From: Psococerastis gibbosa
Taxonomy: Eukaryota > Arthropoda > Insecta > Psocodea > Psocidae
Assembly: GCA_963971405.1 (NCBI GenBank)
Contig: OZ020490.1
Location: forward strand, 8,170,874-8,234,873
Direction of reading: 5' to 3'
DNA: 64,000 nucleotides
Part shown: positions 1 to 64,000 of the stretch, piece after piece
Layout: each line of letters begins with the position of its first letter
Position numbering within the stretch: the stretch's first letter is position 1
Notes under the pieces: model-generated
What the model saw: the letters and a program-made list of their open reading frames with translations, nothing else
Database searches by the model: none
What the model was told of the DNA's origin: nothing
Translations under genes and position numbers: made by a program

Positions 1-19
1 ACTTATCTAAATTAGAACA
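1..19 (+). repeat. 3' end of the 5' LTR of copia A
   Basis: These bases are identical to 14060-14078 and end in CA just before the primer-binding site. The rest of the 5' LTR lies outside the window. Confidence 0.85.
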
Positions 20-33
20 GGTTATGGGCCCAG
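20..33 (+). other. Primer-binding site of copia A (initiator tRNA-Met internal fragment type)
   Basis: The motif GGTTATGGGCCCAG directly abuts the LTR end. This is the primer site typical of copia, which primes from a half-molecule of initiator tRNA-Met. The same motif follows the 5' LTR of copia C at 21651. Confidence 0.85.
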
Positions 34-91
34 TCACCCAGTGACGTTCTTTAAGTATTTAAGTTTTCAAGTAATGATATACGTGAGTGAA

Positions 92-800
92 TATGGATTT
101 TAAGGCTCAGATTGGTAAGCTCACGGGTGCAACCACATGGAGCACCTGGAAAAGGGCAGTTAACTCTACTTCTTCAGCACCATGATGTGCTAGATGAAAG
201 CTGTGAAAGAAAGAAAGATGCTATGGCACAGTTGATCATATAATATCGCATCTAGATAATCACCATGTGGAACTCACGGCAAAATGTAAATCAAGTAGGT
301 AGTGAAATCTGGTCACATTTGGTATCTATTTATGAGCAAAGCTGTGGACAGCGTATTGATGGACTGTTTGAAACATTTTTCTCGGCACAAATGCAACAGA
401 ATAAAGACGCAGCTAGTTATATTGCACGTTTGCAAAAGACTTTTTATGATATCAACCAGGAATTGGAATATCTCTCTGAAACAAAGCTTCCTGACATTGT
501 ATTGATGTGTCGTATTCTTTCAAAGCTACCACCGGCATACTTTGAGTTTAAGTCGGTGTGAGAGAGTGTTTCTGTTGAAGATCGCACTATTAAAAATTTA
601 ACCGAGCGCTTACGTATGATAAAAATGCGCTTGCCAGCTGATAGTCAAGGAGAGCATAGTGGTACTACTGGGACGTCAGCATCTGCATTGCTGACATGTT
701 ACGGCTGTGGAGGTCAAGGTCATATTAAAAGACGTTGCAGAAGCTCGTAGAAGAGGGGTAGCGGACAAAAACGCGGCCAAAGTCGTGGTCGTGGTCATGG
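92..800 (+). pseudogene. Copia A gag, broken
   Basis: An ATG at 92 opens a gag-like N-terminus that soon shifts frame (in-frame stop near 182). The best segment, 265-558, is a UBN2-type copia gag helix region. It is followed, after a stop at 559-561, by a CCHC zinc knuckle near 700-745 (C-x2-C-x4-H-x4-C) and a basic, Arg/Gly-rich tail with another stop. In the family, gag forms the virus-like particle and binds element RNA. The stops and frameshift make it non-functional. Confidence 0.8.
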
Positions 801-915
801 TACACATCGTAATGCATCTCAAGCTGAAAGTGAAGATTGTGGACTGGTAGTGCAAGAAAACGATTTCTGTCTTGTCGCTGCATGTACTGAACGTGCTGTT
901 ACCGGCTGGGTAGGC

Positions 916-3003
916 TACTGGATTCGGGTGCAAGTTCTCACCTGTCGCCTTGCAAGGATTTGATGCTAGACTATAAACCGTTCGAAGATGAAAAAATGAA
1001 GAATGTGAAGATGGTTCGATTCTTAGCAGCTATGGGTATGGCAAAGTACCGGTGAACATCGCTCATCGTGGTAAAATATCTATAAATAATGTTGTTTACG
1101 TACCTAATTTAAAATGCAATTTGATTTCTGTACACAAGCTTACCGAAAGAGGTTATTCTGTTAAGTTTTTCAAGTCAAAATGTTAAATTTGGTAAGATAG
1201 TAGTTACAGCTACATTTTCAAATGGATTGTATATTTTGGATGAAGCAAATGCTCAAGTTGAATAAGAGAAGACATCATCTGAAAAGGTAAATTTAGCGTG
1301 CAATGGATCTCAGACCAACCAGATGTTGTGGCATAGACGTTTATGTCACTTGAACCATCATCAGATGGGTATTCTGAAGCAAATGTCGGTTGGTGTTACC
1401 TATTCAGGCTCTGGAACGGATCCATGCATTCCCTGCATTAAAGGTAAGCATGCTAGAAATAGTTATAAAAGAGTATCAAGTAGAGAGCGCAGTTCTGAGA
1501 TACTGCAGTTGATTCACAGTGATGTCTGTGGTCCGTTCTCTGTACCTTCTTTTACAGGTTCAAAATACGTATGTCTATTTATAGATGATTACAGCAAAAT
1601 GGTTTTCGGTTACTATATGACTTATAAGAGCGAAGTTTTTAGTAAGTTTAAAGAATTTAAAGCTCTAGTTGAAAAGCAAACTGACAAAAAGATAAGATGT
1701 CTCCGCTGTGACGGAGGGGGAGAATATATTAATAATAACATAAAAAATTATTTGAAAGTGGAAGGTATACGCTATGAGGTAACGAATCCGGAATCACCCG
1801 CAGAAAATGGGTGTAGCGAGCGTTTTAATCGTAAATTAGTCGAGAAGGCTCGTTGTCTATTGACAGAGTCCGGTTTAAGTAAGCAGTATTGGGCTAAAGC
1901 CATGAATACTGTAATTTATGTTAAAAACAGAAGCCCTACTAATAGCCTAAGTGGTGAAATTCCTTTGCAGTTATGGAACCCACAGGCAAACCTTAATCTA
2001 TCTTATCTTAAAGTATTTGGATGCACGGCTTACGTGCATGTGAAAGGTCACAAAACGAAACTTGCTGACCGCAGTAAATTGCACATTTTTCTTGGTTATT
2101 CTGAAGATAGAAAAGGATATTGGCTTATGGATACTAGTAAACCTGGAAAAATAACTTACTCTCGTGACGTAGTTTTCATTGAGTCGCAATTTCCCATGCG
2201 AGATGAATTCAAACCTCAGGTAGAAGATAATGTGCAAACTGTAGTTACAATTAAACCTACAGTTACAGGGACTACACAACCCAACCTACGAAACTTATCC
2301 GTTCGAATTGACTCGAATCAGTTGGAGACTGGGAATACCAGTGATTGCAGCGATTCTGCTGAAAATAGACAGTTGGCGCCAGATGATAGATTCACTGATG
2401 AAGGAGCTATCGAAGAGGGATGTTTGTATGAGCCGAGTGTAATGGACGGGGTAAGTGTTAAATCCCAATATTCGTTAAGAACGAGGAATTTAAATGCAGA
2501 AAATTCTGCAAATCTAGCAGAGTCTTATATGGCTTCATGCTATTCGTATAACGAAAATGATCCATATACAGTGAGTCAAGCTATGCAAAGTAATGAAAAC
2601 AATGCATGGCGCAACGCCATGAATATTGAATATGACTCTATGTTGAAAAATAAAGTTTGGACACTTTGCGAATTGCCAAAAGGAAAAAATCTAATAAAAT
2701 CGAAATGGGTTTTTAAACGAAAAAGAGATACTGATGGCAAAGTTACAAGGCATAAAGCCAGATTGTGGCAAGAGTTTTACTCAAAAGTTTGGTATAGATT
2801 ATGACGCTACTTTTTCCCCGGTAGCAAGGTTGTCAACCCTTAGATTTCTAATTGCGCTAGCGGCAGAAAAAGGTTTTCAAATCAGTCATCTGGACATCAC
2901 TACGGCATATCTCAATGGAGATCTTAAGGAGCATCTATATATGGAGCAGCCAGAAGGCTTCGTAGTGAAAGGAAAAGAAAAGCTTGTTTGCAAGCTTAAC
3001 AAT
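916..3003 (+). pseudogene. Copia A pol: protease, integrase and first part of RT
   Basis: An aspartic protease motif DSGAS is read near 922-936, followed by protease-type sequence and stops. From 1323 a long ORF gives the GAG-pre-integrase HHCC zinc region, then the integrase core with HSD (about 1518), RCDGGGEY (about 1706) and NGCSERF (about 1808), which supply the D, D and E of the catalytic triad. RT begins at about 2600. A one-base frameshift near 2766 moves the RT into another frame (2734-3003), which reads FSPVAR and the PEGF motif. The RT stops abruptly at 3003 where gypsy sequence begins, before the YVDD box. Copia order (IN before RT) is clear. Confidence 0.9.
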
Positions 3004-3006
3004 TAA

Positions 3007-3306
3007 AGCGATATACGGTAAGGAAAGTCAAGAACACAGGTCTCCTGTAAAGCTTTGCGACAAGAAAAATAAAACATTTTTGAAGAATTTAGGCCTAGAA
3101 GGAGTTTGTTTAAGATGCTCTAAAACACATGATGAAGAATGTCGAATTCCAAAAGAGAAATTGAAATGTACAAGCTGTAAAAATTGGGCGCACTTATCTA
3201 AGGTATGTATCAAAACTTTATATCGAAAACAAAGGAATGTTAATCAAGCTACAGAGGACGATTATGAGTCAGGAGACGATTTGTCTGCATATTCTACAGG
3301 AATATA
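3007..3306 (+). pseudogene. Gypsy B gag C-terminal remnant with zinc fingers
   Basis: The frame carries two Cys/His clusters (CLRCSKTHDEEC and CTSCKNWAHLSKVC) of nucleocapsid type, then an acidic tail with a stop at 3305. The gag N-terminus and 5' LTR are absent. The first finger is followed by basic sequence, as in gypsy elements whose nucleocapsid leads straight into protease. No usable start codon belongs to gypsy here. Confidence 0.7.
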
Positions 3307-3319
3307 GAAAATTATTGTT

Positions 3320-3814
3320 ATTTTTCAAAATCAAATAGACAGCGCAGCACGATATGAAGTCAAAGTTGCTATAGAAGGCGTACCGATGATCTTTGACGTA
3401 GACTCGGGATCAGGTTACACATTTTTACCCAGAAATATGTTAACATTGATCAAAGACAAGGTAACAGTAAAACCAGCAGACGTACGTTTCCGTTCTTTTA
3501 CGAAAAATATTTTCAAACCTGACGGTAAAGTTACGGTAAATGCTACATACAAAAATAAGAATATTACTGAAGAGATTTACATTGTGCCCGAAGAATACTG
3601 TGTCTTACTTGGCAGAACTTGGATTCGAAAATTGGGAATACATTTAATTGAACTTGATCAATTTTCTTCGAATGATAAATCCATTCAACTCATTAACTCA
3701 ACTGACGATGTATTTAATGAATACGCAGATATATTTACAGAACAAATTGGGTGTGCATCGAATTTTCAAGTATCGCTTAAGTTGCGAGAAAATGCAACTC
3801 CAATTTTTCATTGA
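3320..3814 (+). pseudogene. Gypsy B protease and pol linker
   Basis: A retropepsin-like domain with DVDSGSGYTFL near 3395-3427 and the late motif VLLGRTWIRKLG (about 3604) gives the two conserved ends of an aspartic protease monomer. The frame runs into the linker before RT and stops at 3812-3814. Homologous pol coding continues past that stop in the same frame to another stop near 3890. At least two nonsense changes therefore separate protease from RT. Confidence 0.75.
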
Positions 3815-3869
3815 GAAAGAGAAGTGCCGTATGCATTACGTGAAGAAGTAAACAAGGAACTTGACAGCT

Positions 3870-5085
3870 TGGAGAAACAAGGAATAATTTGAAAAATCGA
3901 CCAAAGTGATTGGGGTTCGCCTCTAGTAGTAATACAGAAAAAAATGGTGGTGTTCGACTTTGTGTAGACTATAAAGTCGGAGTAAATCAACGACTCATTG
4001 GAGCGCACTATCCGATAAAAAAAATTGACGAAATTCTCAATACACTGAAAGACTCAAAGTATTTCTGTCAGCTGGACTTATACAAAGCATACCTGCATGT
4101 ACCGGTCGACCAAGAATCAAGTGAATATCAAACAATTTCGACACACAGAGGTACTTACCGTATGAACCGACTCTCTTTTGGCATAAAACCAGCACCGGCT
4201 GAATTCAACAAAATCATGGATGAGATGTTGCGAGGACTCAAAAAAGCTAATTCATTTTTTGACGATATTGTCATCCATGGGACAACACGAGAAGAGTGTA
4301 GAGATAACCTTATTGAGTGTCTGAAGCGATTACGGCAGAATGGATTTCATTTGAACAAAAAGAAATGTTTCTTTTTTCAAACAAGTATCGATTTTTTGGG
4401 ACATGTGGTAGAACACAATAAAATTCGTAAATCACCCGAAAAAATTAGAGCAGTCATGGAAATGCCACGCCCGACTTCAAAAGAAGCTGTTCAACAATTT
4501 TTGGGGATGGTAACATATTATTCCAGGTTCATTCCAAACTTATTGACTTTAACTTTTCACTTACGTCAACTTTTGAAAAAAAATGTACTTTTTAAGTGGT
4601 CAACTGCGTGCGAAAAGGCTTTCATAAAACTCAAGAGGGAAATGTGCAGTAATCGTGTTCTCATACCTTTCAATGAACAATTACCGGTACAACTAGCTTG
4701 TGACGCAAGTCCGCATGGAATCTCAGGAATATTAAGTCACATGTTACCAAATGAAGAAGAACGGCCGATAGCTTTTGCGTCAAGATCACTAACGTCAGCA
4801 GAAGAACATTACTCACAACTAGATCGTGAGGCACTTGTAATAATATTTTCAGTGCAGCACTTTTACCAGTACTTGATAGCTCGACCGTTCAAATTGATCA
4901 CAGATAATCAACCATTACTTCGCATTTTCCATGAAAATGCTCAGATACCAAAAATGACGTCGTCGCGCCTCCAGAGATATGCGGCGTACCTTTCCCAATT
5001 TAACTATCAAGTTATGTTCAAGAAGGGGATTGACAATACTAATGCCGATTGTCTATCAAAGGGCACCAATAAAAGTGAAACCTGA
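3870..5085 (+). pseudogene. Gypsy B reverse transcriptase and RNase H
   Basis: The ORF from 3910 reads the RT fingers (LCVDYK), LDLYKAY, a SFGIKPAPAEF palm motif and FFDDIV at about 4254-4268, the catalytic Asp pair. Connection and RNase H follow: ACDASPHGISG (about 4699), the SRSLTSAEEHYSQLDREAL box and a TDNQPLL motif. The domain is complete to 5085 in one frame. It is linked to protease by a frameshift at a poly-A run near 3940 and to integrase by another before 5090. Gypsy order (RT-RH-IN) separates it from copia A. Confidence 0.85.
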
Positions 5086-6486
5086 AATTGAGGGAGAAAT
5101 CAATTCACAAGTTAATTCGATAAACTTCACTTCAGTGTTTGCTATTTCATCAATTAAAGTAAACTACAAAACCTTGCGTGAAGAAATAGATAAAGATGAG
5201 GAACTTCGAGTAATCCGAAATGAACTAGATACAAGCACAGAATTGGATACAGAGTTTACTTTAGATGCAGGCCTGATCTTCCGGGGACATCGAGTAGTAA
5301 TCCCAAGATCAATGCAAACAACAGTGTTAGATGAATTACATCACACTCATTTGGGAATTACCAAAATGAAACAATTTGCTCGTAGATTTGTATATTGGAA
5401 GAATATCGATAAAGATATCGAAGAACTTGTACGAGCATGCAAATCGTGTGCAGTGATTAAAAATAGTCCACCGAAATCACCACTACATCATTGGGAAGAA
5501 CCGCAGTCTAATTGGGAACGAATTCACATAGATTATGCGGGACCCTTTCAAGGATTTTATTTTTTAATAGTTATGGACGCAAAATCAAAGTGGGCAGAAA
5601 TTGCAACTGTAACCAACGCTCCATCTACTGAATCAACTATCGAAATTCTTACAGACCTGTTTACTAGACATGGTTATTGCAATTCTATCGTCTCTGATAA
5701 TGCTTCTATTTTTACCAGTCAAGAAATGCAGTTATTCTGTAGAGACCGAGCTATTTTTCAAAAATTCATAGCACCAGGACATCCTGCCACAAATGGATTA
5801 GCAGAACGAAACGTACAGACTTTAAAAAAGAAACTAGGGGCTATGGTGGACGTGCAAATTCCTATGAAAAAAAACTTCAAGAAATACTTTTTCGTTATTG
5901 AGTTACGCCCTTAAAAAGTGGTCTGACACCTTCAGAGCTATATTTAAATCGACAAATGCGATGTCAATTGGATGCATTGATACCCTTCAAAGAGTCAAAA
6001 AAGTTATCGATCAGTTCAAAAAGAACTAGACAGTTTCAGACAAATGACACTGTATTTGCACGATATTATTCGAATAATAAAAGCTTCTGGAAGGAAGGCA
6101 TAATAATTAAAAAATTGGGACTGCTCCATTACTTGGTACAATTAGACGATGGATACATTTTCAAGCGACACATCAATCAACTGTTAGCGAGTCAAGTAAC
6201 TGCAAAGAAAAGGGTTCCTTTTGCGGACGAACGCGGGAGTCCAACTCAAACTGTTTATCAACCTACGGAACTATCGACCAACGAGACTCCTCGAGTGGAA
6301 GTACCTACTTATCAAACTCCGGAGCCATCGACCAACGAGATTCCTCGAGTGGAAGTACCTATCGATCAACCTCCGGATACATCGACCGAAGAGGCTCCTC
6401 GGGTAGAAGAACCAGAAGATCCGAGTCTCAACCGTCCTCAAAGACGTAGGCGCCCTCCAGCCTATTTAGAGGACTACACATTTTAA
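5083..6486 (+). pseudogene. Gypsy B integrase and repeat-bearing C-terminal tail
   Basis: The H2C2 zinc region (HHTHLG...CKSCAV, about 5337-5453) is followed by the core with HIDYAGPF (about 5524), SDNASIF (about 5696) and LAERN (about 5799), giving D, D and E. The frame breaks at about 5912 and resumes at 5956 in another frame. The last 90 residues hold three copies of a roughly 20-residue unit built around TNExPRVEVP, then an Arg-rich motif and a stop at 6484-6486. The tail is unlike a chromodomain. The frameshifts make the polyprotein non-functional. Confidence 0.8.
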
Positions 6487-6497
6487 GGGAGGAAGAC
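6485..6497 (+). other. Polypurine tract of gypsy B
   Basis: A purine-rich run (AAGGGAGGAAGA) sits between the pol stop and the TGTGATATCC that opens the LTR. This is the normal site for plus-strand priming. Confidence 0.6.
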
Positions 6498-6637
6498 TGT
6501 GATATCCTTCAGTTCAAATTTGGCGCTATTTTCAATTCGAGTGTTCGATTGTGCTTTTTGATTGTTGTTGATTCAAGGTCGAAAGTAAAATCCTGAATAA
6601 TGGCTAACCACGTTTATCTCTAATAAAGAGTATTTAA
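6498..6637 (+). repeat. 3' LTR of gypsy B, first part (second part about 13125-13158)
   Basis: The LTR opens with TGT after the purine tract and has a possible AATAAA signal at about 6622. It is interrupted at TTAA (6634-6637). The sequence after the TTAA at 13121 is AT-rich, runs to an ACA end and then returns to copia coding sequence. The joined length would be about 174 bp. No 5' LTR is present for comparison, so the boundaries are inferred. Confidence 0.55.
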
Positions 6638-6948
6638 GAGTGAACAGCCCGTAGGAAATTTTGGCAATTCCATATTTGGTACCACAGAGCAAAAAGAGAA
6701 TAATTTTTTAGAATAGTTCAATTTTTGTCAAGTTGTCAACACACATTGGGAGATCCTTGAGGGTCGGCAGCAGGTATACGAGCGAAGGGTGTGAGTGATG
6801 ACTCATCATCTGATATATTTACGACCCTCTATGCCTCAATAACAGCCGAGTTCCTATATTCCTTCATCCAGCCAAAAAGCAGTGGCGTGCCGTATCTTCC
6901 AGGCCGCAGTTACAGCAGTGGCGTCTCCTTACATTTTGTATTCTTTAT

Positions 6949-6975
6949 GAGAATACAAGCCGTAGAATGGTGTTT
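6949..6975 (+). repeat. Internal copy of the TTAA-transposon terminus
   Basis: This stretch, next to TTAT, matches the inward-reading right end of the transposon (13096-13120) at 23 of 26 bases, including CCGTAGAATGGTGTTT. It may be the true left end, or a subterminal repeat left by an earlier insertion. Confidence 0.5.
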
Positions 6976-7140
6976 TGACATATGTATAAACACATGTGAA
7001 GCATGTTCCAATGATTTATGATTGCATTAAATGTCTACCATAATTAAAAAGGCAATGATATGGGATGTAAATAAATGTATTGACTTACAATTTTGATTTG
7101 TACAGTCACGTATGAGAAAAAGTTTTTGCTTTCCTGTTTG

Positions 7141-7330
7141 TTCGTAATATATACAGGGTGTTCCAGACCACCCGGACACCCCCTATATCTCGGTTATTAC
7201 GAGGAATTTTGAAATGCGGTAAAAATCTACGATAACAAAGTCAAGATTGAACTACCTTATGGTGCAATCAAATGTTTTTTTCGGGGAGTCCGAAAGGGGA
7301 GTTTCAGGGGGTCATAGGTGGTATCTCGGA
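7141..7330. other. ACAGGGTGTTCC-type repeat end, unassigned
   Basis: A motif TACAGGGTGTTCC at about 7153 opens a stretch that looks like the end of a dispersed insect repeat. I cannot find its partner end, so no family is assigned. Confidence 0.3.
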
Positions 7331-7386
7331 ATTTTCAAATGCAAAGGTATAACGTATTGCATATCAAATGAAAGCCCTGTGAGGGA

Positions 7387-7615
7387 TATCCTTTTCATCC
7401 AGAACCCTTAGGACTCTTTTAAGGAGTATAGCCTCAAAGAATTGGCGCATTGTGGCCCCATTGTTTTTTAATCTACTCAGTGAGTCTAATAATCTGCTGT
7501 TGTGTGCTACAGCCTTTCCGGATACCAAAAGGTTCTGGACGCAGGATATCCTTTTCATCCAGAACCTTGAGGACTCTTTTAAGGATTATAGCCCCCCCCC
7601 CTCAAAAATTTGGGA
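7387..7615. repeat. Direct repeat pair of about 65 bp inside the TTAA transposon
   Basis: The block starting GGATATCCTTTTCATCCAG occurs at about 7387 and again at about 7547, with matching sequence for some 65 bases and a 160-bp offset. It is non-coding. Confidence 0.6.
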
Positions 7616-7661
7616 ATTTACATCAATCCCGGGAAATAGCAGAGCTCAAAGCAGGCATTAA

Positions 7662-8565
7662 CAGTGTACAGCCCTTAGGGAAATTGGAAATTAAATTTAA
7701 CATTTTATTTATTATTTAATTAACTAAGCAAGTTCATAAAGATTTGGCCCACTTAAGTTCTAGAAGACTACTTCATGCATCGTATAATAAAGTATTTTTA
7801 ATTTTTGAAGTTCTAGTTTTTTCATAAACACGATAATAATTTATACTCGGTAATTTATAATACGCAATGCGTTTCACCGTGAATTTTCTATCATTTAAAA
7901 AAAAAACCTTTTTTCCACAAAACCAAATAGATTTTTGCGAAAGCAACCTGCTCGGTTTCGTTACTCAATTAAACACATAATTCATGCCTGAAGGTAGAAA
8001 TCATCGATAGAAAGGTTTCGCAGAGAAATTATTTTTTAGTCATTTTTCATTCAAATTTAGTTATTTTTATTTTTTTACCCCCAGACAGAAACTATCAAGG
8101 GGCAAGCGACCCCCCCCCCCCATATTGTAAACATTAATGGCGACTGCAATATACTGTATGTGAATTTAGAAGAAATCGTTGGAGCCGTATTTGAGAAATA
8201 AATTGTTAGACGTTTTTTTGGAGATTTTTGAAAATAACCCCCCCCCCCCAAATTGAGTAAGCCCCATTTAAAAAAATTGTCTCGAGGTATGATTTTTGTA
8301 AACCTACATACCAAATATCATCAAAATCGGCCGAGTAGTTTGCCCGGAAATCGATGAACAGACAGACAGACAGAGCTACAGACAGTCATTTCGTAAAAAG
8401 ATTTTTTTTGGTTCCTGAGACCTCAAAACGTGTAAATCCGTTGAAATCTCGAAATCGAAAATTTCGACCATCACAAAGCTTTCCTTATACTAGGCTACGT
8501 ATAAATTGGAAAGCAATAAAAGGTACTAAATATCGGGCTGCCAATTTCCTACGGGCTGTTAATTC
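7662..8565. mobile_element. TTAA-flanked MITE interrupted by a half foldback element
   Basis: TTAA at 7658-7661 is followed by CAGTGTACAGCCC. The interior to about 7860 matches the MITE at 20691-20986 (shared AATTAACTAAGCAAGTT and CTTCATGCATCGTATAATAA). The other end, GGGCTGCCAATTTCC to the TTAA at 8566-8569, lies beyond a foldback fragment at 7861-8520. The inverted ends resemble those of the surrounding transposon, so this is likely a non-autonomous relative. Confidence 0.6.
7861..8520 (+). mobile_element. Half copy of the foldback element family
   Basis: This block matches the left arm of the palindromic element at 30070-31808. Shared landmarks are CTATCAAGGGGCAAGCGACC, the GACAGACAGACAGAGC run and the centre ATAAATTGGAAAGCAATAAA. 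Only one arm is present. It includes two poly-C tracts and has no supported ORF. Confidence 0.7.
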
Positions 8566-8623
8566 TAAAAGACCGCCGTTATGGCAAAGAGAGGGAAGGA
8601 CTGAGACTGGGCGAGCACTAATT

Positions 8624-11600
8624 CTAAAAAACACTTAGAAAGGCCTGTCTGATGTCGTTAGTCCGCTCTGCAAGGGTGTACCGTGGTGAAACAATTTCGC
8701 ATAATAAGGCTTCCTTGTAAAACCTCTCGAGTTTTGGCACCATGACTGAACGCCAAAGACTCTGGTCCCTGGTAACTTCAATGACCTCTTGCCAATGAGG
8801 CGTGTATATGAAAAGGTAGCACTTATTCACCTTCAAAATGTTCAGCTGCCCCTGTATCTGGTAGTGCCAGTAACTTTTTGGTTTAAGCTGGACGACACCT
8901 TTTTCGCCGCCAAGTTTCAACATTGCAGTCTTCTTCTGCCTGACAGCATCTGCCAGCGACGTCGTCTCAGCTTTTGTGGCTGCCCACAAACATTTTATCT
9001 CCAGTAGAGCATCCTCTCCACAAACTAATCCGTCGGGCGAAGCAGCGAGAAAGGGATACGTGGGATCAACAAAGAGACCAAATTTTTTCACTTTCTTGCC
9101 GTTTTTGCAGCAAAATATTTCCCGGGCCAAATCCTCGTTCGTTTTCCCAAACTTTACGGCTTGAGTCCGTGAAATATCACTGTACAGGATCGACTTCACA
9201 GTGTTTCGGGTTGAGGTCGTTGGCCTTAAGCACATCACTTTACCAAAATTTGAAGCAGTGAGGCGTTTCACCCTTTCCACCATCCAATCTTCCGAAAGGT
9301 CTTGACCCATTGTCCTCAACTGTAATTCTTCCGGATCAACAGAACTCAACTCTTCTAGGAAACGCTCTTTACTCTGACGCAACTGCGATTCTGGGATATC
9401 TGGAATATCCTCAACGTCCCCGTAATCTTCATCTGGACCTGCTTCTTCTTTCCACTGAGTCGGTTTGCTTCTTTTAAACAGTTCTCGCCGTCGCCTGTTA
9501 TGTTCCGTTCTTAATTTTGCCCGTGAAACGTATCCCTTCGTTCTACTCCCTGGGGTTCGAATGTTACAAATACGCCGTGCGACATCTGCTAAAAAGGCAC
9601 CCTCGTTAAATTGAAGACATGCGGCTTCCATTCTCATGTTGTAACTTCCGCGAGCACCATAAAAAATTCTCTTGCCACCAATTAATTTATTTGCTAGGCT
9701 ATTGAGTTGTTCGCATAGATTGCTGTCAACATCAAGCAAGAGTGAATCAGCATGGTGTGCGACCCTGGTCATCAATCTTATCAAATCATCAGCTAGGCCA
9801 GATTTTGTCATCACATTGTACAAGCTGGACTCATTTACGCCTTTCTCTTTGCAATAGTACTCCAGGCAATCATGATGAAGACCAAGTATGTGTTTAGGGG
9901 CATTTAAAATGTCCTTGTGCAATCCCTCACAACGAATTGATGAAAGGCCAGCTGCATTTTTCCAATGCTTAATCGCGCCTCTCACAGCCTGGCGAAAGCG
10001 GAAAACGTTGGATGCTAAGGCTTTTCGCTCTGCTATGGGGAACTTAGTCGCCTTCAAAAACCCACGCAAGTGGCCGTCCATATTTCTGAGTAAATGGTTG
10101 CGGCATTCCACTTTTTTTATTGCAACGGTAAATCCGTACGGCTGTGCCCCTAATAGACGCTTCATAACACTTGAATCCCCATCACCAATGAGCCTCGTGT
10201 AAGCAATGCCTTGCGTCTGTATGCTCCGCCGAAATCCCTCAACAATTATATCAGCTTCCATGGCAGTTGAGGAACGTTTCCAGTTCCTAAAGCATTTGTG
10301 GGGCGCCTTCTTCCCCGTTTTTTTTTCTCTACAACACAAGGAGCAGAACTTATTACGCGTGCCCACAAAAACAACTTTCCTTGTCCTGTACCCAATAATT
10401 GACGCCATCCCCGACAACGAATTATATTTCGTCTTATATGACCTCTTAGCCCACATTCCATCAGCCACAACTGTAATAAAAGGAGTGCCATCTGGCAAGA
10501 CGTCTCCAGCTTCTAAAGCTAACTGTTTTTCTTCAGCCGCAGCTGCAGCCATGGACTGAGAAAGGCTAGCTCCAATTCGCTCGGACACTTTCAGTCCCTC
10601 TTTCATAAATTTTCTCTCACTCATGAAAGGGATGTTCAACGCAGCAAAAATTGGTTCAGCGGCTGCAAAGCCCACACCACCAGATATCACGCCGTTCACC
10701 AAATTACCTTCGATGTTTTCATCGTTAGGCTGAAGGGCGTATTTTCTAGTGGAGTTGCACATGCGGCATTGAAATAGCAACTGCACCGTCATTATGCTGT
10801 GCTTTTTTATGGGCACCTCCCTTATGAAGTCCATGTCAGCAATAGTGCACATGAATGGTTTGTGCACGTCATTTTTTAATTGGGTGAAGAGGTGAGCCAA
10901 GTTAACAATCCTGTTGCCTGGTAAAGTACCAGTTGGCAAAATTGTGTTGGGCTCATCGGCCCCGATGGACTGATTGCCAACAGTCTCATTAACTGGGTCC
11001 TCTTCCTCCATAAGAAATGGGCTGGGCTCATCGGCCCCAATGGATTGATTGCTAATGACTGTCTCATCAGCTGGGCCCTCTTCCTCCATAGCAATTGGGC
11101 CAGCAAGATTAAGGCTGTCAGAGACGTCGTCTGGCGTGGATGTTAAAATAACACCTTCTCTTTTAAGATAATTATCAACCCTACAAAAAAGTATTAGACA
11201 TAAATATAACAGCAGTGAATATTGTATAAGCTTACACCATGGTTTGATTATACTCTACTGTTCATGCAATCACAATTGGGGATACACATTGTATATATTG
11301 TAGTTATTTTTTCGTCTCCGAGGTAGAGACTCAGTTTCTGGGCCCAGTGTTCTGCCAATCAGACGCAATGGTCGGTGCTGACCCAAAGGTCGTTGAACTG
11401 TTTAAGTCGTTGGTCTCTTTTCGGTGGTGGAAGGATTAGCCGCTAGATATTTCCACTTTGCATTGCCTGGGGTACGCCCGATCGTAATATAATAATAGGA
11501 CTCGTAAATGTAGTGACGAACAACACATAGTCTACTGGTTTCAATTTCACTATATTTACTGCTCAAATGCAAATGCTAATTTCAGAGTAAGGCACTATAT

Positions 11601-12532
11601 ACCCGGGTATTGTCATCCGCCATGTTGTATCCTAATTCCTATATGGTAAGTATTGTAAGAAAAGTAAGAGGTTGAGAAATATTGAAAAAACTAATACACG
11701 TTTTAGTATTTTTTTATTAAACACTTCCCTAATTGGTAGCACGTTTTTTTAAATAATAATAAATAAACAACGATAAATTTCTAAAAATAAATAGGTAAAC
11801 ACCCAATGCTTGGCTTATACACCAGACTTATAATGGATATAATGTGGCGGATGACAATACCTGTCTAATATAGAGCCCTATTTCAGAGAAAACAATTCGA
11901 AATTTGTAACTCTAACATTCACTTCTTTCTCTCTGGATAAAAAAATTGAATGAATTTTTAAAACACTAAATTCATCAGAATCAGTCTGGAAGTAGGTTTT
12001 TCCCCCAAACAAAGCTTGTGACCAGGTAACCAAGGCACAAAGTCTCCCAAGATTGATACATGTATGTTTATAAATGATATGGCGGCTATTCCACTTGCCG
12101 ATATTCCCTCATTTATGCATCAATAATAAGTCTCTACCATATTATAACTTAATTTATAATAGATAAGTTAAGTATCTACATAATAGTCTCATTCAAAGAA
12201 AAATCGCATCAATTATTGATGCACAAATGTGGGAATATTGACAAATGCAATAGCCGCCTATGCCCATGGTTGCTCCTGACTGGTTACAATAAAAATGAGG
12301 TCCCCACATACAAATCTCACTTAGAACGATAGATCACTATCCTCTTTAAATTGGCTGTCGATCTATCTAGACATAAATAGCAATTACAGATACGTACTAC
12401 ATTTCTTATAACAACATGTACTAACCGTTCCATTTCCTTTTTTTTATGGGGTGCTACGCCTTTAAACCCTTTCCGATATGCTCGCGTCCGTCTATTTTTT
12501 TCATATTCCTTCTGGCCTTTAAATTTACCCAT
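8624..12532 (-). CDS. Mutator/Kolobok-like transposase fused to a YqaJ-type nuclease, two exons
   Basis: Exon 1 (12426-12532) starts at an ATG, encodes a short Lys/Arg-rich N-terminus and ends at a GTTAGT donor. Exon 2 (8624-11180) begins after a TTTTTTGTAG acceptor. The split codon joins in phase and the frame is open to the stop, giving about 887 residues. The transposase core shows VVADGMW (Asp near 276), IGDGDSS (Asp near 369-371) and SNLCEQLNSL (Glu near 526), a plausible DDE triad, with a Cys/His cluster near 315-331. The C-terminal third has the YqaJ/lambda-exonuclease pattern: FGKTNEDLAREI, SPDGL (Asp near 752) and LEIKC (E-x-K near 763-765). The acidic N-terminal region repeats a 26-residue unit about twice. 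The gene sits inside TTAA-flanked inverted ends, so it is most likely the element's own transposase. The fusion is known in arthropod proteins. What the nuclease does is unknown. Confidence 0.8.
11588..11880. mobile_element. MITE with 8-bp target duplication
   Basis: TTTCAGAG is found at 11580-11587 and 11881-11888. The enclosed 293 bp start TAAGGCACTATAT and end with the near inverse, and share the inverted block GGTATTGTCATCCGCCA. An 8-bp duplication fits hAT-like or related transposases. It lies in the transposase intron. Confidence 0.65.
12078..12262. mobile_element. Short inverted-repeat MITE
   Basis: The left end (TGGCGGCTATTCCACTTG, then ATTTATGCATCAATAAT) and the right end are inverted copies of about 45 bp around an AT-rich core. 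A related fragment lies at about 16526-16775. No clear target duplication was seen. Confidence 0.55.
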
Positions 12533-13158
12533 TCTCAGTACGCCAAGAAAACAATGGACAAAATCATAAAATATGAAATAATGCGAGAGTTAACAAATTA
12601 CTTTGTTTACAAGCTCTGAACGCAATGCTAACAATGTAACAGAACAAAACCAAAACTGCGACATATAAATCAGTGCGACATCTTCTGGAAATTACCTACA
12701 ACATTGTTCACGTCGATTGTGCTTGGTTTCACAACAGATTAGCTTTCTGTTCTCAGCCATCTTATTTGAAATGTAAACAGATAATATAAATAATTTATTT
12801 ATTATGCTATTAATGGAAATTAGTAAAATGTGATTCATTAATTTCTTAGATATTGTAATTTAGTTGCCTTAAATATATGTTGTAGTGCCACATTACCAAC
12901 GGTAAGATCTCAAATTCCCTGTTCTGTTTTATTTTTTGGCCTTTTTTAACAATTTTTTTCTCCGTAGTGACTAAATATATCAAAATTGTAAATCGTTAAT
13001 ATTATACCCCACATCTTTACCTTTGTTATCATGGTAGATATGTAATAAAGGCATTAATTAAACATGCTTAAAAGGCCCTATTGCTTTAGGTCCAAACACC
13101 ATTCTACGGCCTGTACACTCTTAACATAATAATGTATTTATTTCTTATAAGAGACACA

Positions 13159-13936
13159 ATGGAAAGTAATTAATAAATTTGGAATGATGGATTGTAATCC
13201 AGTATCTACTCCACTGGAAATTAATAAGCAGTTAATAAAACCAGCGGAAAATGAAAAATTAGAAAATATACCTTTTCAGGAATTGATTGGTTGTTTAAAT
13301 TATATATCCCTAGGTACACGACCGGATATTACCCATGCTTTCAGTAAGCTCTCACAGTTTAATTCTGCGCATAGTAAAGAGCACTGGATGGCGGCGAAAC
13401 GAGTCTTACGGTACTTAAAGGGTACTTTAAATTTTAAATTATATTTTCGGAAGTCAGTTAAATCATTAGTTGGCTACTGTGACTCAGACTGGGCTGGAAG
13501 TATTGTTGATCGCAAGTCGTACTCTGGCTATGTGTTTAAACTAGCTGAAGGAGCGGTAAGTTGGGAAAGTCGCAAACAGCGAACCACTGCTCTGTCATCA
13601 TCAGAGGCTGAATACCTAGCATTAAGTGATTGTGCCAAGGAAGCTAAATTCCTTAGAGCCCTATGCACCGAACTAAATGAGGTAAGTGGACCTACAATTA
13701 TTTTCTGCGACAATCAAGCCGCAGGTGCTTTAAGCAAAAACTATCAAGTTAATAATCGTACAAAGTACATTGATATTCGTCATCATTTTAAAAAAGAGTG
13801 CGTTGAAAATAACGAAATGTCAATTGAATATTTGTCTACTAATGATATGATAGCTGATGTCTTAACTAAGGCGATTCCTCTCAGTAAGCATGAGCGATGT
13901 CGTTGTGGTCTAAATTTGATTTGGAATCAGAATGAG
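13159..13936 (+). pseudogene. Copia A: end of RT and RNase H
   Basis: The frame resumes with KFGMMDCNPVSTP, the usual sequence after the copia palm domain, and passes GTRPDI and the LRYLKGT box. RNase H follows with DSDWAG (about 13473), SSSEAEYLAL (about 13596), the DNQAA box (about 13711) and HIDIRHHF to ADVLTKA. This half has no stops. The ORF reads on into the LTR and stops at 14072-14074. The missing RT core prevents function. Confidence 0.85.
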
Positions 13937-14078
13937 TGTTGGAATAAACTTAGTTTACTGTCTACTCATTCTTGTTCTATTGTATATCGAAATGTTGTGT
14001 GTTGTGTTATTGAAAAATTAAAAATGTTCAATCATATTTTCTTTATTATTTTACTTAAAACTTATCTAAATTAGAACA
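13937..14078 (+). repeat. 3' LTR of copia A (about 142 bp)
   Basis: It opens TGTTGGAATAAAC just after the RNase H region and ends TTAGAACA, the same end as seen at position 19. TG..CA ends and the match to the 5' fragment support it. The 5' edge rests on its likeness to copia LTR starts. Confidence 0.7.
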
Positions 14079-14394
14079 GTTTCGTCAAATTTACGAAACA
14101 CCTTTACGAAACCCATTGTCGTTACAGTTACGAAAAACATGCAGTTTCGTAAAAATGATTAATGGAGGGTTGGAACAATGTATTCCGACCCCCCAAAATG
14201 GACCACAGCACTGTCAACAGTTAGTATATGTAGCTTATGCAGCTTAAAATTTAAACTACGACTGGGTCACTGTGCTTTATATGCCACTCTATGTTATATC
14301 ACGATAATCTAGGGTTTTAAGGAAAAGCACAGTGCTTCACGAACCGAACCTCGAGCTGAACTTTGCTTCGCTTTGGTTCGACTATACATTCAGG
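14079..14394. other. Non-coding, ACGAAA-rich repeat DNA flanking copia A
   Basis: The first 90 bases repeat TTACGAAA-like words and resemble the stretch at 15690-15880. I see no gene here. Confidence 0.4.
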
Positions 14395-14690
14395 CTGAGG
14401 GAATAAAGAACCAGTAGAAACCGGGCTGATGGGCCGTCGTAGAAATGAAAGTGAACTTCCAAACGTTTCGTCAATATCTGCAGTTGACATCTTCAGTAGC
14501 GCTGCGTAGACTTCGGAGATTGCACCTCGGTGGCTCCGTAGCGAGTCAATATAGTACAATCTTCGAAGTCTACGCAGCGCCACTGAAGATGTCAACCGCA
14601 GATGTTGACGAAACGTTTGGAAGTTCGCTTTCATTTCGACTACGGCCCACATCAGCCCGGATTCTACTGGTTTTTCATTCGACTCTAGCC
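14395..14690. repeat. Large imperfect hairpin (arms about 130 bp)
   Basis: The two arms are inverted copies at roughly 90% identity around a loop near 14530-14555. Each arm, read outward from the loop, has ACTGAAGATGTCAAC, then GACGAAACGTTTGGAAG. This resembles the terminal repeats of Penelope-like elements, where a stem between CTGANGA-like and GAAA words occurs. No ORF belongs to it; the translations of both strands are mirror images. Confidence 0.65.
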
Positions 14691-15885
14691 GTGAAAGCCT
14701 TTGCAGTTACACTCGGGTTGAGGTTACGTTTTTCCAAAATTGTCTGGCCCAGCTTGAAACAAGAAATTCCATGTCAATTTTCTAATCCAAACCGAACCTC
14801 GGAAATCTAGGAAAGCTCATGAGGAGTATTCCTGCGCCTCAATGTAGCCTAAAACGCTTTATCTGCGACTGCCGGGGTCACCCTTTTGCAAGCCTCTCTA
14901 ATCATGTGCCATTAGTTTAGGACTCAAAAGATATAAGCCTAACCTCGAAATGAACCTTTCCCTCACTTCAGTTCGACGATGAAGAACGTAAGGTTCGGTT
15001 CGAGGCTTGATTCTGCGAAAATTATCCAGTCCCAGAAATTTTATGTCGATTTTCCAACCGAGCGTCTAGAATTTATTGTAGTGTAGGACTGGTCCCTGGT
15101 TCCGTTCGAGGTTTGGATTGAATTAGGCCGGTTCTCAGGTTCGAAACATGAAATTTCATGTCAATTTTCCGATCCAATCTGAATCTCTATCCGTCTATCT
15201 ATAGGAAAGCTCAGAATGCTGATGGATACTCCCGGGGTTTGGTTCGTGGTTACCCGGTTCGGTTCGAATCAATCCTCTAACCCGAATTTCGTGAAGCCCT
15301 ACAGCCCTCGTTCTCCGCTGCGTTTTTCATGTCACCATTAAAAATGGGTTGAATTTCTTAAGTAAAAGCTAGTGGCCTAGCCGCATCCTGCTTATATGAT
15401 AATAAATTTGTGAATCGCTACGTCATGAGCTTAAAGGAAACTTCGTAATTAATTATGCCAAATTCTTTAGAAAAATGGTTTCATTCGTCATTCATCTTTT
15501 ATGGTGTTTCTTGGTTATCACATGCATATCAAAACTTTCCAAAGCTTAAAATAAAGTTTTTTTTCAAATCAATATTTGAATTTTGGCGCGAGTCAGAACA
15601 GCTCCGGATAGAAACCTTATATGCTATTTCGTTACTGATACGAAAATCAGTTTGACGAAATTGGAAGATTCATTGCATTAACAAAAACCGAAAATTGCGG
15701 GATTTCGTTAAGGCGCTTTTCGTAGTAGCAACGATAATGGCTAACGAAAAAGTCACTTTTGTTAACCCAACGACAATGAACTTTAACGAAAAGCCATATT
15801 GTTAATGCAACGAACTACGATAATAATGTTTCGTTGCACTAACGAAAAAAACGCTTACGAAAATGGCTTTCGTAAAAATTTCTTT
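14691..15885. other. Degenerate repeats without a gene
   Basis: A unit around ATGTCAATTTTC followed by ATCCAA recurs loosely near 14770, 15045 and 15155, with GGTTCGAGG-like words between. From 15690 to 15880 the sequence is rich in AACGAAA words. No coding region is supported. Confidence 0.4.
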
Positions 15886-15972
15886 CAGTGTGTGTATACT
15901 CGCTTCATTGACATCTTTGTTTGCTATTATTAGCGCCATATCATTGGCGAACATAAATGTTTGTAATCCCGT
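15886..15972 (-). pseudogene. LINE RT fragment, same family as LINE D
   Basis: Read on the minus strand it gives FMFANDMALIIANKD, closely matching the FMFADDMALVIANKD of LINE D at about 49047-49092. The first catalytic Asp of the FADD box has become Asn. Only about 29 codons are recognisable. Confidence 0.7.
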
Positions 15973-16296
15973 AATAATAATAATAACAATAATAGAAACT
16001 ATTCCGAAACATGATTTTTGGGCGTCTCTATATCAATTTTCATCATAATCGATTGTGTAGTTAATCCACACGTCAGTGCGCAGATAAACCAAGAGACATT
16101 ACGTAAACCCACCTTTTAGGATCGTCAAAACATGTCATAAAAAAAGAAAAAGAAATAGTCGTAAGTTAGTCCCAAAATTCGATTTACATTTAAACAGGAA
16201 AAACAAAGTAGGGAAATTAAAATTTTTGTATTTGTCAGGACATAGGCCTGTAGGCCCTAGTTTTGTAAAAATCATATAAATTCATTAGAAAAATGC

Positions 16297-16466
16297 TTAT
16301 GACCGCAGCTCCAAACGGGTGGGAAACTCATCCTTGTCGTATAGTGCCACTATTCCAGTGAGGTTGGCATCCAATTCTTCAATGGTTTTGTACTTTGAGA
16401 AAATTATGAACTTACGTATGACAGAGCTGACCATGAACAAAACGGTGCGATGTCCAAACTGCATCC
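16297..16466 (-). pseudogene. P450 exon 8: C-terminus
   Basis: After TTGCTTCAG it completes the Gly of CPG, then reads MQFGHRTVLFMVSSVIRKF and ends near FPTRLELRS with TAA at 16297-16299. This is the expected end of a P450 (L helix, then the final beta strands). Confidence 0.8.
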
Positions 16467-16525
16467 CTGAAGCAATAATATTGACTATTTTAATTGTAAG
16501 TAACTATTGTAGTTCTAGTAAGGTA

Positions 16526-16775
16526 AAGTATTCCGTCATTTGTTTTAAGGAGACAATAATATTTTATACAATTGTATATTATATTAATTATATTTATATC
16601 TATTTTATATTTATATACATTTATGTTATTTTATTTTAGATTATTTAATATTTATATTTATTATTATAATTAGGCTATATATATTATTATATAAATTAAG
16701 TTTTAATATGGTAGAGATATTATTAGTGATGCATAAATGACGGAATAATGACAAGTGGAATAGCCACCTAAACAA
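16526..16775. mobile_element. AT-rich MITE remnant
   Basis: The ends (TATTCCGTCATTTG near 16530 and GCATAAATGACGGAATAATG near 16733) are inverted and related to the MITE at 12078-12262. The core is nearly all A and T. Confidence 0.45.
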
Positions 16776-16887
16776 ATTAGTAATGGACTAAGCCTGAGCA
16801 CGGATTGGGGATCCTTCTTTATGATATCTGCTCTAATTTTTTTTCACTTATATTGCAGTAACTATTAATGTCAAAAAAAACAATAGG

Positions 16888-17615
16888 TCGCTTGCCCCTT
16901 GATAGCTTGGTTCTGGGGACAAAAAAATTAAAAATACCTACTACATTTTGATGAAAAATAACGAAAAATAATAATTTTTCTGCGGTTCCTTCCTATCGAA
17001 GCTTTGTTACTTAAGGTATTTTTTAGGTGTTAAATTGGTTGCTTTCCCAATATTATTATATATATTACATACCAAGATTTGGTTTTGAACAAAATAATAT
17101 TTTTGGAAGAAATATTCATACAGGGGAAATCGGGGTAAGATGGATAGCTTAAGGTGGGACCCCTAAAACTTAGAGTTAAACTTAGGTTTTCAATATTTTG
17201 GCAACTTAACGAGGTACCTAGGGGTCTTGGCTACCCTCGGGAACATATTTCGCGCAACTGGAAGCATAATTTCGAAGGTTTAGACTATACCACCAGTTCA
17301 TTCGCCTTTTTAGTTTGGCGGAAATTTTGCTTATTCATCTTACCCCGCTATCCATCTTACCCCGGTCTCCCCTATTCATGCCCAGCCCCAATGCATGGCG
17401 TAGGATGCTCTGCCTCTATTACTGTTTTGTAGCGTATTACAACAGTCTGCTCATTCATGACTATGCAATGGTCCCAACGATCAATTCAGTGCTTTGGGAT
17501 AGGGAAACTCAAAATTTAACCCTAGTATAATTATTTACCAAGGAATTATAACAGTATCTATTTTAATTGATAAATAGGAAAGCATGTACGGGTTCACTCG
17601 TACCGGTTCTTTATT
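16888..17615 (-). mobile_element. Half foldback element in P450 intron 7
   Basis: It shares GGTCGCTTGCCCCTTGATAG and following text with the arm at 31329-31560, then continues after an inserted MITE (17122-17373) with a CTCTGCCTCTATTACTG stretch, and ends at TACCGGTTCTTTATT. It therefore predates the MITE. Confidence 0.65.
17122..17373. mobile_element. hAT-like MITE, 252 bp
   Basis: Inverted ends of 26 bp start AGGGGAAATCGGGGTAAGAT and match at 24 positions. They are flanked by ATTCATAC (17114-17121) and ATTCATGC (17374-17381), a 7-of-8 target duplication. The flanks join into continuous foldback sequence. Confidence 0.75.
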
Positions 17616-17649
17616 AATAAGTTATTTGTTATACAATAATGAACATTAC

Positions 17650-17829
17650 CTGGACACTGCCGGTGACCCAAGCTGAATGGAACATAGACGCATTAACTTC
17701 TTTTGGCCACATTTTCCGGCAAAAACCGATCCGGATCGAATTTCATTGGTTCTGGATAATATTCTGGATTTCTGTGGATAACTGGCACGCATACGAAGAT
17801 GGAACCATCTTTAGGTAAAGTATAATTGC
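17650..17829 (-). pseudogene. P450 exon 7: PERF region and heme loop with in-frame stop
   Basis: After ACTTTCAG it reads [20 protein letters not shown], then DPDRFLPEN and VPFSLGHRQCPG with the heme-ligand Cys. A TAA at 17693-17695 falls between AKRS and CVYVPF, where relatives usually have Pro. It ends CCAG|GTAATG. The stop would remove the heme loop. Confidence 0.85.
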
Positions 17830-18269
17830 CTGAAAGTGTCCAAATAAATTTGTGGTTTATGAATCCTTCGGAAAATCACTTGATTACCTACTAACTTATA
17901 CTAAGTAAGTAAGTAGTAAAAAAGTAACTTGTATTTATGCAGATTACACAATAAATTACAATTCCATGAAAATTTTCCCTGCCCCGAAATTAAATTAAAT
18001 TAAACATACTAAACTAAACTTAAATTACTATCAACCAACTCCACATAGCGAACAGTTTGATCCAAAATTAAAAATGAAATAAAATAAATAAAAAAAATCC
18101 ACCTCTTCTAGGCTCATTGGCCAATTTCGAATGAATTTTTGGGGTCCTCAGTTTATGTCCGGTAAAAATTAGAGGTACCACTACTCTTCAAGTCTTGAAC
18201 TCGAACCTCAACTCTCTGCTTCATAGTCCAGTTCTCTACCAACTAAACTACCAGATACTAGGTACATAC

Positions 18270-18510
18270 CAAATGGAATATCCGCAGTTGCTTTTCTTCC
18301 GAATAAATATGCTGGGGGCACTAGCCGAAGCGTTTCCTTGACAACGCGGTTCAAATACTCGTATCTGTTGAAGTCGTTTTCTGTCATCTTGCTGCCCTTC
18401 AACTCTTCTTGTATCCTTCGGTCTTCTTCGTAAACCTTTTCCTGCATTTCAGGATGCATCGCAAGCATCGTCAAAGTTAGGCTAATGGTGGTGCCCGTTG
18501 TTTCCAAAGC
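18270..18510 (-). pseudogene. P450 exon 6: I helix and K helix
   Basis: After ATTCCACGCAG it reads ALETTGTTISLTLTMLA, the oxygen-activating I helix, and later VVKETLRLVPP with the invariant Glu and Arg of the K helix. It ends ATTTG|GTATGT, phase 1. The frame is open. Confidence 0.85.
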
Positions 18511-18540
18511 CTGCGTGGAATACATGATATTTAATACAGT

Positions 18541-19981
18541 TAGTGTAGTTCCCACTAATCAGGAGAATAATTCCTGCAGGTAAATGCCACCTGCAGTTTT
18601 GTTACATGATTCTGCTGGGGAAATGGGAATTAAAGAAAATTAAAAACACCTCTATGAGGAAACATACTGTATTCAATGCAGCAACAATAGTTACGGAGTT
18701 GAAGAAGTTAAAACATAGTCATATTGCTGTTACCGCAAATAAGGTAGTTCAAAGCTCTCCTCCCCGGGGGAAATGTATGGAAAAAAATTTCCCGTAATAG
18801 TGGGGTTTTATGTATAGTATTTTTAACAGCAGTCAAGTTTCGGTTTTAGAGGCGAAGACTTATTGATAATATTTTGTACAATGATGGGGCGCGATTGAAT
18901 TTTGGCTCTTTTACGCCTCTTCTGTTACATTTTCTTATTTTCAATGCGTGCTATTTGCTGAATTCGCATACTCTTAAGTATGAGTTAACTTTTTTACTGA
19001 ATGGTATTAGCCTACTTTTATTTCAAATAAATGAGAATAAGTAAATTGTTAATCTCACCGCTAAAAGTAATGTTATGATATCGTCGTTAATGGCGGCTGA
19101 ATCGTCGCTACGCTCTCGCAATAAGTTATAGATAAACTGGTTGGGCGGTTTTTCATTTCTTCTTAACATTTCTGGAGCAAAAGATGTTATGTTTTATGTT
19201 TATATATATATTATATATGTTTTAACTCCAATTTTCCTGTCCTGTCGTAGATTATTTTATAATGTTTCTTACCTTGAGGTACCCTAAAGGAAGACTCCTT
19301 CACCTCGGGGAGAAGGGGAGTTGACTAACAGGGTGGACCTCCTGATTGTAGTGGATTCCGAACCACTTGGGGAACTTGGTAAAGTCGTACGATTAATTTA
19401 GAGGTACCAGGACTCAACACGCACTTGGACTGACTGGTATAGTCACAGAACAACATAATATATAAGAACGTTAACTCAATGTTAATATTTTGTTAGGGAA
19501 AGACTGCCAACTGCCAAAAAAAATAATAATAATAACGTTGGCCCTCCCGCGTCTGAATCATTCGCTCCTTTTTTCAAATTTTGTGTGGCCGGGGCCCCGG
19601 CCGGCCCGGCTCGCGCTCCCTTCCTATTTAATATTATATTGACCTATTTTGATAATTGATTTTTAATGACTACTCTGGTATGTACTCTGACAACGTTGTT
19701 AGTATTCACCTTATTTTAAACAAACTATTTTTTTTTCATAGTTCCACACTAAGCCGTACCTAACATATTAAATACAAAATTAAGAAATACTCAATGACCA
19801 ACGCACATTATACTTATTAAGAAATATACATTTCTTTTTATTACTAAATTGAACTCAGTCCATACAAAATCCATCTACAAATTATTTGTGATAACGTGAA
19901 TAGCTCGAAATGTAATGTATCAACACGTCGAAATAGATTGTTATGTGGAAATAGGAATACATTCTCGTCCTTGCTCTTCTT
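18541..19981. other. P450 intron 5: no gene seen
   Basis: The stretch between exons 5 and 6 has no supported coding region. It includes a GC-rich block near 19570-19620 with GGCCGGGGCCCCGGCC and an AT repeat near 19203-19220. Confidence 0.5.
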
Positions 19982-20219
19982 CTGGAAAGTCGAGACTGAC
20001 ATCTTGTGCAGGTTCCACCTATACTCTTCATCGGTTGCGAGCTTTCCCTTGCTCGGTGATGAGCCATTCGCCGCCAATAAACCGAATCCTTCAGGCTTTT
20101 GCATAGCGAACAATGTCTTCTTCTTCCAGCATCACGTCTATCTTTCTCCTCCTTATCAAGGCGGCATGCATGATCATCCCGAACTAGATTCTCTTAATAA
20201 ATCGCTGACATGACATCTC
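19982..20219 (-). pseudogene. P450 exon 5, degraded
   Basis: A good ACTTTCAG acceptor precedes it and the entry phase fits. The first part carries a stop (TAA within its first ten codons). A shift of frame then leads into LLAANGSSPSKGKLATDEE and a HKMSVSTFQ end that would lead into the I helix of exon 6. The expected GT donor is absent: the Gln codon is followed by AAGAAG. Assignment rests on position, phase and the end motif, so it is tentative. Confidence 0.5.
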
Positions 20220-20690
20220 CTGAAAGTTCAAATGGTATGATAAGCCAAACTACCCGCACAAATATGAAGAAGAAAAAGTAACGATGCTTCTCCTTTCTCC
20301 GATCACATGGTGTGTAGAGACTTGCGCATCTTAATACCTTGCCACTTCATATACTGTAGGTACCGTAATTGATCATTTATATATTAATTTCCATTATAGG
20401 TTTCTAATTGATCGGAACATGAGTAGGCAGCCATGGTACAATTACTGACCATGGAAATTTGACATTACCTACACTAATTAATAAAAATGAAAGCATATTT
20501 GGGTAAACTCGCACCAGTCCGTTACACAAGGATATTTCCACAAATCTAACAACATAGATAGTGTCACTTTTCCTGTTTCTGGAACCGTAAAAGCAGCATG
20601 TAAATCTGTCGAATAGGTACTCGAAATGCCAATGCTTTCGTTATAATAGCGTAGGTCTACACAGGAAAGGAAAAATAGCAGATTAGTTAA

Positions 20691-20986
20691 AGAGCCCATA
20701 GGAAATTGTCAGCCCGAAATTTAAAACTTTATTTAATTAACTAAGCAAGTTATTAAAGATTTGGCTCATTTCAGTTGTAGAAGTCTACTTTATGCATCAT
20801 ATAATAAGGTTATTGTTTACAAAATATTATCATGTCGATGAAAAAGCTACAATTTAAAATATTAGAAATACTATATCTTATCATAGGATGCATGAAGTAG
20901 TCTTTTACAACTTTAATGAGACAAATATTAAATAACACGATTAGTTAATTATTTCGGGCTGCCAATTTCCTACGGGCTGTACACCC
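20691..20986. mobile_element. TTAA MITE, 296 bp, long inverted ends
   Basis: TTAA flanks at 20687-20690 and 20987-20990. The ends (GCCCATAGGAAATTGTCAGC and the inverse of GCTGCCAATTTCCTACGGGC) extend into imperfect inverted repeats of over 100 bp. The family also occurs at 7662-8565, and its ends resemble the TTAA transposon at 6638-13120. Confidence 0.75.
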
Positions 20987-21074
20987 TTAATATACTATCG
21001 TCACCCCTATCTGAGATTGCTAGAAAATACTTACTTTGCACTATGGAGTTCAACTGGTCAGCACCGACGACTGC

Positions 21075-21285
21075 CATTTTCTTACTTCTTACTACTGGGT
21101 TCCAGCTTCAGGTGATGCCGATGGCCAGATGATTCATTCACCAGTGCCCAAAGATTCTTCCGTCCCAGAATTTTTTCTATTCCTCCTCCTCCCACTGCCG
21201 TCACGAGTAAGTCCTTCTCCCTGCTTGGAATGGACCATTGCAGGAGAATATGCTCAAGAGTTTCTTCATCCATTCCACAGTTAAA
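21075..21285 (-). pseudogene. LINE C-terminal fragment
   Basis: The minus strand reads NCGMDEETLEHILLQW, the Cys/His motif that follows RNase H in R1/I-type LINEs, then diverges. The second Cys has become Trp. Only about 65 codons remain. Confidence 0.5.
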
Positions 21286-21394
21286 ATGTTAGTGGAATAA
21301 GGTCACTGTCAACACACAAGTTAGGTTGTATATGCCAGCTACATTAAGGTGCAATTTGTGTATCAAGTTATTGTGTAGATTAAAATGCAATTGT

Positions 21395-21650
21395 TGTTGA
21401 AATAATTTTTTAAATTATAATTTTTGCTATTTCATAATAAAATAATAATAAAATTAAAAATAATAATAATGAAAATAAATATTAATTTAATAATATTTTT
21501 GTTTGTCTATGACATTGTCTGTGACACTGTTTAGAGTTTACAATGTTTTTTTACTTCCTTGCTACAAAGATGGCGAATACACAATATTAATTAAAAGTGT
21601 GATATTTTTTTATCTATAAATTTAAAACCGATCCAAGGCATAACCCAACA
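21395..21650 (+). repeat. 5' LTR of copia C
   Basis: It starts TGTTGAAATAATT and ends CCCAACA. It is AT-rich and the same as the 3' LTR over its full length by eye. Confidence 0.95.
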
Positions 21651-21664
21651 GGTTATGGGCCCAG
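21651..21664 (+). other. Primer-binding site of copia C
   Basis: GGTTATGGGCCCAG directly abuts the LTR. This is the copia-type site for an internal fragment of initiator tRNA-Met. Confidence 0.9.
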
Positions 21665-21779
21665 ATAAATCGGGAAACCAAGATGTTCCGTAAAATCAAT
21701 TAAAAAGAAAAATTAAAAATAATAATTAAAATTGTCGCGTGTGCAAAGTGCTTGTGTAACCTAATCTTACCAGTACACC

Positions 21780-24700
21780 ATGCACGAAGACGTAAAAATT
21801 GAAAAATTAAATGGTCCAAACTACCTCACGTGGAAATTTCAAATAGATGTCATCTTAAAATCGATATATGCGTACGACATTGCAACCGGAACGGAACCTT
21901 TACCAAGTATCCTTACCAAGGATAAAAAAGATGATACATCGTGGATAAAAACTGACATAAAAGCTCAACGACTAATTGTAACCTCAGTGGATAGCAGCCA
22001 AATTGTGCATTTACTAACATGTACAACATCAGCCGAAATGTATAAAGCATTAAATGATCTCTACAATAAGGACACTCATCAACAAAAATGTTCTCTTCTA
22101 ACGGATTTTTACAACTTTAAATTGGAAGATGTCAACAAGGGAATTGCTGAAATAAAAATAATTATCCATAGACTAGCTTCATTGGGAGAAAAGTTAACAG
22201 ACGAGATGGTTGTAACAAAGATTGTATCTTCTCTTCCCGAAAAATTCAACGCCTTCAGAAGTGCTTGGGAGTCAGTCACTGCAAAAGATAAGACGCTTGC
22301 CAATCTTTTTTCTCGCCTTCAATTAGAGGACGAACGATGTGGAAACAACTCAGTAGCATTCAAAACACTAGCCCAAGGTAAAAGTACTCTATCTAATTCT
22401 AATTTTAAAAATAAAAATGAACTTTTCTGTACGTATTGCAAATTAAGAAATCATAGGATTGAAAAATGTTTTAAAAAAGCTAGAGATGAAAGAAATACGC
22501 TTTATTGCGGAATTTGTAAAAAGAGGAATTCGCACCGATCCTCAGAGTGTTTTTTCCGTAACAGAAATAGAGAAAATGGTGACAGCAATAATAATAAAGT
22601 TTTTTTGGTATCTAAAAATTCCAATTACTTTAATAATAATAAAAGTATTAGCTTAGCTGTCGATAGTGCAGCAAGTAAACATTTAGTTAATAATTTAAAT
22701 TGTCTTGAGAATAGTAATCCTGCAATATCAAAATTCAGTTTAGCAAAAAAGAATGAATCCTTATTTGGAACGGCCATAGGAACATTAAAGAGTGAGAGTG
22801 TGACATTAAACAATGTAGTTTACGTACCGGAGTTATCTCAAAATCTTCTTTCTGTTAAAAAAATCACCGATAAAGGTGGGTTTGTATTATTTTCAAAAGG
22901 AAACGTAGAAATTATTAATTCAAAATTCGAAACTGTCATGGAAGGTAAAGAAAATAACGGTTTGTTCGTTGTTAATTTAAAATATGGTAAAAACCAAAAT
23001 TTAAAAAATAGAGAAAATATTTTTTCTGTGAATGATTATGACGACATTTATGAATGGCATAGAAAATTAGGTCATATTAGTTTTAAAAATTTGCAAAGAC
23101 TTGCAACAATGTCAGATGGAATAAAAATAACTAAAAATTCTTTAGATATTAAAAATTGTGAAATTTGTATTAAAGCTCGACATGCTCGTGATCCCTTTAG
23201 TGGAAATTTAAAGCGTGCTACTCGAATGCTCGAAATAATTCATAGTGACGTCGAAGGTCCCTTTGAAATTGAATCTATTGATCAATGCAAATATTATGTA
23301 TCAATAATTGATGATTTTACGTGTTATAGTGAAGTACATCCTATAAAAGCAAAATCAGACGCAGCAAATGTTATAAAAAATTTTATTTTGCGAGCCGAAA
23401 ATGAAAAAGGTTTAAAAGTATGCAGATTTAAATGTGACGGTGGAGGTGAATACCTGCCATTAAAACAATGGTTTTATAATAGAGGAATATTTTTTGATGT
23501 AACTGCTAGTTATAGTCCTCAAATGAACCCTCGTTCAGAAAGATTAAATCGGACAATTACTGAAAAAATAAGAAGTTTACTCTTTGATAGTAATGTTAAT
23601 AAAAATTTATGGAGTGAAGCGGCTAAGACAAGTTGTTTTTTACTTAATCGCAGTCCAACAGTTAATAGCAAGGCAACGCCTATAGAAAATTGGACTGGAA
23701 AAAGACCAGATTTAAAAAATTTAAAAATTTTTGGTTCTGAAGCTTATGCCAAAATTCTACCTCGTGTTAAGAAGCTTGATGAAAGATCAAGAAAATTGAT
23801 ATTCGTTGGTTATAATCATAATGGTTATCGTTTGTTTGACCCAAACATTAAAAAGATTGTTATTTCTAGGGATGTTATTTTTCCTGAAAATTCACTTAAA
23901 ATTAAAAATAAGCTAAAACCTGAAGAAATGGTAAAACTTGATTTTAATGTTTCAGAATTTTTCAAGGATTCAGAGTCTGAATCAGACAAGCACCAAGTGA
24001 GCCCACGTAGAGTCAATGAATCTGTGGAGGAAATAATCAGTGAAAATGATGCTGACGGTGAGTCTGAATCAGAACCTGAAACTCCAAAGGAATACCCTTA
24101 TAAATTAAGAAGTAGAATTAATCTACGGAAACCTGCTACACTTGATGATTGTGAAACTAATTTAACTGATCTATTTGATGATAGCGTATATTTAACGTTT
24201 GAAGAAGCCGTAAAAGGCAATGAATGTAAAGAATGGGTAGATGCTGTAGAGAAGGAGAAAGAATCGTTGATTTCTAATAAAACTTGGATTTATATTCCAA
24301 AAGCAGAAGCTGAAAATAATAAGATTTTGACTTCTCGCTGGATTTTTCGCAAAAAAGATAATAATACTTTTAAAGCCAGACTCGTTGTAAGAGGTTTCGA
24401 ACAAGAAAATGGCATAGATTTTACCGATATATTTAGTCCAGTGGTAGATTCAAATAGTTTACGATTGTTATTTGCTTTAGCAGCAAAGAAAAAAATGCTA
24501 ATTGCTTCATTTGATATAAAATCTGCATTTTTAAATAGCGATCTTAATGAGAAAATTTTTATGCATATTCCGGAAGGATTTAAAAACGCTAAAAACAAAG
24601 ACAAAGTATGTCTATTAAAAAAGTCATTGTACGGACTTAAACAATCTCCAGCATTGTGGAATTCTAAGTTGAATGATTATTTATTATCGATTGGTTTACA

Positions 24701-25676
24701 GAGATTAAAATCAGATCCTTGTATTTATTGTAATACTGATAAAAGCTTGATAATTTCAATTCATGTTGATGATGGATTAATAATAAGTAAAAATGAATTG
24801 ATGTTGAATGTTTTTGTAAAAAAGCTAAGCAAACTTTGCGAAGTTACCTATAACAAAGACATAAAGAAATATGTAGGTATTGAAATTTTGAGAACTAAAG
24901 CTGGTATAAAAATTAGCCAGGAGAAATATGTTGAAAACATGCTTAAAACTTATAATATGTCGGAAGCAAATTCTGTTAAAACTCCAATATGTAATCAAAA
25001 GTCAGATAACAGTAAAAATATATCCTTTCCATACCGCGAAGCAGTCGGTAGTCTCTTATATTGTTCTACTAAAACACGACCAGATATAACTTTCAGTGTG
25101 AATTATGAAAGTCGTTGTATTGAACCTAAAACTGATAATGTTTCCGATGTAAAAAGAACTTTAAGATATTTAAAAGGTACAAAGAATTTAGGAATAACTT
25201 ATAATGGTTCAAATTGTAATAAACTAATTGCATATTCAGATGCAAGTTACGCAGATGATGAAATATCTCGGAAAAGTACCACAGGTTTCGTGATTTACTA
25301 TTGTGGCGGACCTGTAGCTTGGTGTTCAAAGAAACAAAATATTGTAACACTTTCCACTACTGAAGCTGAATATATAGCAGCTGCAGAATGTCTAAAAATG
25401 TGTTTGTTTTTGAAATCTTTAATCCAGGAATTAACTGGTGAAAAATTGGAAATCTTACTATTTGTTGATAATACTAGTGCAATTGAAGTAATGAAAACTG
25501 GTTGTGGAAAACGAACAAAGCACATAGATGTAAGATATAAATTTATTACTGATCTAGTAAAGAACAAGGTAGTAGAAGTAAAACATGTTCCAAGTAGTGA
25601 ACAAGCAGCAGATATTTTTACAAAAGCTCTACCTAATTCTTCATTTGAAAAGTTTAGAAAAATGCTTGTTGATTAA
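21780..25676 (+). CDS. Copia C gag-pol polyprotein (1298 aa), intact
   Basis: The ORF starts 116 bases after the primer site and runs without a break. Domains in order: UBN2-type gag (about 1-200); two Cys/His knuckles (about 217-256); aspartic protease with VDSAAS (Asp 295); GAG-pre-integrase HHCC (about 420-465); integrase core with HSD (Asp 490), KCDGGGEY (Asp 553) and NPRSER (Glu 587); RT with FDIKSAFLNSDL and HVDDG (Asp 997-998); RNase H from about 1110 with SDASYAD, TTEAEY and VDNTSA. The catalytic acids are present. The usual YVDD is HVDD and the usual NG before the integrase Glu is NP, two variants worth noting. The protein would make particles, copy the element RNA and integrate the DNA. 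Confidence 0.95.
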   Translation: MHEDVKIEKLNGPNYLTWKFQIDVILKSIYAYDIATGTEPLPSILTKDKKDDTSWIKTDIKAQRLIVTSVDSSQIVHLLTCTTSAEMYKALNDLYNKDTHQQKCSLLTDFYNFKLEDVNKGIAEIKIIIHRLASLGEKLTDEMVVTKIVSSLPEKFNAFRSAWESVTAKDKTLANLFSRLQLEDERCGNNSVAFKTLAQGKSTLSNSNFKNKNELFCTYCKLRNHRIEKCFKKARDERNTLYCGICKKRNSHRSSECFFRNRNRENGDSNNNKVFLVSKNSNYFNNNKSISLAVDSAASKHLVNNLNCLENSNPAISKFSLAKKNESLFGTAIGTLKSESVTLNNVVYVPELSQNLLSVKKITDKGGFVLFSKGNVEIINSKFETVMEGKENNGLFVVNLKYGKNQNLKNRENIFSVNDYDDIYEWHRKLGHISFKNLQRLATMSDGIKITKNSLDIKNCEICIKARHARDPFSGNLKRATRMLEIIHSDVEGPFEIESIDQCKYYVSIIDDFTCYSEVHPIKAKSDAANVIKNFILRAENEKGLKVCRFKCDGGGEYLPLKQWFYNRGIFFDVTASYSPQMNPRSERLNRTITEKIRSLLFDSNVNKNLWSEAAKTSCFLLNRSPTVNSKATPIENWTGKRPDLKNLKIFGSEAYAKILPRVKKLDERSRKLIFVGYNHNGYRLFDPNIKKIVISRDVIFPENSLKIKNKLKPEEMVKLDFNVSEFFKDSESESDKHQVSPRRVNESVEEIISENDADGESESEPETPKEYPYKLRSRINLRKPATLDDCETNLTDLFDDSVYLTFEEAVKGNECKEWVDAVEKEKESLISNKTWIYIPKAEAENNKILTSRWIFRKKDNNTFKARLVVRGFEQENGIDFTDIFSPVVDSNSLRLLFALAAKKKMLIASFDIKSAFLNSDLNEKIFMHIPEGFKNAKNKDKVCLLKKSLYGLKQSPALWNSKLNDYLLSIGLQRLKSDPCIYCNTDKSLIISIHVDDGLIISKNELMLNVFVKKLSKLCEVTYNKDIKKYVGIEILRTKAGIKISQEKYVENMLKTYNMSEANSVKTPICNQKSDNSKNISFPYREAVGSLLYCSTKTRPDITFSVNYESRCIEPKTDNVSDVKRTLRYLKGTKNLGITYNGSNCNKLIAYSDASYADDEISRKSTTGFVIYYCGGPVAWCSKKQNIVTLSTTEAEYIAAAECLKMCLFLKSLIQELTGEKLEILLFVDNTSAIEVMKTGCGKRTKHIDVRYKFITDLVKNKVVEVKHVPSSEQAADIFTKALPNSSFEKFRKMLVD

Positions 25677-25759
25677 ACTTTTTATTGTATTTCTATATAA
25701 TGAAGGAATTTTATTTTATTTTACTAAAAGTTTGGAATTTAATTATTCATGCAAAAATT

Positions 25760-25769
25760 AAGGGGAGGA
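25760..25769 (+). other. Polypurine tract of copia C
   Basis: AAGGGGAGGA directly precedes the 3' LTR, as expected for plus-strand priming. Confidence 0.85.
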
Positions 25770-26025
25770 TGTTGAAATAATTTTTTAAATTATAATTTTT
25801 GCTATTTCATAATAAAATAATAATAAAATTAAAAATAATAATAATGAAAATAAATATTAATTTAATAATATTTTTGTTTGTCTATGACATTGTCTGTGAC
25901 ACTGTTTAGAGTTTACAATGTTTTTTTACTTCCTTGCTACAAAGATGGCGAATACACAATATTAATTAAAAGTGTGATATTTTTTTATCTATAAATTTAA
26001 AACCGATCCAAGGCATAACCCAACA
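25770..26025 (+). repeat. 3' LTR of copia C
   Basis: The 256 bp have TG..CA ends and are the same by eye as the 5' LTR. ATTGT follows. Confidence 0.95.
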
Positions 26026-26030
26026 ATTGT

Positions 26031-27542
26031 AACGTAATTTTCCTTTTTCAAACAGTTACTTCCACGTTGTGGGTTCAAATAACCTCTTACACATGGTCAA
26101 AACTGACTCGTAAGTGTCCAACTTAACGTGATTAAATTATTGTAGGTCACACATTTCACATTTTTTTGTTAACTAGGCATATATGGTTGTGCTAACATCT
26201 TACGGGCATATCTCATAGCACTGACAAGAGATCTAACAAAGTGAGTGCGTAGGTTTTAAAAAATTTTATTTAAAAAATTGTAATTTACCAAATGTACCTT
26301 TTACTATTTTTCCTTCTCACTTGAACACTTCACAAACAAGGAATGAATGATGACTTAAACAAATTTTAGTTGTTTTGCTACACAAATGAGTTGCACATGC
26401 TAACGATTTTCCATTTTGAAAATTAAAACCAAGTAATATATGTAAGGTGTTGGATGGTATACAACTGAAAATGTTTAAAAAAACAGGCACGTGAAATATG
26501 TTTACTCACCTCACTTCCCGTCGTAGTTCAAATTTATATTGGCTCACAAAACTTATTAAAAATATATAATATTATTAAAGGCCGCTGTGTGTTGTCCAAT
26601 GTCGGAATGTCCGTTGTTTTCATAGAAATATATTAACTAGAACGGCGGGAGGCATAGTAACCCTTACGGGGCACCCCTTAACCATAAGCCAAATATCAGA
26701 GATAAGTATCAACGTTAAATATGTCGAAGTCTTACACATTGCAGAACGGATATCTGACTCAGTCTCAACCCTGTACTTAGCTTATAGAGGCTACACTAGC
26801 CGCCATGTTGACAAGGATCTGCAGCCACGGGGTGTTTGTAGTAAATCACAAACAGGTTTTACCAACATCAAATTAAAAAAAAAAAAAACAATTTCACGGT
26901 TGGCTATCGTGGTTTTGGGTCAGGGCCAATCAGAACAGTTCCCGCGTATAACGAAAACCTCCATTGAAGTTAAACGCCCCTGGGTATAGTCTCAGCGCAT
27001 TATCACGTCCCACTATGTTCCCGGGGGAGACCCCCGGGCCCCCCTTGTGCTCAATTCAATTAATTACCTATAATATTGCTCTGAAAATGCGTAAACCCCC
27101 CATATTACAGCCCTATTTTTCAAAAATAAAAATGCCGTGTTTAATCTTATATAGCCCCCTCCTTGGTCTCATTCTAGATCCGCGCCTGACCGCGCTCCCC
27201 CCCCCCCCCCAATTCGGCGTCCCTGCTAACTCATCTCTTTGTACCTACTATTTATGTATTGTAGTAGTTCTCATGTGGTGAACCAGCTTACCAGCGAGCG
27301 GAGACCAATGGCAACTGTTCGCTTTCTCTCATCATTCTGTCAAAAAAAATTAGTTATATCGTATTTGTCCTAAGCAAATGGGTTATCCCATGATTGTTTC
27401 TATAGTATCGACTTGAATCCATTACTTTTAATTTATATAAATTGGGAACATGAAAGGCACAATATTATACTACGAGTAGCCTACCTGTACATTGAGCTAT
27501 GTCTTGAAGTACCTACCTGACTTCATTTTTCTTAAGGCTTAC
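26031..27542. other. P450 intron 4 remainder with a C-rich repeat fragment
   Basis: No gene is seen. From about 26960 to 27240 the sequence has CCCGGGGGAGACCCCCGGG followed by GCTCTGAAAATGCGTAAA and a poly-C run. This is a dispersed repeat also found near 32480-32960 and repeated inside 49981-51208. Confidence 0.5.
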
Positions 27543-27755
27543 CTCTCAGTTGGTTTCTTTTGATTGTACTAATTTCATTAGCTGCTGTCGCATATCTTGA
27601 CTGAATTTCTTTAACTCTTGCTTCATAGAATGACATTTTGAATGCCCAAAGGTCAAAAGTTAGAATGCCGTTGGTTACAACTGTAACCATGTCTTTTTCT
27701 AAATGGTGTACACAATTTCTGATGGATTCAGTTACGTCCATATCAAATCCTGACC
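27543..27755 (-). pseudogene. P450 exon 4
   Basis: It opens after CACACACAG, reads FDMDVTESIRNCVHHLEKDM and a WAFKMSFYEARVKEIQ segment in the place of helices F-G, and ends GAGAG|GTAAGC, phase 1. The frame is open throughout. Confidence 0.7.
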
Positions 27756-28068
27756 CTGTGTGTGAAGAAGAGATAAGGTTTTACAATGAGATTATTAGCC
27801 TTAATGTGTGGGTATCTGATGCGATTCAAACCATTTATATGTAAACAGCGGTTTATCGAAGGACTAAAACATAATAATAGACCTAAAATTGACAGTTGTT
27901 TATCTTGATACAATGAATAGGAGCCCGATGAATAATTATAAATTATTTATAATCAGCATTGAGAAACGGCTTATTCCAAGCCCATGTTGTACCAATACTA
28001 GACTTATTCGTGCCATTAACCGTTTAATAAATTGACTTAAAGTTGAAAGGGTACCCTCCTTGCTTACC

Positions 28069-28213
28069 AAAATTAGAGAATTAAGGACAATTTAGGCTTG
28101 GCGGGATTCGAACTCACGATCGTACTTACTGTAGGTGGTAACACGAAGCCCCGACAAGGTATTGATCGTGGTTTGATTCCCGCCAATGCCAAATTTTCCT
28201 TGATTCTTTAATT
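28069..28213. repeat. Inverted pair of tRNA-like (SINE-type) arms
   Basis: The arms of about 57 bp are inverted copies. Read on the minus strand, the left arm contains GTGAGTTCGAATCCCGCC, a good pol III B-box. The right arm has GTGGTTTGATTCCCGCC in the same position. No complete tRNA fold is visible. Confidence 0.5.
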
Positions 28214-28221
28214 TTAGTTAT

Positions 28222-28470
28222 TGGAGTCAGCCTTACTAGTCGTCCCGGAGTCTACTAAATGACTAGCCTTTGGAGTCAGTCTATGTGAGTCAATTCCACT
28301 GAATAGCCATCAGAGTCAGTCTGTACGAGTCAACTCCACTGGCAAGCCTTTGAAGTGAGTCCGCAGGAGTTGACTCCACTGACTTAAACGTCAGAGTCAG
28401 TCTGTGTGAGTCGACTACCACTGACTGGCCTTTGAAGTGAGTCCGTATTAGTCGACTACACTTAAAGTTA
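28222..28470. repeat. Minisatellite, unit about 40-45 bp
   Basis: Words like GAGTCAGTCTGTGTGAGTC followed by ACTCCACTG recur about five to six times with drift. It lies in P450 intron 3. Confidence 0.7.
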
Positions 28471-28949
28471 CACATGACTAGTCCGCAGTTGAGTAACAAC
28501 TTACTGCTTGACTTGTACCCAAACTTAGTCTTAGTCACATCTTAGCCTTTGTCTTAGTCTTATGTCACGCTGACACCTATCACATTGTATCTGTTGTTTT
28601 ACACAAGCATTATATTTAACAAAGGGCTTGCATTGACTGCTGTGTTAATAGTCATTAGGAGCCCATTAATTGTCAGGGGAAGGGGCAATGTAAATCCAAA
28701 TTACCCTTTGTTAAATAATATTACACCATTGCCATTAACCTTTACCAATAAATTGTAAGCATGAACAACTTCTTCAGTTGTGCCCGCTGTGTGTTGACAT
28801 CGAGGATGTTTAACAGTTAAATTGTCACCGGTTCAAATTTATCCGGTAATATTCTACCGATACTACTACCCCCCCCCCCTTCCCCAACTCACAAAAAAAT
28901 CAACAAAAGTAAAGTGAACTAACCGCTCATGAAATAAAACAACACTTAC

Positions 28950-29138
28950 AGCATATGACACGTGTAGTAGTTTCGTGGACTATGGGGGTTAGCTTAAACC
29001 ATCCTCCGTCATAGGCTTTCTTCACCAGATTATTTTCCAACAGCTCGGATGCTCGATAGAAACTATCGATAACTATGTTTTGACAGCTTCCAACGAAACA
29101 CTTCACTATGACCTTTTTTATTGACTTAAATGTTTCCC
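28950..29138 (-). pseudogene. P450 exon 3
   Basis: It opens after CTTCCAG and reads GETFKSIKKVIVKCFVG, matching the helix C region (usual W-x-x-x-R is F-x-x-x-K here), on to a TTTRVIC stretch. It ends GCT|GTAAGT, phase 1. The Trp and Arg that normally contact heme propionates are replaced. Confidence 0.7.
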
Positions 29139-29489
29139 CTGGAAGCAACGAGGTAAGTAGGACATGAAAATTGAGTTGAATGATGTGATCCCGACCCTTT
29201 ATGTTCAAATGTCAGACAATTTCAAGAGCTTTTATTTCATGTACAACTTTTCACATCCGATGATACCTAACACGCCTACCTAACAGGTCATGTTCACAAA
29301 AACTTCATGTTCAAATTACTAAAGCCATAACATCATGATGTGTTAAATTTTTTTATTCAAGGTTAAATTTATAATTTGAATTTGGATTTTTTGTTTTTTT
29401 GTTTTGAAGACATTCGACCATGAACGAAGTTAGGTAGGTAAGTTGCTAGTAGTAATAAATTCATCGAGGATGCTAAACACAGAGACGTC

Positions 29490-29965
29490 ACTCAGGAGCT
29501 GAATGTATGTGAAAGGAACTGTGGTCTGCGTAGTTAATTTATTAAAAAGCACCGAAGCTGGGACAGGTCATAAAAAGGTGTTCAAAACTGCCCTCTATCG
29601 AACCGCAATAAGTGCAAGCAGGGCTGTTGCCTTTCCTCAAAATTGTGTGAATATAGCTAGGGCTAAGACCGTGGTCCGCCCTGAATCGGCAAAGAGATTC
29701 CGCCTAGGTGCTTTCTCAATTTGTTTGAACCATGGCACTCGGGGAGGGGATGGGTTAAAAGCTTTGAAGAATTTGCCCGTCCCAGATATTCTGTAAGCTA
29801 ATTCCCATTGTTGTCTATAAGGTTGATTGAGGGATAGAACTCATCTTTGGGCAATTTTACTTCCATCAGTGCGCCCTTCTCAGTTCTCCGCACCCAGTTT
29901 AGCCAAGGCATCCACCTTGTATCCACTATTAAAGTATTTTACTGTGGATCATTGCGTTTTTCTTC
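29490..29965 (-). pseudogene. LINE RNase H and C-terminal fragment
   Basis: The minus strand reads VDALAKLGAE (end of RNase H), a YRQQWELAYRI segment and, after a frameshift, HGLSPSYIHTILRKGNSPAC with CTYCGSIEG and FEHLFMTCPSF. This Cys/His tail is typical of R1/I-type LINEs. Stops and frameshifts show decay. It lies in P450 intron 2. Confidence 0.6.
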
Positions 29966-30069
29966 CTTCTCCCTCTACTCATGATGTTCTCCAAGTTCCA
30001 CGAAGTCACCAAGGAAACTCTCACAAGGATCCACCTTGTCACTGTATTTAATGCCTGCATACATAATAT

Positions 30070-31808
30070 AAGAACCGGTCCGAGTTTCCTCGAACATGCT
30101 TTCCAATTTATCAATTAGTAGATTGATAAAATGAGTAATTTCATTGTAAATAATTTTCCGGCCGTCAAAATCCGGATATTCCGGGAGGGGGGGGGGGGTG
30201 TCCACCTCACGTCACTGGAGGTGAGGTAAAATCTAGATAGGTCAGACCACCACATTACCACACATCAATAATGGCAGAGCACACAATGCATTTGAGCGTG
30301 TTTTTCAAAAAACAATTTTTTTGCACAAAATTAAATAGCTTTTTGGGAAAGCAACCTGTCCGGTTTCGTTACTAGATTTAACACCTAAAACATGCCTGAA
30401 CGTAGAAATAATCGATAGAAGGGTTTCGCAGAAAAATTACTTTTTGGTCATTTTTCATGAAAATTGAGTTATTTTTATATTTTTACCCCAAAAAGCAAAC
30501 TATCAAGGGGCAAGCGATCCACCGCATTTTGTCAACAATAATAACGACTACATTATATGTGAATTTAAAAGAAATCATTGGAACCGTTTTTGAGAAATAA
30601 TTTTTTTAGACGTTTTTTTGGAGTTTTTTGAGAATAAAACCCCCCCAAATCGAGTTACCCCAAAATGAAAAAAAATAATCTTGAGGTATGATTTTTGTGA
30701 ACCTACATGCCAAATTTCATCATAATCAACTGAGTAATTTGCCCGGAAATCGACATAGCGACAGACAGACAGAGCTACAGACAGACGTTTCGTAAAAACC
30801 ACTTTTTTGGGTTCCTGGGACCTCGAAACGTGTAAATCCGTTTAAATCTCGTAATCGAAAATTTCGACCATCACAAAGCTTTCCTTATACTACGTATAAA
30901 TTGGAAAGCAATAAATAATACATAATATTTTTGCTTTCCAATTTATACGTAGTATAAGGAAAGCTTTGTGACGGTCCAAATTTTCGATTCCGAGATTTCA
31001 ACGGAATTACACGTTTTGAGGTCCCAGGAACCCAAAAAAGTGGTTTTTACGAAATGTCTGTCGGTCTGTCTGTCTGTCGCTCTGTCTGTCTATTCATCGA
31101 TTTCCGGGCAAACTACTCAGGTGATTATTATGAAATTCAGCATGTAGGTTCACAAAAATCATGCCTCGGAAGCATTTTTTTTATTTTGGGCTAACTCAAT
31201 TTGGGGGGGTTTTATTCTTAAAAACTCCAAGAAAACGTCTAAAAAAATTATTTCCCAAAAACGGCTTCAAAAATTTCTATGAAATTCACATATATTGTAG
31301 TCGTCATTAATGTTAATAAAATGCGGGGGGTCGCTTGCCCCTTGATAGTTTGCTTCTGGGGGTAAAAAAATAAAAATAACTAAATTTTAATGAAAAATTA
31401 TTAAAAAATAAATTTTCTGTGAAACCTTTCTATCGATGATTTCTACCTTCAGGCATGTTTTAGGTGTTAAATTGACTAACGAAACCGGATAGGTTACTTG
31501 CCCAAAAAACTATTTGGTTTTGTGCAAAAAAATGTTTTTTTGAGAAAATGATAGAAAATTCACGCTCAAATGCACTGCGTGCTCTGCCATTATTGCTGTG
31601 TGGTAATGTGTTGGTCTGACCTATCTAGATTTTACCTCACCTCCAGGGACGTGAGGTGGACAGCCCCCCCCCCCCCCCCCCCCCGAGATATCGGAAATTA
31701 AACCATAGGAAAATTATTTACCATGAAATTACTCATTTTCTCTACTATATATATCTACTAATTTTGATAATTTGGAAAGCATGTTCGAGTAAACTCGGAC
31801 CGGTTCTT
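30070..31808. mobile_element. Foldback element, 1.7 kb near-perfect palindrome
   Basis: Two arms of about 840-880 bp (30070-30911 and 30931-31808) are inverted copies around a spacer of about 20 bases. The tips are AAGAACCGGTCCGAGTTT. Each arm has a poly-C/G tract near 30190 or 31670, a GACAGACAGAC run and CTATCAAGGGGCAAGCGA. No ORF is credible. Single-arm relatives occur at 7861, 16888 and 62461. It lies in P450 intron 2. Confidence 0.85.
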
Positions 31809-32103
31809 TGGTATAGAGTATGGATTATTTTATGCGAAATGTTTTGTCTCTCATTTTTGTCTAAATTAGTTTTTGGGTTAAATATAAAAAACTTGATCAT
31901 ATTATTTAAAAATATTCATGGACGGGATCTTTGAACTTTAATAAGGACTTTTAATTATTTGTTGGTAATTTTCATTATCAGCTTCATGTGAATCTTGGCT
32001 TGACCCCTGTTTATCTGACTATCTTAAATAAATAAATAAGGACTTTTTGTTGTTTCTATTACGAAGCCAACCTAGCGGACAGAACTGTGTATAATATATT
32101 TAC

Positions 32104-32307
32104 CTCCTGCTTGAATAAGTCCTGTCTTTCCCGCGATCGCGTCTAGTGGCCGGTAGTGCTCACTCTTACTGAGTAAGTCGCGATTTTGGAAAAGAATTTG
32201 CAGATGTTCGGCATTTGCAGTCACCGCACAAAAACCAGGCAGCCATACACACCCAAATTCTTCATCTGTGATATTTCGTTGATAGTGTAAGCATAACTTA
32301 TATAAAT
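32104..32307 (-). pseudogene. P450 exon 2
   Basis: It starts after TTTTCAG and joins exon 1 in phase. It reads VWLPGFCAVTANAEHLQILF and then a LLSKSEHYRPLDAIAGKTGL stretch, the normal N-terminal lobe of CYP4-like enzymes. It ends GGAG|GTAAAT, phase 1. Confidence 0.8.
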
Positions 32308-32469
32308 CTGAAAATTAAAATAAATTATGTTAAATATTACAATATGTCAATGATAAGCATGTCTCTGCTTGTTCATTGTCGCTTGTAGCTGGTGTAGGTT
32401 GACATTGAGCAGTACCAGATGGCCAGTGGCCAGAATTTAAATGGAATCAATACGAGTGACGTTCAATAT

Positions 32470-32960
32470 GGACCACAATAGCAGAGGCGGACGCAGCTAC
32501 CGGCACTGCGGGCAATTGTCTCCCCCCCCCCCCTTTGGAAGGCAGTTATATTCTTTTCCTCTAAAATCCAAGTGTTAACTTTACTCTGAACCCTATTTTT
32601 TTAATAGAAATTTCCCCGGGGGAAACCCCCGGCCCCCCTATGAACAAATTTATTAATTTTCTGTAATATAGAAACCTTATTGCTCTGAAAATGAGTAAAA
32701 CCCCCAATGTTTCAGCCCTATTTTTCAAAAATGTTCTACTGGGGGAGATCCCCCCCCCCCTTCATATCCTCCGAACCCTCTGGCTCATGCGCAAAGGACA
32801 CTAAGGTCATTAATGTACGTAAAAGGTGCGTACGTCCATGAGAACGGCTTTCCCCATTTTATACGCTTTTATGAAAATGATGGGTGGAGGGGCGCCAAAT
32901 TATACACCGCTCCCTTCGAAAACCTATCGTTACGCCACTGACAAGTGCCTTCCCTTTTGA
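32470..32960. repeat. C-rich dispersed repeat fragment
   Basis: It has GCAGAGGCGGACGCAGC, poly-C tracts, CCCCGGGGGAAACCCCCGG and a TCGTTACGCCACTGACAAG stretch. The same text, inverted, is found within 49981-51208. Non-coding. Confidence 0.55.
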
Positions 32961-33089
32961 TGAGGTCTGGGACCACATCTGCGTGACAATAGGTAAGTCT
33001 GAGTCCATAAAAACCAATTGAAAATAATATAATCACCATGATTCGTGAGAAGAGATTTCGGCAATGATATAAATATTGGCCGAATACTC

Positions 33090-33350
33090 GTACAGAAACA
33101 TTATAAATAATGTCTGAAATCGATGTTCCAAGATGGCGGCCGATTAAAACAAAATATAATTCATATCTCAGTTAATATTGGTCCCTGAGGAATGAAATAA
33201 AATCTGACTGAATGTCCGTATTATTATCAACGATAATGTTGGTCACCACTTTTTACGACAAATCAAAGATTTCAATATGGCGTCCAGTCAAAGTGAAAAC
33301 ACTGTGATACTCATACAGAAACAATATGAATAATGTCTGAAATCGATGGG
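33090..33350. repeat. Repeat unit also present at about 35128-35305
   Basis: ATCTCAGTTAATATTGGTCC followed by GATTTCAATATGGCGTCCAG recurs with about 90% identity near 35148-35285. Within this copy ATAATGTCTGAAATCGATG occurs twice (about 33109 and 33328), a second, tandem level. Confidence 0.6.
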
Positions 33351-33464
33351 GTCGTTGGCATTGGAAAATGGGCCTCTGTAATTAGGTCTAAGATGAAGAA
33401 GAGTCCTTCAGGGCATTATTATATTTTATACAGGTATTATGTATAAGCCTTGTATCGTACTTAC

Positions 33465-33645
33465 CAAATTTATTAAGCGGTACTATTATCCACGCAGCAA
33501 TCCATGCTGGTAGGAAAGGGTGAAGACTTGGAAATTTAAAAACATGCTTGTAGTAGTTTCTGTTGTCGAAAAAATATTTAACCAGCCTTAGCACAAGGAT
33601 GCATCCGAGTATTTTTGTGAAAAGCTGCAATGTTATTTCTATCAT
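33465..33645 (-). pseudogene. P450 exon 1: start codon and membrane anchor
   Basis: The ATG at 33645 directly follows a TTTTTTCAG acceptor. The exon encodes 60 residues with one hydrophobic segment (about residues 8-26) and then a FKFPSLHPF stretch in the place of the usual Pro-rich hinge. It ends TTTG|GTAAGT, phase 1. Confidence 0.75.
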
Positions 33646-33690
33646 CTGAAAAAATTAGGACAATTTGGGACACATGGACGGATAGACATA

Positions 33691-33862
33691 GCGGGCAGAG
33701 GTGGGGGGAGGGGGTAGTTGTTACCCAAGCATTTTTTAAAATCTATTGTAAGTTAATTTATTACCTACGCTCTAATTTAATCGAAACTACATATTTTTGT
33801 TCTATTTTGACCCACTACTACCCCCCCCCCCTACTACAAAATGGGCTGGATCCGTCCCTGGT
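33691..33862. mobile_element. Short hAT-like MITE with 8-bp duplication
   Basis: TAGACATA lies at 33683-33690 and 33863-33870. The right end reads inward CAGGGACGGATCCAGCCC. The left end (CAGAGGTGGG) is only loosely inverted. It has G-rich and C-rich tracts. Confidence 0.55.
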
Positions 33863-33941
33863 TAGACATACTGTAGGGTGAGCGTGGCATTAAAACTGTT
33901 TCATATACTGAATTGCGCGATATACATATATACTGTATACC

Positions 33942-34118
33942 CATGGCCGTGCCCAGGCGGGTGGTCCAATGGGTCCGGACCCCCCTCCCCCCGAAATAAA
34001 TTTTCTTATATAAACCTGTATTGTTTGAAGAATTCATCCATTAATTCATTAATAAATTAGGTAAATTTTTTTTGGACGACCCCCCCCCCCCCCCCGAAAT
34101 CAAAACCAGGGCACGGCC
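33942..34118. mobile_element. MITE with GGCCGTGCCC inverted ends
   Basis: The left end has GGCCGTGCCCAGG and the right end CCAGGGCACGGCC, an inverted match of 12 of 13 bases, with C-tracts inside each end. No clear target duplication was found. Confidence 0.55.
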
Positions 34119-34306
34119 TTGACTGTACCTAAAAATGATGACCCCTGTTTTTGCTTTCTTATTTATGCGTTATAATTTTGTTATATAATTTAAACGTTTA
34201 ATCGTTCTATATGGAGGGATTGACACAGGCTATGGAGAACAGAATTATCATTTATAAATTAATTTGAAATTAATATATAGAAATTTTTTGATAATCTACA
34301 ACTTAC

Positions 34307-34360
34307 CTCGTAGCTGTCAGCTAAAAGCCTGCTATAGAAGAACGTCGAACTAATTATTGT
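34307..34360 (-). promoter_or_regulatory. Possible 5' untranslated exon and start site of the P450 gene
   Basis: Exon 1 begins with an acceptor right at its ATG, so an upstream leader exon is needed. At 34307 a strong donor (CTACGAG|GTAAGT) lies on the minus strand 660 bases upstream. An AATTAGTTCG word about 50 bases further upstream resembles an arthropod initiator. This is inference only. Confidence 0.3.
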
Positions 34361-35668
34361 TGCCTAATTACAAGTTCATTTAAATTTCTTGTAAACATGC
34401 ACTCAATATGTTGCAGAAAGCTGTTCTGGCGCTAAATTACCGATACTTAGCTTATGAGTAAATAGGCCATTAACGAAATTATATGTTGCATATTATGTGC
34501 AAGGTTCAAAGTTTAAATAGGATGAGAAACTTAACCTTGATTGAAGGATTATTAATTTTTCGTAAGCTAAACATCGGTGATATTGCAGAATAAGATAAGC
34601 CCAGGTGCCTATTGATGCACATATGTGCTAAATTTGTAGGGGTGATAGAATTTCCGAGTTAAAAGTCAGTTTCTTCAGACTTTGGACGTTGCGTTGTCCC
34701 TCAATTTATGTAAATTGTTCAATGAAAAACGTTGTGTATCATTGTATCAAGGAACCCACTATTTATTTAAAAGTCCTTTTTTTTCTCTATGTTGGTAGTT
34801 GAAGACGTCAGGGGAAAAACCCGAAAGGTGCACTTTATTTGGTCGAAATTGAGATAATGGTGGCATTCTGTTCAGTTTTTAACCTAGTTTTAAATGACCT
34901 AACAAAACCGGAGAAATACAGGTAAGGTTCTACACAAACGGTGTGGGAAAAAATAGTACTTATAGAGGGGAAGAAACGGCTAGGCTACTTTAAACTTTAA
35001 TATTCAATTTCTAAAAAATCAACTTTTGATCACCTTTCCGGTTTTTCCCCTGTTTTCTTCAGTTGTTAGAATGAGTGTGTAAATGAGAATAAGATTATAA
35101 CTTCCGTAGATATTATCCATTTCGTTCCCCAAGATAGCAGTCGATTAAAACCTTCATCTCAGTTAATATTGGTCGCTGAGGACTGAAATAAAATCTGACT
35201 GAAAGCCCGTATTATTATCTACGATAACGTTAATAACTACTTTTTACGACAAATTAAAGATTTCAAGATGGCGTCCAGTCAAAGTGAAAATACGGTAATA
35301 CTTAGATAAAAGTTCACAGTTACCATTGTGGTTCGAAATTTGGACGCACAAGAGTGTTTTTTTGTGTGTTGATATTGTGGTCGAGAAAAGAATGAATTAT
35401 TTTATATTTATAATTATATATATGTACATAGCGTAGGTAGCATATTTTTACATTTAGCGAGCTCTTTGGGGGGCTTGGTTGTAAATGGGATGGATAGACA
35501 CCAAAAGCTACAGGCACATCCAGTGGCGGCTACAGAGGGGGGGTCAGGGGGTCATGACCCCCCCCCCCCTTAACGCCCCGAAGGGGCGGCAAAATGACGA
35601 TGAAAAATATTTCATTTATTAACATTTAAATTTAAAAAAAAAACATATTCAATATAGGCTATTTAAGT
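34361..35668. other. Intergenic DNA upstream of the P450 gene
   Basis: No gene seen. It contains the second copy of the 33.1 kb repeat (about 35128-35305) and a poly-C stretch at 35560 next to CAGTGGCGGCTACAG, which resembles a hAT end without a partner. Confidence 0.4.
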
Positions 35669-35676
35669 ATAATACA

Positions 35677-35956
35677 CAGCGCCGGATTTACCGTATGGGC
35701 AACATGCAGATTTTAGGGGCGGCAAATTTGTGGAAAATTTTGAGCATTTTGGAAGCAGTGGTGTGTGGTGAGCGCGCAGTAAGATGCTAACGCACGAAGG
35801 CGGCGGCCGCTCAGCGCTGTGTGAGTGAACTCTCAGAAAATTGTAATATTTTCTCAAATACCCAAGCAAGGTTAGCAAAAGTTTTAGGAAGGGTTGTGTC
35901 GGGCGGCGGCAGCTTGTCATATGCCCATGGGCGGAGAAAACATAAATCCAGCCCTG
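35677..35956. mobile_element. hAT-like MITE, 280 bp
   Basis: ATAATACA is duplicated at 35669-35676 and 35957-35964. The ends are CAGCGCCGGATTTA and, inverted, CAGGGCTGGATTTA, 12 of 14 matching. No coding sequence. Confidence 0.75.
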
Positions 35957-36110
35957 ATAATACACAAAAAAGAAAATTGAGCGACAATTTTTGAATGTGT
36001 CGTGTATAGGGTGCATGCGTGCACGTTGATACGTACAGTTAGGTTAAAGAGAGGGTCATAAGTCCTAATCTCGCTGCATTCTTTTTTCTTTCTTTTTCTA
36101 AATAAGTATT

Positions 36111-36135
36111 TTATTATTATTATTATTATTATTAT
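36111..36135. repeat. (TTA)n microsatellite
   Basis: About eight perfect trinucleotide units lie just upstream of LINE D. Confidence 0.85.
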
Positions 36136-36461
36136 AAATTATAAATGGCGGCTAGTCAATTTCGCAACTCCTAAGTTCAGTTTTTAAGTGAGAAATTTTA
36201 CCATACCTGAAGTGATACTGGAAGGGAAAGTTAACCAAGACCACACACAAGCATCCAGGTACCAATAAAATACAAAAAATATTGGACACAGCAATAAAAA
36301 ATAGGCAGATGAGCTTCACAGACAGTTACTACTGTTCATAGTGCTGCAATTGAACTATAGTGAAGACAGCGAACTGTCAGGACCTGTCCACAGATATTAT
36401 AACTACTAGGCTAGTATACACAAACCTCAACTTGCACTTACTCAATTGTCCTCACTGTAAA

Positions 36462-37341
36462 ATGAAGACGTGTAAGAGATGCGGCGATAATATTGGGCCA
36501 GATGCTACGCTAGTTACATGCTACGGAAAATGCAATGGCACATATCACCTAGAATGTTCCAACTTATCAATGAGAACGTACAGAGGCAAGTCAGAAGCGG
36601 AGAAAAAGAAATGGGTGTGCATAACCTGTAGAGAAAAAAAGAAAAAAACCCGAAACTGATACCGAAATCGAGGCCAACCAAGAATCAGATTCAGAAAACG
36701 AAGAAACAAACTCGCAGCTGAGTATTGAGGAGAAACTAGACCAAATTATGAAGGGGCAAAAGCGAACTGAAAAATTAATTATGAGCTTCCACAACATCGT
36801 TGCTGCCTTACGGGAAGAAATTAAAAAAAGGGATGGAGAAATAACCGAACTACAGGACGAACTACACGAATTCCAACAGCACTATCGGGGAAATTACGTG
36901 GAAATTCACAATCTAAAAGAAGAACAAGGAGAATCTGACCAATCCCTGCAAAACAAAATCATAAAAGTAGCTTCTGTAGTAGGCGTGAAAATAGAAGAAG
37001 AAGACATTGAGGCTTACCACAGGATCCCCACAAGGAATACAAGCAAACCGAAGCCAATTATAGTTGAGCTATCGTCCCGGAAAAAGCGAAACCTCATCTT
37101 GTCGAAACGAAAAACTAAAATAAGCCAAAGAGATGTCCTAGGGGATGGAGGAGCAAGCAAAATATACATAAACGAGAGTCTCACAAAATATAACAAAGAA
37201 CTGCTATACAGAACAAAAAAAGCAGCGAAAGAAAAAGACTATAAATTCGCATGGTGCATCAACGGAAGGATCTACGTACGGGAGGAAGAAGGATCCCGAC
37301 CGATTTTAATTAAGAATGAAAAGCAACTAGATACCTTGTAG
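36462..37341 (+). pseudogene. LINE D ORF1: PHD-like finger plus coiled coil and FP-type domain
   Basis: The ATG at 36462 opens a Cys/His finger (CKRCGDNIG, CYGKCNGTYHLEC and CITC) of PHD type. A one-base shift at the poly-A run near 36640-36655 moves the frame. The second part (36748-37341 and its in-frame upstream) is an acidic, then coiled-coil region and a domain with AYHRIPTRN and a KIYINESLT stretch, seen in ORF1 proteins related to baculovirus FP. ORF1 proteins of this type bind element RNA. The reading frame is broken once. Confidence 0.75.
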
Positions 37342-37421
37342 GACTTATCATACAGTGCTGCAGAAACATACCGGTACTCGATAAAAAACGATAGTTGCAA
37401 ATCAATTTAACATAAGGGGTT

Positions 37422-38458
37422 ATGAACAATTTTTCAGTCGACGAATATATGAGCTTGAAAGGGATACATCGTTTAACTCAAAAAAATGCGACCTAAGAAT
37501 TTTGCACCTAAATATCAAATCCTTAAAAAAACACTACAATGAACTTCTCATTATAAAAGATCAACTAAACCCAGATGTCATAACCCTGTGCGAAACGGAC
37601 CTAAAACCGCACGAAACACAGTTATATAAATTGTTAAACTACAATACTTTCATTTATTGCAGGACAAAACAAGCAGGGGGAGGAATAATGGTCTATGTAC
37701 GGAAAAACTGGGGGTGTGAAGAAATATTATCTGGTGAATTATATGATTCAATGGAAAAGGTATTTTTAAAAATAACTTTTGAAAATCAAAAAAGTATAAA
37801 TTTGATGTCAATCTATAGACTGCATAAGTCAGTGGATCGTTTTTTAACTGATCTGTGTCAAATAATTGAAAATAAAATTGAGGGAAAATCAATCATTATT
37901 GGCGATATTAATTTATGCCTCATCAAAAAAACTAAAAAGAAAGAAGATTATTTAAACTTATTGATAGCAAACGGTTACAAACAATGTATAAATACAATAA
38001 CACGAGAACACTTTAGAGAGCAAACACTGCAGACGTCATGCATTGACCACTGCTTCATTAAAGGCATAAATGCGACGGATTCCGCAGTTTTGCAATTGAA
38101 AATATCTGATCACTATCCGATAGTAATAGACCTAAAAATGAATGAAAAAATAAAACTTCATGAGAATAAAAAAAAGGTTAAAAAATACAATGAACCCCTC
38201 TTAAAAGCCTTATTAGCTTCGGAAAAGTGGGAAAATTCATTTAGTTCTGAAGATAATCTGAATGATATGTATAATAAAGTAATAACAACATTTAAAAACA
38301 TATATAAAAAGGCAAAAATCACGAAAGGGAACCGTGAAAAGAGAGAAAGCATTTGGGTTACACCTAAGGTAAAAATAGCTATTGCGAAAAGGGACGAACT
38401 ATTCAAAAAATGGAAAAAAAAACAAAAAAAACTTGCTGTTAAGAGAAAGATATACTAA
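37422..38458 (+). pseudogene. LINE D ORF2: apurinic-type endonuclease domain
   Basis: A likely start at 37422 is followed by a frameshift in an AAAAAAA run near 37483. The domain then reads LHLNIKSL, TLCETDL (Glu), GGIMVYVRKNW, IIGDINL, SCIDHCF and ISDHYPI, all expected active-site blocks of the LINE endonuclease. A stop ends the frame at 38456-38458, and the link to RT (LLRERYTKQRNITTK) is in another frame. Confidence 0.8.
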
Positions 38459-39220
38459 ACAAAGAAACATCACTACAAAAATTATAATTGCAGCAAAATG
38501 TAGATCAATCCACAATGAAATTAAAAACGCGAAAAATGATACATCTAAAATGTGGGAAGTAATAAATAGACTAACCGGTAATAAAAAAATAAAAGTATTG
38601 AAGACGGCATTGACAAAAATTTCTTGGTGGAAAAATCAAAACAAAATATTCGGGGCACTGCAAATCTATTCTTATCTACTTTTCTGGAAGAAATACAAAA
38701 GCTGTGTGTAGGCTGCAAATGGCCAATAACCAAAATAAACTCACAAAATAAAAGCGACGCGGTTTTCAATTTTAAACAAATAACATGTCATGAAGTCCAA
38801 AAAATTATTGATGGCTTGAACACAAAAAAATCGCCAGGTTCAGACACGATTAGAATGCAAGACCTGAAAAGCAATAAAGAACTTACAAAAATCCTCACTG
38901 ACATAATAAATAAATCTTTTAAGGAAGGGAAAATCCCAGACGAAATGAAAGTAGCAATAATAAGACCTATCTTTAAAGGCGGAAAACAAAATGACCCGAA
39001 AAACTATAGGCCTATATGTATATTAAATACAATAGAGAAAGTAATGGAAAAGGCCGTTCATGGTCAGTTAGTAACATACTTAAACAAAAATAAGTTAATA
39101 AATGACAAGCAGTACGGTTTTCAGAAGAATAAAAGCGCTGAGCAGTGCCTTTCTGACTTTAGTGAGTACGTAAATAACCAACTCCATTTGAATAATAACC
39201 TTCTTGTTTTGTTTATAGAC
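38459..39220 (+). pseudogene. LINE D ORF2: first half of RT
   Basis: From about 38624 the frame reads KKSPGSD, RPIFKGGKQ, NYRPICILN, KQYGFQ and LLVLFID, RT blocks 0 to 3. Coding stops at the BEL insertion. The short linker before it (38440-38620) is read in two frames. Confidence 0.8.
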
Positions 39221-39507
39221 TGTTGGAGCCATCGTGGCTCCAACAACGGCATACGGCACCTGCCTGGTCGGCTGTCTCCCACGCAATGATGATTGCGGGC
39301 AGGGCGCTGCAAATATTTACGCAGCAGCCTAACTTGAGGGCGAGCCAATGAGCATGCAGAAGGTTGCTTGTGATTGGCTCGCCTCTGGTTGGTGTTTTTG
39401 CACTTATATTTGGGTTTATGGTAATAAAGTTTAGTATTCTCTCAGACACGGTATTGTTCATTTGGTCTACTAGGGTCCTAGTTTCCTGCCATCCGCCAAC
39501 CCTAACA
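39221..39507 (+). repeat. 5' LTR of BEL E
   Basis: It begins TGTTGGAGCCATCGTGGCTC, itself a small inverted repeat, and ends CCCTAACA. An AATAAAG signal lies at about 39424. Confidence 0.93.
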
Positions 39508-40098
39508 TGGTCCATTCGAGCTAGAATAGCCAGCTAGCTGCCTATTGCATTTATAAATGCTTTTTGGCTGGGGCAGAAATGCTGAGACCTCTTCATTTGA
39601 AAAATCTCGGTGTTCGTTATTTTATTCGTATGTCTGAGAGTAAGTTCGCGATACGGGAATTTGTCGTGTTTCGCGTTTTCGAGTGCTTTATCGCGTTCAG
39701 TGAAGTGGTGCCAACGGTGTGGTACTTCCTTGTAGGCCCACGGGCTTTTAAATACGGGGTTTTTCGTCGATTTCAAGCTCCAAACAAGTTTGCCGTTATC
39801 AGGCGAACATACATTTAGGAGGTTACCTTTATGCTAAGCACAAGTACCTCCGAGAATAAAGGCCTGGCATTACATGCTAGAAAAAAGGCCGGTAACTGAC
39901 TTGGACTAGTGCGCATTATTAACAAGCACAAGTGTTGTCCTCAGCAGTAGTTCCCTGTGACTGCACCTGCCGTTCTCCAGCTACGCCTTGGGTAAGCATA
40001 ACGTCATTTAACAGTGTTATGTTCCTATTAGCCGGGGAACATTACTATCTTGCGTAGGACAAAGGGCATCGAAGCCCACATTTGACCGCCTTGGTCAC
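39508..40098 (+). other. BEL E leader with primer-binding site
   Basis: TGGTCCATTCGAGC at 39508 abuts the LTR and has the TGG start of a tRNA 3'-end primer site. I cannot name the tRNA. The rest is untranslated leader up to the ATG at 40099. Confidence 0.6.
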
Positions 40099-41711
40099 AT
40101 GTCACCTATAACAAGATCTAAGTCTGCACTGTCAGTCACTGAAGACTCACCAACTTTGGTACGCTCAAGCTCCAGTGGGTCAGTTTACTTGTCTTCGACG
40201 CCTTCGTCGCAAGAGTCAATTATTGCAATGTCTACATCGACACCCTTGGATGACTTAGTCCAGGATCGGACGATAATCAAGACGCAGCTCCTTGCTCATC
40301 TTGATGATTTGCCTCTAATTACGCAATGCCAATTTGCGACGTATTCTGCTGATGTTCATCAATTGATGGTACAGCTTGCACCGATTCATAAGGACATTCT
40401 TAAGTTGGCCCCATCTGACGAAGTAGACCAACATGTCCGTGAGTTCTGTGACATTAAGAGAGACTGCCTGAAGCTACTCAGCCATTTCCAGCCTCTCCCT
40501 CAGGGTGCATCGTCGCCATCGCAGAGTAACAGAAGCAGTACCAGCTACTCCCACTCGTCAGTGCGCTTGCCTGACATCGCTCTTCCGACATTTAATGGTG
40601 ATCAGTCGTTATGGCCTTCATTTTCGGCGAGATTCACCAGCATCATCAACCGCTTTACGAACCTATCGGACGAAGATAAGCTTGACTATCTTCAAACGGC
40701 GGTAAAGGGAGAACCGAAGGCTCTTATTGCCAATGTAATCCCTGGATCAGGAACAGCATTTACTGAAGCCTGGACAATTCTGGAACAAATATTCCACAAT
40801 CATCGTCACACAGTTGGCACAATTATAAGAAAACTTCTCGAGCACCCTCCTGCCCACGATGATGTTGCACTTCGCAAATTTGTCGAGACGTTCCGTTCAG
40901 CCATGTCAACTCTTGTGATTATGAAGCTGAAACCAGAGAAGTCAGACTATATATGGAATACGTTAATCCTTTCGAAATGTGACTCGACCTTACGAGGCAA
41001 CTTCGAACAGCATCAAAAGGATGACAAGATACCTCCTACTTCTGACCTTTTAGCATTCATTCAAAAGTACCTGCAAGCTCAGGCGCACAGTCGCACGCAA
41101 CCAACTGCTCCGACTTTTGACAACAGGCCAAAGGCTCCACCTTTCGAGCTGAAGCGGACGTTTCCTCTGATCAAGAAGTCAAGACTATGTCCTGAGTGTC
41201 AACTTGATCAGCCAATTTACAAATGTGCAGTCTTTAACAAAGCCACAGTCCAAGACAGGCACACCATTGTTAAAAGGCACAAGCTATGTACGAACTGCCT
41301 AGCACCAGGGCATACTTCACGTGAATGTGCCAAGATGAGGTGCAAAACTTGTGACAAACCACATCATACGCTACTGCATTTCCAGAATGCATCTGGAGAA
41401 CCTGCCAAAGTCAACGTAGCTGCAAACTGTAGCACAGTTCTTTTACAGACAGCACTGATTCATGTCAAGGGGCGCGATGGTGCCGAAGTTCCTATGAGAG
41501 CAGTCCTAGATGGCGGAGCCACCTGTTCCATAATTACAAATGACGCGCTCCAGCAGATTGGAATACCAACTCAACCTCTTGAATATTCAGTAGCAGCACT
41601 TGGTGAAAGAGAACAACGATTCAGTAAAGGAGCTGAAATACAACTTTCCTCTTGGGACGGCACATTTGAAGCCCGAATACCTGTGTTCGCAATGCCGAAG
41701 ATCACGGGTAA
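40099..41711 (+). pseudogene. BEL E gag and protease, cut by the Penelope insertion
   Basis: The frame codes for a gag of the DUF1759/Pao type (helical region about residues 150-340), then CPEC, CTNCLAPGHTSREC and CKTC knuckles (about 372-425), and a protease with AVLDGGATCSII (active Asp near 473) and a MPKITG end. It then runs into Penelope DNA and stops at 41722-41724. The frame continues at 44462. Confidence 0.85.
41701..41711. repeat. Target-site duplication of the Penelope-like element
   Basis: ATCACGGGTAA occurs here and at 44451-44461, 11 bp, directly flanking element F. Confidence 0.9.
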
Positions 41712-41757
41712 CATAAATAATTAGATTACTCGTGACTTCGTGGTATTTCATTTTAAT

Positions 41758-42095
41758 AAACAAAAAATAACAAAAACTTAGAGTTTTAGAAAAACTTGTT
41801 ATAACAACCCGAATTAGTAAAACCCAAATAATCGTTAAGAAATTAACTTTGTCTAAGAAACCCACTTGTGTTAGTATAAAACCCTGAGCGCTTTCGGCAA
41901 GAACTGCCATCTACAGAGGGAAACCCACTAGCACAGTTACACCTTATCTGCGATTTGAGACTTGCTCAACTCGAGGAGAAGATGCAAATGTGACTAGGGA
42001 GAGGAAACCTTGGTTTATATAGGACTGGGAGCGGGGGGAGGAGGGGGTGGGAGGGGGTGTGGCTGGTTACCTATTCCTAACCTACTAGCTAGATC
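41758..42095 (-). repeat. Inverted arm of PLE F, 3' side
   Basis: Reverse complement of 44113-44450 with about 99% identity by eye (for example ACACCTT against ACTACTT, AATGTGA against AAGGTGA). It has a G-rich stretch at 42030-42058. Confidence 0.9.
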
Positions 42096-42475
42096 TATTA
42101 GAGGGGATGATTGTGTGAATGTTAAGTCGTTGGTTAATTTTTCCATATTGTGTAAAGCTCTTTTGATTTCAACATTTTCAAAAAAATTTAAAGTGTAACT
42201 TTTCTTTATTTTGTGTAGGGCTGTCCAATTGTGAGGATCGAATGTGTGGTTTTCCGAGTTAAGGTGTTTCGCGAATGTGCTGTTGGTGTTGGTGTCTCCT
42301 ATACCTGTTATATGTTCTCTGACCCTAGTTTTAAAGCTTCTGCCTGTTTGGCCTATGTAAATTGCGTTACAATCGTTACAATTTAGACGATAAACTCCAT
42401 TGCCTTTTTCTTTTTCTGGTTTGGTTTTGCAGTTCATGAGTTTATTGGCCAAATTGTTGCGATTGTACGGGGCTG
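42015..42475 (-). pseudogene. PLE F GIY-YIG endonuclease domain
   Basis: Read with the homologous upstream part it has NRNNLANKL, then GVYRLNCNDCNAIYIGQTGR, RVREHITGIG and HLNSENHTFD: the GIY-YIG core with its Arg and a His block, plus the CxxC typical of PLE endonucleases. It makes the nick used for target-primed synthesis. It is separated from RT by one frameshift, and the ORF runs on into the arm. Confidence 0.85.
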
Positions 42476-44086
42476 GTGTTTTGTCTGTTGTAGAAGAAAT
42501 GAGGTTACTAATTTTTTCTGTGATTTTTCTATGTATTGTATCCTGAAATATGATTTATTGGTTACCGGGTTTAAGCTCCCTGGGGGGTAAATTAGTTTGA
42601 GGTTGTGTTTGATTTTGTGATGTCGTAGGATTCTGTCTATTAGGTTGAGATTGAAATTGTTATTTTGGGCAATTTGTTTTATTGTATTTAATTCATTATT
42701 ATAGTTGGTTTGATTCATAGGGATGTTAATGAGTCGAAAAATCATACTATGGAATGCTGCGTGTTTGTGCTGGAATGGGTGAGAAGAATCAACAGGGATT
42801 ATATTATCGCTATGGGTTTCTTTACGAAATATCTTGAAGTCTAGGGTACTATTATTTTTGGTGATGGTGAGGTCTAAGAAGTTCAGGGAGTTGTTTTCTT
42901 CTACTTCCATGGTAAATTGGATTTTTGGGTGAATTGTGTTGATAAAACTTAAGAAATTGTCTAGTTGTCTGTTACTTCCTGTCCAAATGCAGAAGATATC
43001 ATCCACATACCTTGTCCAGAAAGATATACATTTAACTAGGGGATTTTTATTGTGTAGAAGTTTGTGTTCGAAGTTATCCATAAAAATTTCAGCAAGAAGG
43101 GGAGAAAGGGAAGAACCCATAGGTAGACCTATTTTTTGTTGGTAGTAGTCGGATTCGAAGCGGAAATAGTTTTGATGGGTGCATGTGTCTAACAGAAGGA
43201 GGGTCTCAGAAATAAGGCTGTTCGAGGTGTTATTGTGATAGAGTGACTGGGCAACTAATTTACGTACTTCGGGTACGGGAATATTAGTAAACAGATTTTT
43301 GACATCGAAAGAGACGAGTTTGGCATTGCTGGATAAGGAAAGGTGCTTAAGGCGGGAAACCAACTCGAATGAGTTTTTGACGCTGTGGCGGGGTGTGAAG
43401 TTTGATAGCTCGCGAATGTGTTTGTTGAGAAAACTAGCTACTTTGCTGGCTGGGGCACTGTTATACGAAACTACTGGGCGGATAGGTTGATTGGGTTTAT
43501 GAAGTTTAACCAGACCAAAAAATGAAGGAGCTACGGGGTTCATGTTGGTAAATTTATAGGCTATATCTTGGGGTATCGTGTTAGAGCTTTGTTTAATGGA
43601 TTTTTTGGTTGCTTTTTGGAATTTGTTTGTGGGGTCTACTTTAAGTTTTACGAATGTGGATTCATCAGAAATGAGGTCTAAGACTTTAGAAACATAATCA
43701 TGGGTAGGTAAAATGACAATAGAATTTCCTTTATCCGCCTTGGTGAGTGTAAGGTTATCTTGGGCTAGTTTCTTTTTTATAGATTTAGTGTTATCGTTTT
43801 TGTGTGTAAGTTTGACGTTTTTCAGAATATCTGCTGCTATGTGTTTTTCATTATTGTGGTTTTTTAGGCTAAATTCAGTGTCTGACATTAAGTTGGTTAA
43901 CGTGTTTTTGTTTAGACCTATATCGGGGCAATACTTGAGGCCCTTGTTGAGAAGTTCCATTTCTTTTGTGTTGAAAATCGTGTTAGATAAGTTGACGGTA
44001 CGAGGATAGAATTTATGTGTGGTGATGGGTAGTGTAGTGAGTGTCTGCGCTGAAGGCGTGAGGCCTTGACCTACCCCAGTCTGCAT
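42434..44086 (-). pseudogene. PLE F reverse transcriptase (550 codons)
   Basis: The ORF starts at an ATG at 44086. It reads the PLE blocks LTKADKGNSIVIL, FFGLVKLHKP, IRPVVSYNSAP, SFDVKNLFTNIP, GLPMGSSLSPLLAE and RYVDDIFCIW (Asp pair near residue 360), then SLNFLDLTI. PLE RTs are the sister group of telomerase RT. The frame ends at 42434 just after a one-base shift near 42475, where the sequence leading to the GIY-YIG domain is in another frame. Apart from this it looks undamaged. Confidence 0.9.
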
Positions 44087-44112
44087 CGATCGATGAAGGG
44101 GGTTAGACCGGG

Positions 44113-44450
44113 GATCTAGCTAGTAGGTTAGGAATAGGTAACCAGCCACACCCCCTCCCACCCCCTCCTCCCCCCGCTCCCAGTCCTATATAAACCAAGG
44201 TTTCCTCTCCCTAGTCACCTTTGCATCTTCTCCTCGAGTTGAGCAAGTCTCAAATCGCAGATAAGTAGTAACTGTGCTAGTGGGTTTCCCTCTGTAGATG
44301 GCAGTTCTTGCCGAAAGCGCTCAGGGTTTTATACTAACACAAGTGGGTTTCTTAGACAAAGTTAATTTCTTAACGATTATTTGGGTTTTACTAATTCGGG
44401 TTGTTATAACAAGTTTTTCTAAAACTCTAAGTTTTTGTTATTTTTTGTTT
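44113..44450 (-). repeat. Inverted arm of PLE F, 5' side
   Basis: This is the upstream arm for the minus-strand genes. The plus strand reads CCCCTCCCACCCCCTCCTCC, then a TATATAAACC box and the GATGGCAG...TTGCCGAAAGC block. It also opens an ORF that runs into BEL pol. Confidence 0.9.
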
Positions 44451-44461
44451 ATCACGGGTAA

Positions 44462-45885
44462 TGTTCCTGGAGTTCACGTGAAGGCCAACTGGCCACACTT
44501 GGAAGGTTTGCAATTAGCAGACCCACAGTTCCATATCCCAGCACGCGTCGATATCCTCCTCGGATCAGACTTCATTCCCGACATACTATACGGCGAAATG
44601 ATTACACATAAAGGGGCGCCTTCTGCCCATAAGACGAGATTGGGCTGGGTATTGCAGGGGAAGTCACCACCTGACAAGCAGCCATTCCACCGTGCGCTTC
44701 TAGCTACATCGAGCCCAGGACCGGATCTTAGCCGATATTGGGAGCTCGAGGAAGTCCCTAGCATTCCCATCTACACGATAGAGGAACAGAAGGTTGAAGA
44801 ACTGTTTCGCGAGACAACCAAGATATTGCAGGATGGACGATTTTGCGTCAAACTTCCTCTGAAGAACAACCCTCCACAGCTTGGAAATAGCAAATCAGTG
44901 GCGTTGGCCAGGTTTCTCAGCTTAGAAAAGAAAATGAAAAAAGACAGGCAGTATGCTGTCTTATACAAGAGAACGATTCAAGACTACTTGAGTACGGGGC
45001 ACATGCAGCGAGCAACCGAGTCAATTGCCAAACCAGTATACCTACCCCACCATGGGGTACTTAATCAGAAAGGAAAACTGCGCATAGTTTTCGACGCCAG
45101 TGCCAAAACAACGAATGGGCAGAGCCTCAATGACCAATTTCTCAACGGGCCTAAAACCCAACAAGACTTGTTTTCCATCCTGACAAGATTCAGAACCTAT
45201 GCAGTAGCCATTACTGCTGACATCTCCCAGATGTACCGCCAAGTTAAGGTCCATCCAGAAGACTACTGTCTGCAGAGAGTTCTCTGGCGGGACGCCCCCT
45301 CAGAGCAGATTCAGGAATTGGAGTTAACGGTCGTAACTTGGGGGACAAAACCTGCTGCTTACTTGGCAACCAGATGTTTAAAAGAAATTGCCGAACGAGC
45401 GGAAGAATATATGCCTGAAACAGCGTCTAAAATAAAAAACGACGTCTACGTGGACGACCTATTGTCTGGAGCGCAGTCAATAGAAACTGCCAGAACACTA
45501 TGCTACCAGGTAACGCAGTTACTCAGCAACGCTGGTATGCATCTACACAAATGGGCTTCAAACATACGAGGATTAACTCCAGAACAGAGCGAAGACACAG
45601 TCATTGCTTGTGATGACTCAACGGCGCTCGGCATTAAATGGAATCATAAAGAGGATGCGTTTGGCCTGCAAATTGCTCCTGCAGTTTTTCATAAAAAAAT
45701 CACAAAAAGAACAATACTTAGTGATTTAGGGCGTGTGTATGATCCGCTAGGATGGGTAGCGCCCGCCCTGATCAAGCCGAAATGTTTCGTGCAGCATCTA
45801 TGGAAGACTTCTTCATCTTGGGATGCTCCTCTACCTATCGAGATTTCCAAGCAGTGGGAAGTGCTCATGGAAGATTGCAACATTT
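44462..45885 (+). pseudogene. BEL E reverse transcriptase
   Basis: It continues the protease with a HIPARVDILLGSDF stretch and moves to Pao RT: VYLPHHGVL, LRIVFDASAK, TADISQMYRQV and DVYVDDLLSG (Asp pair at about 45453-45458). The ORF actually opens at 44298 in Penelope DNA and reads through, an accident of the insertion. A frameshift at about 45885 ends it. Confidence 0.88.
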
Positions 45886-48127
45886 GACGAAGGTGAAAAT
45901 TCCACGACTAGTGATGACACCTGCTTCAAAAGACATTATATTGTGTGGCTTTGCGGACGCGTCTGAGAGTGCATACTCTGCCGTGGTGTATTTACGTCAG
46001 TCGTTTCAAGAGGGAGTTCATTCTGTGAACATAGTCGCCGCACGAACTAAAGTTGCTCCCTTAAAGCAAGTTTCCCTGCCGCGGCTGGAACTTTGCGGTG
46101 CGCTTCTCCTTGCGCGATTAATTAAGACAATAATTAACGCTCTTCCTCACCAGTTGAAAGTTGTGGCGTTCACTGACTCTACCATTGCACTTCATTGGGT
46201 GCGTGGACACCCAAGCAGGTGGAAAACGTTCGTCGGACATCGAGTTCAAGAGATACAGGGGATTCTTCAGCCCCAATGTTGGCGACATGTCGTGTCCCAG
46301 GAGAACCCTGCTGATCTCGCAACGCGTCAGTGCAGCGCCGCCGATTTAGTGACACACAAACTTTGGTGGAACGGCCCACAGTGGTTGGCAACTGACACGT
46401 GGCCACCCCAGCCTCACTTAGAAAAAACAAGTGTGCCGGAAGAAAGGCAACTGAAGACAGTGGTGTTACTCACAACAGGGACTACATTGCCATTATTGAC
46501 AACCTGCAGTAGTCTTTCGAAACTCCTCCGAGTCCTGGCATATGTGCGTCGAGCAATCACTCCAAAGGTCAGGAGACCACAAGGTCCTATATCTGCCACG
46601 GAGACGATATGTGCTAGAGTGACTCTTATTAAGTTGCTGCAAAGGCAACACTACGAGAGGGAACTATCCCTGCTGCAAGCTGGCAAACCAGTATTGAAAT
46701 CATCTACTTTGGCAAAACTTACCCCCTATGTAGACGGGGAAGGTTTAATGCGGGTAGGAGGTAGACTCCAAAATGCCCAGATGGCACAAAATGCCAAGCA
46801 TCCGATAATAATACCGTACGCACATGCTACAAAGCTGATCATTCGTCAGTATCACCATGTCCATGAGCACGCTGGACCTCAACTGTTAGCCTCAATAGTG
46901 GCGTTCACATATTACGTGCCGGCTTTACGTAATATAACTCGATTCATAACTCGCACTTGCGTCACATGCGCACGCATACGTGCAAAATTAGAAGACCAGC
47001 TCATGGCCCAACTACCGAAGCCCAGAGTAACACCAGCACGCCCGTTCAACCAGTGTGGAGTTGATTTTGCGGGACCTTTCTCGTTACGCTCGCAACTGGC
47101 AAGAGGAACCAAGCATTACAAAGCCTACGTTGCATTATTCGTGTGCATGTCAACTCGTGCAATCCATCTGGAGGTAGCTACTAGCCTCTCTGCAGAAGCC
47201 TTCTTGGCGGCGTTCGCCCGCCTATGCGCTAGACGCTCCACACCAGCTAAGATGTTCAGCGATCGTGGCACTAACTTCACTTCAGCCTCGAAGATTTTGA
47301 AGGATCTGCAGTCGAGCGACCGAGTTACAGGATACTTGGCTCAGAATGAGGTCGAATGGGCGTTTAACCCACCCTCAGCCCCCCATTGGGGCGGAGTTTG
47401 GGAAGCTGGTGTCCGCAGCTTTAAGTTTCACCTAGCCGCCATTACAAGGAATCAAATACTCACATATGAGGAGTTTAATACAGTAACTTGTCGCATAGAA
47501 GCTGTACTCAACTCAAGGCCTTTAACTCCGGTGTCAACAGATCCACAGGACCTGGAACCTCTCACGCCGGGACACTTCTTGACGGGGGCGCCCCTGACTG
47601 CTCCTCCGGAACGAATTGAAGATGACAACTTGCTTCCTAATCAACGATGGCGTCTAGTCCAAAAGATTGTGCAAAGCTTTTGGCAGAGGTGGTCGTCAGA
47701 ATATATATCGCGACTAAATCAACGACCAAAGTGGTGCCGACCCAAACGACCCGTTCAGGTTGGCGACATGGTAATCATAAAAGAAGAAAACACACCTCCG
47801 TTAAAGTGGCGTCTTGGGCGCATAGTGGATGTCCACCCTGGAGAAGATGGACTACCCCGTGCCGTGTCGTTAAAGACACAATTTGGAGCCTGCTCGCGCC
47901 CAGTGGTGAAGATTGCAAGACTTCCATTGGACAGCGATCCAGAGCCCAATCCACCCCTTAACCCTCCCTGTGTGATTAGTGCGGGTACCCAACCCCCTCC
48001 ACTAGACGATGTCAGCGATGCAGAGAACCGCGCCGCCAAGACTACGTGTACCACGAACTGGCCAGTGGTTGCGACGACGGAAGTTTCCAAAAAACGTCGC
48101 CCCAAAGTCCCTAAGTGCGTGAATTAA
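45870..48127 (+). pseudogene. BEL E RNase H, integrase and C-terminal domain
   Basis: After the shift the frame is open to 48127. RNase H reads GFADASESAYSA, VAFTDSTIALHW and NPADLATR. Integrase has H2C2 (HVHEHAGPQL...CVTCARIRA), then CGVDFAGPF (about 47053), SDRGTNF (about 47260) and HWGGVWEAGV (Glu about 47403). The tail is a DUF5641-like domain with VQVGDMVIIKEE and a WRLGRIVDVHPG block. The domain set is complete for the Pao group; only the upstream frameshift and the Penelope insert break the polyprotein. Confidence 0.9.
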
Positions 48128-48506
48128 TGAAGTGATGTGTACAGGAAGGTGGGAGTGTTCACTCCACTTCCTAATGTTTAAAGACTTTAGACCCGGGCCT
48201 GGCTTAACCACCCGTAAGTGTCGCACTGTTTGATTGTGAGCATAGGTTAACCCCTCTGTCGTATTAAGCCTTTCTTTGTTTTCGCCCATGCGATTGGCTC
48301 CTTGGCCTTACAGTTTGTAGTCTACACTTGTACTCTATACTTTTCTCCTTACTCTCATGCTAAAACAGTCTTGGTGTTAGCGAAGCCTTTGTTAACCATT
48401 TAAATGGGATAAACCATGCTCAATCTCAATTGTTTAAAGTGAATTGTATTGACTCCTTGCCTCCAACTTTGAAATGGAAAATCGAAATTTTCCATGGGGG
48501 CCAGTT
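48128..48506 (+). other. BEL E 3' untranslated region and purine tract
   Basis: No gene. It ends with ATGGGGGCCAG just before the LTR, a short purine-rich tract as plus-strand primer. Confidence 0.6.
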
Positions 48507-48793
48507 TGTTGGAGCCATCGTGGCTCCAACAACGGCATACGGCACCTGCCTGGTCGGCTGTCTCCCACGCAATGATGATTGCGGGCAGGGCGCTGCAAAT
48601 ATTTACGCAGCAGCCTAACTTGAGGGCGAGCCAATGAGCATGCAGAAGGTTGCTTGTGATTGGCTCGCCTCTGGTTGGTGTTTTTGCACTTATATTTGGG
48701 TTTATGGTAATAAAGTTTAGTATTCTCTCAGGCACGGTATTGTTCATTTGGTCTACTAGGGTCCTAGTTTCCTGCCATCCGCCAACCCTAACA
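48507..48793 (+). repeat. 3' LTR of BEL E
   Basis: The 287 bp match the 5' LTR, with one difference seen by eye. TAGAC follows. Confidence 0.93.
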
Positions 48794-49944
48794 TAGACTA
48801 CTCCAAGGCTTTCGATGTTTTACCCCATGACGTCATAATAGAGCAGCTACAGCAAATCGGAATAGGGGGAAATGAAAAAGCTGGTTCACAAATTACTTAT
48901 ACGCTCGTTCAGCTACAGTCAAGTTGCACGATGAAACTTGCCACCCACTAAACTGGGAGTCTGGTGTACCCCAGGGTAGTTTAATCGGTCCAACCCTGTA
49001 TATCATAACAACGAATAAATTGCAGTCCCTGCTAACGGGAATTCAAACATTTATGTTCGCCGATGATATGGCGCTAGTAATAGCAAACAAAGATATCAAT
49101 GAGGCGACTGTACACATGAACCTCGCCATAAGAAAACTACAGGCACTCTCACACGACCTCGGACTAACTATAAATAGCAAAAAAACCAAAATCATGCACA
49201 TACGAAACAGGGGACCTTTGCAAATAAAAAACAAATATTTATTCCATACACACGATTGCCTGCACAGAATAAAAATAGAAAATTGTAAATGCGAAGACAA
49301 AATTGAAGTAGTAGAAGAGCATAAGTACCTTGGTCTGCAAATTGACAGTAGAATGACGTGGGAAAACCATACATAGAAAGACTATGCAAACGACTACGCT
49401 CAGGGAGTGCGGCTTTGGCACGATTAAAAATTAATATGGAGTACCTTTTAGAACCATTAAATTAGCGTACCACGCCCTGGTCGAATCCATAGTAAGCTAC
49501 GGTATAACAGTATACTTCAAAGATAGAAATACATACACCTACAAATTAGAAATGATACAAAAGCGAATAATAAAAAACATGTTATCAAATAAAATCAACA
49601 AGAAATACAAAGAATACGACGAAAAATTCAAACATGCTAGCATTTTGCAAATAACAAAATTATTCAAGTATAAATTAATAAGAGATAACTATTTTAAAAA
49701 AGAGTACCAAATAGATGAAAAAGGGAAGTATAATACAAGAAACCCAAAAAAGCTTATTTGCTTAATTGCATTGCGGATCTTACATACCTTTTCCCAACTA
49801 TATAGGTACGGTGACCGTCCCAGGCTGAATTTGAAACTGTTATGGCAACATAAAAATGCAAGGAGGTTCGTATATTTTTACCTGCTGTACATGTTAGTGG
49901 GGAATATGAAAAAATTGCATATTGAAAGAACAACCCATGTTTAA
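48794..49944 (+). pseudogene. LINE D ORF2: second half of RT and C-terminus
   Basis: It begins with the duplicated TAGAC and continues YSKAFDVLPHD, then shifts frame near 48900. The ORF 48924-49376 reads GVPQGSLIGPTLY, MFADDMAL (Asp pair at about 49057-49065) and HKYLGLQIDSRMTW. After further shifts the end reads ALVESIVSYGITVYF and a RIIKNMLSNK region. At least three frameshifts. Confidence 0.8.
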
Positions 49945-49980
49945 CTTGTATATGAGATCTTTCTTACCTTTACATACACA

Positions 49981-51208
49981 CAGTGCCGGATAAACCGCTG
50001 GGGGGCCGGGGGCACAAGATATGGGGGAGCCGTGGGTGCAAACCAGAGGCGGACGAGGCGGTCCCAGATAGAGGCGGTCCCAGACCTCATAAAAGGGGGA
50101 GGCGCTTGTCAGTGGCGTAACGATAGGTTTTCGAAGGTGTATAATTTGGCACCTCTCCACCCATTTTCATAAAAGTTGCTCAGAGCTCAGGAGATAGAGG
50201 GCTGAAATAGTGGGGTTTTCCACAATTTGAGAGCAATAAGACTTACACATATTACAAAGAATCAATATAAATATAGACAAGGGGGGTCCGGGGGTCTCCC
50301 CCGGGAGAAATTTTTTGAAAAATAGGGCTGGAATGGTGAAATTTTACGCATTTTGAGAGCAATAAGGCTTATATATTAGAATGAATCTATACAAATGTGG
50401 ACAAGGGGGGTCCAGGGGTCTCCCCCGGGAGAATTTTTTTGAAAAATAGGGCTGAAATAGTGAGGTTTTGCGCATTTTGAGTGCTGTAACACTTAGATAT
50501 TAGAGGCAAAGAATATAACTGCTGACCAAAGGGTGGGGGGGGGGGGGTGGCGATTGCCCGCAGTACCGGTCGCTGAGTCCGCCTCTGGTCCCAGACCTCA
50601 TAAAAGGGGGAGGCACTTGTCAAAATTTTTGAAAAATAAGTCTATGAAATATTGAGGTTTTATACATTTTGAAAGCAATATATTTATATTGGCTATTACA
50701 GGGAATTAATATAATTGTGAACTAGGTCTCCTTCGGGTAAAAAGTTTTGAAAAATAGGTCCGAAATATTGGAATTCTAGAGATTTGAGAGGAATAAGGTT
50801 TATAAATTACAAGCAATTAATATAATTGGGAACAGGGGGCCTGGGGTCTCCCCATGGAGAAAATGTTTGAAAAATAGGGCTTAAAAAGTGGGGTTTTACG
50901 CATTTTGGGTGCAGTAACACTTAGATTTTAGAGGCAAAGAATATAACTGCCTTCCAAAGGGGGGAGGGGGGCGATAGCAGGTCGCTTCGTCAGCCTCTGA
51001 TGCAACCTCCTCTAAAATTCATAAATCTACCTACCAGCATTGCAGCAAAAAAAAAAAAAATACTATTTCCAACCAATTTCAAAACTTTTAATTTCTAATT
51101 TTTTTTATATTTTTATCTAAAAATATCTCATTCTGGGGGGGGGGGGCGGAATTTTAGGCATTTCTGGGGGGGGCGGTGGCTTGTGCCCCATGTGCCAATC
51201 CGGCACTG
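49981..51208. mobile_element. hAT-like non-autonomous element, 1.2 kb
   Basis: CATACACA is duplicated at 49973-49980 and 51209-51216. The ends are CAGTGCCGGAT and its inverse. Inside, a G/C-rich unit around CGGGGGTCTCCCCCGGGAGA, followed by TTTGAAAAATAGGGC and TTTTGAGAGCAATAAG, is repeated about four times with drift. No transposase ORF is present. Confidence 0.8.
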
Positions 51209-51216
51209 CATACACA

Positions 51217-53034
51217 CTGATTAACTATGCCAAATTCAGGCATCTGCCTCCAGACTTGACTTATTTGACTTATGATGGCGCGTTCAGCCCTGGGGGACTT
51301 CTGGCCTCACACACAATTCGCCTCCATCTCGCCCGATCCTCTGCGACGATCTGCCTCCAGAGGCTCTCTGAAAAATGAATGTCATTATTATAACAAAAAT
51401 TAGTAAGTAATTAATAAGTAACTAGTAGGTACCTCGGATTTACGCACGCTCAATTGAAAATGAATGCCCTCCCCCCCCCCCCGAATAAAATAGGCCCTAT
51501 AATAAGAAATTGGAAGCAAGAGCAAGGGCGGATCCAGCGCAAAATTGAGGGGGGGGGGGTCACATGTTGTATGTGTAGTTGTGCAGCCTATACCCCCACC
51601 CTGCCGAGAAATAGTTTTTTGTAAAAAATATTTTTACTATCTTACAGGTATGAATTTACTCATTTAAAGGGGGGTCATAACCCCCGTCACCTCCCCTAGT
51701 GCAGGCGCTATAGGTAGTTGAGTATGCAAAATATAAGGCCCGTATTCTGAAAATTGTTTTGAACTCAGAAAAGCTAGCAGATTACGATTCTGGTTGTTGC
51801 CGGGGGGTTTTCTGGTCCAGTTTTTTTTATACCCCCTCCCCTTAGATATCAAGTAAATGGACTAAACAAATATATTTTTGGAACCAGTTTAATGATTGTT
51901 TTAGTGACAATATTCAATTTTTTCTTATGATTAAAGATACTTATGGCTAGTCAATTAAAAAAGTTTAAAATAAAAACAAGAATTGTTGATAAAAGAATAT
52001 TTAATACGAAAAATCAAATTATTACATAATTCATTAGAAAAAATACGTTTAATTATATTAATTATTATTAATTAATTAAATAATCTTTTTTACCGTCATT
52101 ATTATTACATTTGCATTGCATTTAACCATACATATCTTTCTGCCAGTGGCGGCCCCAGTGTACTTGCCTGAAAAAAATCCAATATGGCCAAATTTATTGG
52201 AGTTTGTCTTTATGTATAGGCCTATACCTCAATAAATTCCTATCTAATATGCCTAAGTAGTCAACATCTTGCAATACCGGGAGCTACAACTCGGCGCTCC
52301 TAAATTCGCTTTCCCTGCATGAAAAAAAAAAATAATAATAATAATTTTTCCATATACGTATATTGGTTTAATTTTGGGGAGGACCTGAATGCCCAATTTT
52401 CTTATAAGAGCAGTTATACTGTTTATATATGTATATACAGGTAGTACTTATGCATGTAACAGGGCCAACCGACAGGGTGAGACGAATACCCCAACCCTGG
52501 ATCTGCAGCTTAAGCGCGCCACCTTATATGACCTAAAAGGTTTCAGTTCTAAAATCCTAATATCATAAGCTTAATATAGGCTACTGTATCTAATGCAAGT
52601 AGGCCAGTTAGTTTTTAATTATTAAAAATTTATAATTTCATTTAGCGCAAAATTGATTAAACAAGGGTAGGCCTACTTGCCCGCCCACTGAACGTCGTCC
52701 CAAATTAATAGGAAGATCGCACGACTATTGTTATTAAAAAAAGAAAATTAACGGCAGAGCAGAAAATTATGGCCGGTTCCACTTGGTACGTATTGCATGT
52801 CCTATTGGTAAATGCTGCTCCAGGGCTCTTGGTATCTTGGTATCTATAGAAACGGGTTTTTTCAAGGGCAACCGCTATGGGAGACACCAGTGTGCGGATG
52901 GGAAACTGCTATATATGGGTGTAGAACTGCCCAGTGGGGGAGGGGCTGTCCGCACGGTTGCCACGTCGCCAGGTGCGTCTAATAGAACAAAAATAATCAC
53001 CATACATAGTAGGCAGTAGCCGACATGCAGTCGT
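51217..53034. other. Intergenic, no gene seen
   Basis: Short ORFs here have no recognisable domain. G/C tracts at 51470 and 51549 sit next to GGGCGGATCCAGCG, a hAT-like end without a clear partner. Confidence 0.4.
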
Positions 53035-53110
53035 AGTCTGTAGTCTGTAGAGTAGTGGTACAGACTCACTTAACCCGAAAGGTTGTTGATTCTATTAAAA
53101 AACAAGTGTC
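53035..53110 (+). repeat. Possible tRNA-derived SINE head
   Basis: GTAGTGGTACAGACTCACTT followed by AACCCGAAAGGTTGTTGATT resembles a decayed tRNA D-arm, anticodon and T-arm region. The B-box is degenerate. No full fold is visible. Confidence 0.3.
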
Positions 53111-53189
53111 TCCGCCACAGGGGCCCTACGGGCCCCACGTGGCTCCTACACTTGAGCCTGCCGCGGGCACTGCTCATGGGCACTGATCA

Positions 53190-53640
53190 TGGTGGGCATC
53201 GTCATGGGTGTCAAATGCATCCTCGCGTCGAGAGCTTTCCAATCAGGTATCACACACGATTGTAGCGTGAATGGGACGGGAGTTGTGAGTTAAAGAAGGA
53301 AGAAGAATTGAAAAAAGCGTGTTTGGGGCGGGGAGGACGGTTATTGGCTATAGTTGCCACTTTTTACTAAGAAATTACATGGGGGTGTAGAAGGAACGCA
53401 GTGAAAGTTAACTTAAATACGGAGGAGAACCATAGGAAACTCGGACCAAACGCAGCTCGGCCCTTCGGGCCTCGCCGTCACTGCTTCTGTAAATTAAGTA
53501 TTGTGGTGGGTGTCGTGGATGTCAAATCAATCGTCGAGATGAGAGCTGTCCAATGAGGCATCACACGATAGCTATGAGTAAAAGAAGGAAGAGGAATGGA
53601 AAAAAGGCGAGTTTGTAAGAAGGACGAGGGTGGATGTTGG
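53190..53640. repeat. Two tandem copies of a unit of about 310 bp
   Basis: A block with GTGTCAAATGCATCCTCG, then GAAGGAAGAAGAATTG, recurs about 310 bases later (53505-53640) with many changes. Confidence 0.55.
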
Positions 53641-55225
53641 AAAAAGTTTTAAATTCAAACCCTCATTTTAATTGCATTTATGGACATGTAAGCCATTCAT
53701 GTCCGTTAAAAATTAAAGGCTGTGGAATTTTTTTTCTTCTGTTTTTCGGTCTCATTACACCTAATTGGAAATTAATTAATTTTACACTCCTGAAACCAAT
53801 ACAGGTTGTTATAAAATTCTAAACAATGCCAAAGATAGTAAGTCAAACTTTCAAAAGCAGTTTCCTGGGATGAAATGGTCGAAAAAATAATAATATGTAA
53901 GAAAATATGGGAAATAGCTCATTTGCGGCATTGAAAGAGCACTAAGAATATATATTGTAGCCTATATGGGCCGATTTGATTTTTTAGACACCCTATGGTA
54001 TGAACTAACATATTATGATATATGCTCGTAAATCTATATAACACAACATAAACCACGGGTAAATAAAAACTGAAATCAAATGGGATATTTCCCCGACTTT
54101 AAATTTTGTGTTTGGACCGAATTTTAAGGGGTTAGGGGGTGTGCCACTCGGAACAGTTTTTGTTAGCAATTCGTGGTATTTAAGGGTGAAAAAAATAATT
54201 GGTTGTCTGTAAGTCGGTTGTAAAGGCGGTTTACGGACGATAGTTTAACGTGACAACGCCTAAAGTAAAGAGATAGAAATGTGGAAAAGCCCGTAAAAGC
54301 CTTTAAGTAATTTGATTTTTTTTTATATAGGTAGACAATAAAGCGGCCGAAAGAGGCCTTTTTTGAGGAAAATCGTGCGCACCCCCTGACGTTTTACACC
54401 CTCAAAGCCAAAACACTTGCTTGATTACCAAAAAACATATCATGGCATGAAAGAGGAAGAATAGACGAAGACATGGGTATAATTGAAATTATTAAGATAG
54501 GCCTTCCACATCAGCCCAAAAACTTGCTCTAAACCCGCCCACGCAATTCAAATGGGATTGCCGGAAATTTTGTGTTCCACTCCCGTTTAAGGGGTGAACG
54601 GGTGAATTTGAAAATGTGTTTATACTCGATTGAAACCTTAATTAATACTGCTTCTAATGAGACATAAAAAATTAATTTCAGTTGAAAATTGCAGGCTGTG
54701 GAATTTGTTATCAATTGTTTCGTCAATATGCACCGAAATAGAATATTAATTAATTTTATTGTCTTAATATTCTTGGCTTTAATTAGCCTAGCATTGCTAA
54801 AGATACTATATTATACATTAAGCAATAGTATGTGCTAGTTACTCCTGGGACTTAGTGGTGAAAAAAAATTATTTTGCCGAGAAACCGGAAAATATTCATT
54901 TATCTATCACATAGCTGCATTGAAACAGCTTGAAGAATACGCAGAATACGTATGTGGGATTTTTTTAAATTTTTTGATTGACTACAGTATATGTTAAAGT
55001 AATTCGTGATAAAAACATCTACAAAATGCAACATAAGCCATGGAGTAAATAAATACCAAAACCGAACGGGAGATTTCCCCGACCTTTTCAAGAAATTTTG
55101 TGTTTTGACCGAATTTTCAGGGGGAAGGGGGTTGAAAGTAGTTATATGTTTGTATTTTTTAAAACCTGTATTAAAGCCGCTTATAATGAGGCAATAACCG
55201 TGTTGGCCTAAGTTGGATATAAAAG

Positions 55226-55519
55226 TAAAAGTAAAGTAAAGTAAAATTTATTTATCGAGGAATACATTCTACATACATTTCATTAGTGGTTCAGAGGGGC
55301 ACCTTTGGGAATTCCCGTGATGGGCCCCTCGACCTAATAGATAACATTTATATTAAAACTTATTCTAAACACTTAATCTACAATACAAAATAAATTCTTT
55401 TAAAATTGTGGTACAAAACAAAACAATTAACTTCAGGTCGTGTTATTAAAATACAAAAATAAAATAAAATATAATAAAATGAACATTAACTTTTAACATT
55501 AACTTTTTAGCAAGGCAAT
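55226..55519 (-). other. LINE G 3' untranslated region
   Basis: A 290-base tail after the stop contains GGCCCATCACGGGAATTCCC and ends in TTTAC repeats rather than poly-A, which suggests recognition of the tail by the RT. Confidence 0.7.
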
Positions 55520-58495
55520 TCAGGACAGGTAATTTCGCATGATAATTTTAATAGACTTCCTTATAAGGGACTTGTATATATTGAGACTTGGGGCTTTTTT
55601 AATTGATAGAGGGATGGAGTTATAGACCTTTATTGAAATATATGTATGGGAATGTTTAAATAGCGACGTTTTGAATTGTGGTATTATGAGGCAACGATCT
55701 TCTGCTAGTCTGGTGTGACGGGCTGTGTGTGTAAGGTTATGGTAGAAATTTTTGTATCTGTATATGAGAATTTGTTCAACATAGCTAGTTTCTAGTGTCG
55801 GGGCGTTAAACTCTTCAAATAGGGGAGCGGAAGGATGTCGGAATGGTTTGTTCATGGCAACCCGCAAGGCACATTTGAGGGCCTTTTTGACTGGTTCTAG
55901 ATGTACCTTTGCTGCACCACCCCAGGCTAGTATGCAGTAATTAGCTATTGACTGTACTATAGCGTAATAGACTTCTCTTAAACCAGCCATATCTAAGATA
56001 TTTCTCAGGCGTCTTAATTTGTAAATTGTTCTGCGGATGCGCTTGGATCTGTTAAGAATGTTTTCATTCCATCGCAGATGCTGGTCTATGGTGACTCCTA
56101 GATATTTGTATGAGCTTGTGTGTTTGATATGATTACAATGGCAGGATAAGTTATGTTTGCAGTCATATTCGTGTATTTGAAGTGAGGAGTTGCTTGGCTG
56201 GCCGGCTACATTTGCGCTAAAGGTTATATATTCTGTTTTTGTTATATTAAGAGTGAGCAGGTTATCATCTAGCCATGTTTTAATGTTAGAAAGAGTTCGG
56301 GAGGCTGTTGTGTGAACTTCTTCCCAGGTCTCTCCGCTTACATATAGGATAGTGTCATCAGCAAATCCTATTAATGTGCCATCTAAGTTCAATTGCAATA
56401 GTGCATTTATGTATATAAGGAACAAGACCGGGCCTAAAACGGTTCCTTGGGGTACTCCATACGTGGTATCAGCTAAATCGCTGTAAGTATTCAATAAATG
56501 TGATGTATTTTGTGTTTTATTCTTTGTTGCATGTCTTATTTTTACCTGTTGCTTCCTGTTTGTAAGATAAGAGGTAAGTAATAGCAGTGTGTGCCCTCGC
56601 AGCCCAGCTTGCTCCATTTTCTCAATAAGTAAATCATGTGAGACAGTGTCAAATGCCTTTTGCATATCGAGGAATACACACAATGGGTGTTGACCAGCAT
56701 CTAAGTCTTCGTAAATTTTGGTTGTTAATTTTGTAACAGCTTCTTGAGTATTTTTTCCAGCCCTAAAGCCAAATTGGTTTTCTGCAAAATAATTGGTTGA
56801 TTCTAAGAAATCTACGATACGATTTTTTAGTGTTTTCTCTATGATTTTTCCAAGAGTGGAAGTGAGTGATATCGGCCTGTAATTGTTCATGTCTGTGATG
56901 TCTCCTTTTTTGTGAATAGGAGTGATTTGTGCTATTTTACATGCATCTGGAAAGTGTGCATTTTTAATAACCAGGTTAATTATATGAGATAATGGTTTTA
57001 GTATGTGTTTCTTGTGTGTTTTTAGGACGTTAGCTGATATACCATCTGATCCAGAGGCTGATTTACTTCGTAATTCGTTTATGTATTTCTCTGTTTCTGC
57101 CTCTGTGGTTGGTGTCAGAAAAATCGTGTGTTGGTTTATGTGTGTTCTATAGTTGATTCCTGTTTTTTTTATTGCTGATGCGAGTTTAGTTCCTATGTTA
57201 GAGAAAAATATGTTAAATTCATCAGCCATCTGTTTTGAGTGGGTTTCAGATGCAATATCCCCTCTATTACTTTTTATTTTAGCTATTTCTTGCCCTTTTA
57301 TACTGCCGTTATCTGTTATTTCGTTAATTAGGTTCCAAGTTTTTCTGGGATTGGCTTTATTCTCTCTAATTCTGTCTTTGTAATAATCGCTTTTTGTTTT
57401 TTCTATTAACGTCTTAAGCTTGTTTCTGTACCTTATGTATTCTTGTCTGAGTCGTTGTGAGCTAGGGTGATGTTTTAGATTAAGGCTGAGTTTATCCCTA
57501 TTTCTTATTGATATTAGAAGGGCGTTGGTCATCCAAGGTTTAAGTTTTGTTCTATTATTAGATATGTATTTGGTTGTTTCACTGCATTTTATGTGTTGTT
57601 GCAAAGTTTCAATAAATTTGTTTGTACTAGTGTTAGAGTCGTTTGAGCATAAAACATTGTTCCAGTGTTCTGCTGCTAAGTACCCGTCTAGCATATCATT
57701 GTTTATCTCAATCATGGTTTTTTGTTGCCTAGAATGATTCAGAATTTTATCATTGTAATTAATTGTAAGTGCAGTTGCGTAGTGATCAGTTATATTCGCC
57801 CGAATGACATGTCCTGTAGCGCCACTTTTTTGAGATGTAAATATATGGTCTATGCATGATTTAGATTGTGTTGTAACACGGGTATGTTCGTTAATTGCTG
57901 TATGCAGGCCTGCCGATGCAACTATATTGAGGTACTCTAGTGTATCACCTGTGGGATTATCCGAAAGAATATCTATGTTAACATCTCCAGCTAATGCAAA
58001 CAAATCCGCCCTAGGTTGTGCAGCAAGGAATTCCGCTAGAGAGTTGTTGAACTGTTCGGGACGCTCAGACGGGGTGCGATAAATCGCTAAAATTTGATGT
58101 TGTTTGTTTTTTAGTAAAAAAGAGATAAGGGATGCATTACAACCTGTAATATGAGCTTGGGTGAATGTAGCATTTAGTCCAGACCGACAGAAGATGGCTA
58201 CCCCATCAGACTTATTATTTTGGCTATAATTGAAAAAGGAATCATAACCTGTGATTGAAAAAGTACTTCCATCTCTCTCCGAGTGCCATGTTTCAGTTAA
58301 TACTATTATGTCCCAGTCAACGCCCAAAGATGTACATACAACTAAGAATTCATCAAAATTTCTGTTTATGCTACGAATGTTCATTTGAATTAATTTGAGA
58401 GAATTGCCCTGTAAATATGACATTTGACACCCATCAGTGTCATTCAATGTGGTAGTTATTGTGGAATCATTTTCTATGCTTCTCATCAAATCCAT
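55520..58495 (-). CDS. LINE G ORF2: endonuclease and reverse transcriptase (991 aa)
   Basis: The ORF has no break. Endonuclease blocks: QMNIRSINRNF (about 37-47), LTETWH (Glu 68), AGDVNIDI (Asp 171), SKSCIDHIF (Asp 216), ITDHYATAL (Asp 237, His 238). RT blocks: KSASGSDGI (about 485), ITPIHKKGD, NYRPISLTS, QFGFRAGKNT, LDMQKAFDTVSHD, YGVPQGTVLGPVLF and FADDTILYVSG (Asp pair near 711), then KYLGVTIDQHL. All catalytic residues appear present. Order and motifs place it in the jockey/CR1 group. It would nick the target and prime reverse transcription there. The ATG at 58495 is the first in frame that fits, as the sequence upstream has little room. Confidence 0.93.
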   Translation of the reverse strand: MDLMRSIENDSTITTTLNDTDGCQMSYLQGNSLKLIQMNIRSINRNFDEFLVVCTSLGVDWDIIVLTETWHSERDGSTFSITGYDSFFNYSQNNKSDGVAIFCRSGLNATFTQAHITGCNASLISFLLKNKQHQILAIYRTPSERPEQFNNSLAEFLAAQPRADLFALAGDVNIDILSDNPTGDTLEYLNIVASAGLHTAINEHTRVTTQSKSCIDHIFTSQKSGATGHVIRANITDHYATALTINYNDKILNHSRQQKTMIEINNDMLDGYLAAEHWNNVLCSNDSNTSTNKFIETLQQHIKCSETTKYISNNRTKLKPWMTNALLISIRNRDKLSLNLKHHPSSQRLRQEYIRYRNKLKTLIEKTKSDYYKDRIRENKANPRKTWNLINEITDNGSIKGQEIAKIKSNRGDIASETHSKQMADEFNIFFSNIGTKLASAIKKTGINYRTHINQHTIFLTPTTEAETEKYINELRSKSASGSDGISANVLKTHKKHILKPLSHIINLVIKNAHFPDACKIAQITPIHKKGDITDMNNYRPISLTSTLGKIIEKTLKNRIVDFLESTNYFAENQFGFRAGKNTQEAVTKLTTKIYEDLDAGQHPLCVFLDMQKAFDTVSHDLLIEKMEQAGLRGHTLLLLTSYLTNRKQQVKIRHATKNKTQNTSHLLNTYSDLADTTYGVPQGTVLGPVLFLIYINALLQLNLDGTLIGFADDTILYVSGETWEEVHTTASRTLSNIKTWLDDNLLTLNITKTEYITFSANVAGQPSNSSLQIHEYDCKHNLSCHCNHIKHTSSYKYLGVTIDQHLRWNENILNRSKRIRRTIYKLRRLRNILDMAGLREVYYAIVQSIANYCILAWGGAAKVHLEPVKKALKCALRVAMNKPFRHPSAPLFEEFNAPTLETSYVEQILIYRYKNFYHNLTHTARHTRLAEDRCLIIPQFKTSLFKHSHTYISIKVYNSIPLSIKKAPSLNIYKSLIRKSIKIIMRNYLS

Positions 58496-60520
58496 TTCTA
58501 ATTAAGACAGGCTAATTTTTTCAATCGCTCTACATTGGTCCAAGCTACCTTCTTTATAAATTAAATTAAAGGATATTAAAGGCTGTATAATTTTTTAACT
58601 CTTTTTCTCTATATACACCGAAATTGAACATTAATTATTTTTACGGGTTTAAAAGCAAAATAGGTGACCTAAATTATCTTGACATTGCTATGGATACTAC
58701 GATATAATTAACATTAAACAAGAGTTTGCGTTGGTTATTCTAGGGAAATAAGGGTGCAAAAAAAATATTATGTCGAGAATACAGAAAATAGTCATTTATC
58801 AATCACATGGCGGCATTGAAATTGCACGAAGAACACGTAGTGTATTTGGGGTTATTTGACTTTTTTGGTTAGCTTATAGTATAAGCTAAGATAATAAAAG
58901 ATAAGAACCTCTACTAAACGCAACATAAACCATAGAGTATGTAAACCACCGAAAGTGGACATAAAACATGCCTTAAAAATACTATTGGGAAAATATTTTG
59001 ATAGTGTACCATAGTTACATTAAACCGGTACAGTGGTAAAATGTTTGATAACTTTTATCCATATAAAATACATATTATAGAAATAGGAAGCAAAACATAG
59101 GCCATATTTAAAGTGAAACTTGAAGTTATGCACACTGTAGCCGAAATGGTAGGCTTAAATTGGAAGATTTGTTGAGTTTTTATTTACATTTGTAAACAGT
59201 ATGCGAAACTGCAAACTTACCAATCATTTTCACCACGAAAAAGATGGTAGATTTTTCGAAATTATCGAAAACGGTAATATATTCGGGAATATCGTGTGAA
59301 ATTTCGTGTTTGACCCGATTTTAATGGGGGAGGAGGGATGATGGAACCACCCCTTGTACACTCGAGTGAAAGCCCAATTTATACTGCCTTCAGCAACGAC
59401 ATATTAGAAATCTTCGCATATTGATAACTGCAGACTGTGCAAAATTTGTAACTGCAGAGACGGGTGAATTCCTTGAGTTTATCGTGAAATTTTGTGTATC
59501 GACCGAAATTTCAGGGGGAAGGGAGTTCATAGTAGTTATGTGTTTGTATTCGTTTAAAAGCTGTATTTGTGCCGCTTATAATGAAGCAATAAGCGTTGGC
59601 CGAAGTTGGACATTACATACTGTATAATTAATAATTAATAACTTTTTTCCCGTCTTTGTACACCTAAATTGAAAATTAATCAATTTTACGGTTTTGAAAG
59701 CTAAATAGGTGACCTTAATTAGCTTGACATTGCTATGGATACTATAATTAACATTAAACAACAGTTTGCGTTGGTTATTCTAGGGAATTATGGGTGCCAA
59801 AATATTAATATGCCGAGATTACGGAAAATAGTCATTAATCAATCACTCGGCGGCATTGAAATGGCTCGAAGAATACGTAATGTCATTGGGGTTTTTGGAA
59901 CTTTTAAGATAGCCTATAGTATAAGATAAGATATTAGAAGATAAAAAGGTCTAATAATCGCAACATAAACCATAGAATATACGTAAACCACCGAAAGTGG
60001 ACATGAAACATGCCTTAAAATAAGACATATATCCGAAATTTTGGGTTCTTAAATTGGGAAAACTTGTTGATATTGTACGTTAATTACATGAATCAGGTAC
60101 AGTAGTATAATGAGTGATAGGTTTTATCCATACAAAAGAAATATTATTGAAATAGGAAGCAAAACAAAGGCCATTTTTATCGTTAAACTTGAAGATATCC
60201 ACACTGTAGCCGAAATGGTTGGCCTAAATTGGATGATTTGTTGAGTTTTTGTTTACACTAGTAAACAACATGCGAAACTGCAAATTTACAAAACATTTTC
60301 ACCCCTAAAATAAGGGTAGATTTTTCGAAATTATCAAAAACGGAAATAATTTTGAGAATATCGCGTGAAATTTCGTTTTTGACCCGATTTTAAAGGGGGT
60401 GAGGGGATAATGGAAGCACCCCTTGTACACTCGGGTGCAACCCCTATTTATACTGCCTTTAGCGACACATTAGCTATTCATGTCGGTTGAAAATTGCAGG
60501 CTGTGGAATTTTTAACTTTA

Positions 60521-61104
60521 TGCATGCACAGCGGGGGGTACCCTTTTCCCGCATGTAGGCCTATTGCTCACCCCCCTTTTGTACCTAGCTGAGGGGAAAC
60601 TGGTAGTCGGATAGCAAAACAGGTTATACAGTTGAAGAGGGCAAGAATAGTGGAAAGTAGCAAAGTGGTTTTAAATTTTTCGAATTGATATATTCCCCGT
60701 GTAAATTGCCCCCCAAAAACATGTATTTTTTCGCATTTTTGCACATTTTCAAACAAATATAATTAAGTACTCGAGTCTGATTTTACATATGGATGAGACC
60801 TGGGGGAAAAGAAGGGCAAAGGATGGTTGAATAGGAAAAAGGAGCCCGATTGGCCGCAGCGGGTCTAGATTTTTTTTTATCGCGTTTTCCGCAGCAGCAG
60901 TTTAATTATTTGCTTTAGTTTTTTTTTTTTTAATAGACATTTTGGTTTTTTGTGAGGGCCCCTTTTTTGCGGGACCATGGCAATTGTGCTGCTTCTGCCC
61001 AAAATTTTTCACCCAAACGGGCTTCATGCATCATACAGCGGGATTTTTCAAAAATTGTCCGCTGATATCTCTCGACGACACTATTATATGCTGCGGGGTG
61101 TGGA
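60521..61104. other. Non-coding DNA between the array and a copia fragment
   Basis: No gene. It has two T-rich runs near 60870 and 60925 and G-rich words at its start. Confidence 0.4.
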
Positions 61105-62172
61105 CTACAGAAAGTTCGTGCTTAATGCCAGCCGTAGACAGAGTTTCGGAAACGTTCGAGAGTTAAAAACTCTTTCCTTGTCCGTCCGCAGACATTTAAT
61201 TTTTGAATTGCAAACATTTTCTACTTCAGCCTTAAAGCATTGGAAAACAGACTTTTCCCGCAGAAAATAACCAAATACTTTTCGAAAATTATCATCCACG
61301 AAGGTAGGCATGTATTTGGCCACGCCAAAAGAGGGTTTATTAACCACCACTATATCCGAGTGGATTAGCTCTAGTGGGGTTCGAGAACGCCGTTGATCGT
61401 GCCGCGGATAAGGCTGCCGACACATCTTGCCTTTCAGGCACGGCTCACAAGGCTTAAAACCCTTAGGATGGTATGAAATACCTTTTACTAATGGCTGAAG
61501 TACACCCATACTGGGATGATTCAGATGTGCTAATCTGCGATGCCACAACAGCTGGCTTCCCCTAGAAGACTTTGACTGAGTCATTGTAGTCGAACCTGAG
61601 CTCCTGTTGCCAGGATTGGGCGTACGACGCACCGTAGACGCAGATGCAGCAACTGTCAGCTTTGCTTCAGATCCGGAGTCATCAGGAAGATCTAGACGAT
61701 AAAGACCATTGCCAGTCTGAGAAGCCGAAGCGACCAGTTCACCTGTGAACTTAGCGTTATCTAGCACAAAACATTTTTGCTTATTAAATATGGTAGTAAA
61801 CTCCTTGTCTCCCAATTTACTGACAGACAAAAGATTAGCAGATATGTCCTTTATGACATGAACATCCTTGACTTCTTTTATACCAGTGGACAATGCAAGT
61901 TTAATATCACCCTTATTTTCACAGCACAAAATATCCATTCCTGCAGTTGAAATTTTCATAGGAGAAATCGGTATGGGTTTATTTGGCATAATATGTGACA
62001 TAATGTTGAGAAGCAGCCGAATCGAAATACCAACAGTCTTTAGGAATTCTGCTAACTGACAACGCAGCAGAAAACATGGCAGTTTTGGAACTACTACCAA
62101 AATTAGACTGACCTTTAACGTTGTTGTCCTAAAGAGGGACAAAAGCGGGATATATGACCACGCCCCCTGCAA
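61105..62172 (-). pseudogene. Copia fragment: protease to early integrase
   Basis: The minus strand first carries YFDSAAS, the protease active site, in a different frame near 62015-62040. The main ORF then reads protease-end motifs (DVHVIKDISANLLSVSKL), the HHCC zinc region (LLWHRRLAHLNHPSMGVLQP...CEPCLKGKM) and LELIHSDI with the first integrase Asp. KCLRTDKE marks a mutated second block (usual TDNGGE). It breaks off there. Neither LTR nor RT is present. It is not the same subfamily as copia C. Confidence 0.8.
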
Positions 62173-62460
62173 TTAGGTACGGGTTATTAAAATCGTACGA
62201 CCCCTCAAAACGCCTCGAGGCAAAATTTTCGGCGCCTCTCGGTTTTTCAAGGTTTAATAACCCGCACTCATTTAAAAAACGGCCCCTAACATTAAAGGTA
62301 CGGGTTTTTAGAATTAATTAAATAAATGAGATAGTTATTATAACACACCGCATCATATATTTTCTTCCTTCAAGTTACAACTTAGTCACGACTATATTAC
62401 ACGCATACGCCGCCAGTTTCAATAAATATTGGCGGTATAATTTTAAATTATTTTTGTTCC
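62173..62460. other. Non-coding stretch with an inverted GGTACGGGTT word
   Basis: GTACGGGTTATTAAAA at about 62177 and AATAACCCGCACTC at about 62253 form a weak inverted pair. Nothing else is recognised. Confidence 0.35.
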
Positions 62461-63202
62461 TACAGCCGCTTTGTCTGTCGCTCTGTCTGTCGCTTTGTCT
62501 GTTTATCGATTTCCGGGCAGACTACTCGGTCGATTTTGATGAAATTTTACCTGTAGGATCAAAAACATCATACCTCAAGAAATTTTTTTAATTTTGAGCT
62601 ATCTTAATTTTTTATTCTCAAAAAACTCCAAAAAATTATCTAAAAAACTACTTCTCAAAAACAGCTCCAACGATTTCTTTTAAATTCATATATATTGTAG
62701 TCGTTATTAATGTTAACGCTTGCCACTTGATAGTTTGCTTCTGGGGGTAAAAAACTCAATTTTCATGAGAAATGACGAAAAAATAATTTTTCTTTGCAAC
62801 CTTTCTATCGATGATTTCTACCTTCAGGTATGTTTTAGGTGTTCAATAGAGTAACAAACCACACGGGTTGCTTTCCCAATAAAATATTTGGTTCTGTGCA
62901 AAAAATTATTTTTTGAAGAAATTATGGAAAATTCATGCTCCAATACATTGCATGCCCTGCCATTGTTACTACTGTCGCAATATTATATAAATAATAATAT
63001 ATATATATATAAATACATAAATATATTACAATGTATTGGTCTGTTCGTTCCAGAATATGCAATTGAATTTTAAGGGGTTTTTAATATATTGAGGTGGACC
63101 CCCCCCCCCCCCCCTCGAGGGATCTGAAATTTAACCATAGGAATATTTTTTACTTATTTATAAATTGGAAAACATGTTGGAGTAAACTCGGACCGGTTCT
63201 TT
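62461..63202 (-). mobile_element. Half copy of the foldback element
   Basis: It matches the right arm of the palindrome at 30931-31808: GTCTGTCGCTCTGTCTGTC, ATCGATTTCCGGGCAGACTA, ATCGATGATTTCTACCTTCA and the tip GAGTAAACTCGGACCGGTTC. It has a poly-C tract at about 63098 and an AT microsatellite near 62998. Non-coding. Confidence 0.75.
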
Positions 63203-63293
63203 ATTTTTTTATTACATACATAGCGTAGGTAGCGAAAAGCAGGGTCTACGGAATCGCCCTACACCTGATCGGCAAGAACAGAAAGGGATTTTT

Positions 63294-63355
63294 GTACGTA
63301 TGAGTACGTATTTGTACGAATGAGTACGTATTTGTACGTATATATTGTACGTATA
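63294..63355. repeat. Short tandem repeat, unit around GTACGTAT
   Basis: TTTGTACGTATGAGTACGTA-like words recur about five times. Confidence 0.7.
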
Positions 63356-63479
63356 GAGATGAAATTTTGCACATTTATTAACAAGGCAATGACTAGAAAA
63401 CCTGCAAAATTTGGTTAAGCTATATTCGTATGTAGCATATAGGTAGCATATATAAATCCCAACCAAAACAATTCGTGTA

Positions 63480-64000
63480 AAAAGAAGCCAAGTTCCTACC
63501 AATGGTAGGTGTGTAAAAAGTTTAGCCAATTAAGGTTGTCAGATACAGAAGTTGGCCAAGTTCCTTGGTCTTTAAATGTTGTGAGGTACGAAATCTTTTC
63601 AATTTTATTATTAGGCCTAGAAGTTGCCAAACTTCATTGGTATAGGAAAGTTGTCAGGTACGAAATCGCTCAAAGTTTAATTTTAAACTGAGAAACACAA
63701 GCAACCTAACCTCGAAACCGACCCCCCCCCCTTCAGAATCTCCTGGAAGACAAATTTAATGATTATGAGTGTCCCTCGACTTCGAGCTCTACACCAACAG
63801 ATTAAAAAATGTTTTATTATTATAATTCACTACCACAGTCAATTCAGTCAGAAGGTCAGTTCAATTTTGGAAAAAATGTCGAATATTTCTAATTGAAATG
63901 AATTTTCGAAATAGTTTAAAATCAGGCTCACCACCACATTATTATGTGTTTGTGCTAACGTAACCCTCATGGGGATAACTTTTCTCATTTTTTTAGTAGC
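63480..64000. other. Non-coding end of the window with loose repeats
   Basis: GGTACGAAATC and GTTG(C/G)CCAA words recur near 63545-63670 with a spacing of about 80 bases. No gene is supported to the end of the window. Confidence 0.4.

Follow-up and report, generated by a model that had tools for sequence, protein, structure and literature searches.

We found that the gene at 8624-12532 of the window, a 64,000-nt stretch of the Psococerastis gibbosa genome to which all window coordinates refer (assembly GCA_963971405.1, contig OZ020490.1, positions 8,170,874 to 8,234,873 of the forward strand), lies within an element of 6,483 bp that is very probably a DNA transposon of the KolobokE type (Kolobok superfamily), autonomous and recently active. 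The gene encodes a predicted protein of 887 residues in which a DDE transposase is fused to a YqaJ nuclease. Comparison of the copies of the element corrected its limits within the window (Table 1).

The minus strand holds an open reading frame of 876 codons from 11254 to 8624, most of which forms the second of two predicted exons (12532-12426 and 11180-8624). These exons join in phase at GT-AG sites, so that the spliced frame of about 887 residues proposed in the initial annotation was borne out at the sequence level, with a predicted junction; exon 1 is predicted from its frame and its splice signals. Both exons were fully aligned, with GT and AG in place, at 29 of 30 loci, a retention that is not independent evidence of splicing because the copies are too alike. 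The intron also contains two MITE-like inverted repeats capable of forming hairpins (11606-11861 and 12081-12258), and part of the latter is found again at 16690-16768.

Copies were sought throughout the source genome (409 Mb, 68 contigs) using the DNA of 8530-12700 as the query. The genome contains at least 35 copies, a lower bound because only 35 separate copies were scored of 4,357 first-look candidates, and 28 of the 35 span the whole query in one piece. The mean pairwise substitution divergence among 30 aligned copies was 0.49% (range 0.24-1.11%). The whole two-exon frame was kept at five of these 30 loci (L009, L010, L013, L019 and L023). An indel interrupted exon 1 at five others, three of which (L020, L030 and L034) keep exon 2 whole, and in L029 the tail is shifted and a stop occurs a few codons early. 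The loci of the 30 that are not named here carried earlier stops or shifts. The copies at C1:5348936 and C20:3275250 have common flanks and therefore are not independent of each other by flank.

Table 1. Features of the transposon and its gene, in window coordinates.
Feature	Position	Strand	Basis or remark
Whole transposon, very probably KolobokE type, 6,483 bp	6638..13120	gene on minus	Near-identical copies stop sharing homology here; flanks differ beyond
Left target-site duplication, TTAA	6634..6637		Copy ends; empty sites with a single TTAA
Right target-site duplication, TTAA	13121..13124		Copy ends; empty sites with a single TTAA
Left terminal inverted repeat, GAGTGAACAGCCCGTAG	6638..6654	+	Agrees with the right repeat at 15 of 17 positions
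Right terminal inverted repeat, GAGTGTACAGGCCGTAG (minus-strand reading)	13104..13120	minus	Copy ends
Nested TTAA-bounded MITE-like segment	7658..8562		Right TTAA at 8559-8562; read by eye
Exon 1 (predicted)	12426..12532	minus	ATG start, encodes basic N-terminus; frame intact in 25 of 30 loci
Intron (predicted), 1,245 bp, GT-AG	11181..12425	minus	Contains two hairpin-forming inverted repeats; GT and AG in 29 of 30 loci
Exon 2 (residues 37-887, stop codon)	8624..11180	minus	Same stop reached openly in 8 of 30 loci
Duplicated acidic segment	10940..11100	minus	Duplication visible at DNA level
PF20700 match	9851..10918	minus	Includes the first two D residues, CxxH and the two zinc-finger-like motifs; labels by eye
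YqaJ PD-(D/E)xK nuclease domain (D752, E763, K765)	8843..9289	minus	Pfam, structure-database match and alignment

For the right limit, the 12 copies lying in window orientation were compared; in 11 of them shared sequence stopped at 13123 or 13124, the remaining one (L037) stopping at 12944. On the left side, the copies still agreed beyond 6945 and reached their limit at 6634. Two other candidate boundaries were rejected: one at 6945, drawn from an inverted repeat, since the copies are homologous further left, and one at the TTAA at 8559, since all 35 copies match through it from window position 8530. Under strict anchoring, both ends were located for 25 of the 35 copies, the right end alone for 5, the left end alone for 2 and neither end for 3. 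TTAA flanked both sides of 23 of the 25 copies anchored at both ends, while one (C13:42627077) had TTAT on both sides and one (C1:24781585) combined a right TTAA with an altered left end. Such a pair of TTATs points to the four flanking bases being copied target and not element sequence, and because both sides of C13:42627077 are TTAT, the target choice of the element is not absolute. TTAT was also observed at the right of two right-only copies, C20:13235432 and C14:45307658. For the latter, an exact match to the left-end pattern lies 355 bp past where its left end was expected, and this copy probably has TTAA at its left, so that its two sides differ.

The initial annotation had placed the gene inside TTAA ends without giving coordinates for them. 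Such ends are real, and in the 25 copies with both ends located they bracket the gene, with an altered left end in one; they lie well outside the gene and do not adjoin it. The TTAA nearest the 3' side of the gene (8559-8562) is a bound of the nested MITE-like segment and not an end of the element.

Empty sites were read at two insertions. Joining the window flanks at one TTAA gave 11 genomic matches, 2 of which were the flanks themselves and 5 of which reached well across the junction; a single TTAA was present in all three empty sites read of these five. For the insertion at C1:5348936, all 40 scored matches to the joined flanks (of 456 first-look candidates) crossed the junction, and a single TTAA was again present in all three empty sites read. 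Among a subset of genome stretches, three further matches crossed a junction: one for the copy at C1:7610317, a weaker match (86% over 151 bp) with TTGA instead of TTAA, one for C2:20075962 (74%), with a gap at the TTAA position, and one for C19:3937153 (79%). At the window site, the left flank lies past frames that look Gypsy-like by eye and the cross-junction matches end 35-43 bases right of the junction, so that this element was probably inserted in the tail of a Gypsy-like retroelement.

Other retroelement-like frames of the window were recognised by eye. Copia-like frames at 1266-2804, 3308-6486 and 13151-14074 flank the Gypsy-like element and the Kolobok insertion, and may be parts of a single Copia that nested insertions have broken up. 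An open frame of 1,303 codons at 21765-25676 has the look of a Copia-type polyprotein, and overlapping minus-strand frames at 42015-44119 resemble a reverse transcriptase and a GIY-YIG nuclease, a pairing seen in Penelope-like elements.

The left-end pattern of the element occurred at 2,933 sites within two mismatches, and a hand count gave 48 exact sites among the matches listed; the right-end pattern occurred at 57 sites within two mismatches, 44 of them exact by hand count of the matches listed. The reversed control of each pattern gave 0. The first 100 left-end sites, those listed, included 52 with one mismatch, all on C1, and among these 52 were 9 facing pairs 341-393 bp apart that look like short MITEs. 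Because they share the left end of the element, such MITEs are probably driven by the 887-residue protein.

A Pfam search of the exon-2 frame identified a Mutator-like transposase (PF20700, E 3.3e-78), a YqaJ domain C-terminal to it (PF09588, E 3.2e-14) and a viral alkaline exonuclease match (PF01771, E 8.2e-06), and returned no other family up to an E value of 1. Compared with solved structures, the last 248 residues matched the LHK exonuclease (PDB 3syy, E 6.6e-08), with weak matches also to lambda exonuclease and to mimivirus R354. Both the SPDG and the LEIK motif aligned with 3syy, and a W-x3-R-x4-TAS stretch paired with the same motif of that enzyme; in lambda exonuclease, this motif is close to the 5'-phosphate pocket. 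An AlphaFold prediction for the isolated nuclease, made from a single sequence, was discarded (mean pLDDT 39.7). These results agree with the architecture described in the initial annotation: a basic N-terminus, whose 36 residues have a net charge of +10, a repeated acidic segment, with a net charge of -16 in residues 37-130 and a duplication visible in the DNA, and a DDE-type Mutator/Kolobok-like core in one frame with a YqaJ nuclease, both exceeding the Pfam cut-offs and the latter bearing its SPDG and LEIK motifs.

The same genome contains a second family, with TTAA ends and a 755-residue frame bearing the same transposase-YqaJ fusion (Pfam run on 696 residues). A 2,200-base probe of this family gave 29 matches altogether, comprising 14 full-length places and one over 2,041 bases, all of about 100% identity when rounded, the remainder beyond these 15 near-identical copies being fragments. 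The element measures about 11.84 kb (C1:2277139-2288978; L007, L008 and neighbours), and two copies compared end to end were 99.8% identical, with TTAA on both sides of each. It begins with GGCTGCGGTATAGTA and finishes with TACTATACCGCAGCC, which form a perfect 15-bp terminal inverted repeat. The fusion was the sole frame of at least 110 codons in the 10.7 kb examined, which leave out the first ~1.2 kb. A candidate exon 1, which starts with MG, holds KNRR and has a good donor, was rejected because joining this donor directly to the main frame does not keep the phase; it has only a short motif in common with exon 1 of the 887-residue gene. Other YqaJ-bearing frames of this genome were L102, L104 and L001-L006. 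YqaJ was found by Pfam in L001 and L104 without a Mutator-like domain, and L102 has, by eye, a Cys/His-rich stretch ahead of its YqaJ part, as second proteins of the ISL2EU type may have.

The proteins of the two families share 33% identity over 771 aligned columns by BLAST, or 35% by MAFFT on the available part. Identity was higher in the nuclease (42.0%, 84/200) than in the DDE core (33.8%, 128/379) or the linker (23.3%, 21/90). This stronger conservation is suggestive of a need for the nuclease, as judged from two sequences. Furthermore, every DDE, CxxH, finger and nuclease residue that we listed by eye is identical between the families, including E718, D752, E763 and K765 of the nuclease.

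The features described for KolobokE that were tested are all present, and we therefore assign the element to this lineage. According to Kojima and Bao 2022 (PMC9587614), Kolobok elements produce TTAA duplications and have termini of the form 5'-RR and YY-3'. Here, TTAA accompanied 23 of 25 copies and all six empty sites read, with TTGA in one weaker match, and the 6,483-bp element has GA...TC termini, those of the second family being GG...CC. Kolobok transposases have a DDD/E triad with C/DxxH between the second D and the E, and almost all have a zinc finger between CxxH and the E. By motif, both families carry the triad (D276, D369 or D371, and E526 in the 887-residue numbering) and CxxH (C395-x2-H398), together with a predicted finger (H466, H471, C474, C479) located between CxxH and the E; these labels were assigned by eye, and E526 falls outside the PF20700 match. 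The same source describes for KolobokE a lambda-exonuclease-like nuclease downstream of the transposase, and names it as one of the lineages in which a CCHC finger follows the first D (PMC9587614). Both families have such a predicted finger (C315, C318, H330, C332, by eye), and the position of the YqaJ match and the similarity to the LHK exonuclease agree with the nuclease. PF20700 is named Mutator-like, and the element could conceivably be a Mutator (MuDR). MuDR duplicates 9 bp of target, unlike the 4-bp TTAA seen here. TTAA duplication is also a feature of piggyBac (PMC9587614), but none of the three Pfam families is a piggyBac one, and both GA...TC and GG...CC obey the RR/YY rule given for Kolobok in that source. 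Assignment to MuDR or piggyBac is accordingly most improbable.

The ends, duplications, single-TTAA empty sites, youth and domain content were observed directly, and a pathway may be outlined in which the spliced protein would recognise the short inverted ends, excise the element and insert it at TTAA with duplication of this target, a cut-and-paste chemistry suggested by the DDE family. The fused lambda-exonuclease-like nuclease would most likely act on DNA ends arising in transposition. Trimming of excised ends or processing of the donor site, as put forward in the initial annotation, fits the type of domain, and that the nuclease is conserved is consistent with some part in transposition. 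Our preference, a tentative one, is that it may resect the donor break in the 5'-to-3' direction, so that repair is steered to the sister copy; the likeness of the domain to phage exonucleases leads us to favour this over trimming of the non-transferred strand. Such trimming is the main rival. In Tn7, the PD-(D/E)xK nuclease TnsA cuts the non-transferred 5' strand, and by analogy the nuclease could cut or trim this strand at the ends while the DDE enzyme cuts the other. Here too, one element pairs a DDE enzyme with a PD-(D/E)xK nuclease, and the nuclease motifs are retained in both families; however, it is to the LHK and, weakly, the lambda exonuclease that the domain is similar in sequence, and TnsA is absent from the three Pfam families found. 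This reading is unlikely.

A use outside transposition chemistry, such as attack on rival elements or on the DNA of the host, or repair that has no link to the donor site, also appears rather improbable. Precedents can be cited, as the YqaJ protein of ISL2EU is a separate frame of unknown function as of 2015 (PMC4482050) and accessory enzymes of unrelated kinds occur in other lineages of Kolobok (PMC9587614). However, the nuclease is fused into a single polypeptide in two diverged families, and it is conserved above the DDE core between them. Beyond the preferred resection of the donor break, the nuclease might be essential to transposition, one animal polypeptide both excising the element and resecting or trimming 5' strands, and so biasing the donor break to copy-back repair. 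This is doubtful; if true, copy number would be raised through copy-back repair, and the protein would be a eukaryotic counterpart of the paired DDE and PD-(D/E)xK enzymes of bacteria. The young family, with some uninterrupted two-exon copies, defined ends and empty sites, offers a concrete system for testing the role of the nuclease, and the second diverged fusion family and the many sites sharing the end add material for comparison.

A DDE enzyme is paired with a PD-(D/E)xK nuclease in TnsA/TnsB of Tn7. This is an analogy only, as Tn7 differs in nuclease family and target choice. A tblastn search for relatives retrieved none in viral_contigs or genome_contigs (1 and 8 pattern-matching stretches, respectively), and a literature search on Kolobok together with YqaJ found no paper. 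ISL2EU also carries a YqaJ nuclease, but as a separate frame accompanying a PIF/Harbinger-ISL2EU-Spy transposase and with AT duplications (PMC4482050), whereas the element described here has TTAA and its YqaJ domain in the transposase frame. KolobokD and KolobokP (PMC9587614) and some Dada elements (PMC3706591) likewise combine related DDE transposases with a nuclease, but theirs are of the DEDDh, His-Me finger or DEDDy types and not PD-(D/E)xK. The closest likeness is to KolobokE, which shares the DDE transposase with a downstream PD-(D/E)xK lambda-exonuclease-like nuclease, the CCHC finger after the first D, TTAA and RR...YY termini, membership being judged on these described features, compared by description rather than by sequence. 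The link between such a fusion and TTAA ends, which the initial annotation took to be new, had already been published, since Kolobok TTAA duplications and the KolobokE nuclease both appear in PMC9587614. With no defining difference from KolobokE found, the element is a well-resolved new representative of an already known lineage.
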